Assembly (NCBI GenBank): GCA_023664365.1
Contig: JAMPFR010000027.1
Coordinates: 1 to 41,815 of the forward strand
Length of the DNA stretch: 41,815 nucleotides
From: Acetatifactor muris
GTDB taxonomy: Bacteria > Bacillota > Clostridia > Lachnospirales > Lachnospiraceae
Direction of reading: 5' to 3'
Shown here: one piece after another, positions 1-41,815 of the stretch
Position numbering within the stretch: position 1 is the stretch's first letter
Layout: every line of letters begins with the position of its first letter
Notes under the pieces: model-generated
The model's database searches: none
What the model saw: only the letters and a program-made list of their open reading frames with translations
What the model was told of the DNA's origin: nothing
Program-made: the position numbers and the translations under genes

Positions 1-20
1 TTCGAGCCCTACTCGGGGAG
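1..20 (+). tRNA. 3' end of a tRNA gene (partial, probably tRNA-Asn)
   Basis: The first bases read as a T-loop (TTCGAGC), the 3' half of a T-stem (CCTAC), an acceptor 3' strand (TCGGGGA) and a discriminator G. A rho-independent terminator follows directly. The CCTAC T-stem and the G discriminator fit bacterial tRNA-Asn, but the anticodon lies outside the window, so the identity is a guess. No CCA is encoded. Because element-type genes start right after it, this end could be the attachment site of an integrated element. Confidence 0.55.
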
Positions 21-26
21 TTAAAG

Positions 27-58
27 CCCGTAAACATCAGTGTTTGCGGGTCTTTTTT
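27..58 (+). terminator. Rho-independent terminator of the tRNA
   Basis: A 10-bp stem (CCCGTAAACA pairing with TGTTTGCGGG, with one T-G pair) encloses the loop TCAG and is followed by TCTTTTTTG. Confidence 0.85.
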
Positions 59-314
59 GTGTCCGGAAAAACACCTTAAAAGGGGACAGGATGGTACGGG
101 TGGCTGCAAAAGCAGGCACATGAGTGATAACCGAAAAAACAGGCCGGGACTGCGTTTCCTGATGGGGTTTGGCTGCCGGTTTTCCGTATATTGTGGGAAA
201 CGGAAAAAATAGCAGGACCAGGCGTGGGATGCGGTCTGGGAACAATATCATTCACCAGCCATGGGGTGGGACAGGAACCATCCCGCATGGCGGAAGTACA
301 GGAGGAGAAGCTGC

Positions 315-554
315 ACGGAAGAAAGAAAAGTAACGGTCTACAGGGGAAGCATGAAGGACTATTCCCCGGTTCCCAGGATAACGCTTCAGGGACAGTGGCT
401 GGACAGCCTTGGTTTTTCCATAGGGGACAGGCTGACAGTGGGATGTGAGCGGGGCAGGCTTATCATTGAAAAGAGTGAAGCCGGGACTGAAAACATCGAG
501 ATCGGGATGGTGGCGGAAGTGGCCGTCAGGTACAAACGGGAAAGCCGGATATGA
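315..554 (+). CDS. SymE-like toxin-family protein (possible ACG start)
   Basis: This small protein has the hallmark of SymE-type proteins, an AbrB-like fold: a VPRITLQGQWLDSLGF block followed by a basic, beta-rich stretch (GDRLTVGCERGRLIIE). E. coli SymE is an SOS-induced type I toxin; whether this protein is toxic is not known. The best ribosome site is AGGAGGAG at 300-307, and seven bases later the in-frame codon is ACG at 315, where homology also begins (TEERKVTVYRG). The nearest in-frame ATG codons are 261 (no ribosome site) and 351 (inside the domain). Either ACG is used or an ancestral ATG has mutated. The 256 bases between the terminator and this gene show no convincing gene. The tRNA upstream and TnpV downstream suggest it is mobile-element cargo. 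Confidence 0.65.
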   Translation, partial: TEERKVTVYRGSMKDYSPVPRITLQGQWLDSLGFSIGDRLTVGCERGRLIIEKSEAGTENIEIGMVAEVAVRYKRESRI

Positions 555-676
555 AAAGGCGGCGGGATGTGGGTATGCCAGGAGATTTCTTTTTCCGCTG
601 GTATGTTTCCAGACTGGCATACTGTTTAGGTTTAAAGTACAAAATAATTTAATTTTTTAAAGGAGGAGCGGAGGAT

Positions 677-1039
677 ATGGAAGCATTGGCGTACAGGAAA
701 TGCGGGGAATATTTGATCCCGGACCTGGAACTGGACGGGGAGAGGGAGACAGAGGAGATGCCGTTAGGGAAATACGGGATGCTCAGACAAAGTTTCCTGA
801 TGGAACACCACAGGGGGACGTATACATCCATGCTGCTGACAGGGCGGCTCCTGCCACACCTGCGGGAGACCGACAGGCAGGCATATGAACAGGTGGAGCG
901 GATCGTGGCGGAACTGATGGAGAAAAACGGGGTGGATGAAGCCCTGAAAGAGAAAGGACAGATGGCCTGGGTGCAGGCAGTAAACGGCTTCACGGCGCAG
1001 GCTAAGGAGATGGTCCTGCAGGAGATCGTGTATGGTTAG
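677..1039 (+). CDS. tnpV: TnpV family transposon-encoded protein
   Basis: The 120-aa product has the TnpV pattern: an N-terminal YRKCGEYLIPDLEL, then LGKYGMLRQSFLMEH, a central TSMLLTGRLLPHL and a C-terminal helical part ending in EMVLQEIVYG. TnpV proteins are carried by many conjugative and mobilizable elements of Clostridia; their biochemical role is unknown. The start is set by AAAGGAGGAG ending a few bases before the ATG. An A/T-rich segment just upstream (about 625-660) probably holds the promoter. It supports an integrated element next to the tRNA. Confidence 0.85.
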   Translation: MEALAYRKCGEYLIPDLELDGERETEEMPLGKYGMLRQSFLMEHHRGTYTSMLLTGRLLPHLRETDRQAYEQVERIVAELMEKNGVDEALKEKGQMAWVQAVNGFTAQAKEMVLQEIVYG

Positions 1040-1321
1040 GGCAGGAAGCTGGAGTTGGGGAAATGGAAAACTCCATGTGGGGAAAAACGGCGGGGCGGGA
1101 TCCCGCCGTTTCCTTGTCTGCAGGCCTGTACGGTACGGGAGCGGGCAAGGCACTGGCGACGGAGGAAGATGCCAGCATGGGAAACGGGCTGTCTCTTACC
1201 ATAGGATCATAGGTCAGATTTTATGATCCAGGTTTTATCATCTGGTGGAAGCCTATAAGTTTGGGAAAAATATTTACAGGTAGTAGAAGAAAAATTGATA
1301 AAAAGTTGTTGTGACTGAGTG

Positions 1322-1365
1322 CCGGGAATTTCCTTTTTGTTGGGGAGGGAATGCCCGGTCTTTTT
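1322..1365 (+). terminator. Rho-independent terminator
   Basis: CCGGG plus ATTTCC pair with GGGAAT plus CCCGG, leaving one unpaired base on each side and a 13-base loop, followed by TCTTTTT. It lies about 280 bases after tnpV and would end that transcript. The stretch between tnpV and this terminator shows no gene. Confidence 0.65.
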
Positions 1366-1458
1366 GTATGGAAGAACAGGGAGCCCATGTTGTTGGTAAT
1401 TTATAGAGTGGGAATTTTTATAGATACAGGTTTTTGTGTCGGGTAGTTGGAATGTTGT

Positions 1459-1513
1459 AGAAGAATTTCTTCAGGCCGTGCCTGGGGAAAGCCATGTCGT
1501 AGGCATGTTCGCA
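1459..1513 (+). repeat. Structured repeat element, copy 1
   Basis: A 55-base block (from AGAAGAATTTCTT to TGTTCGCA) is repeated with scattered substitutions at 20436-20492. It can form a hairpin (CATG around TCGTAGG and CATG) after GGGGAAAGC. Downstream is a second hairpin, CTGGGGTGTCCCCAG. The pattern of conserved stems in two intergenic places suggests a structured RNA or an end of a small transposable element (for example an IS200/IS605-type right end); I cannot tell which. Confidence 0.5.
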
Positions 1514-1551
1514 GGAGGCGGGAGCCCCTGCCGAAGTCTGGGGTGTCCCCA

Positions 1552-1598
1552 GCCAGCGTTTCAGAATATCCAAAAGGATATTCTGAAACATTGCTGGC
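1552..1598. repeat. Long perfect palindrome
   Basis: A perfect 14-bp inverted repeat (GTTTCAGAATATCC, loop AAAA, then its complement) is extended on the outside by GCCAGC and GCTGGC. There is no T-run after it, so it is not a typical terminator. It lies just downstream of the structured repeat. Confidence 0.75.
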
Positions 1599-1622
1599 CG
1601 ATGAAGTGGAAAATGTTGATTA

Positions 1623-1809
1623 TTAGCAAATGAAAGAATTTTTTGGCAAGCAGGTATAGTTGGAGCAGTTCATAAGCCTTTTAGTGCTTTTTCAAAAACA
1701 GAGATGTTTGCTCCGGACAGAAATGGTAAAGTTGCTGATGCTTCCGGTTCGTTTCTCGGGGCGGTATATGTTGGAAAATTTTACCAAAATCTTCCACAAC
1801 AAAATTAAT
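1623..1809 (+). pseudogene. Short unassigned coding relic
   Basis: One frame reads like real protein over about 50 residues (AGIVGAVHKPFSAFSKTEMF, then APDRNGKVADASGSFLGAVY) and ends at TAA 1807-1809. There is no start codon or ribosome site, and the frame before it is interrupted. I do not recognise the family. It is best read as the 3' remnant of a gene lost when the region was rearranged. The rest of the interval 1366-2027 holds only the repeats and the promoter described separately. Confidence 0.3.
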
Positions 1810-1901
1810 TTTAAACGCTGTTATCTGGATAATAAAAAACTGATAATTATTTTTGGAAGCAGTTCACACAACTATAATATTCCTAGAACCAATGTGATAA
1901 C

Positions 1902-1945
1902 ATTCAGTATAGGTATTTGCTATCATTTTGAGTTTGCTTTATACT
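1902..1945 (+). promoter_or_regulatory. LysR-type box and promoter of the MATE/amidase unit
   Basis: ATTCA-N11-TGCTA (1902-1922) matches the T-N11-A pattern of LysR-type sites. Its right arm overlaps the -35 TTGCTA (1917-1922). A 17-base spacer leads to the -10 TATACT (1940-1945). The same arrangement, with a nearly identical spacer sequence, is found at 4543-4586 and, divergent from the LysR gene, at 9334. Confidence 0.75.
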
Positions 1946-2027
1946 TAGAACTACGGCGAATAAGTAAAATCGGTAAGATATGGAAAAATAGATTTTAGAA
2001 TTTTTTATTTTTGTTGAGAAGAACAAA

Positions 2028-3390
2028 ATGGCAGATATAGCACAAAAAGAAAATATCATGGGAACACAGAAAATGAGTAAACTGATTTTATTTACCGGAA
2101 TTCCCCTGATGATCAGTTTGTTTATTAATTCCCTCTATAATTTTGTAGATTCATGTTTGTATCGCAGGTATCAGAAAAAGCACTGACAGCGCTTTCCCTG
2201 GCGGCACCGGTACAGCTTTTGGTATCTGCGTTGGGCTTGGGAAACGCAGTGGGCTTAAACGCAGTGATTTCTAAAGCCCTTGGAAGGAAAGATACAGGGG
2301 AAGTCCGCAGGGCGGCGGATGCAGCGATTTTTATCGCCCTTTGTTCATGGCTTTTGATTGCCATGCTTTGTTTGCTGTTTGTAAAGACTTATTTTGCATG
2401 GCAGTCAGGCGGGGATGAAGTGATCGCGGAGTACGGTGTTCAGTACCTTACGGTATGTATGCTGTTTTCTCTGGGACAGATGGGGCAGTGGGTGTTTGAT
2501 CGTTTTGTGATTGCAAGTGGACATTCCAGCCTGTTTTGTTTACGCTGTCAGCAGCTTCCGTTACAAATCTGATTCTTGATCCCATATTTATTTTTGGGCT
2601 GTTTGGGGTTCCAAGACTGGAAACATTGGGTGCAGCCATTGCCACGGTCATCGGACAGACAGTAGGGATGTTTGCAGGCATTGTGATCAACCGGAAATGG
2701 AACCGTGAAATACCTTTTGGTTTTACGCTTCGTCCGGACAGGAGGAGTGTGGCGGACATTTTGAAGGTTGGATTTCCTTCTACTCTGGTACAGATACTGA
2801 CTTCTTTTGTGGGTATTTTGATGAATTCCATTTTAATTACCTTTTCTTCCACCGCCGTGGCTGTCTATGGAATCTGTATACGCATTAACGGGATCTCAAC
2901 CGTAGGAGTCCATGGAATTACCAATGGTCTGATTCCGATTATTGCTTATAATTATGGGGCTGCAAATAAAAAACGTGTTTCTGATGCGGTGTACTGGTCG
3001 CTTTTGTACGGAACCATGTTTTATCTATTCTTTTTTGTGGTGTTGGAAATTGTACCCATGTGGGTGTTGCGTATTTTTGAAGCTTCGGACTATATGCTTG
3101 AGATTGGTATTCCGGCGCTTCGCATATTGGCTTTGGCATGGTTTGTGGCAATACCGGCGCTGGTGATATCGGCAGGAATGCAAGGATTATCTATGGGAGT
3201 GAGCAGCATGATTCTGACCATGGCAAGGCAGGCGATTTTGCCACTGATTTTTGCAGGAATATTCAGCAGGCTGGGGAATCTGGATCTGCTATGGATTGGT
3301 TTTATTCTTGCGGAGTTTTTAGGAATACCAGCGGCAATGTGGTTTTGGAAGAAGGGTTGTCGGCGGATGGAAGGAGGAAAACTACAATGA
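2028..3390 (+). pseudogene. MATE family efflux transporter, frameshifted twice
   Basis: Joined across two shifts, the product is a normal ~450-aa MATE (NorM-like) cation or drug antiporter. The N-terminus LILFTGIPLMISLFINSLYN is read from ATG 2028. The frame changes at about 2151 (before MFVSQVSEKALTALSLAAP) and changes back at about 2534 (before FTLSAASVTNLILDPIFIFG). Each shift equals the loss of one base, so no full-length protein is made as the sequence stands. The gene lies directly behind the first LysR-type promoter. Its TGA overlaps the ATG of the following amide hydrolase, so the two would be translationally coupled. Export of the product or substrate of that hydrolase is a plausible former job. 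Confidence 0.8.
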
Positions 3391-4505
3391 GAAAATCGGC
3401 GGTTATCGCAATTATATTTATACTATCAGCAAGCTTTGCAGGATGCGGAGAGCGTGCTTCTGATGCGGATGAGAGCCATTCCGCAGGCAGGTTAAGTGTA
3501 GCAGAGGTAACAAAGGTTTTGGAAGATAATATTGTGACAGTACAGGTAAATTCAGAAATTGAGGAGCTGGAGAAAGGGTTTTCTGCTGTCCGGTATGAAG
3601 GGGAAGATGGGTTTACTGCTTTTCTTGCCGGGGGAGGCGCCAAAACGGACCAGGAGGTTGTACATTTTTTGGTAAGTGAGTTTTTTGCGGAAAACGGGAG
3701 CAGTCTGACCATGAATACACAAGTCTTTGGGTGCAGCACTCTTTCTGTACAAAATACAGAAGGCGGTTATCTTTTTGGGCGTAACTTTGACTGGAATACC
3801 TGTGATGCACTTGTTGTCACATCTTATCCGCAAGAGGGATATGCTTCTGTTTCCACAGTAAACATGGGATTTATCCGTCAGGGAACCGGAATATCCGGAG
3901 GTATGTTAAGTGATGAAATGATGACTATAGCAGCAGTGTATGCACCCTTGGATGGAATGAATGAGAAGGGATTGTGTATATCCGTCAATATGATACAGGA
4001 CGGCACTATGATTTCACAGAATACGGATAAGCCGGATATTACCACAACAACAGCCATCCGCCTGCTGCTTAATCAGGCAGCCACAGTAGAGGAAGCCTTG
4101 GATCTGTTGGGGCAGTATGATCTCCATGCATCCATGAACTATATGGTTCATTTTGCCATTGCGGATGCGGCCGGAAACAGCGTGGCGGTGGAATACATTG
4201 ACAATGAAATGGTTGTGGTGGAGACGCCTGTTTTGACGAATTTTTATCTGGCAGAGGGGGAAAAGCAGGGAATCGGTACAAGCCAGTCCCATGAAAGATT
4301 TGACATATTAACAGAAATGATTGCAGAGAGAACTTCTATGACTCAGGCGGAAGTAAGAGAGGCATTAGACAGTGTGAGCAAGGATAATTTTGGGGAGTTT
4401 GAGTCTACGGAGTGGAGCATTGTGTTTGACCAGTCTGCCCTTACTGCAACTTATTATCACAGGGAAAATTATGAGGAAGCATATTTTTTTCAAATCAAGG
4501 AATAG
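3387..4505 (+). CDS. Lipoprotein Ntn hydrolase, linear amide C-N hydrolase / acyltransferase (C45-like)
   Basis: The 372-aa protein starts with a lipoprotein signal (MRKSAVIAIIFILSASFAGC, lipid-bearing Cys at residue 20), so it should sit on the outer face of the membrane. The catalytic part shows FGCSTLS with the likely nucleophile Cys116 and GRNFDWN about 17 residues on, as in the acyl-CoA:6-aminopenicillanate acyltransferase / linear amide hydrolase group of Ntn enzymes. In that family the chain is self-cleaved before the Cys. Other family blocks are GMNEKGL, TTTTAIRLLL and a C-terminal STEWSIVF. The substrate is unknown. A paralogue of clearly related sequence lies at 9617-10690 in the same regulon. 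The start is set by AAGGAGG before ATG 3387, which overlaps the MATE stop. Confidence 0.85.
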   Translation: MRKSAVIAIIFILSASFAGCGERASDADESHSAGRLSVAEVTKVLEDNIVTVQVNSEIEELEKGFSAVRYEGEDGFTAFLAGGGAKTDQEVVHFLVSEFFAENGSSLTMNTQVFGCSTLSVQNTEGGYLFGRNFDWNTCDALVVTSYPQEGYASVSTVNMGFIRQGTGISGGMLSDEMMTIAAVYAPLDGMNEKGLCISVNMIQDGTMISQNTDKPDITTTTAIRLLLNQAATVEEALDLLGQYDLHASMNYMVHFAIADAAGNSVAVEYIDNEMVVVETPVLTNFYLAEGEKQGIGTSQSHERFDILTEMIAERTSMTQAEVREALDSVSKDNFGEFESTEWSIVFDQSALTATYYHRENYEEAYFFQIKE

Positions 4506-4542
4506 CTTTTTGGATTAACATTCCCAAATCCTATGCAAATAC

Positions 4543-4586
4543 ATTCAATATAGATATTTGCTATTTTTTCTTGATGATTGTAGACT
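4543..4586 (+). promoter_or_regulatory. LysR-type box and promoter of the CoA-ligase unit
   Basis: ATTCA-N11-TGCTA at 4543-4563 overlaps the -35 TTGCTA (4558-4563). A 17-base spacer leads to the -10 TAGACT (4581-4586). It differs from the site at 1902 in only two spacer bases. Confidence 0.75.
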
Positions 4587-4634
4587 TAAGATATGATAAG
4601 TGCATTCACAAGAATAGCAGGGAGGTGACAAAGC

Positions 4635-6041
4635 ATGGCTGCAGGTATCAATTATTTCCGTCTGTTGTGGAATCTATACAAGCAGAAAAGAAATGCAGGT
4701 AAGACAAAGGAACAGATAGAAAGGCTGCAGAAAAAGAAACTGGAAAAACTGCTTTTGTTTGCTTATGAACATTCCCCTTACTACAGGAAGGCATTTGAGG
4801 CGGAAGGGATTTCCCTGAAAAATATCAGAACAGCGCCCCTTGAGAGTTTCCCTGTATTAGATAAGGGAATCCTGATGGAACATTTTGACGAGCTGGTGAC
4901 GGACCGCAGTCTGAAGCAGGAGGAATTGCTTCGGTTTAATGAAGCCTCTGAAGATGACGGGGAAATTTACCTTGGTAAATATCATGTGGTGCATTCCTCC
5001 GGAAGTACCGGAACTCCCAGATATTTTGTATATGATAATGCGGCATGGGAACAGATGCTGGTAGGAATTATCCGGGGCGCACTTTGGGGAATGTCCATGG
5101 GTTCCGTCCTAAAATTATTGGCAGAGAAACCAAGAATCCTTTACATAGCGGCTACTGACGGAAGGTATGGCGGCGCTATGGCAGTGGGAGATGGAATCAG
5201 GGGTGTCCGCGCAAAACAGAGATTTTTGGATATTAACACACCGTTGGCAAAATGGAGTGAGATGGTACGGGAGTTTCGTCCAAATATTATTATAGGCTAT
5301 CCTTCCGCCATCAAGATTTTGGCGGAGCTGACAGGCAGGGAAAAGGAACCACTGCATATCAGGCGGGTAATTTCCTGTGGAGAACCGCTAAGCGCCGGGT
5401 TGCGCAAATTCCTGGAAAATGCTTTCCGCACGGAAGTAATAAATTTTTATGGTGCAAGTGAATCCCTTGCTTTGGGTGTGGAGCAGCGAGCGGATGAGGG
5501 AATGATCCTCTTTGATGATCTGAATGTGATAGAGGTGATCAATGGAGAAATGTATGTGACCTGTCTGTACAATTTTACACAGCCACTGGTTCGTTACCAT
5601 ATTACAGACAAACTTGTTCTACATGAGATGGAAGCCGATATGGACTGTTTTTTTACAAGAGCTGACGTATTGTTGTGCCGTAATGAAGACGTGCTGTGGT
5701 TTGAAAAGCCGGATGGCAGCAAGGAGTATTTACATCCATTATCTATGGAAGGATTTTGTGTGGAAGGATTACTGGAGTATCAGTTTTGCCGGACTTCCAA
5801 AACTTCCTTTGAAATGCTGGCAGAGGCAGAAGAATCAGCGGTGCAGATGAAAGTTAAGGAACAAATATACAGACAGGTAAGGAAATTGTTAGCAGACAAA
5901 GAGTTGGAAGAAATTCAATTTTCAATCCGGTTTGTGGAACAGATCATACCGGATAAGCATACAGGAAAAAAACCACTGATCATAAAGAAGATGGAGGAAA
6001 AGAGAAATGACAAGAACGAACATTACCGGAAAGCAATTTGA
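4635..6041 (+). CDS. PaaK-like adenylate-forming acid-CoA ligase
   Basis: The 468-aa protein belongs to the phenylacetate-CoA ligase / coenzyme F390 synthetase-like group of adenylate-forming enzymes, which activate a carboxylic acid with ATP, usually to the CoA thioester. Visible signs are the nucleotide loop SSGSTGTPRYF (residues 121-131), IIIGYPSAIKILAEL, the FYGASESLALG block that contacts adenine, and LVRYHITDKL. The C-terminal small domain is present but ends in a basic tail. The acid it acts on cannot be read from sequence. GGAGG lies about 9 bases before the ATG. It is the first gene after the second LysR-type promoter. Its last 35 bases overlap the DUF3737 gene, a strong sign of co-translation. 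Confidence 0.8.
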   Translation: MAAGINYFRLLWNLYKQKRNAGKTKEQIERLQKKKLEKLLLFAYEHSPYYRKAFEAEGISLKNIRTAPLESFPVLDKGILMEHFDELVTDRSLKQEELLRFNEASEDDGEIYLGKYHVVHSSGSTGTPRYFVYDNAAWEQMLVGIIRGALWGMSMGSVLKLLAEKPRILYIAATDGRYGGAMAVGDGIRGVRAKQRFLDINTPLAKWSEMVREFRPNIIIGYPSAIKILAELTGREKEPLHIRRVISCGEPLSAGLRKFLENAFRTEVINFYGASESLALGVEQRADEGMILFDDLNVIEVINGEMYVTCLYNFTQPLVRYHITDKLVLHEMEADMDCFFTRADVLLCRNEDVLWFEKPDGSKEYLHPLSMEGFCVEGLLEYQFCRTSKTSFEMLAEAEESAVQMKVKEQIYRQVRKLLADKELEEIQFSIRFVEQIIPDKHTGKKPLIIKKMEEKRNDKNEHYRKAI

Positions 6042-6906
6042 TGAGGAGAGGGCGTTGTATCATCTGCAGAATGCGGATGTGACGGATTGCGTATTTGCAG
6101 GTCCGGCCGATGGGGAATCCGTGCTGAAAGAGTCAGGGGATGTTGGGCTTAAAAACTGCCGTTTTTCCCTGCGTTACCCCTTATGGCATGTAAAGGGATT
6201 TACCATGACAGAATCTTCTATGGATGACAAAACCCGCGCCGCAATCTGGTATGCGGAAAATGGCGACATCACAGACAGTGTTTTGGGAGGGATCAAGGCA
6301 GTGCGGGAGTGCGCACATATCCGTCTGGAGCGCTGTCAGGTAGAGTCCCAGGAGTTTGGTTGGAAGTCCCAGGATATTGAACTGATCGATACGGATATTA
6401 TTTCTGAATATTTATTTATGGACAGCCGGGATGTGAAACTGCGCAGTGTAAAGATGAAGGGAAAATATTCCTTTCAGTATATGGAAAATCTGGAGATAGA
6501 TGACTGTGAGCTGGATACGAAGGATGCTTTCTGGCACAGCAAAAATGTCACGGTGAAGGACAGTATTGTGAAAGGCGAATATCTGGGGTGGTTTTCCGAG
6601 AACCTGACACTGATCAACTGTAAGATTATCGGAACACAGCCGCTGTGTTACTGCAAGAACCTGAAACTGGTAAACTGCACTATGGAGGATACGGATCTGT
6701 CCTTTGAATACTCGGATGTGGAAGCGGATGTAAAAGGTCACATTATTTCCGTTAAAAACCCTAAATCTGGTCAGATTGTTGCGGATAGTGTGGGAGAAAT
6801 CATCCGAGGTGATGCTGTAATGGAATGCACGGGAGAGGTTATGCTTCGGGCAGAAAAGGAAAAAAAGGCGGAAAGAATTTTTGAGGTATCGAAGGAAATT
6901 GCTTGA
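6007..6906 (+). CDS. DUF3737 family protein (right-handed repeat protein)
   Basis: The 299-aa protein is built of short repeated strands with the pattern 'LxNCxxxxxxxLWHSKNVTVxDS', for example NADVTDCVF, VGLKNCRFSLRYPLWHVKG and NLTLINCKIIGTQPLCYCKN. These are typical of DUF3737, a predicted beta-helix protein often found beside aminotransferases or ligases in Firmicutes. No catalytic residues are established. No signal peptide is seen, so it is probably cytosolic. The gene overlaps the CoA-ligase gene and is followed 38 bases later by a small conserved gene. Confidence 0.75.
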   Translation: MTRTNITGKQFDEERALYHLQNADVTDCVFAGPADGESVLKESGDVGLKNCRFSLRYPLWHVKGFTMTESSMDDKTRAAIWYAENGDITDSVLGGIKAVRECAHIRLERCQVESQEFGWKSQDIELIDTDIISEYLFMDSRDVKLRSVKMKGKYSFQYMENLEIDDCELDTKDAFWHSKNVTVKDSIVKGEYLGWFSENLTLINCKIIGTQPLCYCKNLKLVNCTMEDTDLSFEYSDVEADVKGHIISVKNPKSGQIVADSVGEIIRGDAVMECTGEVMLRAEKEKKAERIFEVSKEIA

Positions 6907-6944
6907 GAGGTTTCAGGGTTCGCTTTAGGATTGAGGGGGTAAAT

Positions 6945-7178
6945 ATGTTAAGCGGTTACCAGACGGAGGAAGAACTGATTCAGAACATGGTAGATGCTGG
7001 CTGTGAGGAAGATACGGTTTCCAGTGTCCTGACCTGCTTAAAGCAGGGACAGAAGAAAAAAGGGCTTTTACTGTTGCAGGGACGGAGAAAAACATTGCTT
7101 GATGGAATTCACAGAGACCAGTCATGTATCGAGTTTCTGGATGATGTTCTGTGCGGGATGCGGAAGGAATGCACATGA
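6945..7178 (+). CDS. Small conserved helical protein (paralogue 1)
   Basis: The 77-aa protein is of unknown function and starts after a GAGGGGG ribosome site. It has an N-terminal helix-turn-helix-like stretch (EEELIQNMVDAGCEEDTVSS) and a basic linker, and ends with a helix containing LLDGIHRDQSCIEFLDDVL. The last part matches the ~75-aa proteins common in Clostridia that end in 'LLDxIHxxQxxIDCLDYLV'. The protein at 9409-9633 has the same layout (KKEREQLACLDYMIAKVE). Each of the two intact LysR-controlled units carries one copy, so it may be an accessory subunit rather than a stray gene. It overlaps the LysE gene by the bases ATGA. Confidence 0.6.
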   Translation: MLSGYQTEEELIQNMVDAGCEEDTVSSVLTCLKQGQKKKGLLLLQGRRKTLLDGIHRDQSCIEFLDDVLCGMRKECT

Positions 7179-7798
7179 TAACAGGATATTTTTGTAAGGG
7201 TCTGCTGATTGGTCTTATATTTGGAGTACCTGCCGGAGCCATTGGTGCACTGACGATTGGGCGGACATTGGAAAAAGGATTTTCTGCCGGTTTTCTGACG
7301 GGGCTGGGCTCCTCTGCAGCAGATTTGATTTATTCCTGTGTGGGGGTGTTTGGCATTACAGTGATTTCGGACTTTTTATCAGCAAGACAGACCATGTTTC
7401 AGGTTATTGGAGGAATACTGATACTGCTCTTTGGATTTGGCATTCTCTGTAAAAAGGAGCCGGTAACGGTACAGAAAGAATCAAGAGGAACATTGGCATT
7501 CTGTTTTCTGTCGGCATTTACAACGGCATTAGTAAATCCGGCCACTGTATTCTCTTTTATGGCGGCGTTTGCCGCTTTTGGGATTCATGGAGGGCTCAGT
7601 GCAAACCAGGGAGCAGTTCTGATTATCGGGACTTTAATAGGAACACTTTGCTGGTGGCTGGTTCTCAGTAGTATTACCGCACATTTTCGGGACAGGATTA
7701 CAGGGAAAATTTATCGGTGGCTAAACCGCATCTTAGGCTGTCTTATGACAGGGTTTGGCATTGTTATGGTGATACAGGGAATGATGAAACAAATTTAA
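7175..7798 (+). CDS. LysE family exporter
   Basis: The 207-aa membrane protein has five to six hydrophobic segments and the LysE/RhtB hallmark GVPAGAIGALTIGRTLEKGF in the first helix pair. A second hallmark is LVNPATVFSFMAAFAAFG around residue 115. The family exports amino acids and other small amines or acids with the proton gradient. The start at ATG 7175 is chosen because it overlaps the previous stop and places the first helix at the N-terminus. In this unit it follows a CoA ligase and a DUF3737 gene, so it could remove the amine or amino acid released by the amide hydrolases. Confidence 0.8.
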   Translation: MITGYFCKGLLIGLIFGVPAGAIGALTIGRTLEKGFSAGFLTGLGSSAADLIYSCVGVFGITVISDFLSARQTMFQVIGGILILLFGFGILCKKEPVTVQKESRGTLAFCFLSAFTTALVNPATVFSFMAAFAAFGIHGGLSANQGAVLIIGTLIGTLCWWLVLSSITAHFRDRITGKIYRWLNRILGCLMTGFGIVMVIQGMMKQI

Positions 7799-7812
7799 AA
7801 AAGGAGTAGTGT

Positions 7813-8433
7813 ATGAAAAAAATCTATTTAGCAGTTACGGTCATATGTCTGATATGTGTTTTGACCGGATGCGGTAATTCAGTACCAAAGGAGGAGCCGC
7901 CGCAGAGTTTTTCCAATATACGATCAGCTGAACTTTCAGAGGAAACTGAATCAGAAAGACAGTTCGATGAAATGCAAAGTGATTCCAAAGAAAACAGCGG
8001 GGGTTCGGCAGAACAGGAAGGATCGGAACAGATACAAAGTGAACAAACTGAAGAAAATAGATTGGAGTCAGAAGAAATGAACATATTGATGAAGATTGGT
8101 GATGAGGCTGTTACGGTGACATGGGAAAACAATGAGTCCGTTACGGCTCTTACGGAACTTCTCCGTGAACAGCCCATGTCCATACAGATGTCCATGTACG
8201 GGGGTTTTGAACAGGTTGGTTCTTTTGGAACCAGCCTGCCAAGGGACGATGAACAGACAACTACACAGGCAGGAGATATCGTTTTATATTCGGGCAATCA
8301 GATGGTAGTGTTTTATGGTTCCAATTCTTGGGCCTACACAAGGCTCGGAAGAATTACGGATAAATCTGCAGAAGAATTAGAAGAACTGCTCGGCAGCGGG
8401 AATGTGACAATCACCTTGGAATTGGCCTCATAG
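7813..8433 (+). CDS. Cyclophilin-like-fold lipoprotein (paralogue 1)
   Basis: The 206-aa protein has a lipoprotein signal (ICLICVLTGC, Cys20), then a low-complexity Glu/Ser/Gln linker of about 65 residues. The C-terminal ~110 residues resemble the cyclophilin-like domain found in bacterial lipoproteins and in small flavodoxin-linked proteins: TWENNESVTALTELL, a central SLPRDDEQTTTQAGDIVLYS, and FYGSNSWAYTRLGRI. Binding or isomerase function is not shown for this group. A second lipoprotein with the same plan lies at 13928-14563. The gene closes the CoA-ligase unit, and its stop overlaps the end of the convergent LysR gene by six bases. AAAGGAG lies before the ATG. Confidence 0.7.
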   Translation: MKKIYLAVTVICLICVLTGCGNSVPKEEPPQSFSNIRSAELSEETESERQFDEMQSDSKENSGGSAEQEGSEQIQSEQTEENRLESEEMNILMKIGDEAVTVTWENNESVTALTELLREQPMSIQMSMYGGFEQVGSFGTSLPRDDEQTTTQAGDIVLYSGNQMVVFYGSNSWAYTRLGRITDKSAEELEELLGSGNVTITLELAS

Positions 8434-9315
8434 GCGGTTCATATTTTTCTCCAGACGGTTTAAGAACAGTTTTGCCGCTTTGGAAAAAACCTGATATTTT
8501 TTTGTAAAAAGATATACGTCTGACTGAAGATGCGGAGACAAAGGGCGGAACACTAAGGGATGGTTGCCAGTAGTGTTGATTAGATCATCAATGCACAGGG
8601 CATAACCAATTCCTGCCTCCACCATAAGTCCTGCATTATAGATCAGGTTGTAAGTGGAAACGATATGGGGATTAGGCATTGCATCTGAAAAGAATGTGGT
8701 CAGGCGGATGTTGTTGGAAGTTTGGCTGGGCATGATCAATGGCAGGCTGCCGAGTTCTGAAAAGGAGATTTCCTCTTTAACGGCAAGGGGAGAATCTTTC
8801 CTCATGAGGATGCCCCATGTTTCATAAAATGGGAGTTTCTGGTAATCATAGCGGGGACTGATTTCCGGCTCCAGTAAAAAACCCATATCCAGAAGTCCTT
8901 TATCCAGCCGCTCAGTGATGGCATCTGCATTACTGCTGAAAAAGTGGAACCGGATGTCAGGATATTCTTCCTGGATTGTTCGGATGATCTGCATGATGGA
9001 AAAAGTGGAACGGTGTTCGCCACAGCCGATATAGACATCACCAGTGATGCTCTGTTCGTTTTCCCGTAAGGCATTTTCTGTCTTGTCCATCAGGGAAATG
9101 ATTTCCTGGGCACGGCCACGCAGATAAGCACCTTCTTCCGTCAGGGTAACTTTTTTCCTTCCGCGGATTAAAAGCTGTTTGCCCAGGCTTTCTTCTAAGT
9201 CCATCATCTGTTTGGACAGTGTGGGTTGGGAAATATGGAGATATTCAGCGGCTCTTGTAATACTTTGTTCTTCGGCAACAGCGAGAAAATACTGCAGCAG
9301 TCGGGTTTCAATCAT
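8428..9315 (-). CDS. LysR-type transcriptional regulator
   Basis: The 295-aa protein has the LysR layout. Residues 1-60 form the winged helix-turn-helix (FLAVAEEQSITRAAEYLHIS, then QPTLSKQMMDLEESLGKQL). The rest is the periplasmic-binding-protein-like effector domain (DVYIGCGEHRSTFSI, a hinge near residue 165). Such proteins act as tetramers on T-N11-A sites and respond to a small ligand. The gene is divergent from the unit starting at 9409. The intergenic region holds TATTCA-N11-TGAATA, and the same kind of site precedes the units at 2028 and 4635. It is therefore the probable regulator of all three, and of itself. The ligand is probably a metabolite of the amide or acid handled by the locus. 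Confidence 0.9.
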   Translation of the reverse strand: MIETRLLQYFLAVAEEQSITRAAEYLHISQPTLSKQMMDLEESLGKQLLIRGRKKVTLTEEGAYLRGRAQEIISLMDKTENALRENEQSITGDVYIGCGEHRSTFSIMQIIRTIQEEYPDIRFHFFSSNADAITERLDKGLLDMGFLLEPEISPRYDYQKLPFYETWGILMRKDSPLAVKEEISFSELGSLPLIMPSQTSNNIRLTTFFSDAMPNPHIVSTYNLIYNAGLMVEAGIGYALCIDDLINTTGNHPLVFRPLSPHLQSDVYLFTKKYQVFSKAAKLFLNRLEKNMNRL

Positions 9316-9333
9316 AGGGGATGCTCCTTTTAG

Positions 9334-9379
9334 TATTCATAAGGTCTATTTGAATATATTTTATATAGTTTTTTGTTAT
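9334..9379. promoter_or_regulatory. Divergent LysR-type box and promoter region
   Basis: TATTCA-N11-TGAATA (9334-9356) is a perfect LysR-type dyad placed between the divergent LysR gene and the gene at 9409. Towards the + strand it overlaps a -35 TTGAAT (9350-9355), with a candidate -10 TGTTAT 18 bases on (9374-9379). It also lies 19 bases from the LysR start codon, as expected for autorepression. Confidence 0.8.
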
Positions 9380-9408
9380 TTTGCAACAGAAACATGAGAG
9401 GATTGGAA

Positions 9409-9633
9409 ATGAAAGAAGGAACAACAATTTGCCAGAGATTAATAGAGGAAGGTGCTGATTCCGTGATACTGGAACAGTACCAGCATTATCAGGCGACAGG
9501 TAATGTGCAGGGGCGTTATGGATTAGTCTGCCGTTTCCGCAGGGCAAAATGTGAAGAATTGAAAAAGGAAAGGGAGCAGCTTGCCTGTTTGGACTATATG
9601 ATTGCAAAGGTGGAAAATGCCGGTGAAAAATAA
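9409..9633 (+). CDS. Small conserved helical protein (paralogue 2)
   Basis: The 74-aa protein is of unknown function and lies directly behind the divergent LysR-type promoter. GAGAGGA lies six bases before the ATG. It shares length and layout with the protein at 6945-7178: an N-terminal acidic helix (CQRLIEEGADSVILEQYQHY), a middle basic part (RRAKCEELKKEREQL) and a C-terminal CLDYMIAKVE helix. The family is common in Clostridia near transporters and enzymes, with no established role. Its 3' end overlaps the start of the following amide hydrolase. Confidence 0.6.
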   Translation: MKEGTTICQRLIEEGADSVILEQYQHYQATGNVQGRYGLVCRFRRAKCEELKKEREQLACLDYMIAKVENAGEK

Positions 9634-10690
9634 AATGTGTTGGTGGAAAAAAGTGCTTTTGGCAGTGGCTGTATTATTCCTGCTGATTATCATAGTTGTT
9701 GCGACCTTGTTTTGGAGGGTGATAAGAACGGCAGCCAGTGTGGAAAAGCTGGAAAATGGCTTGTATTCCATGGAATATCAGGGCGATTATCATTTTGACG
9801 GTTTCCTGGAAGCAGGAGGCGCTTCTTCCGATTTGGCTGTAGCCGATTATGTGATTCAGGATATTGCATACGGATTGGTTGACCTTCATCTGCAGGGTTA
9901 TGGTTTTGGATGCAGTACCATGTCAGCATCGGATGGGACAGGCGGAAGCCTGTTTGGTCGTAATTTTGACTGGGGATATTGTTCTTCCATGATTGTGCGG
10001 ACTGCACCGCCGGAAGGGTATGCATCAATTTCCACGGTCAATATGGACTTTTTGAACATAGGGCTTGACTCGCTTTCGGAAGAAATGCGGATGCGTATTA
10101 TGTCAGCGGCAGCGCCTTATGCGCCTATGGACGGGATGAATGAAAAGGGATTGTGCGTCGCTGTTTTGATGATTGAGGATCGACCTGCTTTTTCTCAGGA
10201 TACGGGAAAACCGGATTTGACCACGACAACAGCGGTTCGGCTCTTGCTGGATCGAGCGGCCAGTGTGGAGGAGGCAGTAGAATTGCTTTCACAGTATGAT
10301 CTTCATGCATCGGCGGGTATGATGGTGCATTTTGCTATAGCGGATGCGGCAGGACGCAGTGTGGTTGTGGAATACATAGACAATGAAATGAGTGTTGTGG
10401 AAACATCAGTGGCAACAAATTTTTATCTGTCTGAAGGAGAAAAATATGGAATCGGGACAGAAGAAACCCATATCCGGTATGAAATTCTGGATGCTCTTTT
10501 ACAGGAACAAAAAGCCTTTACAATGGAAGATATAAGGGATGCATTAGACAGTGTCAGCAAGCATAATTTCAATTCGCCCTTTGCTTCTACGGAATGGAGC
10601 ATTGTTTATAACCAACAGACAGGAGAGATCCTGTATTATCACAGGGAAGATTACGATACCAGTTATTTTTTCCGGTTGGATAAGAAATAG
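9617..10690 (+). CDS. Membrane-anchored Ntn hydrolase, linear amide C-N hydrolase / acyltransferase (C45-like)
   Basis: This 357-aa paralogue of the lipoprotein at 3387-4505 has long shared blocks such as APYAPMDGMNEKGLCVAVLM, TTTTAVRLLLDRAASVEEAV and ASTEWSIVYN. The nucleophile is the Cys of FGCSTMS (about residue 99), with GRNFDWG following. In place of a lipobox it has one strong N-terminal membrane helix (LLAVAVLFLLIIIVVATLFW), so the catalytic domain should also face outward. The start is uncertain: ATG 9617 has little room after AAAGGTGG (9606-9613), while GTG 9623 has ideal spacing. Two differently anchored copies in one regulon suggest different substrates or sites. It precedes the ABC transporter genes in the same unit. 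Confidence 0.85.
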   Translation: MPVKNKMCWWKKVLLAVAVLFLLIIIVVATLFWRVIRTAASVEKLENGLYSMEYQGDYHFDGFLEAGGASSDLAVADYVIQDIAYGLVDLHLQGYGFGCSTMSASDGTGGSLFGRNFDWGYCSSMIVRTAPPEGYASISTVNMDFLNIGLDSLSEEMRMRIMSAAAPYAPMDGMNEKGLCVAVLMIEDRPAFSQDTGKPDLTTTTAVRLLLDRAASVEEAVELLSQYDLHASAGMMVHFAIADAAGRSVVVEYIDNEMSVVETSVATNFYLSEGEKYGIGTEETHIRYEILDALLQEQKAFTMEDIRDALDSVSKHNFNSPFASTEWSIVYNQQTGEILYYHREDYDTSYFFRLDKK

Positions 10691-10716
10691 AGGTAACGGG
10701 AGGCGGCAGCAGGAAG

Positions 10717-11499
10717 ATGAAAGAGGCTATTTTTCATGGAACAGATATGGTAAAAACTTTTGGGGAGACAAAGGTGCTGCAGGGAATCAGCCTGGAACTG
10801 TATGAGGGTGACTTTACGGTCATAATGGGTTCCTCCGGCTCAGGCAAATCCACCCTGCTTTATACGCTTAGCGGAATGGACCGGCTGAGTGGGGGACAGC
10901 TTTTTTACAAAGGAAAGTTTTCTGATGGAAAGAAGCCCTCTGATGGAAGGGTTGATATTACCCATGCCTCGGAAAAGGAACTGACATATCTCAGGGCGGA
11001 GGAATTTGGCTTTGTGTTCCAGCATACGCATTTGGTCAGCAGCCTGACGCTGGAAGAAAATATACGCATGGCAGGTCTGATCTGCAATTCCATGTCTGAA
11101 AAGGAAACGAATGAAAGAACAGAGGCGCTGATCCGTCAAATGCGTTTAGAGAAGGCAAAAGACAGACTGCCTGCACAGGTTTCCGGTGGGGAAGCGCAGC
11201 GTGCAGCCGTGGCAAGGGCTGTAATCACAAGACCAACGATTTTGTTCGCCGATGAACCCACGGGAGCCTTGAACAAAGCGAATACAGAAGAAGTGCTCAA
11301 TCTTTTGACAGCACTTCATGCAGAAGGGCAGTCGGTTCTGCTGGTGACACATGACAGGGAGGCAGCGCTGCGTGGGAACCGTATCCTGTATCTGGAGGAT
11401 GGCGCCATTGTGGGGGAACTGGCGCTAAAATCTTATCAGGGAAAAAATATAGAGAGGGAACGGGAGCTTGCAGCCTGGTTGGAAGGGTTTCTCTGGTAG
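10717..11499 (+). CDS. ABC transporter ATP-binding protein (MacB/LolD type)
   Basis: The 260-aa nucleotide-binding subunit has Walker A GSSGSGKST (about residues 38-46), Q-loop FVFQHTHLVSSLTLEENI, signature VSGGEAQR, Walker B ILFADEPTGAL and switch His in LLVTHDREAAL. The TGALNKANTEEVL block is typical of the MacB/BceA/LolD group, which pairs with FtsX-type permeases. That permease is the next gene. Such pairs export lipophilic compounds or peptides, or work in antibiotic sensing. A C-terminal extension of about 30 residues (LKSYQGKNIERERELAAWLE) is also common in this group. Confidence 0.9.
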   Translation: MKEAIFHGTDMVKTFGETKVLQGISLELYEGDFTVIMGSSGSGKSTLLYTLSGMDRLSGGQLFYKGKFSDGKKPSDGRVDITHASEKELTYLRAEEFGFVFQHTHLVSSLTLEENIRMAGLICNSMSEKETNERTEALIRQMRLEKAKDRLPAQVSGGEAQRAAVARAVITRPTILFADEPTGALNKANTEEVLNLLTALHAEGQSVLLVTHDREAALRGNRILYLEDGAIVGELALKSYQGKNIERERELAAWLEGFLW

Positions 11500-11533
11500 C
11501 ATGGGAGGAAAGAATGAAAGATTTCATTCCCCT

Positions 11534-11565
11534 CTGATTTGTATGTGCGCTAAAGCGCACGGATG
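11534..11565. repeat. GTGCGC hairpin repeat, copy 1
   Basis: GTGCGC-TAAA-GCGCAC (11545-11560) with conserved flanks CTCTGATT and GGAT lies between the ABC ATPase stop and the permease start. A second copy with the same flanks is at 27161-27192. It looks like a small REP-type intergenic repeat and may affect mRNA stability between the two genes. Confidence 0.6.
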
Positions 11566-11575
11566 GGAGCCGCGT

Positions 11576-13912
11576 ATGAAAATGTATCAAATGTTGCTGA
11601 AAGCAACATGGAAAAAGCAAAAGGGAAGTATCTGCGGAATCTTTTTGCTGGTATCTGTCCTTTCATTGTGCCTGTTTTCTTCCCTGACCCTGTATGTCAG
11701 CGGAAGGAATTCTGTGGAAGCGGAGATGGAGCGCCTGGGCTTTGGGAACCTTACCGTATGGGTCAGTGGCGGGAGAGATGGTCTTGCAGAGGAAATAGAA
11801 AATGTTCCGGATGTGGATAAGGTTACATGCCAGCCCCTTATTTTTGCCGGTTATGAAGTAAACGGGGGTTATTCCGATAACGAAGGCCAGCTGATTGCCT
11901 ATGACGGGTCGGTTCCTTACCGTTTCATTACTGCAGAGGGAAAGGAACTGTCCGTTCCTGAAATTGCGCAGGGGACCGTTTACATTTCTCCGGCTATGAG
12001 GTCCAGCTTTGACGTGGAAACAGGGGATACCATTCAGTTTGAATTATCCCGTAAGGAAGGCATTGTCAGCCTGACTGTTGCAGGTTATTTTGCAGACGGT
12101 TTTATGGGAAGTTCCATGATCGACATGAAGAGTTTTTTGATAAACAAAGAAGATTATGCTGCCATGCAGGAGGTGGTTTCCACTGCGGCAGAAGTGGATG
12201 TGTTGGGGCGGGAAGGCGCCATGCTGCATATTTCCCAGAGTCCCGAAAGCAGTCTTCCGGCATTGGATTTCCATCAGGCGGTCCAGGACGAATCGGACAT
12301 CTCCCTTTATACGGAATTTACTTACAGGCAGGAATCTATTTTGAATTACATGCTTTTGCTGCAGAACATTCTTTCCGGATTTTTGATCGCCTTTTCTGTT
12401 GTTTTATTTATTGTCTGTATCATTGTGACGGGTCATAGCTTATCTGCAGTAGTGGAACAGGATAAAAAGGATATGGCGGTGTTAAAGACTTTGGGGATGC
12501 CCGGAAAGGGAATCCGGAATGTATACCTGCTGCTTTATGGGGGTGTCATCCTGGCGGGATTGATCCTTGGGCTGGCATCAGCTGAATGGATTGCTGCCAG
12601 ACTGGCCAGAGGCCTGGTATCTTCCACAGGAATGCTGATCGCCGCAAAGTTGCCCTTTCTGCTCAGTTCACTGCTGCTCATGATGCTGGTTCTGTTATTT
12701 GCAGTATTCTTAATCCTGCGGACAGAAAGGATACTGGCGGTTGCCCCCATGGAGACCATCCGGGGAACGGCGGGAGGAAAAAGGGTGCAGACGGCAATCC
12801 ACCGGAGATTTTTGGAATGGGACATTGCCATGCGGGAGCTTCACTATGGAAAGAAAAATTATATCGCGTTATTTCTAATCGCAGTATTTTTAACGATTTT
12901 TCTGGCGGTCATCGGGCGGATGGGAACCTGGCTTGGTCCAAATGGGGAGGGCCTGATGAATGCTTTCAGTGTGGCGGATCATGACCTTGGCGTGCAGCCT
13001 TTTAACCGGGATGTGCCAATGGATGAGATTGAGCGGGTGATAGAATGGTATTCACCCATTCAGGAAACTTATGAGCTGGCGATGGTGAGCGTTACGGTCA
13101 ACGGGCAGGAATATGAGGCGAATGTGTTGAATGACACAGATTGGTTTCATATTTTAAGGGGCAGTGTCTGTGACGGGGACAGTATCCTGGTTACGGACAC
13201 CGTGGCAAATGAGCTTCAGCTTTCCATAGGGGATACCGTGCGGGTATCGGCAAACGGACAGATCGGAAATTATCGGGTGTCGGGGATCTACCAGTGTGCA
13301 AACGGTATGGGCAGCAACATAGGTATGAGTATGGGAGGATATTCCAAGATCGGTGATATCACCGGCTATATCTGGTGTTATCACTATATTCTGGAAAACG
13401 GAAATATGCGGGATTATGCGATGAATTATCTGCAGGAACATTACCACGGGATCGACGTCCATACCAACAGCTGGTCGGGACTGGATGGGATTGTCCTTAT
13501 GATGCATGCCCTGATCGTGGTGATTTATCTGATCGCGGCCGTGTTTATTATGGTTTCTGTGGCGCTCATCTCCGGGAAACTGCTGCAGGCGGAAACAGGA
13601 AATATGGCTGTTTATAAAAGTTTGGGTTTATCCACAGCAAGGCTCCGGCTTTCTTTTTCGTTACGCTTTCTGGCTGTGGTTATGGCAGGTACGGTTGCCG
13701 GTATCCTTCTCTCTGCCGTTTTTGCCGATGGGATGATCGGAAGGATGTTCCGGCCATTTGGAATTGGGGATTTCCATTCGGGGTTCAGCATGATGAGTAC
13801 GCTTTTGCCGTTTACTGCCATACCGGTTTTATTCTTTCTTTTTGCGTGGGCTTTTTCTGCGAGACTAAAGCAGGTGAGCATAGTAACTTTGATAACCGAG
13901 AATGATGATTAA
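11576..13912 (+). CDS. FtsX-like ABC transporter permease
   Basis: The 778-aa protein has a first membrane helix near residue 25 (GIFLLVSVLSLCLFSSLTLY), an extracellular domain of about 200 residues, three helices (from LLLQNILSGFLIAFSVVLFI), then a second FtsX-type half with another outside domain and three closing helices. This is the duplicated layout of BceB- or YtrF-like permeases. The true start is ATG 11576; the reading frame is open further upstream but that part crosses a repeat hairpin and lacks protein character. It forms the transporter with the ATPase gene 77 bases upstream. Likely regulated from the LysR promoter at 9350. Confidence 0.85.
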   Translation: MKMYQMLLKATWKKQKGSICGIFLLVSVLSLCLFSSLTLYVSGRNSVEAEMERLGFGNLTVWVSGGRDGLAEEIENVPDVDKVTCQPLIFAGYEVNGGYSDNEGQLIAYDGSVPYRFITAEGKELSVPEIAQGTVYISPAMRSSFDVETGDTIQFELSRKEGIVSLTVAGYFADGFMGSSMIDMKSFLINKEDYAAMQEVVSTAAEVDVLGREGAMLHISQSPESSLPALDFHQAVQDESDISLYTEFTYRQESILNYMLLLQNILSGFLIAFSVVLFIVCIIVTGHSLSAVVEQDKKDMAVLKTLGMPGKGIRNVYLLLYGGVILAGLILGLASAEWIAARLARGLVSSTGMLIAAKLPFLLSSLLLMMLVLLFAVFLILRTERILAVAPMETIRGTAGGKRVQTAIHRRFLEWDIAMRELHYGKKNYIALFLIAVFLTIFLAVIGRMGTWLGPNGEGLMNAFSVADHDLGVQPFNRDVPMDEIERVIEWYSPIQETYELAMVSVTVNGQEYEANVLNDTDWFHILRGSVCDGDSILVTDTVANELQLSIGDTVRVSANGQIGNYRVSGIYQCANGMGSNIGMSMGGYSKIGDITGYIWCYHYILENGNMRDYAMNYLQEHYHGIDVHTNSWSGLDGIVLMMHALIVVIYLIAAVFIMVSVALISGKLLQAETGNMAVYKSLGLSTARLRLSFSLRFLAVVMAGTVAGILLSAVFADGMIGRMFRPFGIGDFHSGFSMMSTLLPFTAIPVLFFLFAWAFSARLKQVSIVTLITENDD

Positions 13913-13927
13913 AAGGAGACGATGAAC

Positions 13928-14563
13928 ATGAAAAAAAACAAACTGAAAACCTGGGCTGCGATATTTACCCTTGGCGTATCGATACTGGCTGGCTGTGGGG
14001 CGGAACCAGAAGATCCGGGAGAACCGCCCGCAGAGGTGATCAATGGGGAAAGCACAAATGCAGAAAATAATTCTGTGCAGGTTGAGAGCGGTACCAACAT
14101 GGAGGAAACAGATAGCGGAGATGTGTCAGGGGATGAAGTTCTGGCAAATGCTATTTCTGTCCGTATTGGGAGGGATGGCTCTACAGAATGGAATGTGGAT
14201 ATGTATAACAATGATGCAGCCCTGACGATGCTGGATTATCTTTCCGGTTCCGCACTGCTGTTCCCTACTTATACCTATGATGAAGAAGGCGGGTTTGTGG
14301 CACAGAGTATCAGGGGAAGTTATACCAGGGATGACGAACAGACCATAGCTGATGTAAAGGCAGGTGAATTGTATTTGTTTAGCGGCGGGCAGCTTCGTTT
14401 CTATTTCAAAGACATAGAAGGGGCAGATATCACAGCAACGCCTGTAGGCTGTTTCACCGATATAGAAGGTCTGGCAGAGGCTGTGCAGGAAGCCTATACT
14501 TCTAATTTAGATGATACATGGGGAGTGGATGTGTATTTTTGGATTACAAAGACATTGGAGTAA
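13928..14563 (+). CDS. Cyclophilin-like-fold lipoprotein (paralogue 2)
   Basis: The 211-aa protein has a lipoprotein signal (LGVSILAGC, Cys23) and an acidic low-complexity linker. The C-terminal domain parallels that of 7813-8433: WNVDMYNNDAALTMLDYL, a central SIRGSYTRDDEQTIADVKAG and ELYLFSGGQLRFYF. The start ATG 13928 is preferred over 13922 because AAGGAG (13913-13918) then has a nine-base spacing. It follows the FtsX permease closely and ends the third LysR-controlled unit. A role as an outer-surface binding partner of the exporter is possible but not shown. Confidence 0.7.
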   Translation: MKKNKLKTWAAIFTLGVSILAGCGAEPEDPGEPPAEVINGESTNAENNSVQVESGTNMEETDSGDVSGDEVLANAISVRIGRDGSTEWNVDMYNNDAALTMLDYLSGSALLFPTYTYDEEGGFVAQSIRGSYTRDDEQTIADVKAGELYLFSGGQLRFYFKDIEGADITATPVGCFTDIEGLAEAVQEAYTSNLDDTWGVDVYFWITKTLE

Positions 14564-14576
14564 AAAGCGAGAAGAA

Positions 14577-14594
14577 AAGACAATAGATTGTCTT
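14577..14594. promoter_or_regulatory. Small perfect dyad between units
   Basis: AAGACAAT-AG-ATTGTCTT is an 8-bp perfect inverted repeat just after the lipoprotein gene. The short loop and the absence of a good T-run argue against a strong terminator. It could equally be an operator for the following SDR gene. Confidence 0.3.
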
Positions 14595-14657
14595 GATTAT
14601 CTCATCTATCAGATGGGACAAAACAGAACTACCAATTATAGATAGGAGGATGCAGAG

Positions 14658-15424
14658 ATGGAAAGCAAAATGTTAGACGGTAAGGTGGCAATCGCGTCAG
14701 GGGCAAGCTACGGCATGGGATTTTCAATGGCGGGTTTGCCAAAGAAAGGGCGAGGGTTGTGATGACAGCACGCGGACAGGAAAAGCTGGATGCTGCCGTA
14801 GAAACGCTCAGGTCAAAGGGGTACGAAGTGACGGGCATCGTTGCGGATAACAAGAAATTGGAAGATGTGAAAAAAGTCATTCAGACAGCGGTGGACGTTT
14901 ATGGCGACTTGGATATTGTAATCAACAATGCTGCAATAGGGGAACAGAAGATGATCGATGAGACGGACGATGAGTGGCTGGAACATGTTTATCAAACTAA
15001 TGTATTCGGTCCATTTCGTTTTATCCGGGAGGCTTTGAAAATTTTTCTTCCCAAAAATGAGGGATGTATCATGAATACCTCATCGGTTAATGGGGAGCGA
15101 CCGTTTTGTGGGGCATCCTACACATCTTCAAAAGGCGCGATTAACACATTGACTAAAAATGTTGCAATGCGTCTGATTGATACTGATATCCGGATCAATG
15201 CCGTAGCTCCCGGAGCTACTGTAACGCCTGCACATCTGGCAAATAAGGCAGGGAAACAGCCGGGCGGTGCAAAAATGCTGGAGTACAGCAAGCATTTTGT
15301 ATATTTCCCCGGATCGGAATGCGATCCGATGGATCAGGCGAATGCCTGTCTGTTCCTTGCCTCCGACATGGGAAAACATGTTAAGGGGCAGGTGATCCAG
15401 GTTTGCAACGGGGCATTCCTTTAA
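14658..15424 (+). pseudogene. Short-chain dehydrogenase/reductase, frameshifted
   Basis: The coding sequence starts at ATG 14658 behind AGGAGG (MLDGKVAIASGASYGMGFSM) and loses the frame at about 14728-14735. There the usual 'MAELFAKEGARVVMTARG' reads MAG then FAKERARVVMTARG in another frame. Comparison with the family suggests a deletion of about four bases. The remaining frame (from 14759) holds the NNAA motif, the active-site Tyr and Lys of YTSSK, and a normal C-terminus. The cofactor loop is separated from the catalytic part, so a working NAD(P)-dependent oxidoreductase is unlikely. The next genes are also redox enzymes in decay. Confidence 0.75.
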
Positions 15425-15460
15425 TCAAGAAACCTAGGAAAAGAGGAATAAAGGCAGAAA

Positions 15461-16394
15461 ATGGATACGAAAAATAGCGAGGAGAAACTTTTCGGTGAGG
15501 CGCCGGTGGGTAAAGCGGTGATTGCCATGATTCTTCCAACAATCATCAGTCAAATCATTATTGTCATTTATAATCTGGCGGACACCTTTTATGTGGGCCT
15601 GACCGAGAACGCCAACGCAGTGGCGGCCATTTCACTGTGCATTCCGGTTTATTCGATGCTCTCGGCACTCAGTAATCTGTTCGGGATCGGCGGTGCAGGC
15701 GCTGCGGCATGAACTCTTGGAATGCAGGATATGCATAGGGCAAAACGGGTGTTGAAGCTGTCCCTGGTCGGTGCCTTTTGTATTGCCGTCTGTTATGCCA
15801 TTTTTATGACGGTATGCCGGCATCCGCTTCTGCTTTTGATTGGTGGGGATGCCGGGACTATCGGTTATGCGGAAAGCTATGTATTCTGGACGATCATGGT
15901 TGGCGGGATACCGACCATCATGGCACCGGTGTGCGGACACCTGATCCGTGCGATGGGGCATCCCAGACAGGCGAGCTTTGGAATGATTTTGGGGGCGCTG
16001 CTTAATATCGGTTTTGATCCGCTTTTTATGTTTGTTTTGTTTCCCCGTGGAAACGAAGTGATGGGAGCCGCCATTGTTACTGCACTTTTCAATTGCCTGT
16101 CGCTGGTGTATTATGTGATTTTGTTCTGCGTTCATAAGATATTGGAAAAAGCGCACGGATCGCAAGGCGGAACTGGGGAATTGATTTTGGAAATTATAAA
16201 AGGCGGTATTCCCAGCTTTTTCATGGTGGCGCTTGCGATGGTTTCCAACTGTTTCCTGAATTCCATGATCTCCACACTTGGAAGTGAAGCGGTAGCGGGG
16301 CTTGGTATTGTCAGAAAGATTGACCAGCTTGCCTATGCAGTCAATCAGGGAATCACACAGGGGATGTTGCCGCTTGCGGCATACTGCTACGCAT
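15461..16394 (+). pseudogene. MATE family efflux transporter, stop-interrupted and truncated
   Basis: The gene begins normally (APVGKAVIAMILPTIISQII) but has an in-frame TGA at 15710-15712, where a coding triplet such as CGA would be expected (GAGAAA stop TLGMQDMHRAKRV). The frame continues to about 16393 (QGMLPLAAYCYAS) and is then joined abruptly to another gene's 3' part. The last third of a MATE protein is missing. A single substitution explains the stop, so this loss is not an indel-type sequencing error. It is a different MATE from the one at 2028-3390. Confidence 0.8.
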
Positions 16395-16656
16395 CTATTA
16401 TCACAGCTTTACCGGGCAGCTGCAGTGTGCAATCAACCGCATTTATGCGCTGGATCAACCGAAGAATCTGAAAAAGGCAGCTTTGATACTCAGTTCCGGC
16501 AGCGACCATGTTTGCTGTGGTGCTATTTACGAATATCAGAATTCATTTTTGAACTATCTGAAATTGGAGGATATGGGTATTTATTCGGCATATGGCAAAC
16601 AGAATAAGTCGGATGAGAAGCTAAAAGAATTGCGGGAATTTGGAAAGAGTTTATAG
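16393..16656 (+). pseudogene. C-terminal piece of a flavodoxin-type oxidoreductase
   Basis: Directly after the MATE break, another frame reads IYYHSFTGQLQCAINRIYAL, then DQPKNLKKAALILSSGSDHV, and ends in KLKELREFGKSL. This is the C-terminal half of NAD(P)H-dependent flavodoxin-family reductases. The N-terminal flavin-binding half is absent. The junction near 16393 is therefore a deletion that fused two neighbouring genes. No translation start is seen. Confidence 0.75.
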
Positions 16657-16723
16657 TAAACTGCTATATGTAACATAGTAACCATTTAAAAAATTTTATG
16701 AAAATAGTGAGAGGAGAAAGTAT

Positions 16724-17857
16724 ATGATTTACAGAAATTTTCAGGACATTGCATTATCCGGCTTAGGACTTGGCATGATGCGCCTTCCGGTGGTGGATGG
16801 CAACGATGGAGTAGTGGATGAGAGCGCAGCCGCAGAAATGATTGATTATGCTTATAAGAATGGAATCAATTACTATGATACGGCATGGGGCTACCATGAC
16901 GGCAATTCTGAACTGGTCGCAGGAAAATATCTTTCCAAATATCCGAGGGAGAGCTATTATCTTGCCACCAAATTTCCGGGCTATGACCTTTCCAATATGG
17001 ATAAGGTAGAAGAAATATTTGAGAAACAGCTTGAAAAATGCCGGACGCCATATTTTGATTTCTATTTATTCCATAATGTTTACGAGGGAAATATTGATGC
17101 GTATCTTGACCCGAAATATGGGATTTTTGAATATCTGATAAAGCAGAAAGAGAATGGCCGCATCAAGCATCTTGGCTTCTCAGCCCATGGCAGCGTGGAA
17201 GTGATTCGGCGTTTTCTGGATGCCTATGGGAAACATATGGAGTTTTGCCAGCTTCAGCTGAACTATATGGACTGGCATTTTCAGAATGCACAGGAAAAGG
17301 CAGCTCTTTTGCAGAAAGCAGGCATTCCGATCTGGGTTATGGAACCTTTGCGGGGCGGAAAACTGGCAAAAGCTTCTGAGGAATTGTCGGCAGCGCTGCA
17401 GTCCATGCGTCCGAAGGAAACGGTTCCCGGATGGGCATTCCGTTTCCTGCAGAGCGTTCCCGGCGTGACGATGGTGCTGTCCGGCATGTCCAACATGGAA
17501 CAGTTGAAAGCAAATATTGCGACCTATGAGACAGATGAACCTTTGAGTCAGGAAGAATTGGATACTTTGGTGAAACTTGTGGATGAGGAGACCCAAAAAG
17601 GAGGACTTCCCTGTACGGCATGTCATTATTGTACCAGCCATTGCCCGAAGAAACTTCCCATTCCGGAACTGATTGCTTTATACAATGAGCATAAGCTTAC
17701 AGGCGGCGGTTTTATCGCTCCCATGGCAGTTGGCAGCATGCCCGAGGAAAAACGTCCTGCCAACTGTGTTGGTTGCAGGGGCTGTGAGAAGGTCTGTCCC
17801 CAGCAGATCAAAATATCCGAGATGATGAAAGACTTTTCTTCCATGATCGGCATGTAA
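16724..17857 (+). CDS. Aldo/keto reductase with C-terminal 4Fe-4S domain
   Basis: The 377-aa protein has an aldo/keto reductase barrel with the catalytic Asp and Tyr region INYYDTAWGYHDG, the Lys of YLATKFPG and the His of FYLFHNVYE. It continues into a ferredoxin-like tail with CTACHYCTSHCPKKLPI and CVGCRGCEKVCPQQIKI, eight or more cysteines spaced to hold two iron-sulfur clusters. Such enzymes reduce carbonyls with electrons from NAD(P)H or ferredoxin in anaerobes. AGAGGAG lies before the ATG. It is intact and is followed 14 bases later by a second enzyme of the same class. Confidence 0.85.
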   Translation: MIYRNFQDIALSGLGLGMMRLPVVDGNDGVVDESAAAEMIDYAYKNGINYYDTAWGYHDGNSELVAGKYLSKYPRESYYLATKFPGYDLSNMDKVEEIFEKQLEKCRTPYFDFYLFHNVYEGNIDAYLDPKYGIFEYLIKQKENGRIKHLGFSAHGSVEVIRRFLDAYGKHMEFCQLQLNYMDWHFQNAQEKAALLQKAGIPIWVMEPLRGGKLAKASEELSAALQSMRPKETVPGWAFRFLQSVPGVTMVLSGMSNMEQLKANIATYETDEPLSQEELDTLVKLVDEETQKGGLPCTACHYCTSHCPKKLPIPELIALYNEHKLTGGGFIAPMAVGSMPEEKRPANCVGCRGCEKVCPQQIKISEMMKDFSSMIGM

Positions 17858-17871
17858 AGGAGACAAAGGAG

Positions 17872-19191
17872 ATGGAATACAGAATCAATCAGCGGACTGG
17901 TGACAAAATCAGTGTTTTGGGGTTTGGAACCTCTTACATTGCGGAGGCAGGTGAAAAGGATGCTGTTGCAACAATACAGAGAGCTTACGCAGGCGGCATC
18001 AATTATTATGACCTTGCTACAGCGGAGGCCAGGACTTTTTCCTATTTTGGAACTGCCCTTGGCGATGTAAGAAAAAATGTATTTTACCAGATACACTTTG
18101 GGGCGAATTATGCTTCGGGAACCTATGGCTGGAGTACAGATGGCGAAACCATCCGGCGAAGCATTGCGTGGCAGCTTGCACAGCTTAAAACAGATTATAT
18201 TGATTATGGATTTATCCATTGTATTGATGAATTGTCTGACTGGCAGGAATATCAACAAAACGGTGCTTTTGCCTATCTGATGCAGATGAAGGAGCAGGGA
18301 GTTGTAAAACATATCGGACTGTCCTCCCACACGCCATCAACAATCCAGAAAGTATTGGATGAAGTATCTGTGGATATGCTGATGTTTTCTGTGAATCCGG
18401 GCTATGACTATCAAAAAGGTGATTATGCCAAAGGTTCTGTGGATGAGAGGTCAGCCATCTATCGCCGCTGTGAAGCAGAAGGAATCGGCATCTCTGTAAT
18501 GAAACCCTTTTCAGGCGGTCAGCTGCTGGATGCGGCAGTTTCACCCTTTGGGAAGGCACTGACACAGTATCAGTGTATGCAATATGCGCTGGACAGACCC
18601 GGTGTGCTGACGGTGCTGCCGGGAATGTCCAGTGTAGCGCAGGCAGAACATTTGCTGGGGTTCTTCGATGCAGCAGAAGAGGAAAAGGATTATTCCGTTA
18701 TCGGAACCTTTAGTCCTGCGGAGGCCGTTGGCAAGTGTGTTTACTGCAATCACTGTAAGCCCTGTCCCATGGGGCTTGATATCGGCATCATCAATAAATA
18801 CTATGACCTGGCCAGAAATGGGGACTCCATGGCGGCAGAGCATTACCGCAATCTGGAAACGAAAGCGGATGCCTGTGTGCAGTGCGGTCACTGCGAATCC
18901 CGCTGCCCTTTCCATGGAAACGAGGCCGAACAGTATAGTTTTTTCTGCATCCCCAAGGCGCTCTTTACGGACAGGAGGTTCAGGGGCGTATCCGCAGAGG
19001 CGAAGATGCTGTACGGGCTCCTGCTGGACCGGATGTCGCTTTCCATGAAGAACGGCTGGCTGGACGGGGACGGGAGGGTGTACATCATCTTCACGGTGGC
19101 AGAGGTGATGGGGACGCTTGAGGATACACATCATCGATCATGCAAAGACCAGGGAAGTTTACGCCGCATACAGGAAGTCAGGAAACAGTGA
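17872..19191 (+). CDS. Second 4Fe-4S aldo/keto reductase, fused to a RepA fragment
   Basis: Residues 1 to about 348 form an aldo/keto reductase barrel (ISVLGFGTSYIAEAGEKDAV, GINYYDLATAEA, YGFIHCID) plus a cysteine-rich tail (CVYCNHCKPCPMGLDIG, CVQCGHCESRCPFH). The Lys expected in the barrel strand after the active Tyr is not evident (FYQIHFG). Right after CPFH (base 18915) the frame runs on into a RepA N-terminal piece and then into out-of-frame relaxase sequence until 19191. Natural relatives end about a dozen residues after CPFH, so the enzyme is nearly complete but carries a foreign tail of about 90 residues. AAGGAG lies before ATG 17872. Confidence 0.75.
   Translation: MEYRINQRTGDKISVLGFGTSYIAEAGEKDAVATIQRAYAGGINYYDLATAEARTFSYFGTALGDVRKNVFYQIHFGANYASGTYGWSTDGETIRRSIAWQLAQLKTDYIDYGFIHCIDELSDWQEYQQNGAFAYLMQMKEQGVVKHIGLSSHTPSTIQKVLDEVSVDMLMFSVNPGYDYQKGDYAKGSVDERSAIYRRCEAEGIGISVMKPFSGGQLLDAAVSPFGKALTQYQCMQYALDRPGVLTVLPGMSSVAQAEHLLGFFDAAEEEKDYSVIGTFSPAEAVGKCVYCNHCKPCPMGLDIGIINKYYDLARNGDSMAAEHYRNLETKADACVQCGHCESRCPFHGNEAEQYSFFCIPKALFTDRRFRGVSAEAKMLYGLLLDRMSLSMKNGWLDGDGRVYIIFTVAEVMGTLEDTHHRSCKDQGSLRRIQEVRKQ
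18916..19119 (+). pseudogene. RepA_N-type replication initiator, N-terminal fragment
   Basis: About 68 residues read FCIPKALFTDRRFRGVSAEA, then KMLYGLLLDRMSLSMKNGWL and VYIIFTVAEVMGTL. This is the conserved N-terminus of RepA_N replication initiators found on plasmids and integrative elements of Firmicutes. The first ~9 residues and everything after the first domain are gone. It is fused in frame behind the aldo/keto reductase. Codon use turns more GC-rich at the junction. Confidence 0.8.
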
Positions 19192-19432
19192 AAGGTTCCG
19201 GCAGCTGCACCGGGAGGAGATAGAAAAGCATGAGGCGGCAAAGGCATCCTTTGATGGCCTGGGCGGGAAAAAGATACCGACGGTGGCGGAACTTTCCGCA
19301 GAATATGCAGCATTACTGGCGGAGAAAAATGGGTGTTGCGAGGAATACAGGGCTGCCCGGAAAAAAAAGCAGGACAAGGGACGGAGGTATGATCCTTTCG
19401 CTTATCATGAAGGTTACTCCTGTGTGATCTGA
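19118..19432 (+). pseudogene. Relaxase (MobA/VirD2 type), C-terminal fragment
   Basis: About 100 residues match the C-terminal part of relaxases of Clostridia integrative elements: AKTREVYAAYRKSGNSERFR, HREEIEKHEAAKASFDGLG, then KIPTVAELSAEYAALLAEKN and EEYRAARKKK. The nuclease domain is missing, and the last residues differ from the usual ending. It abuts the RepA fragment, so repA and the relaxase gene were brought together by a deletion. The following 286 bases, to 19718, show no gene. Confidence 0.75.
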
Positions 19433-19718
19433 TCCCCGCTGACCTGCTTCCCCGCAGCGTGGCTGCGTGGAAATTTTTTTGTCCTGAAAAGCCGTCTTTG
19501 CAAAAATATCAAAACAGATTTCAAACCTGTTCAACCATAACTGCAACAGGAACAGGGCATCCAGACCGTTGACAATGCGGCGGCCAGCCGTTACAATATA
19601 CGGCAAAGGAAGGTGGGGTGCGGGATGTCATCTGACCCAAAGTGGGACGGGAGCGGATGGCAGAAACAGCATATGCTGCGCATGGGGAAACAGGAAAAAA
19701 CAGAAGGGAGCCTGGGGC

Positions 19719-20303
19719 ATGAAGAAAATTTTAGTGGTACAGGGAGGCGGACGCCTGAACGGAAATACGGCGCAGCTTGTCACGGGTTTTGTGAAAGGGG
19801 CGGAGGATGCAGGCCATGAGGTGGAAGTGGTATCGCTGATGAAAAACGAAGTGAAAGGATGCCTGGGCTGCAATGCTTGCCGTTATGGGAAACCCTGCAT
19901 ACAGAAGGACAGTTTCAACAGCATTGTCCCCAAGATAGAAAATGCGGATCTGATCGTCCTTGCATCCCCCTTATATTTCTGGACGATCTCTTCCAGGCTT
20001 AAGGCTTTTATCGAAAGGTTCTACTGTCTGGCACAGGAAGATGCAGACCCGCCTTTGGGCAGGTATGAAAAATATCCGGAGAAAGACTGTGCGCTGCTGA
20101 TGACATCAGCTGATGATTTCTTCTGGACCTTTGAGCAGGCGGTCTCTTATTATCAGTTCACTGTTGTGAATTACATAGGCTTTCATGATAAAGGGATGCT
20201 GCTTGCCGGGGGATGCGGTGACACGAATGGGAGGCCGCAGATCGACAGGACGGATCATCTGGCGGAAGCCTATGAGTTTGGGAAGAATATTTACGGACAG
20301 TAG
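19719..20303 (+). CDS. Flavodoxin-family NAD(P)H-dependent oxidoreductase
   Basis: The 194-aa protein has the flavodoxin-like Rossmann start KKILVVQGGGRLNGNTAQL, with a phosphate-binding turn. It has the Cys motif GCLGCNACRYGKPCIQKD, common in iron-sulfur flavoproteins and related reductases, and the ASPLYFWTISSRLKAFIERF block. It probably reduces a quinone, nitro or azo compound or passes electrons to the nearby redox enzymes. The start ATG 19719 begins the Rossmann strand; sequence in frame upstream has no protein character. It is complete, unlike the related fragment at 16393-16656. Confidence 0.85.
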   Translation: MKKILVVQGGGRLNGNTAQLVTGFVKGAEDAGHEVEVVSLMKNEVKGCLGCNACRYGKPCIQKDSFNSIVPKIENADLIVLASPLYFWTISSRLKAFIERFYCLAQEDADPPLGRYEKYPEKDCALLMTSADDFFWTFEQAVSYYQFTVVNYIGFHDKGMLLAGGCGDTNGRPQIDRTDHLAEAYEFGKNIYGQ

Positions 20304-20435
20304 TGGTATAAATGGAAATAGGACGCTGTGAGCGGAGAGTCGGGAGATTTTTTTTCAACAGGGAAAGGAATCCCCGGCTTATTTTTTTATTCCTGGAGAA
20401 ATGAATATTTTTTACATGATCTCTGGGACCATGGC

Positions 20436-20492
20436 AGAAGAATTTCTTTAAGCTGTGCTTGAGGAAAAGCCACGCCGTAAGGCGTGTTCGCA
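20436..20492 (+). repeat. Structured repeat element, copy 2
   Basis: This is the second copy of the block at 1459-1513, with compensating changes. Here the central hairpin is perfect: CACGCC-GTAA-GGCGTG (20471-20486), closed by a GTAA tetraloop of the GNRA type. In copy 1 the same stem is CATG around a different loop. The stems are kept while bases change, which favours a folded RNA. Confidence 0.5.
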
Positions 20493-20673
20493 AAATGGGC
20501 GGAGCGATTTTTGCCGGGGCTTGCATCAGTGTTACACATTCCTGAACTGAATGTGCGTTCAGCAGTTTTTTTGTGTTGCTGTGACGTTTCGAGTGATAGA
20601 TTTCAATCATTTTTAAGGATACATTTCATCACTTGTGTTTTTAGACGATTACCCTAAGATGAAATTTATTTTA

Positions 20674-20773
20674 TTGACAAAAGTAAAACGGAGAGATATA
20701 CTTTGTAATAGGTTAGCGGCTACTAACTAAGAACAGCCGCATTTGTTAAAACACAAGGTTAGCACAAACTAAC
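20674..20773 (+). promoter_or_regulatory. Strong promoter with two GTTAG-N6-CTAAC operators
   Basis: TTGACA (20674-20679), a 17-base spacer and TATACT (20697-20702) make a near-consensus promoter. Two dyads follow: GTTAG-N6-CTAAC at 20712-20727 and again at 20758-20773. They resemble DtxR/IdeR-type metal-repressor boxes (TTAGGTTAG and its complement), although their spacing is wider than the classic one. A DtxR-family gene lies at 27756 and a ZIP metal transporter lies just downstream. Repression of this promoter by metal is a reasonable guess. Confidence 0.6.
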
Positions 20774-20824
20774 TTATGTGATGAAAAAGGTGTGCAGTAT
20801 AAGGTGTAATGGTATAAATGGTTC

Positions 20825-20962
20825 ATGGCATATGTGAGATATATGCTTGATGAAGCAGTGAGGGACATAGTGGTCTATGGTGCCGTTTCGGCGGGCAGTG
20901 CATCTCATGAGAAAAAGAAACCGTTCGTGAAAATGAAAGGTTGTTCATCACATGGAGGATAG
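20825..20962 (+). CDS. Possible 45-aa small protein
   Basis: A short open frame downstream of the strong promoter reads MAYVRYMLDEAVRDIVVYGA, then VSAGSASHEKKKPFVKMKG. It is helical at the N-terminus and ends basic. I do not recognise it. The layout vaguely recalls small signal-peptide precursors, but no diagnostic motif is present. There is no well-placed ribosome site. It overlaps the start of the following pseudogene. Confidence 0.25.
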   Translation: MAYVRYMLDEAVRDIVVYGAVSAGSASHEKKKPFVKMKGCSSHGG

Positions 20963-21666
20963 AGAAGTGCAATTTGACCGAAAAAGCATATATTGTATTC
21001 CCGGCATACGAAAAGGGTACTGCGCTACTGGATAAAGAAGGAATATGGTTCCGAGGCGGAACAGGTATGGGATGGGGTACAGCGGCAATATGCTAAATTT
21101 CTGGAGGATACTTTGGATTTTGGAGGGAAAAAGAGTCCCCATGCTGTCCAGATTTATGACAGCATTTTACTGTTTGCTTATTGTACGGCTGAGCCGGGGA
21201 ACATTCGCTGGAAGAACTGCAGCCCGTGTCGCTTGAAATGTTCATGGCTTCTTTCCGGACCCTTGGGAAGATATTCAATGCAAACCACAGATGGACAATG
21301 AATCTTCTTGGATTTATATTTAAGGCTGCAGCCGGAAAGACAAATAAGCACGTTGGGGAATACCCGGATGATTTTGCGGCAGCCATCCAGCCGTATGACA
21401 GAAAAAACGGCATTGTGCGATACAGCCTTACGAAATGCCCGATCGCAGAGTTTGCAAAGAAGCATGGCGTTACGGAATGGATGCCGCTTATGTGCAACTG
21501 CGGTTATATGGCTCTCGCACATATCAATGCAGGGCTGATACGTACCGGAACCTGTACGAAATGCGACGAATGTGATTATCTGGTGTCCGGGGATGAAAAT
21601 CCTGTAATGAACCGATATGAACATATAAAAGATGAAAAAGGATTCATTGCCAGCAGGAGAAAGTAA
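20952..21666 (+). pseudogene. L-2-amino-thiazoline-4-carboxylate hydrolase-like protein, frameshifted
   Basis: The protein is read in pieces: a possible start MEDREVQFDRKSIY (20952), then RYWIKKEYGSEAEQVWDGVQ and DFGGKKSPHAVQIYDSILLF in a second frame, then LEELQPVSLEMFMASF to the end in a third. Breaks lie at about 21010 and 21211, each equal to the loss of one base. The C-terminal half (CPIAEFAKKHGVTEWMPLMC, GTCTKCDECDYLVSGD) is long and intact. The family is named for enzymes that open thiazolines on the way to cysteine; most Clostridia members have unknown substrates. An intact relative lies at 28678-29304. Confidence 0.65.
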
Positions 21667-21676
21667 AGGTGATAAT

Positions 21677-22460
21677 ATGCAGACAGAAGCAATTTACGGT
21701 ATCCTGATACCATTCCTTGGGACGGCGTTAGGCGCTGCCTGCGTGCTGTTCATGAAGAACAGGCTGAATCCCCTGCTGCAGAGGGCATTGACCGGGTTTG
21801 CCGCGGGGGTTATGGTGGCGGCTTCCATCTGGAGCCTGCTGGTTCCTGCCATGGAGCAGTCGGGAGATATGGGGAAATGGGCGTTTATACCCGCTGTAGC
21901 CGGATTTTGGATAGGCATCCTGTTCCTGTTGGTTTTGGATCGGACGGTTCCGCACCTCCATATGAACAGCAGTAAAGCAGAAGGATCGGAGAGCAGCCTG
22001 CAGAAGACAACCATGCTGGTGCTTGCAGTGGCGCTCCATAACCTGCCGGAAGGCATGGCGGTGGGAGTGGTCTATGCCGGGTGGCTTTCCGGGAACTCTG
22101 GGATTACAGCCATGGGCGCAATGGCGCTTTCCTTGGGAATTGCCATACAGAACTTCCCGGAAAGTGCGATTGTTTCCATGCCCCTGCGGGCAGAGGGTGT
22201 GAACAGGGGGGAAGGCATTCTTTTACGGCGTGTTTTCCGGGGTAGTGGAGCCGCTTGGGGCGGCACGGACCATCCTTGCAACGGGTTTTGTGGTCCCGCT
22301 CCTGCCGTACCTTCTGAGTTTTGCCGCAGGCGCGATGGTCTATGTAGTGGTAGAGGAGCTGATACCGGAGATATCGGAAGGGAAGCATTCCAATGTGGGG
22401 ACAGTCCTTTTCGCGGCAGGCTTTACAGTCATGATGGCGCTGGATGTGGCGTTGGGATAA
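21677..22460 (+). pseudogene. ZIP family metal transporter, shifted at a G tract
   Basis: The gene reads as a ZIP permease with helices near residues 5-25, 40-60 and 70-90, the metal-site motif ALHNLPEGMAVGV and the fifth-helix motif AIQNFPESAIVSMPL. At about 22204-22210 a run of six G replaces the five needed for 'NRGKAFFYGVFSGVVEPLG'. The true frame resumes at 22230 (VFSGVVEPLGAARTILATGF) and runs to the normal end at 22460. ZIP proteins bring zinc, iron or manganese into the cell. The homopolymer could be phase-variable, a decay event or a sequencing error. It lies in the unit behind the operator-bearing promoter at 20674. AAAGGTGAT lies before the ATG. Confidence 0.8.
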
Positions 22461-22462
22461 AA

Positions 22463-22525
22463 ATGGAACAAATGCGTTCCATGGAACAAATACTTTCCAC
22501 GGAATAGGTGCTTTCCATAGAATGG
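22463..22525. repeat. 18-bp tandem repeat, 3.5 units
   Basis: The units ATGGAACAAATGCGTTCC, ATGGAACAAATACTTTCC and ACGGAATAGGTGCTTTCC follow each other without gaps, and a half unit ATAGAATGG completes the array. Each full unit is itself a weak dyad (GGAAC and GTTCC in the first). It fills the space between the ZIP gene and the next small gene. Confidence 0.8.
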
Positions 22526-22535
22526 AGGAATGTGT

Positions 22536-22673
22536 ATGCTGGGCAGGATAATCATTGAGGGGATTGGGTTTAACCGAAAAGATAAGGCAGCAAAATGGAT
22601 AATGGGAACGGTGGGCTTTGCCGTTTTGTCGGCGGTGGTTTCGGCAGTTATGGCGCTGCTGTTAAAGTACTAG
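22536..22673 (+). CDS. 45-aa single-span membrane protein
   Basis: The product is MLGRIIIEGIGFNRKDKAAK followed by one hydrophobic helix (VGFAVLSAVVSAVMALLL) and the end KY. GGAGG lies seven bases before the ATG, and the next gene begins 11 bases after its stop, so it is probably translated. I know no family for it. The position between a metal transporter and a polytopic membrane protein suggests a small accessory subunit. Confidence 0.5.
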   Translation: MLGRIIIEGIGFNRKDKAAKWIMGTVGFAVLSAVVSAVMALLLKY

Positions 22674-22684
22674 GAGGGAGAGCA

Positions 22685-23398
22685 ATGAAAAAAACAGAAA
22701 ATCATTTTAACAATATCGGCATCAGCAGCGAACTGGATATGCCGAGGATACGGCATCTTATGAAAATCGGGCTTGTTGCAGCGGTCATGGTACTGGCCGG
22801 GGATATGCTGTTAGGTTATGGGGCGGCGGAGACGGAAGTATCCGGCATTCCGGTGACTTTTGCAAGATATCTGGATGTATCGGATGGAAGAATATTCTGG
22901 TCGGCAATTTTAGGGACGATGGGAATCCCGTTGGAGTGCCTCTGTTATTTTGCAATTTATAGGCTGATAGCCTGTAAAAGCGAAAAATATGCGCATACAT
23001 ATCGCGCAGGGATTTTCGGCTGCCTGATATTTGCCGGCTGTGGAGTCCACGTTCCTTGTTGTGCGGCAGTTTATTTCCTGAAGAAAATGTATGCGTTTAG
23101 TCCGGACAAGGCGCTTGAAATGACAGTGGAATTTCTGGCTTATTTCCTTGCGCCCGCGACAGTTCTGTTTTTGATTTTCTTTTTTGTCATGACAGTGACG
23201 CAGATAAGAGCCTTTGCAAAGGGACTGACGCCGCTTCCGAAATGGGCATGGGTGTTTTCGGTTTTGTTCGGCCTGCTAATGGCGGTGATATTAAAGGCCC
23301 CGAATCTGCCCCTGACAAACGCTCTTGCAACGGGGTGGATCAGCATCGGGAATCTCTGGATGTTTGGTGGGTTGCTTCTGATAACAAAAAGAGAGTAG
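22685..23398 (+). CDS. Polytopic membrane protein (DUF6796-like)
   Basis: The 237-aa protein has about seven hydrophobic segments. It starts cytoplasmic, with a first helix LVAAVMVLAGDMLLGYGAAE and the conserved-looking G-D pair. The general plan and the GD-x-L/M-x-Y-G motif recur in the protein at 29301-29987 (GSGDWLMMYGSTTYHGDIYW). I associate both with the DUF6796 group of Clostridia membrane proteins, with moderate confidence. The function is unknown. AGGAGGGAG lies before the ATG. Confidence 0.6.
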   Translation: MKKTENHFNNIGISSELDMPRIRHLMKIGLVAAVMVLAGDMLLGYGAAETEVSGIPVTFARYLDVSDGRIFWSAILGTMGIPLECLCYFAIYRLIACKSEKYAHTYRAGIFGCLIFAGCGVHVPCCAAVYFLKKMYAFSPDKALEMTVEFLAYFLAPATVLFLIFFFVMTVTQIRAFAKGLTPLPKWAWVFSVLFGLLMAVILKAPNLPLTNALATGWISIGNLWMFGGLLLITKRE

Positions 23399-23408
23399 GA
23401 GGATAGAT

Positions 23409-23482
23409 TGAAAAATCAAGATTTTTCATAGACGAATTTATTCGTCTTGTGAATATTGTGCCTGCGGCCCAAAGTTCGCAGG
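23409..23482. repeat. Three consecutive hairpins
   Basis: TGAAAAATC-AA-GATTTTTCA (23409-23428) and AGACGAAT-TT-ATTCGTCT (23430-23447) are perfect, nearly adjacent dyads with two-base loops. CCTGCG with CGCAGG (23461-23482) is a third. They fill the gap before the fusion gene. Two-base loops are poor for RNA hairpins, which favours protein binding or a cruciform-type DNA repeat. Confidence 0.6.
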
Positions 23483-23507
23483 TTACGGAAAGGCATGGTT
23501 ATTGATT

Positions 23508-25169
23508 ATGAAATTATTGGTTTATGGCGCGGGCGTGATCGGATGTGAACTGGCCCATGTGCTGAAAAAGGGCGGGAACGATGTATCACTCCTTGCCAGA
23601 GGGGATTGGAAGGAAACCCTGGAAAAGCGGGGGCTTGTGATCCGGCACTATCTGCAAAGGGAAACGACAACAGACAAAGTGAAAGTCACAGGCTGCCTGA
23701 ACCCCGATGATGAATATGACATCATCTTTGTTGTGATGCAGGCGGATCAGGTGCCGGATGTCCTTCCTGCCATTGCCGCAAACGTGAGCCGCTATGTTGT
23801 TTTCATAGGCAACAACCCATGGGCGGAGAAAACGGAAAAGCTGGCGCAGGCAGATTCTCCTGTCGAAAAGGAGGCTGCTTTTGGCTTTATGACGGCGGGA
23901 GGCAGACGGGAGAACGGGCAGGTCATCAGTATCCATGTCCGCGCCCATCTGACGGTAGGCGGCAAGGACGGGGAATTGTCCCATGGATTCCGGGAGTGTA
24001 TAGCAAAGGCGTTTTCAAAATCGGGGTGCAGCCTGACATGGGAAAGCCGGATGGATGCGTGGCTGAAATGCCATATGGCGGAGATCCTTCCGCTTGGGTA
24101 TGTATCTTATGCTGTGGGTTGCAGCCTGTCTGAAGCGTCAAAGAGCCAGAGAAGAGCCATGGTGGATGCCACTGCGGAGGGCTTTTCCTTGCTGAAGTCG
24201 CTGGGGTATCCCATCAGGCCTGCGGAGGACGGCCCCCTTTTTACAGGCGGGGCAAAGCGTATGCAGTGGCAGGCGGTCATATTTGTGATGTGCAAAACGC
24301 CGCTGGGGCGGCTGGCGGTAACAGACCACTGCGCCCATGCGGTCAGCGAGATGTCTTTTCTTGACAGGGCATGGGAGGAACTGCGCAGGTCGGCGGCGGA
24401 TGCGTCCGTGAATGTGTCCATGCCGGTATGGGACTCCCTGCGGAAGAATATGCCCTCGGAAGGAAAATGGGGAAGGCATGAAAAGATCAGGAACGCTTAT
24501 AAGAGCCTTGGCGGCGGGGCTTTCGTTTATGATGGGATGATCACCTGTTCCACGCTGCCGGGGAAAGCTGTCTGTAAACTGGTGTGGAACATGGACAAGA
24601 AGAAAAATGACCGCTATCTGCAACTGGCGCTCTCCGGTATCCCGGATGATTTTTCCGGCCGGATGCTGGAGGTGCCGGTGGGAACGGGCGTGCTGACCAT
24701 GCCGGTGTATGAGACGCTTGGCGGTGCGGATATCACCTGCCTGGATTACTCTGCGGACATGATGGAGCGGGCCAAGCGGCAGGCGGAAAAGAGGGGACTT
24801 AAAAATGTCCGTTTCCTGCAGGGAGATGTTGGAAAGTTACCTTTTGAGGATAGCAGTTTCGACCTTGTGCTGTCGTTGAACGGCTTCCATGCTTTTCCCG
24901 ATAAGGAGGCGGCGTACAGCGAGATATTCCGTGTCCTGAAGCCGGGCGGGATTTTCTGCGGCTGTTTTTATGTGAAGGGCAGGAATAAGCGGACGGACTG
25001 GTTCATTGAGAAATTATATACGCCAAAAGGATTTTTTACGCCGCCTTATGAGACCGTGGAGAGCCTGAAAGCGCGCCTGAAATCCATGTATCGGAAAGCA
25101 GAAGTGAGATCTGTGGAGGGCATGGCGGCTTTCCGGTGCAGGAAAGGGAAAGCTGATGCTGAAAGTTGA
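23508..25169 (+). CDS. Ketopantoate reductase-like / SAM methyltransferase fusion
   Basis: The 553-aa protein joins two enzymes. Residues 1-316 form an ApbA/PanE-like reductase: NAD(P)-binding YGAGVIG at 6-12, a GNNPW region and the likely catalytic Lys187 in DAWLKCHMA. Residues from about 325 to 545 form a class I methyltransferase with motif I LEVPVGTGV (387-395), the acidic LDYSADMMERA and LRFLQGDV-type followers, and VLKPGGIFCG. In related genomes these occur as separate proteins. Here the joint (PSEGKWGRHEKIRNAYKSLG) is short and open, with no stop. It may be a real bifunctional enzyme or a recent accidental fusion. The start is taken at ATG 23508; TTG 23502 has better ribosome-site spacing. 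Confidence 0.75.
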   Translation: MKLLVYGAGVIGCELAHVLKKGGNDVSLLARGDWKETLEKRGLVIRHYLQRETTTDKVKVTGCLNPDDEYDIIFVVMQADQVPDVLPAIAANVSRYVVFIGNNPWAEKTEKLAQADSPVEKEAAFGFMTAGGRRENGQVISIHVRAHLTVGGKDGELSHGFRECIAKAFSKSGCSLTWESRMDAWLKCHMAEILPLGYVSYAVGCSLSEASKSQRRAMVDATAEGFSLLKSLGYPIRPAEDGPLFTGGAKRMQWQAVIFVMCKTPLGRLAVTDHCAHAVSEMSFLDRAWEELRRSAADASVNVSMPVWDSLRKNMPSEGKWGRHEKIRNAYKSLGGGAFVYDGMITCSTLPGKAVCKLVWNMDKKKNDRYLQLALSGIPDDFSGRMLEVPVGTGVLTMPVYETLGGADITCLDYSADMMERAKRQAEKRGLKNVRFLQGDVGKLPFEDSSFDLVLSLNGFHAFPDKEAAYSEIFRVLKPGGIFCGCFYVKGRNKRTDWFIEKLYTPKGFFTPPYETVESLKARLKSMYRKAEVRSVEGMAAFRCRKGKADAES

Positions 25170-25761
25170 AAATAAGTCAAAAGAAGAAATTACGGAAATC
25201 GGCAGGAGGATTGGGGAGGCGTTTGTCGCTGAAAAGGCGGGGCTTGTGACAATGCTGACAGAGGAACAGGCGGTCAAGGCATTTGAAATCATGACGGAAT
25301 ATTTTTACAGGGCAGGGATGATATATACCACATCCGAAGTGGGCGAAGGATATCTTGCTTACAGGGAGAAAAAGAAAAAACCTCCAATCGGTCCGGCACT
25401 GCATGAGATAAAGCGTTTTTTATGTGAACTGCCGCTTTAAGCAGTCCTTGCTGTTGCGAAGAGCGGCGGTGAGCAGTATGCAAAGATTTTCAAGAAAGAG
25501 CGAAATTACATTGCGGTATCCATGGTAGTGGTGCTGCGGGAATTTCAAGGGAAGGGATTCATGCACAAGGTTCTGGAACAGCCTTTTGCCGAGGCGGATG
25601 AGAAAAATATCCCCTGCGTGCTGGATACCGACACGCCGCTGAAGGTGGAGAAATATATCCGGTGCGGCATGGAACTGGCCGGAGAGAAGAAACTGCAGCA
25701 TGGGATTTCACTGTATGCAATGGCATATAACGCATCGCAGAAAGGAGGGCAGCATTTTTGA
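25156..25761 (+). pseudogene. GNAT family N-acetyltransferase with in-frame stop
   Basis: The frame starts at ATG 25156, overlapping the previous gene, and stops at TAA 25438-25440. It continues in the same frame with clear GNAT features: YIAVSMVVVLREFQGKGFMH (strand 4 and the acetyl-CoA loop Q-G-K-G-F), then IPCVLDTDTPLKVEKYIRCG. One substitution, for example AAA to TAA, explains the break. The protein as encoded ends before the CoA-binding site and would be inactive. It sits between the fusion gene and an ICMT-like gene. Confidence 0.8.
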
Positions 25762-26282
25762 AAAAACAGCAGACAGCCCACTCCGTGGGTAGTCCTTATG
25801 TTAATAAGAAACATCTCCCGATGATGGGAGTGGGGCCGGTTTATGTTGCGGTGATCATTGCGGTAACTGTAATCGCAGTGATTGCGGGAAGAAGTGCGGC
25901 GTTTGAAAAAGGCAGGGTTCCATCCCTGAAAATCCCGCTGCTCATCATGGGGATTCTACTGATCGTGCTGGGCATTTACCTGTGGGCAGGGGCGATGTTC
26001 CGGTCAAAGATAGACAACCATATTGCGGAGAACAGGCTGGCGACCACCGGCGCTTATGCACTGGTGAGGAACCCGATCTATTCGGCTTTTATGTTTTTCT
26101 GTACGGGTGCGCTTATGATTGCGGGGAACCTGTTTTTTCTGCCTTTGTTCTTCTTCTATTGGATATTTATGACCGTTTTGATGAAATGCACGGAGGAGCG
26201 GTGGCTGAAGGATTTGTATGGCATGGAATATGAGAAATACTGCAGCAGGGTGAACCGATGTATCCCGTGGCCTTTGAAATAA
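25758..26282 (+). CDS. Isoprenylcysteine carboxyl methyltransferase-like membrane protein
   Basis: The 174-aa membrane protein has four helices and the ICMT/PEMT signature: ENRLATTGAYALVRNPIYSA then F (SAM-binding His/Asn-type region), and a C-terminal EERWLKDLYGMEYEKYCSRV with NRCIPW. Bacterial members methylate unknown small or lipid substrates. The start is TTG 25758, nine bases after AAAGGAGGG, and it overlaps the stop of the GNAT gene. It is part of the same tightly packed gene run. Confidence 0.8.
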   Translation: MKKQQTAHSVGSPYVNKKHLPMMGVGPVYVAVIIAVTVIAVIAGRSAAFEKGRVPSLKIPLLIMGILLIVLGIYLWAGAMFRSKIDNHIAENRLATTGAYALVRNPIYSAFMFFCTGALMIAGNLFFLPLFFFYWIFMTVLMKCTEERWLKDLYGMEYEKYCSRVNRCIPWPLK

Positions 26283-26305
26283 TCAGGTGATTTTGGAGGA
26301 TAGAT

Positions 26306-27139
26306 ATGAAATTTTTTGAATTTGGGGAAGAAAATGAAAAGCTCATGGTAATGCTGCACGGCGGCGGGGTGAGTTATCTTGGGGCAGTTCCAGTGGCGGA
26401 AACCGTGGCGAAAAAATTCCATGTTGTGCTGGTGGCATATGACGGCTTCAATCCGTCTGAGCCGGAGAAAGAATTTACATCTGTTATGGATGAGGAGAAG
26501 CAGATTGCTGAGTATGTCCTGAAAAATTATGGTGGAAAAATTGATGTGCTGTATGGTGTATCTTATGGCTGCCGTGTACTCAATGAAGTGCTGCGGGATA
26601 AGCGGCTGGCAATCACTACAACGATTGCGGACGGTTTTGGAACACGCGAGTATCCGGACATCAAAAGCGAGTGGGGCAAAGATCTGTACTGCTTTTTCTT
26701 TACGGGATTTTTTTATGCCATCATGGGGCGCGCAGGAAAACGGCGCAAAAAATTTATCGCCCAAATTACCGGAAGGACTTACGAGGAAGCCGAGCGGCTG
26801 ATCTATACCAAAGCTACATGGAATAGTTGGCGCAACCAGGACCGCTGCCTGATCGGACACAAGACGGACTATGAAGCATTCAAAAATACGGATATGTACA
26901 TATGGTACGGCATCAACAGCACGGTAGAGCGCAGGCTTGCAAAGAATATAAAGCAGCTCCAGGATGCGGGGCATCAATTTACACTTAGAATATTCAAGGA
27001 CGTGGGGCATGGCGGACTTGCAGGTGAGCAGCCTGACCGCTTTCTTGAAGAAGTGGAAAAGGCACACGCACATTCGCTGAAAAAGGCGAAGAAAGCAGCG
27101 GAGAAACCGGGACTGTTTGCGGATATGATAAAATGTTGA
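26306..27139 (+). CDS. Alpha/beta hydrolase
   Basis: The 277-aa protein has the hydrolase fold with oxyanion segment MLHGGGVSYL (residues 16-25), nucleophile Ser86 in LYGVSYGCRV and a probable catalytic His in DVGHGGL near the C-terminus. There is no signal peptide. A cap region of about 100 residues contains aromatic runs (LYCFFFTGFFYAIMG). The substrate is unknown. GGAGG lies before the ATG. Its stop codon lies inside a hairpin (27136-27160) that could end or stabilise the transcript. Confidence 0.8.
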   Translation: MKFFEFGEENEKLMVMLHGGGVSYLGAVPVAETVAKKFHVVLVAYDGFNPSEPEKEFTSVMDEEKQIAEYVLKNYGGKIDVLYGVSYGCRVLNEVLRDKRLAITTTIADGFGTREYPDIKSEWGKDLYCFFFTGFFYAIMGRAGKRRKKFIAQITGRTYEEAERLIYTKATWNSWRNQDRCLIGHKTDYEAFKNTDMYIWYGINSTVERRLAKNIKQLQDAGHQFTLRIFKDVGHGGLAGEQPDRFLEEVEKAHAHSLKKAKKAAEKPGLFADMIKC

Positions 27140-27192
27140 CGCAGAAGGGCATTGCGTCAACTTCTGATTCCATGTGCGCCGGAGCGCACGGA
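27136..27192. repeat. Hairpin plus GTGCGC hairpin repeat, copy 2
   Basis: TTGACGCA and TGCGTCAA (27136-27160) form a perfect stem across the hydrolase stop codon. It is followed by GTGCGC-CGGA-GCGCAC (27174-27189), with the same flanks as the copy at 11534-11565 (TTCTGATT before, GGAT after). Confidence 0.6.
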
Positions 27193-27217
27193 TTTATGGG
27201 AAAGGAGTTAAAATGAT

Positions 27218-27697
27218 ATGGTTTTTATTTTGCAGCTATTCATATATCTGGTATTTTTCACAGCCTGCATAAAGCTGCTGGTCTTAGGTGACCCGGTGAG
27301 AGGGATTTTCTTTTATCCGAAGCCGATACAGCGGCGAGCTTTTGAGACGGGGCTGGCTACGGAACGGGAAGCAAAAAGGCGCAAAAGGATATTCTTTACC
27401 GTGCTTGTTTTGGGGATTGTGATCCTGCCGGTGGTATTTATCGGATGCTGGAGCGGCATTTCCGACTTTAGGACTGCGTTTATCCGTGCGGTTATTTTCC
27501 TTGAGGTAATGAATTGGTATGACGGCATCGTGGTGGATGAAATATGGGTGAGGTTTGACAGGTTCTGGGTAATAAAGGGCATGGAAGATATGTCCCATGT
27601 AAAGGATCTGAAATTTGTTTTAACAGAAAGGCTCATAATGACGGCTGTTTATATCCCTGTGGCGGCAATCATTGCAAAATTTGCGGTCACGATCTAA
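27218..27697 (+). CDS. Small membrane protein of a local paralogue family (member 1)
   Basis: The 159-aa protein has four hydrophobic segments: an N-terminal helix, a basic inside loop (AKRRKR), two central helices and a C-terminal one. The third segment ends in WYDGIVVDEIWVRFDRFWVI then KGMEDM. This pattern returns in 28152-28655, 29995-30486 and 30514-31005 (AYDTFFLDWVLFANMKRFRM, EGTEHM). I know no function for the family. AAGGAG lies before the ATG. The following gene is a DtxR-type regulator. Confidence 0.6.
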   Translation: MVFILQLFIYLVFFTACIKLLVLGDPVRGIFFYPKPIQRRAFETGLATEREAKRRKRIFFTVLVLGIVILPVVFIGCWSGISDFRTAFIRAVIFLEVMNWYDGIVVDEIWVRFDRFWVIKGMEDMSHVKDLKFVLTERLIMTAVYIPVAAIIAKFAVTI

Positions 27698-27755
27698 AAA
27701 ACAGTTTTGGAACGGGTCTATGAACCTGCTGCGTGGAAGGAGGCGGTGTGATAAA

Positions 27756-28127
27756 GTGAAACAGAAAAAATCGGTAGAGGACTATCTGAAGGTAATCTAT
27801 ATCCTTTCCAAAAAGAAGGAAGTGCATGGCTCAGACATTGCCGGGGAACTGAGGGTTTCAAGGCCGACCGTTTCCGTCGCGCTGAAAGCGCTGGCGGAGG
27901 AAGGGTATGTCTTTGTGGACAATATGCATGAGAATCCAAAGACACACTTCGTGTGTCTGACGGAGAGGGGAAAGAAGATTGCCAGGGACATCTATGAGCG
28001 GAACAGCACCTTCCGGCAACTCCTCACAGGGCTTGGCGTGGATGAGAAAACAGCGGCGGCGGACGCCTGCGAGATGGAACACGCCGCCAGCAGGGAGAGC
28101 TATGAGGCACTGAAGCGGCTGTTGTAA
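27756..28127 (+). CDS. DtxR/MntR family metal-dependent regulator
   Basis: The 123-aa protein starts with the winged helix of DtxR-type repressors (SVEDYLKVIYILSKKKEVHG, then SDIAGELRVSRPTVSVALKA). It continues into the dimerisation helices with the metal-ligand region DACEMEHAASRESYEALKRL. The length fits short MntR-like proteins without an SH3 domain. The start is GTG 27756, nine bases after a GGAAGGAGGCGG site. Candidate operators lie at 20712 and 20758. With bound iron or manganese it would repress transport genes, such as the ZIP gene. Confidence 0.85.
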   Translation: MKQKKSVEDYLKVIYILSKKKEVHGSDIAGELRVSRPTVSVALKALAEEGYVFVDNMHENPKTHFVCLTERGKKIARDIYERNSTFRQLLTGLGVDEKTAAADACEMEHAASRESYEALKRLL

Positions 28128-28151
28128 GAAGTTTTGTGGGAAAGGAGGCGG

Positions 28152-28655
28152 ATGGCTATGGTATGGGAAAGAACGATATTAGACGGCCTTGCGGTATGTG
28201 CAGTGTTTAATGTGACGGTTGCGCTGTTATGGCTGCTTATGCCGAATGCTTTTTCAAAAATGCTGCCGCCGGAAATCAGGAAGGCGGCACCGAGGAGGGA
28301 AAAGAAGGAACTTGTCAGATTGGCCGGCGTGCTTTATCCGATGTACATTTTGATATTTGTATATATGGCTGTCAGCGCAAGGCAGGTAGGAGTGGCAGGT
28401 TTCTGGAACCTGTTCTGGACGGGCTATGTGGAAATGTTCTTTGTCAACCTTGGGGATTTCTTCGGCCTGGACCTACTTTTCAGGGGGATCGTGAAGAGAA
28501 AAGGACTTATGCCTCCGGGAACGGAGCATTGTGAGGCATGGAGCCTGAAAAAGTGGATGCTTACGCTGGGGATTCCTGAACACTGCATTATGTGGCCTTT
28601 GATCGTATGTCCCCTTACGGGGCTGATCTGCGCAGGGATTGGGGCTTTGATTTAA
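28152..28655 (+). CDS. Small membrane protein of a local paralogue family (member 2)
   Basis: The 167-aa protein has four hydrophobic segments. The key third segment reads WTGYVEMFFVNLGDFFGLDL then LFRGIVKRKGLMPPGTEHCE, matching the 'aromatic-D-x-x-F-x-D ... EGTEH' pattern of its neighbours. The function is unknown. AAAGGAGG lies before ATG 28152. It is packed between the DtxR gene and a thiazoline-carboxylate hydrolase-like gene. Confidence 0.6.
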   Translation: MAMVWERTILDGLAVCAVFNVTVALLWLLMPNAFSKMLPPEIRKAAPRREKKELVRLAGVLYPMYILIFVYMAVSARQVGVAGFWNLFWTGYVEMFFVNLGDFFGLDLLFRGIVKRKGLMPPGTEHCEAWSLKKWMLTLGIPEHCIMWPLIVCPLTGLICAGIGALI

Positions 28656-28677
28656 CGGATGGAGAGGAGTGGATATT

Positions 28678-29304
28678 ATGAATTATACTTACTGCGAAAC
28701 TTTGATGTGGCACGCATTAGCTTCTGCCGCTTTCCAGGATCTGTCCGGGAAGGAACCGGGCATGGATGCGGCGGCGCTGAAACGGAGGTCGAAACAGATT
28801 TACCGGGAAATGGCCGCCCGCACCCCGGACATCGGCTCCCTGACGGAGAACCCCCTGCGCATCTGCCTGGCCGGAGGGATGCTGTGGCTGTCCATCTATG
28901 AGGCAGCGGATGGACAGATAAGCGAGGAGCGTTTTGCTGGGATGGTGGATGCCAGTATGCAGGCACCGTTGGTAAAGGCGTCTTTCCGGGGCAAAGCAAA
29001 AACAGCCTTTACACGAAAAGCACAGCAGAACCGGGTGGCTGTTGCGGCGCGGACGGATGCGGGGAGCAGCCCGTTCCACTGGGATACGGAGGTGATCCTG
29101 GGCCGGGATGCGGAAGAATACACCATTATTTACCGCCAGTGCGGGCTGTGTGCGCTGGATATCCTGTCTGTTGACTGGATGGGCGGCAGGCTCTACCGTA
29201 CCAAAATACTGGCTTCCGGGGGCGACTGCTGTGATTTTTATATCTGTAAAAAGGATTCCAGATGGGATGTGGAGCGCCGGACGAAAGAAGAGGGGAAGTT
29301 ATGA
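28678..29304 (+). CDS. L-2-amino-thiazoline-4-carboxylate hydrolase-like protein
   Basis: This 208-aa protein, intact, is of the family also seen broken at 20952-21666. The C-terminal half shows the family pattern, with the Cys-containing CGLCALDILSVDWMGGRLYR and the closing GGDCCDFYICKKDS. The cytosolic helical N-terminal half includes SLTENPLRICLAGGMLWL. The named activity opens 2-aminothiazoline-4-carboxylate; most relatives are uncharacterised. The start ATG 28678 follows GAGAGGAG. Its stop overlaps the next start (ATGA), so the two are coupled. Confidence 0.7.
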   Translation: MNYTYCETLMWHALASAAFQDLSGKEPGMDAAALKRRSKQIYREMAARTPDIGSLTENPLRICLAGGMLWLSIYEAADGQISEERFAGMVDASMQAPLVKASFRGKAKTAFTRKAQQNRVAVAARTDAGSSPFHWDTEVILGRDAEEYTIIYRQCGLCALDILSVDWMGGRLYRTKILASGGDCCDFYICKKDSRWDVERRTKEEGKL

Positions 29305-29987
29305 GAAGCAGGAGAAAAGTAATATTCGCTTTACTCGGTGGTATGTTGGGCTGTGTTTTTATGGGCAGCGGCGACTGGCTGATGATGTATGGAAGTACCA
29401 CTTATCATGGAGATATCTACTGGCTTACGGAAGGCGTGGCGCAGATTCCGGCATGGAGAAATGCACTGTCTATGTTTGTGGCTTTCCCTGCGGTTTTATT
29501 GTATGGGATTGCACTGTTTGCCACTGCCGGGTTTGTAAAACAGGAGCGGCATAAGAAAATCTATCATTATCTGACAGCGTTCGGACTGACCCCATGGCTG
29601 TGCCTCCATTTGTTTTATGTCATGATCCTTTTTGTATTTGCATGGCTTAACGGCAACGGCTATGAAGCGGCGGCTCTGCCTGTGGCGGCGGCTCTTTTTT
29701 CGCAGTTATCGTGGGTAGTGGCATTAAGCGAGGCATTCATGCTCCCGCCTTTTTTATACTGGTTTTATCTGCAGGTTTCTGGTAAAACGGTATTTCCGAG
29801 AGGAATGGCGTTTACGAATGTACTGGTGATTTATGGTATTCTGTGGCTTATTAAGTCTGCCATGCCGGACACCCCGTTTCGGATTGGATTTACAAACGGG
29901 CTGATGAGCGAGAGCATGATTTTTTGGTTTGGAATGATGCTGGCATGGGTGATGCGGCATAGGAAAGAAAGCGAAGCGGAGGGGTAA
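29301..29987 (+). CDS. Polytopic membrane protein (DUF6796-like)
   Basis: The 228-aa protein has about seven hydrophobic segments. Its first segment carries GSGDWLMMYGSTTYHGDIYW, similar in place and pattern to the GD motif of 22685-23398. Further features are HLFYVMILFVFAWLNGNGYE and PFRIGFTNGLMSESMIFWFG. The function is unknown. It overlaps the thiazoline-carboxylate hydrolase-like gene. A pairing of such a membrane protein with that hydrolase type occurs twice in this window, which suggests they act together. Confidence 0.65.
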   Translation: MRSRRKVIFALLGGMLGCVFMGSGDWLMMYGSTTYHGDIYWLTEGVAQIPAWRNALSMFVAFPAVLLYGIALFATAGFVKQERHKKIYHYLTAFGLTPWLCLHLFYVMILFVFAWLNGNGYEAAALPVAAALFSQLSWVVALSEAFMLPPFLYWFYLQVSGKTVFPRGMAFTNVLVIYGILWLIKSAMPDTPFRIGFTNGLMSESMIFWFGMMLAWVMRHRKESEAEG

Positions 29988-29994
29988 AACGGAT

Positions 29995-30486
29995 ATGAAG
30001 GTAACTTTGATTTTATCATTGATACTCATGGCATTGTTCTTTCTTTTGCTATGGGCGGCGGTTGCACTGGTGCAGTCAAAAAAACTTTTCGGCACTGCGC
30101 CAAAGGATATACAGGCGGCTGTCCTGGAGCATGAGGAACGCTTTCCGGGGGCAAGGCTGCTGGGGTGGATCATCCTGATTATGGATGTGCTTGCATTCCT
30201 GTTTGTATTTGTTTATGCAGGATGGGATGGTATTAGGAGCGGTTACGGGTTCTGGCAGTTTGCGGCGAGGTTCCTTACGATGCTGTATCTGCTGAAAGCA
30301 TTTGACATGATTTTCTTTGACTGGTTCCTGCTCACAAAGTCCCGTTTCTTCCAGCATTATTATCCTGAGACGGAAGGCTGTGCGGGATACCAGCAGTTTG
30401 GGTTTAACAGGAAAGAACAGCTTACGAAAATCATATTGTTTCCTTTTTTGGCTTTATTGCTGGCTTGGATCTGTACGCTTTTTTAG
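29995..30486 (+). CDS. Small membrane protein of a local paralogue family (member 3)
   Basis: The 163-aa protein has four hydrophobic segments. The third reads LYLLKAFDMIFFDWFLLTKS then RFFQHYYPETEGCAGY, the same 'D-x-I-F-F-D-W' motif as its neighbours. GGAGGGG lies before the ATG, seven bases after the previous gene. The function is unknown. Confidence 0.6.
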   Translation: MKVTLILSLILMALFFLLLWAAVALVQSKKLFGTAPKDIQAAVLEHEERFPGARLLGWIILIMDVLAFLFVFVYAGWDGIRSGYGFWQFAARFLTMLYLLKAFDMIFFDWFLLTKSRFFQHYYPETEGCAGYQQFGFNRKEQLTKIILFPFLALLLAWICTLF

Positions 30487-30513
30487 AAAACAGGGAAATG
30501 AGGTGGAACAAAA

Positions 30514-31005
30514 ATGAGCATGGGTATTATAATTGCAGAAGCAGCAATATTCAGCATTTTCTTCCCGGTTATGGCTTTTGCGACAACCGGGAAGAAATCC
30601 AGACTGCAGGTGCATAACTATCCGCCTGAAATTCAGGAAGAATATTTCAGGACGCATGAGCGGATGGAAGTACAGCCGTTAAGCAGCAGGGTATTTGACC
30701 CTCGCGGCATTCGCCAAGGTCCTACGGACTGTGGCTCATTGCCCGCGGGAATAAAAGCAGTCGGGATTCTGATATTTACGGTCATCCTTGCGGTATGCGC
30801 CTGTGCAGCAGGAGCGGAAAAGTTCGTGGAGGGATTCGCTATTGCCTTTGGCTTGATGGTCTGGATCGGCGCTTATGACACGTTTTTTCTGGATTGGGTT
30901 CTCTTTGCCAATATGAAACGATTCCGGATGGAAGGGACGGAACACATGGCTTTGCAGGGCATATGGCGGAACCGGAAGGAAGGACAAACAAGGCGGTTAT
31001 TGTGA
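30514..31005 (+). CDS. Small membrane protein of a local paralogue family (member 4), 3' end altered
   Basis: Residues 1 to about 147 follow the family: an N-terminal helix, an inside loop (QVHNYPPEIQEEYFRTHERM), two central helices and WIGAYDTFFLDWVLFANMKR with FRMEGTEHM. After that the sequence (ALQGIWRNRKEGQTRRLL) has no hydrophobic fourth segment and lies on top of the start of the next hydrolase in another frame. The natural end seems lost by a deletion near 30950. GAGGTGG lies before the ATG. Confidence 0.55.
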   Translation: MSMGIIIAEAAIFSIFFPVMAFATTGKKSRLQVHNYPPEIQEEYFRTHERMEVQPLSSRVFDPRGIRQGPTDCGSLPAGIKAVGILIFTVILAVCACAAGAEKFVEGFAIAFGLMVWIGAYDTFFLDWVLFANMKRFRMEGTEHMALQGIWRNRKEGQTRRLL

Positions 31006-31838
31006 TCATGGGCGGGGAGAAGAGCATCCTTCCGGGAATCAGGATTGCGGAGCGGTTTGCGGGTTTTGGGTTCTGCGGGCTGTCCGTATCGCTGTTTAGG
31101 GCGGAAGGACTGCCGGACGGTCCTGACAGGATACCGCTTGAACTGTTTGAAAATGCGGTCAGGTTTCTTGGGGAGAAAAAAGGAATCAAATCCATCAGTA
31201 CCTATGGCGTGTCCATGGGTTCCCTGTTTGCGGCGCTTGTTGCAGAATATATCGGAGGGATTGCGAACGTAATTATGGTTTCCCCATCCCATGTGCCTTT
31301 CGAGGGGACGCCGGACAAAAAGCATATGACCGGGCATTCCGTTGTGACATGGCGCGGAAAAGAGCTGCCTTTTGTCAATGCGGATTTTACGAAATACAAG
31401 GCGATGAAATATTACCGTGACAGCCGCGCAGAGTGCAGGGTTACGAGGATGTGGAGGTCTTACCGGGACGCCTACGCAGATAAAGAGCGGGAATCAAAGG
31501 CAGACATCCATATAGAAAAGCTGGATGCCCGGATTCTGCTTCTGGCAGGGACGGAGGACGAGATGTGGCCGTCGGACTATTCTGTAAAGTATCTTGAAAA
31601 ATCCCTGCGGGAAAACCATTACAGCAGGGAATATAAAGCGGTATTGTATGAAGGAACCAGCCATCTGCTCGGCATGATGCCAGGCCGTAAGAGAAATTCG
31701 GTATTGTACAAAATGATTCCGCTGATCGGGATTTTTTACCGGAGGTTCCGGGATGACCGCAATGCTTGTATGAAAGCGCTGGAACAGTCCGAGAAGGAGA
31801 TTATAGAATGGATAGGGAACAACGGAACAGGAGGATAA
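30963..31838 (+). CDS. BAAT-type alpha/beta hydrolase (acyl-CoA thioester hydrolase-like), 5' end damaged
   Basis: The protein has the BAAT C-terminal-domain type of hydrolase fold: KAVIVIMGGEKSILPGIRIA, nucleophile Ser in STYGVSMGSLFAALVA, catalytic Asp in LLLAGTEDEMWPSDYSVKYL and His in LYEGTSHLLGMMPG. Homology begins at about 30945 (HGFAGHMAEPEG), before the first in-frame ATG at 30963. No good ribosome site exists there, and the usual 10-15 N-terminal residues are missing, replaced by the previous gene's sequence. The enzyme core is complete. Family members act on acyl thioesters or amide conjugates; the substrate here is unknown. Confidence 0.7.
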   Translation: MAEPEGRTNKAVIVIMGGEKSILPGIRIAERFAGFGFCGLSVSLFRAEGLPDGPDRIPLELFENAVRFLGEKKGIKSISTYGVSMGSLFAALVAEYIGGIANVIMVSPSHVPFEGTPDKKHMTGHSVVTWRGKELPFVNADFTKYKAMKYYRDSRAECRVTRMWRSYRDAYADKERESKADIHIEKLDARILLLAGTEDEMWPSDYSVKYLEKSLRENHYSREYKAVLYEGTSHLLGMMPGRKRNSVLYKMIPLIGIFYRRFRDDRNACMKALEQSEKEIIEWIGNNGTGG

Positions 31839-31839
31839 T

Positions 31840-32640
31840 ATGGATTTACAATTAGGAGATGTCCAGGAAACAGCCCTGATCCCACTTGCAGTCAGGGCAA
31901 ATGAGACAAAGCGGAAAAATGCACGCATCCATGATGAAAAAGCGGTGGAGATTATAGAAGCGCTGGCAATTAATACAAGGGATATGGATAAATTCATGTC
32001 CCATGAGGGCGTGGTGGCAAGGACGATCATGTTTGACAGGACGCTGAAAAAGCTGCTGGAAAAATATCCGGATGCGGTCTGCGTCAATATTGGCTGCGGT
32101 CTGGATGACCGATTTTCACGGGTGGCTATGGAAGAAGGGCATTCCAACGGAAAAGTAAGATGGTTTAATGTAGACCTTCCGGATTCCATAGAAGTGAGAA
32201 AAAAGGTTTTTACGGAAACGGAGCGTGAGCATATGCTGGCGGGGGACATTCTTGAGACAGGATGGATAAAAGATATTCCGAAAGCGGAAGTGGTGATTGT
32301 GATCGCAGAGGGGCTGCTCATGTATTTTTCAAAGGAGCAGGTGGGTACGGTCCTGCACAACATCACGGATTCTTTCGACAGGGGATTCCTGCTTGCGGAG
32401 CTGATGCATCCTAAGATGATGAAAGAGAAAGTGCATGATACGGTAAAACATACCAATGCGAAGTTTGGGTGGGGAACGAAAACGGGAAATGACCTGCTGG
32501 AACTTAATCCGAAACTGGAACTGATAAGGGAGAGCAGCTTTTGGGATGAGATGAAAAAGTACACATTTGTTGGGAAAATAGGGAGCGTAGTGGCAAAAAA
32601 CCTCAATAACCGGCTTGCCATCTACAGGTGGGGAAGATGA
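31840..32640 (+). CDS. LCM family class I SAM-dependent methyltransferase
   Basis: The 266-aa protein is related to leucine carboxyl methyltransferases and bacterial polyketide-type methyltransferases: R-rich N-terminus (PLAVRANETKRKNARIHDEK), motif I VNIGCGLDDRFSRV, an acidic WFNVDLPDSIEVRKK and VIVIAEGLLMYFSKEQ. No signal peptide. GGAGG lies before the ATG, one base after the hydrolase stop. Its stop overlaps a truncated AraC-type gene (ATGA), which suggests a former operon. Confidence 0.85.
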   Translation: MDLQLGDVQETALIPLAVRANETKRKNARIHDEKAVEIIEALAINTRDMDKFMSHEGVVARTIMFDRTLKKLLEKYPDAVCVNIGCGLDDRFSRVAMEEGHSNGKVRWFNVDLPDSIEVRKKVFTETEREHMLAGDILETGWIKDIPKAEVVIVIAEGLLMYFSKEQVGTVLHNITDSFDRGFLLAELMHPKMMKEKVHDTVKHTNAKFGWGTKTGNDLLELNPKLELIRESSFWDEMKKYTFVGKIGSVVAKNLNNRLAIYRWGR

Positions 32641-32798
32641 CCGGGATCTATCTGGCAAAAAACCATCTGCTGCTGGAGGCAGGATACGGGAATCCGGAGA
32701 TGCACAGCCATTCTGCCTGCCGCGTTTTGATCGGGCTGCATGGGGATATGCGCATGAAGCGGAGGATTCCTGCAACCACTGTAACTGTGGAAATGTAA
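32637..32798 (+). pseudogene. AraC-type regulator, N-terminal fragment
   Basis: The product is 53 aa. It begins TGIYLAKNHLLLEAGYGNPE then MHSHSACRVLIGLHGDM, which fits the cupin-like sensor domain start of AraC-type regulators or related cupins. After residue 40 the sequence loses similarity and stops. The DNA-binding domain is absent. A complete AraC-family gene lies at 35534-36481. Confidence 0.4.
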
Positions 32799-32863
32799 AA
32801 CTGACCTTTGATACGTTCATGGACTGGATCATGCAGATGAAAAGGCAGGGCAGATAAAAAAAA

Positions 32864-32879
32864 TGTCCAATCGGTGCAA
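32864..32879 (+). promoter_or_regulatory. Shared motif upstream of the ECF genes
   Basis: TGTCCAATCGGTGCAA, preceded by an A-run, is nearly the same as the motif at 36499-36514 and 38106-38121. The three copies flank the AraC gene on both sides and precede transport genes, so an AraC-type binding site is a reasonable reading. Confidence 0.5.
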
Positions 32880-32885
32880 TTCTTT

Positions 32886-33395
32886 ATGCTGATGGGAGGC
32901 ATCCATCCCGTAATGTGGATGCTGATGCCCGGCTTTATTGCCGTCTTTGCGGGGATCCTCTTTATGCTGATGGCGGCAAAGGTGAAGGAGCCCGGAGCGG
33001 TGTTCCTGATGGGACTGATCACGGCGTTGATTTATTTTGCCACAGGGCAGTTTACCCTGGTGATACTGGTTTCCATGGCGTCAGCCTGCATCCTGGCCGA
33101 AGTGATCCGTGGCTTGACAAAGTACGACAGTTTCAAGGGGAATGCTGCATCCTATGTGATTTTTTCGCTCGGAATGGTCGGTTCTCCGTTACCTATCTGG
33201 CTGTTTAAAGCAGACTTCCTTGCTCGGATCACGGAACAGGGGATGCCTGCGGATTATGTGTCCGCTGTAGAAGCGCTCTCTTCCAATGCCATGCTGGTTG
33301 TACTGTTTGTGGCTCCTATTATCGGTGGGATGATTGGCGCATTTCTTGCGAAGGGATTGTTTCAGAAACATTTTATAAAGGCAGGAATCGTGTAA
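32886..33395 (+). CDS. MptD-type ECF transporter S component, N-truncated
   Basis: The 169-aa membrane protein has the later part of MptD-type substrate-binding S components: HPVMWMLMPGFIAVFAGILF, a central FLMGLITALIYFATGQFTLV, GNAASYVIFSLGMVGSPLPI and the C-terminal PIIGGMIGAFLAKGLFQKHF. Related proteins have about 25-30 more residues with the first helix, which here are replaced by the shared motif sequence. There is no good ribosome site (GTG 32874 or ATG 32886). The deletion may have removed the true start. Its stop overlaps the T component start. Confidence 0.75.
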   Translation: MLMGGIHPVMWMLMPGFIAVFAGILFMLMAAKVKEPGAVFLMGLITALIYFATGQFTLVILVSMASACILAEVIRGLTKYDSFKGNAASYVIFSLGMVGSPLPIWLFKADFLARITEQGMPADYVSAVEALSSNAMLVVLFVAPIIGGMIGAFLAKGLFQKHFIKAGIV

Positions 33396-34123
33396 TGAGG
33401 AGCGCTTCGGGCAAAAAACATATATTATTGAGAAGCAAAAAGCGGCTTCTCAATAATCATGTACTATTGAAATTCGACCCACGGACAGAGCTTTTGTTTC
33501 TGATACTGGCAAATGTGGTGGCGTTTACCCAGCATTCCCTGTGGGGTGAGGTTACATGGGTTGTTTTGCTGCTCCTGTTGATCGTTGCCTGCGGCTGCAC
33601 AAAGTCCGCAGGCAGGCTGGCATTTGCCTTTGGGCTCTGCCTGCTCCTGCAGTATTATGTTTTTCCAAACGGGCCCAAAATTTTAGCAGGCAGTTTTGCC
33701 ATCCTGGTTTCCTATGCGAGGAAAGTTTTTCCATGCCTGATTGTGGAAACTTTGACATTACAGAAAACATCTGTCAGGGAGCTTATGGCTGCTCTGCGCA
33801 GATGTCATATCCCACAGGGGCTGATCACACCGCTTTCCGTAACCATCCGCTATTTTCCAGCCTTGAAAGAAGAAGCGGGATACATAAGGGATGCCATGAA
33901 ACTGCGGAACATCCACGGGATACAAAAAATAGAGTGCCTGCTTGTCCCGGTTATGATCTCGGCGGCAACAACTGCGGAGGAACTGTCTGCTGCCGCTGTC
34001 ACAAGGGGGATTGAAAACCTGGCGCATAAAACGAGCATGGTCGAAATGAAATTCGGCGTGCAGGACTTTTTATGCCTGGCATTCGGTGTTGTATTTTGTT
34101 TTATCTCAGTTATGGCAGGATAG
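33395..34123 (+). CDS. ECF transporter T component (CbiQ/EcfT family)
   Basis: The 242-aa membrane protein has FDPRTELLFLILANVVAFTQ at the start, four to five helices, and the two cytoplasmic coupling motifs of EcfT proteins: the first near RYFPALKEEAGYIRDAMKLR, the second near ELSAAAVTRGIENL (A-x-x-x-R-G type). It links the S component to the ATPases. The ATG overlaps the S component stop, and the ATPase gene follows after 11 bases. Confidence 0.85.
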   Translation: MRSASGKKHILLRSKKRLLNNHVLLKFDPRTELLFLILANVVAFTQHSLWGEVTWVVLLLLLIVACGCTKSAGRLAFAFGLCLLLQYYVFPNGPKILAGSFAILVSYARKVFPCLIVETLTLQKTSVRELMAALRRCHIPQGLITPLSVTIRYFPALKEEAGYIRDAMKLRNIHGIQKIECLLVPVMISAATTAEELSAAAVTRGIENLAHKTSMVEMKFGVQDFLCLAFGVVFCFISVMAG

Positions 34124-34134
34124 GAGGTGTGCCC

Positions 34135-35541
34135 GTGATAGAGATACAGGATGTTTCTTTTGCATATGAGAGAGGACAGGGGACGCTTTCCCATATGAAC
34201 CTGCAGATTGGGCGGGGTGAGTGTGTGCTTCTCTGCGGGGAAAGTGGGGGCGGCAAGACAACGGTGACAAAGCTGGTCAATGGACTGATCCCCCATTTTG
34301 TGAAGGGCGGTGATTTATCAGGCAGGACGGTGGTAAATGGGCTGGATGTTTCGGATATGGAAATGTACCATCTGGCAGAACAGGTCGGCTCCGTGTTCCA
34401 GAACCCCAAGTCACAGTTTTTTAATATGGATTCTGACAGCGAGATCACATTCGGGCTGGAAAATGCGGGCACCTCACCGGAGAAGATCAAAGAACGTCTG
34501 GAGGCCACGGTTTCGGCACTGAAAATCGGGCCGCTTCTTGGAAGAAATATTTTCTCCATGTCCGGCGGGGAAAAACAGAGCCTTGCTTTTGCAAGCGTTT
34601 ATGCCATGGACCCGTCTGTGTTTGTGCTGGATGAGCCGACAGCCAACCTGGATGCGGAGGCAATTGGCATCCTGCGCAGGCAGATCATGCAGATTAAAAA
34701 AGAAGGGCGGACGGTCATTGTTGCGGAGCATCGTCTGTATTTCCTGATGGATTTGGTTGACTGTGCCGTATTCCTGCAGGACGGGAAGATGATTCAGATT
34801 TATTCGGGAGATGAATTCAGGAGAATCCCGGAGGGGCAGCGTATCAGGATGGGGCTGCGGAGTTTCACTGACCCCGTGATGGAACTGCCGAGCGCCAGGC
34901 CGCCCGGAACGAAAAACGGGCTGTCGGTAGAAAACCTTTCCTGCGCATTTTGCAGGCAGACCATATTTGAGGGGATCAGCTTTTCAGCAGATCCCGGAGA
35001 GGTGCTTGGAATTGTGGGATGCAACGGGGTGGGAAAGACCACGCTGACACGGTGCCTATGTGGTCTGTTAAAAGAAAAAAATGGAACCGTCCGGCTTGAC
35101 GGGATGGTCCTGAACCGGAAACAGCGGAACAGGGCGTGCAGCCTTGTCATGCAGGACGTAAACCACCAGCTTTTTTCGGACAGCGTGTGGGATGAATGTG
35201 AACTGTCCACGCCGGAGCGCAGGTCAGCGTCTGGCAGTGGCGTCCGCTATCCTTTCGGGAAAGCGTCTCCTGATATTCGACGAACCCACCAGCGGGCTGG
35301 ATTACAGGCATATGCTGGAAGTGGGGCGCATGATCCGGGATCTGGCGGGGCAGGGATGCATTGTGCTGGTAGTTTCCCACGACAGGGAGTTCATGGAGAA
35401 AGCCTGTGACCGCATATTTGAAGTAACAGTTCAGCCATACCGTAGATCCTTTGTGTACAATGTATATTCTGGCAAATTATGAATGGCATGGCTGAACTGT
35501 TACTATTTGAAATGGATGGAAGGAGGGGTATGGATGGATGA
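34135..35541 (+). pseudogene. Double ECF-type ATPase, damaged by a deletion and a MITE
   Basis: The first ATPase domain is complete: Walker A CGESGGGKTT, VFQNPKSQFFNMD, signature MSGGEKQS, Walker B VFVLDEPTANLD and His in VAEHRLYFL. The second has Walker A GCNGVGKTT and MQDVNHQLFSDSVWDECELS. At about 35205 the frame breaks, with the loss of the segment that holds the usual signature. The rest, with Walker B LLIFDEPTSGLDY and VVSHDREFMEKACD, is in another frame. The last codons are split by an 81-bp MITE (35423-35503). Without the MITE the gene would end at TGA 35539-35541, overlapping the AraC start. GTG 34135 is the best start, seven bases after AGGAGG. Confidence 0.8.
35415..35511. mobile_element. 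81-bp MITE with 16-bp terminal repeats and 8-bp target duplication
   Basis: GTAACAGTTCAGCCAT (35423-35438) and its exact complement (35488-35503) bound an 81-bp element without coding capacity. The 8-bp TATTTGAA is found immediately outside both ends (35415-35422 and 35504-35511), a target duplication. Removing element plus one duplication restores a plausible ATPase C-terminus. GTAA ends and 8-bp duplications are features of IS66-type transposition, so an IS66-like enzyme may have moved it (inference). Confidence 0.9.
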
Positions 35542-36481
35542 GTTTCTGCTTACGGAAGATACCGGCGTAAAACTGGTGGAAGCGGGAGGGTGCAGCGTGT
35601 ATCAGCTACGGAATGAGACGGGGGAAGGGACGATCACCGTCTATGAAGTTTTTCCGGGAGTCAGCCTTTCCTATAACGATTTCCATATCCGTTATTATGA
35701 CAGCAGGTTCAAGCCGGACAGGAATGTCTTCTGCATCGACCACTGCCGGGAAGGACGGCTGGAGTATCCGGCGGCGGATGATGCCTATTCTTATGTGGAA
35801 GCAGGGGATCTGAAACTTGACCGCAGGCTTACCCATACCGGGCATTTTGAGATGCCCCTTTCCCATTACCATGGCGCAATGGTGTCTTTTGATATGGATG
35901 CTGCCTGCAGATCCCTGCCGCAGGAGGTTAAGGACTTTCCCGTGAACCTGCGGGCATTGCAGGAAAAGTTCTGCAGCGGTATTTACCCTTATGTGGTGCA
36001 TGGCGACGGCTCCATTGAACATATTTTTGGGGAACTGTACGCGGTGCCGGAAAAAATCAAACGGCCTTATTTTAAGATTAAGATCCTGGAACTGCTGCTG
36101 TATCTGGAGGCATTGGAACTGCCGGAAAACCCGGCAGAGAAACCGTATTTTTACCGGACGCAGGTGGAGAAGGTCAAGGCGGTGCAGCAGTTCCTTGTGG
36201 GGCATATGGATGAGAATTTCACGCAGGAGGAGATGTCCCGCCGTTTTGATATCCCGCTGACGCCCCTTAAAAACTGCTTTAAATCGGTTTTTGGGGCAAG
36301 CATTGGAAGCTACCTTCTGGAATACCGGATGAACCAGGCGGCCGTTTTCTTAAGGACAAAACGGGAGATGAGCGTGGCGGAGATTGCCGGGCGCGTGGGA
36401 TACGACAGCCCAAGCAAGTTTGCGGCGGCTTTCCGCAGGAAAATGGGGATGACGCCGATGGATTACCGGAACCGGTTGTAG
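35534..36481 (+). CDS. AraC family transcriptional regulator
   Basis: The 315-aa protein has a sensor domain (YEVFPGVSLSYNDFHIRYYD, FCIDHCREGRLEY) and a C-terminal double helix-turn-helix: FTQEEMSRRFDIPLTPLKNC, MSVAEIAGRVGYDSPSKFAA and the closing FRRKMGMTPMDYR. This type is often found beside ECF or metallophore ABC genes in Clostridia. The start ATG 35534 follows AGGAGGGG and lies in what was the end of the ATPase gene. It likely controls the ECF genes upstream and the ABC pair downstream through the shared GTCCAATCGG motif. Confidence 0.85.
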   Translation: MDEFLLTEDTGVKLVEAGGCSVYQLRNETGEGTITVYEVFPGVSLSYNDFHIRYYDSRFKPDRNVFCIDHCREGRLEYPAADDAYSYVEAGDLKLDRRLTHTGHFEMPLSHYHGAMVSFDMDAACRSLPQEVKDFPVNLRALQEKFCSGIYPYVVHGDGSIEHIFGELYAVPEKIKRPYFKIKILELLLYLEALELPENPAEKPYFYRTQVEKVKAVQQFLVGHMDENFTQEEMSRRFDIPLTPLKNCFKSVFGASIGSYLLEYRMNQAAVFLRTKREMSVAEIAGRVGYDSPSKFAAAFRRKMGMTPMDYRNRL

Positions 36482-36488
36482 CGTTAGA

Positions 36489-36527
36489 AAAAAGTATTTG
36501 TCCAATCGGGGCAAAATGGGCGGGTTG
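36489..36527 (+). repeat. 39-bp direct repeat with the GTCCAATCGG motif, copy 1
   Basis: The 39 bases from AAAAAGTATTTGTCCAATCG to GGCGGGTTG recur without change at 38096-38134. This copy lies eight bases after the AraC stop, where a promoter for the following gene would be expected. Confidence 0.8.
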
Positions 36528-36532
36528 TATCT

Positions 36533-36561
36533 GTGTGGGCGGAAGAGACGTGAGTGAATTT
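36533..36561 (+). pseudogene. Short relic of an ABC exporter gene
   Basis: The frame reads CVGGRDVSEF. The bases match those coding RVGGRDVREF in the second ABC exporter (about 41288-41316) with only three differences in 29. This is a leftover of a related ABC gene, which suggests that an older copy was lost here. Confidence 0.45.
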
Positions 36562-36655
36562 ATACTGACGGTCACTAACATTTGCCATGAATGCTCTTCT
36601 TCATTGAATGCTCTTCTTCAATGCTGCCCGACTCACGAGCGAGAAGCATTATGAA
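36562..36655. repeat. Imperfect direct repeat flanking the TA module, copy 1
   Basis: This copy shares ATACTGAC, ATTTGCCATGAATGCTCTT, CCCGACTCA and AAGCAT-ATGAA blocks with 37353-37429. It has an extra internal tandem duplication of 17 bases (TGAATGCTCTTCTTCAT and TGAATGCTCTTCTTCAA, 36588-36621). Confidence 0.75.
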
Positions 36656-36675
36656 TCGGTAGCAAATGTATGCGC

Positions 36676-37057
36676 TCACGAGTATATCTTGAGATTCGGC
36701 AGAACAGCCTGAATAAGCGTAAAGTGTTTATCTCCCGTCCAGACAGCAACATCATATTTGATTGCAACCATAGCTATAACCGCATCTGAAAGTGGAACTG
36801 ACACACCATTGTTTCGGAGTTTATACAGATATTGCACCTAATAACTGCCAGTCCGCATGCTCTATAGAAAGTTCATCAAAAGCACCCAGCATGGTAGTAA
36901 TCTCGTTAAAGTCCTTTTCTGATACAGCCCCATGAAGCAATTCAGTTCTGATTACGCCACAGATAGCAATGTCTTCCTTTTCGAATGTCTTTGTGATCTC
37001 TTCAGTCGGATGATTCCAAAAATCTATGAAAACATTTGTGTCCACAAGCAGCATCAA
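36676..37057 (-). pseudogene. PIN domain (VapC-like) toxin, frameshifted
   Basis: Read from 37057 backwards, the protein begins LLVDTNVFIDFWNHP (first active-site Asp), then AICGVIRTELLHGAV (Glu) and HADWQLLGA. It then meets a stop because of one extra A at about 36829-36831. In the next frame it continues with LYKLRNNGVSVPLSDAVIAM (Asp) and YDVAVWTGDKHFTLIQAVLP (Asp) to a stop at 36676. The full protein would be about 127 aa, a normal RNase toxin. As written, it lacks half the active site. The antitoxin gene upstream overlaps its start by four bases. Confidence 0.8.
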
Positions 37058-37311
37058 ATCATGCTCCTCTCTCTAAGATCATTTACAGCGGTTGCATCAA
37101 TCTTAATCTTTCCAGCTGATTGCAGAAAACGCCTTTTCTTTTCTTCCTTTGTCAGTCCGGCAACTTTGTTTACCATTTGACTTTCCATCATCGGTTCCTT
37201 AAATCCTGTGATAGATACTGTTCTCATGGCATCAATCATTTTGATTAAAGTCCGGATTCCGTCTTCTGTCATTTGATCAATTCTATTATATGCTTCCTGT
37301 TGCAGTGTCAT
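37054..37311 (-). CDS. Antitoxin partner of the PIN toxin
   Basis: The 85-aa protein has an N-terminal helical part (EAYNRIDQMTEDGIRTLIKM) and a C-terminal KKRRFLQSAGKIKIDATAVN then DLRERSMI. This is typical of small antitoxins that pair with PIN toxins in Clostridia. GGGAGGCG lies before the ATG on the reverse strand. The overlap with the toxin gene is the normal layout. It is intact although its toxin is not. Confidence 0.7.
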   Translation of the reverse strand: MTLQQEAYNRIDQMTEDGIRTLIKMIDAMRTVSITGFKEPMMESQMVNKVAGLTKEEKKRRFLQSAGKIKIDATAVNDLRERSMI

Positions 37312-37352
37312 ATAGAATCGCCTCCCTTATGCTCAAGACCGTCAGAGTTCAT

Positions 37353-37429
37353 ACTGACAATCGCTACTATTTGCCATGAATGCTCTTTTTTATTGTTACC
37401 CGACTCATGAGCGGAAAGCATCATGAAGC
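37353..37429. repeat. Imperfect direct repeat flanking the TA module, copy 2
   Basis: This is the counterpart of 36562-36655 without the 17-base duplication. It lies in the promoter region of the TA operon. Within it, CATGAATGCTCTT and AAGCATCATGAAG are near-complements, so each copy can also fold back. Confidence 0.7.
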
Positions 37430-37632
37430 CTTCGATTTCCTTCATCGGCATAATAACCAACTTCCGTGAACCCTATAATCATAATTATATGCCAGAACCC
37501 ATAAAATAACAATCTATTTTTCTTTTTTGCACTATACGAATAAAAATTGATTTCCCTAGGAAAAAGCAGTATTTATGAAGAGGCTTCCTGCCCTCAAATG
37601 TTTTTTGAAACGAAAGTGTATTCACATCCAAT

Positions 37633-38094
37633 CGGTTATAGGATGTTTGGTATGAGGGGCAGGATGAGGAAGCCCTATCCCGCAGGCTTACGGTGAACCA
37701 GTTCTGTGTGCTGGCGCTTTGGGATGCCCGGAGGGCGGCGGCTTCTTATCTGGCATCAGATAGAAAGCTGCTGCCGGAGTGGGCAGATGAGTTGGGGAGG
37801 GTTGTGTCCTGTTTTGAAAAGGTTGCGGCTCTGGCGGCTTCGGTAAAAGATATGGTGGGGTTGGAAGGCTCTGTGGCAGCTTCTGGACAAAGGAAAAAAG
37901 GGAAGCACAGGCAGAAATGCTGTTGGAGATGCGCCAGCTTGAACTTGAGGCGATAGGGGCAGCAGGTAGGATTGTCTCCAGTTTTGGTTCAGGGCTTTGT
38001 TTGATGCTCTGCGCCCAGCTGGGGTGGAAAGAAGAATTCGACTGCATCTGGAAATGGTTCAAGACTTATGAAGCACTTTTCCAAAAAGCAAAAA
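37633..38094 (+). pseudogene. Unassigned protein remnant, frameshifted
   Basis: Protein-like sequence runs from about 37633 (WYEGQDEEALSRRLTVNQFC, then VLALWDARRAAASYLASDRK and SCFEKVAALAASVKDMVGLE). After a one-base loss at about 37870-37900 it continues in another frame (EAQAEMLLEMRQLELEAIGA, then GRIVSSFGSGLCLMLCAQLG and WKWFKTYEALFQKAKRK). It is helix-rich with GC-rich codons. I do not recognise the family, and no start is visible because TAG precedes it in frame. The interval 37430-37632 holds no gene; it is A/T-rich and carries TCCAATCGG within a small dyad (CATCC and GGATG) at about 37626-37646. Confidence 0.35.
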
Positions 38095-38095
38095 G

Positions 38096-38134
38096 AAAAA
38101 GTATTTGTCCAATCGGGGCAAAATGGGCGGGTTG
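38096..38134 (+). repeat. 39-bp direct repeat with the GTCCAATCGG motif, copy 2
   Basis: This copy is identical to 36489-36527, 1607 bases away. Here it lies upstream of the ABC exporter pair and of a terminator-like hairpin, so it probably marks the pair's regulatory region. Confidence 0.8.
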
Positions 38135-38164
38135 GAGCGGAAAACGGCTTCCGGAAGCGTTAAG

Positions 38165-38203
38165 ATAAGAATGATTAGTGAAAACTATCCATTCTTATTT
38201 TTT
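38165..38203 (+). terminator. Terminator or attenuator before the ABC pair
   Basis: ATAAGAATG-AT-TAGT pairs with ACTA-TC-CATTCTTAT: 13 of 15 positions pair around a GAAA tetraloop, followed by six T. It lies between the shared motif and the ABC genes. If transcription starts at the motif, this hairpin would act as an attenuator. Confidence 0.65.
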
Positions 38204-38282
38204 AAGCTTCGAGCAGGGCATCTTTCATGCAGTTTTTTCGAACTTGCTCTGCGGATATGTCATAAAAAGAAGGAGATTGTAT

Positions 38283-40061
38283 ATGAGCGAACGAAAAAAG
38301 CAGAATTTTTTATCCTGCCTGTTAGCCTACACCCGTAAAGGGAAAGGCCAGATGATCTTATCGGTTTTTTTATCCATTCTCAGCATAACAGTGGGGCTTG
38401 TGCCTTATTATTGTTTTTACCATGTACTCTGCCTGTTTTTAGATGGGGCGGTTTCGGTTTCGGAAATCTGGTCATGGACCTTTCTGGCGCTTGCTGCCTA
38501 TGTGGGGAAGGTGTTTTGCTTCGGGTTTTCCACTATGATAAGCCATACGGCAGCATACCACATTTTGGAAGGCTTGAGGAACCGTGTAGCAGATTGTTTT
38601 TTATACGCGCCGCTGGGGGAAGTGGCAAAGCACAGCATTGGGGAGATTAAGGGAATCATGGTAGATAAGATTGAGGAGATCGAGCCGCCCCTTGCCCACC
38701 TGATCCCGGAGGGCTGCGGGCATATTATACTGCCACTGGTGAGCATGGCGGCGCTTGCGGCGCTTGACTGGCGTCTGTTCCTTGCATCCTTTGTCACGTT
38801 CCCGCTCTCTTTCCTCTGCATGGGGCTGACCTTTAAGATCAGCGGGAAAAACTTTGACACATACAATGAATCCCTCTCACGGATGAACAGCAACATTGTG
38901 GAGTATGTGGAGGGAATTGAGGTCATCAAGGCGTTCGGGCGGACAGGGGAATCCTATGGGAAATACTCATCTGCCATACTGGATTACAGGACATTTGTGA
39001 TCAGATGGCTTTCCTCCACATGGGTGACCATGAAGTTTTCGTTTGCCCTGTTCCCTTCCACGCTGTTAGGAGTCCTGCCCGTGGCGCTCCTGCTTGGGGC
39101 GGGAGGGACGCTCACGGCGGCACAGGCGGCGCTGGCTGTCATGCTTTCCATGTCCATGGTAGGCTCCCTTGCAAAGCTGGAGGTGTTTGCCAACGAGATC
39201 AAGAAAGTGCAGATGACGGTGGAGGAACTGCAGGAGTATCTGGAAATGCCTGAACTGCCGGAAAAGGGGCAGTATGCGGAGCTTAATAGTTACGACGTAG
39301 AACTGAAGAATGTCCGTTTCTCCTATGATGAAGACAAGGTATTGCACGATGTTTCCCTAAAACTGCCCCAGGGCAGCTTTACCGCACTGGTGGGGCCGTC
39401 CGGCGGAGGGAAATCCACGGTGGCAAGGCTCATCTCCCGGTTTTATGATGTATCTTCCGGGGGCATTTCCATCGGCGGCGTGGATATCCGGGAAATGCCC
39501 CTTGCACAGCTTGCGGCAACTGTCAGCTTTGTGGCGCAGGATAATTTCTTATTCCGCTGCTCCATCAGGGAAAATATCCGCATGGGAAACCCGGACGCAA
39601 GCGATGAACAGGTGGTCCGGGCGGCAAGGGCGGCGAAGTGCGAGGAATTTATTAAAAAGCTGCCAAACGGCTATGACACGCCTGCGGGCGAGGCGGGAAA
39701 GCGGCTGTCGGGCGGGGAAAAGCAGCGTATCGCCATTGCAAGGATGATATTGAAGGATTCGCCGGTGGTCATACTGGACGAGGCGACCGCCTTTACCGAC
39801 CCGGAGAACGAGGATAAGATACAGAAAAGCATCCGGGAACTGGCAAAGGGAAAGACGCTCCTCGTCATTGCCCACAGGCTTTCCACGATTAAAAACGCAG
39901 ACAATATCGTGGTGCTGGAGAATGGGAGGATACTGGCACAGGGGCGGCAGGAAGAACTGCTGGCGGACTGTCCTCTGTACCAGAAGATGTGGGAATCCCA
40001 TATCGGTGCAAAGAACTGGTCGGTCGGAAAGCAGGGAAAGGAGGCAGCAGAAAATGTTTAA
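38283..40061 (+). CDS. ABC transporter, half-size exporter type (subunit 1)
   Basis: The 592-aa protein has an N-terminal six-helix exporter domain (SVFLSILSITVGLVPYYCFY first, coupling helix region near MSNIVEYVEGIEVIKAFGRT-like NSNIVEYVEG) and a C-terminal ATPase. The ATPase has Walker A GPSGGGKST, Q-loop SFVAQDNFLFRCSIRENIRM, signature LSGGEKQR, Walker B VVILDEATA and switch His IAHRLST. Pairs of this kind next to an AraC gene resemble YbtP/YbtQ or IrtA/IrtB systems that import metal chelates. Substrate assignment is inference. AAGGAG lies before ATG 38283. It overlaps the second subunit by eight bases. Confidence 0.85.
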   Translation: MSERKKQNFLSCLLAYTRKGKGQMILSVFLSILSITVGLVPYYCFYHVLCLFLDGAVSVSEIWSWTFLALAAYVGKVFCFGFSTMISHTAAYHILEGLRNRVADCFLYAPLGEVAKHSIGEIKGIMVDKIEEIEPPLAHLIPEGCGHIILPLVSMAALAALDWRLFLASFVTFPLSFLCMGLTFKISGKNFDTYNESLSRMNSNIVEYVEGIEVIKAFGRTGESYGKYSSAILDYRTFVIRWLSSTWVTMKFSFALFPSTLLGVLPVALLLGAGGTLTAAQAALAVMLSMSMVGSLAKLEVFANEIKKVQMTVEELQEYLEMPELPEKGQYAELNSYDVELKNVRFSYDEDKVLHDVSLKLPQGSFTALVGPSGGGKSTVARLISRFYDVSSGGISIGGVDIREMPLAQLAATVSFVAQDNFLFRCSIRENIRMGNPDASDEQVVRAARAAKCEEFIKKLPNGYDTPAGEAGKRLSGGEKQRIAIARMILKDSPVVILDEATAFTDPENEDKIQKSIRELAKGKTLLVIAHRLSTIKNADNIVVLENGRILAQGRQEELLADCPLYQKMWESHIGAKNWSVGKQGKEAAENV

Positions 40062-41815
40062 GGCATTAAAACGGATCATAGACTGGTGCGGTGAGTTTAA
40101 AGGGAAATTATATGCCGGATTTGTATTCTCTTTCTTTTCCCATCTGTTTGCCGCTATGCCGGTGATGGTGGCAGCGCATACCGTGGGGCTTTTAATTACA
40201 TCTGCGAGAGAAAGCAATGCCATGAATGGCGATGCCATAGTAAATGGCATTGGTTTTGATAAAAAATGGGCAGGCATCAGCTTTGTGGTGATTGCCATAT
40301 TCGTTATCCTGCGGTTTTTCTTTGACTATATGCGTTCCCGCTTTCAGGAAGCCATCAGCTACGAGCTTGTGGCAAAAGACCGGCTTGCCATCGGGGATGC
40401 GTTAAAGCGGGTATCCCTTGGGTATTTCCAGGAAAACAGCACGGGGGATATTTTAAATTCAATCACCACAGGCCTGAATACACTGGAAAACATGGGGATC
40501 CGCATGATTGACAATTTTGTGGCAGGATATCTGAATTTCCTTGTTATTTTCTTGAGCCTGCTTGTGTTTTCGCCGTTTACGGCGCTGATCGCACTGGCCG
40601 GTGCGGTCGTCTCGTTCCTGTTCCTGCTGCTGGTGTCTGGACACAGCGTAAGGAATGCCCCGAGGGAGGCAGAGGCCGGAAGCAAGCTGTCCGGGGCAGT
40701 GCTGGAGTATGCCCGCGGGCTTCCGACCGTGAAATCCTTTGGGCAGGGCGGCGCGTCACAGCAGTCCATGAGGGAAGCAGTCAGGGAGAACCGTGATATC
40801 CGTCTGAAGATAGAATATGGGTTTACTCCGGCAAACTGCGGGCATCTTCTTGCGTTGAAAACCGCATCGGTATTCCTGGCTGCGGCTGCCTGCCTTCTCA
40901 CGCTTAACGGGAGCATGGAGATGCCGGTCATGCTGATGTTTGTGTTCTTTTCCTTCAGCATTTTCGGTTCGCTTGAGCCAATCAGCGACAGCGCCCATGT
41001 GTTGGGCATCATAGGTACTGCGATGGATCAGATAGACGCACTGAAAGAGGAACACTATATTGACCGTGACGGGAAGGATATCGCCATCTCGAACTTCGGG
41101 ATAGAATTCCGCCATGTGGATTTTGGATACGCAGAAGGAAATCTTGTGGGGCGGGCAGTGCTTAAGGATGTCAGTTTTACCATACCTGAAAAAACCTCAA
41201 CTGCCATTGTCGGGCCTTCGGGCAGCGGAAAGACAACAATCTGTAACCTGATTGCCCGTTTTTATGACGTGCAGGCGGGCAGCATCCGTGTGGGCGGAAG
41301 GGACGTGCGGGAATTTACCTGCGACAGCCTGTTAAAAAATATATCCATGGTGTTCCAGAATGTATATCTGTTCCATGACACGATCCGGAACAATATCCGT
41401 TTCGGAAGGCCGGATGCCGCGGAGGAAGAAGTCATAGCGGCGGCAAAGGCCGCAAGATGCCACGATTTCATTGTATCGCTGCCGGGAGGGTATGATACGG
41501 TGATCGGCGAGGGCGGCGGAACCTTGTCCGGTGGTGAAAAGCAGAGGATCAGCATTGCGCGGGCCATGCTGAAAAACGCCCCCATCATTATATTGGATGA
41601 GGCGACTGCCAGTGTCGATCCTGAAAATGAGCATCTGATCCAGGAAGCAATATCAGAACTGACCCATGGGAAAACAATCATTACGATCGCGCACAGGCTT
41701 GCCACGATTGAAAATGCAGACCAGATCCTGGTCATTGACGGCGGCAGCGTGGCACAGAGGGGTACACATAAGCAGCTTTTAGGGCAGGAAGGCACTTATC
41801 GTGAGTTCGTAAGAA
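40054..41815 (+). CDS. ABC transporter, half-size exporter type (subunit 2), partial at window end
   Basis: The first 587 codons are present and no stop is reached. An N-terminal six-helix domain (LYAGFVFSFFSHLFAAMPVM, FVVIAIFVILRFFFDYMRSR) is followed by an ATPase with Walker A GPSGSGKTT, VFQNVYLFHDTIRNNIRFGR, signature LSGGEKQR, Walker B IIILDEATA and IAHRLAT. The domain is nearly complete at the window edge. It starts inside the end of subunit 1, so the two form a heterodimer. AAAGGAGG lies before the ATG. Confidence 0.9.
   Translation, partial: MFKALKRIIDWCGEFKGKLYAGFVFSFFSHLFAAMPVMVAAHTVGLLITSARESNAMNGDAIVNGIGFDKKWAGISFVVIAIFVILRFFFDYMRSRFQEAISYELVAKDRLAIGDALKRVSLGYFQENSTGDILNSITTGLNTLENMGIRMIDNFVAGYLNFLVIFLSLLVFSPFTALIALAGAVVSFLFLLLVSGHSVRNAPREAEAGSKLSGAVLEYARGLPTVKSFGQGGASQQSMREAVRENRDIRLKIEYGFTPANCGHLLALKTASVFLAAAACLLTLNGSMEMPVMLMFVFFSFSIFGSLEPISDSAHVLGIIGTAMDQIDALKEEHYIDRDGKDIAISNFGIEFRHVDFGYAEGNLVGRAVLKDVSFTIPEKTSTAIVGPSGSGKTTICNLIARFYDVQAGSIRVGGRDVREFTCDSLLKNISMVFQNVYLFHDTIRNNIRFGRPDAAEEEVIAAAKAARCHDFIVSLPGGYDTVIGEGGGTLSGGEKQRISIARAMLKNAPIIILDEATASVDPENEHLIQEAISELTHGKTIITIAHRLATIENADQILVIDGGSVAQRGTHKQLLGQEGTYREFVR

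Follow-up and report, generated by a model that had tools for sequence, protein, structure and literature searches.

A transposed 81-bp MITE at an ATPase-AraC gene junction: probable movement by a single-gene branch of IS66-family transposases and a possible kinship of the full-length interior with Clostridiales-1 RNA

Between the genes of an ABC ATPase and an AraC-family regulator, the window (the whole stretch of 41,815 nucleotides that was analysed) carries a short sequence with inverted ends and a direct repeat on either side. This arrangement raises the question whether a mobile element has landed here and, if so, what could have moved it, where its short form comes from, what became of the genes and what its interior is. 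We hold with good confidence that a non-autonomous MITE entered between the ATPase and AraC genes, duplicating 8 bp of the target, that a transposase of an IS66 branch probably acted on it in trans, and that the full-length interior would be Clostridiales-1-like. The features of the locus are the following.

34072..35409, plus strand: first frame of a duplicated ABC ATPase belonging to an ECF-type transporter; its second domain leaves the frame (PF00005, two stretches)
35192..35482, plus strand: C-terminal ATPase piece, in a different frame and with element sequence in place of its tail (domain search, translation)
35415..35422, no strand: left copy of the 8-bp target duplication TATTTGAA (sequence reading)
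35423..35503, plus strand: 81-bp MITE, right-half (internally deleted) form (direct reading; relatives; match to L225)
35423..35438, plus strand: left terminal inverted repeat GTAACAGTTCAGCCAT, perfect over 16 bp against the right end
35432..35437, plus strand: CAGCCA, where a deletion is proposed to have joined the left terminal repeat to the internal CAGCCA of the full-length parent (L225, L208)
35438..35487, plus strand: remaining core; in the full-length element, this is the right arm of the third helix (alignment of relatives)
35477-35486, plus strand: conserved TTATGAATGG within the remaining core (alignment of relatives)
35480..35485, plus strand: stop-start pair supplied by the element: TGA in the ATPase frame, then directly an ATG in the AraC frame (sequence reading)
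35488..35503, minus strand: right terminal inverted repeat ATGGCTGAACTGTTAC, perfect over 16 bp against the left end
35504..35511, no strand: right copy of the 8-bp target duplication TATTTGAA (sequence reading)
35534..36481, plus strand: AraC-family regulator downstream of the element (PF12833, PF00165)

The sequence-only reading had described an element of 81 bp with perfect 16-bp ends, 49 bp between these terminal repeats and TATTTGAA on both sides; its coordinates and letters are all correct. The first 14 bp of the left terminal repeat (35423-35438), GTAACAGTTCAGCC, constitute the end that is common to the whole family and is also the left end of an insertion sequence (IS) at locus L312, which is described below. 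The window element contains no coding gene and is short, as is expected of a MITE; its ends begin with GTAA and it is flanked by an 8-bp duplication, as is expected of an element mobilised by IS66. Folded as RNA, it reaches -36.6 kcal/mol compared to a mean of -17.5 for shuffled sequences (z -6.05), so that the hairpin proposed to stand upstream of AraC is real by RNA folding.

The exact 14-bp end occurs in 57 of 299 family genomes, with two or more copies in 38 of them and up to 154 (77+77) in a single genome; the reversed pattern, used as a control, gave one match in all 299. We collected 168 non-redundant end pairs, each end having at most two mismatches of 14 and the ends lying 28-260 bp apart; this set takes in loci fetched for earlier matches, plus 20 elements fetched on their ends alone. 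A perfect 8-bp duplication flanks 73 of these pairs and a further 31 match at 7 of 8 positions, which gives 104 of 168 at 7/8 or better. A separate tally of pairs includes, at L018, L039 and L046, more than one pairing for an end. The duplicated target sites are A+T-rich, and where 7 or 8 of the 8 bases are duplicated, the element is 29 to 243 bp long. The 20 elements are exact end pairs 85-174 bp apart, taken from some of the listed pairs only and chosen blind to duplications: 15 have perfect 8-bp duplications and 16 reach at least 7/8, compared to a mean of 0.8 and a maximum of 5 in the shuffle control. Flank identity in these 20 is 0.92 at a length of 8, versus 0.44 at 7 and 0.38 at 9. Since relatives that share these ends and are flanked by an 8-bp duplication stand at many sites, the insertion is far beyond chance. 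The window element is a genuine transposed MITE, unremarkable in kind but belonging to an unusual family, and the corresponding claim of the sequence-only reading holds: copies are abundant, not confined to this site.

Two other readings of the hairpin were weighed against these data. Strong hairpins and a high copy number would also suit a REP-type or IS200/IS605-type element mobilised by a Y1 or RAYT transposase. Such systems are not known to make a target duplication, and the sharp duplication at 8 bp contradicts this reading, which we regard as very unlikely. Still less credence, close to none, can be given to a fixed regulatory hairpin or attenuator that merely resembles an insertion: the position just upstream of a regulator gene would fit, but numerous copies stand at sites unrelated to one another, their flanks and duplications differing, which contradicts it, and no terminator was found at the element.

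In the window genome itself (G000; 3.86 Mb in 174 contigs), GTAACAGTTCAGCCA occurs 21 times with at most one mismatch, and its reversed control is absent from the 12 genomes of that scan. The other elements of this genome measure 52, 75, 89, 93 and 177 bp; duplications are perfect for those of 75, 89 and 93 bp, and match at 7 of 8 positions for the 52-bp and at 3 of 8 for the 177-bp element. The starts of two contigs (G000:C97 and G000:C107; L125 and L186) show the two ends of apparently one element with the same flank TCTGAAAT, which looks like one insertion broken by the assembly. Beyond the family genomes, GTDB contigs were scanned for the 16-mer, allowing a changed position, and at least 120 stretches matched; among the 80 matches listed, 73 are assigned to Lachnospiraceae or other Clostridia and five to other groups, and two have no group named. 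This distribution points to Lachnospiraceae as the probable source of the window. Viral contigs (IMG/VR) contributed 10 stretches with the 16-mer. Three elements of 80-105 bp on viral-classed contigs (L239, L241, L243) have 7 or 8 of 8 bases duplicated; no relative of the window's AraC protein was found among the viral contigs.

The family varies widely between its ends. Minimal elements of 29-31 bp, scarcely more than two 14-bp ends, were seen with perfect 8-bp duplications (L200:867-895, L315:5306-5336, L350:4060-4090), and G171 has a subtype of 242-243 bp with about 55 bp extra in the third-helix region (L199:1014-1255, L197:1743-1985). Other interiors between the same ends were noted at L367-L369 (G029), L383-L386 (G093, G256), L297 and L308; they are not matched by the interior model R1 introduced below, and most have 7 or 8 of 8 duplicated bases. 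Judged from these sequences, the same ends apparently enclose a number of hairpin interiors that are unrelated or highly diverged.

With respect to the origin of the window copy, the type to which it belongs measures 183-189 bp at full length. From 35432 on, its core matches the right part of a 186-bp element in a genome of the same genus (L225 in G674) at 63 of 72 positions, compared to 40 of 78 for the left part. L225 has an internal CAGCCAGCCTGTAAATCC starting at element position 115; the window copy and a second element of G674 (L208) consist of the terminal repeat, followed by sequence from the internal CAGCCA onward. The same kind of CAGCCA join appears when L008 is compared with L023 and L038. 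Because of the unequal match to the two parts of L225 and this join, we regard the window copy as a right-half form, most simply explained by a deletion between two copies of CAGCCA.

Such a deletion might also have taken place on the spot: an element of about 186 bp would have inserted at the window site and lost its left part there, and the 81-bp form would never have moved. An in-place deletion between the CAGCCA copies would leave the duplication untouched, and G000 yielded no further copy of the 81-bp form. Against this, short forms recur at other sites with other duplications: L329 comprises two 68-bp copies, 63/68 alike, at two sites with the duplications GATTTCCA and TATATCAG, and further short forms measure 86 bp (L270) and 85 bp (L345). 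G674, too, has a right-half form at another site, namely L208, whose right end is shortened. We therefore consider loss in place somewhat unlikely. The L329 copies, standing at two sites with different duplications, indicate that short forms can move as such; near-identical short forms at different sites also run counter to the possibility that one 81-bp sequence is simply a fixed part of the locus.

What the insertion did to the gene junction is only partly as first proposed. The ATPase frame now stops at the TGA at 35480-35482, within the element. When the flanks are joined by eye, the ATPase frame would run across them to a TGA at 35539-35541, overlapping the AraC start (ATG 35534), in agreement with the tight junction that had been suggested. 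The ATPase gene hit by the insertion was not otherwise intact, however: near 35190-35260, and independently of the MITE, its second domain is spread over two frames. In the same region (35190-35260), the second domain seems to be without the stretch before its Walker B part. According to the domain search, the operon of the insert also encodes CbiQ-type and Trep_Strep-type membrane proteins. The AraC start at 35534 and an AAGGAGG at about 35521 both lie beyond the element, leaving ribosome site and start intact. That the insert might add a promoter in front of AraC had also been suggested and found no support: no promoter toward AraC was found in the window, and the sole consensus site faces the other strand. 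In sequence terms, then, the insert replaces the ATPase tail and adds a TGA-ATG pair and a hairpin, while sparing ribosome site and start of AraC. The search for an empty site, which the sequence-only reading had called for, was carried out in 61 genomes of the genus and yielded one orthologous junction (G639:C26), which is degraded, and no clean empty site; for this reason, the case for transposition is built on the target duplications.

Which transposase could have moved the family? A scan for autonomous elements of up to 5 kb gave one poor candidate (L260); widening it to 6.5 kb led to L312. There, a complete IS at L312:81-1909 of Roseburia inulinivorans DSM 16841 encodes a single IS66-family transposase of 485 aa (PF03050, E 5.4e-19; NCBIfam NF033517, 132.9 bits, which is below the IS66 cut-off of 180). 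Its ends are GTAACAGTTCAGCCCTCCGGCTG and GTAACAGCTCAGCCTTCCGGCTG, the 14-bp ends being GTAACAGTTCAGCC and GTAACAGCTCAGCC; the right end has one mismatch, and the IS has no duplication of its own. It is the only complete IS with these ends that was seen. Thus, an IS with the same ends does exist and is IS66-like, as the sequence-only reading had guessed. The L312 transposase has matches in 39 of 397 family genomes, close ones (66-92% identity over the matched part) in seven. From seven other genomes, nine close copies were inspected, mostly fragments or cut by contig ends: the exact 14-bp end lies beside six of them, the copy of G040 has an end with two mismatches, and for the remaining two (G029:C119 and G074) none was present in the stretch fetched. 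The outer base lies 47 bp past the last matched codon at each of the five right ends seen (L312, L387, L388, L391, L417). More distant relatives of the transposase end in GTTACTGTTCA or GTTACCATTCA, and two of these loci (L390, L402) have perfect 8-bp duplications. Transposase and ends also occur together: three of the four close-relative genomes in the 299-genome set are among the seven whose ends number at least 40 (p 3e-5 by the hypergeometric test, for a cut-off of 40 that was picked after the counts were seen).

Ordinary IS66 loci of the family have GTAA ends as well, with perfect 8-bp duplications in three cases (L160, L167, L180). As a source of the MITE ends they were rejected: of 32 distinct loci, 10 allowed an end pair to be proposed, none of them with the inner end TTCAGCC, and the loci L118, L119 and L124 gave no end pair. 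The TTCAGCC-type end was found only at the divergent single-gene IS66 branch. Like the single-transposase IS66 elements (the ISBst12 group), the system combines ends in GTAA or GTTAC with 8-bp duplications (L160, L167, L180, L390, L402) and an IS66 DDE transposase; it differs from the IS66 elements in that the window element is gene-less and in that the L312 transposase, of a single-gene branch, scores under the NCBIfam cut-off. On the basis of these comparisons, movement in trans by an IS66-family transposase of the single-gene branch, whose ISs end in GTAACAGTTCAGCC, is well supported.

Several genomes, some of them rich in copies, complicate this assignment. In G000, the L312 transposase has no match in an assembly that is 98% complete (174 contigs), which contains only a 43-residue IS66 fragment, and the assembled sequences of the copy-rich G339, G369 and G170 match neither PF03050 nor the L312 protein. 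In G029, no facing pair at IS distance was seen among the 100 of 154 ends listed. Where the transposase is absent from the assembly of a copy-rich genome, the mobiliser has been lost, is unassembled or is a different one. The MITE might also be moved by another resident DDE transposase that makes 8-bp duplications, and the ISs of the IS66 branch would merely be similar at their ends. The missing transposase in G000, G339, G369 and G170 favours this reading, as does the failure of the 32 ordinary IS66 loci to provide a TTCAGCC inner end. The exact 14-bp end at six of nine close transposase copies, the constant 47 bp on the right side, the co-occurrence across genomes and the shared duplication of an IS end and a MITE end in L312, described next, all speak against it, and we judge it improbable.

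The single-gene IS66 branch remains the preferred mobiliser, and L312 offers a view of how its ends might be used. On a stretch of 5872 bp (L312:81-5952), ATTTGCAT stands outside the left end of the IS and again outside the far end of a 163-bp MITE. The right flank of the IS, AATCAGGA, and the inner flank of the MITE, CGAAAAAC, match neither copy of ATTTGCAT, and neither IS nor MITE has a duplication of its own. The cargo between them consists of an Rrf2-type regulator, an acyl-CoA dehydrogenase-ETF-rubredoxin fusion and an ODP-flavodoxin protein. This pattern, a single case, would be expected from a composite transposon bounded by an IS end and a MITE end, and suggests that MITEs may act as transposon ends and move metabolic genes. 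At L312:81-112, and at L391 near 1454, an inverted copy of the end was observed just inside the outer one (GTAACAGTTCAGCC, a few bases, then GGCTGAACTG or part of it), which makes one IS end look like a 31-bp mini-element.

Taken together, we propose the following course: a transposase of the IS66 branch, supplied in trans, would bind the 14-bp ends, cut and join by the usual DDE chemistry and sometimes pair an IS end with a MITE end. If it acts on the 14-bp ends, the interior would be free to vary. Three MITEs compared with the L312 IS have the ends in common with it; the best internal match, that of the MITE of L312, is 21 bp long (E 0.01). As this is no convincing internal match, these three MITEs do not look like simply deleted ISs.

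A comparable bacterial case is MITEPsy1 of Pseudomonas syringae, which was caught in transposition; it is short and gene-less, with terminal repeats, a target duplication and ends matching those of a resident IS (PMC3189936). There, the duplication is 4 bp long, compared to 8 bp in the window family (PMC3189936). The window family further differs in being widespread, in its invariant 14-bp end with diverged interiors, and in the conserved RNA-like fold of the full-length interior. In literature searches with little coverage of subscription journals and without ISfinder, no description of this MITE family was found.

The fold of the interior is supported by covariation. In an alignment of 17 interiors of the 162-165-bp type (17 of 19 picked elements; L263 and L321 were omitted), 27 of 40 pairs show double compensatory changes, and in 22 elements of the 183-189-bp type this holds for 28 of 45 pairs. 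The latter 22, like the nine loci tested first with the Rfam model RF01699, are hand-chosen, intact-looking examples. RF01699 represents Clostridiales-1 RNA, which appears in a table of Weinberg et al. 2010 (PMC2864571). It matches all nine chosen elements of 145-165 bp over the full length of the model with 31-44 bits, in eight of the nine lying 3 nt inside the transposon ends; all end-bearing elements that match score between 24 and 44 bits, under the gathering score of 48. Among the 20 elements fetched on ends alone, the number of matches was three. L222 reached 39.8 bits and the 177-bp element of the window genome (L194) 24.4 bits (E 0.17). No match was obtained for L223, for the MITE of L312 or for seven elements of the 183-189-bp type (L002, L012, L025, L027, L031, L225, L343); within that type, the single match was L020, a relative with degenerate ends (30.3 bits). 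Matches of the hairpins to Rfam microRNA families were taken as chance.

In the opposite direction, model R1, built from interiors without the ends, was applied to 25 Clostridiales-1 loci. It found 17 at E <0.02 in the same place and on the same strand; of the other eight, two were at E 0.26-0.3 and six were missed. R1 recognised six of six elements of the 173-177-bp type, including L194, the MITE of L312 (E 1.7e-6), and 13 of the 20 elements fetched on ends alone, four of which are near-copies (>=93%) of rows in R1; it did not match any of 20 IS66 loci (72 kb), nor any part of the window. Part of the model score may come from fold shape alone. That R1 fails on other end-bearing hairpins (seven of the 20) argues against shape being enough to score. 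At L293:3427-3524 and L293:4277-4349, R1 matches (E 4e-4 and 3e-3) were seen outside the end-bearing element of that locus.

For the type from which the window copy stems, the relation to Clostridiales-1 is less direct. R1 found one of seven elements of the 183-189-bp type (L210, E 0.001), and the window element matches neither RF01699 nor R1. Going by the model matches, full-length relatives of the 145-177-bp types and one of seven elements of the 183-189-bp type would share the fold and helix order of RF01699, but not the truncated window copy. A 175-bp element, L223, combines sequence features of both types and was used as a bridge. Because the 183-189-bp type mostly fails with both models and is linked by way of L223, the kinship of the window type to Clostridiales-1 is indirect.

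Full-length elements and Clostridiales-1 RNA appear to have in common a closing helix, a long hairpin with a GCTTGC loop, a short GC hairpin and an ATGAG...GAAT helix; the models match in both directions, and Clostridiales-1 is likewise a high-copy repeat, present in 40 of 246 genomes of the order, several with at least 11 matches. In contrast to the MITEs, its closing helix is not GTAACAGTTCAGCC, and two tests on 25 canonical loci detected no 8-bp duplication. Clostridiales-1 copies were partly seen in tandem (L127-L151 and others), for example at G417:C1:2260989-2261340.

We regard the full-length interior as a probable Clostridiales-1-like structured RNA module that passed under the control of IS66-type ends, rather than as what is left of a deleted IS. 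Tentatively, and with less than even confidence, we extend this to the idea that Clostridiales-1 and the IS66-type MITEs form one superfamily: a structured RNA gene would have acquired transposon ends and spread in trans through the Lachnospiraceae, its fold being kept by selection on the RNA and the 14-bp ends alone serving movement, and MITE and IS ends could together carry neighbouring genes as a composite. This offers an explanation by mobility for an RNA motif listed in 2010, whose row in the table gives no function (PMC2864571), and turns the conservation of an internal RNA fold in a MITE into a question that experiments can address. At the same time, a widespread MITE family of gut bacteria is paired with its likely transposase. 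As a minor observation, a 173-bp element of the family lies directly upstream of a ZMP/ZTP riboswitch (L222:1510-1836).
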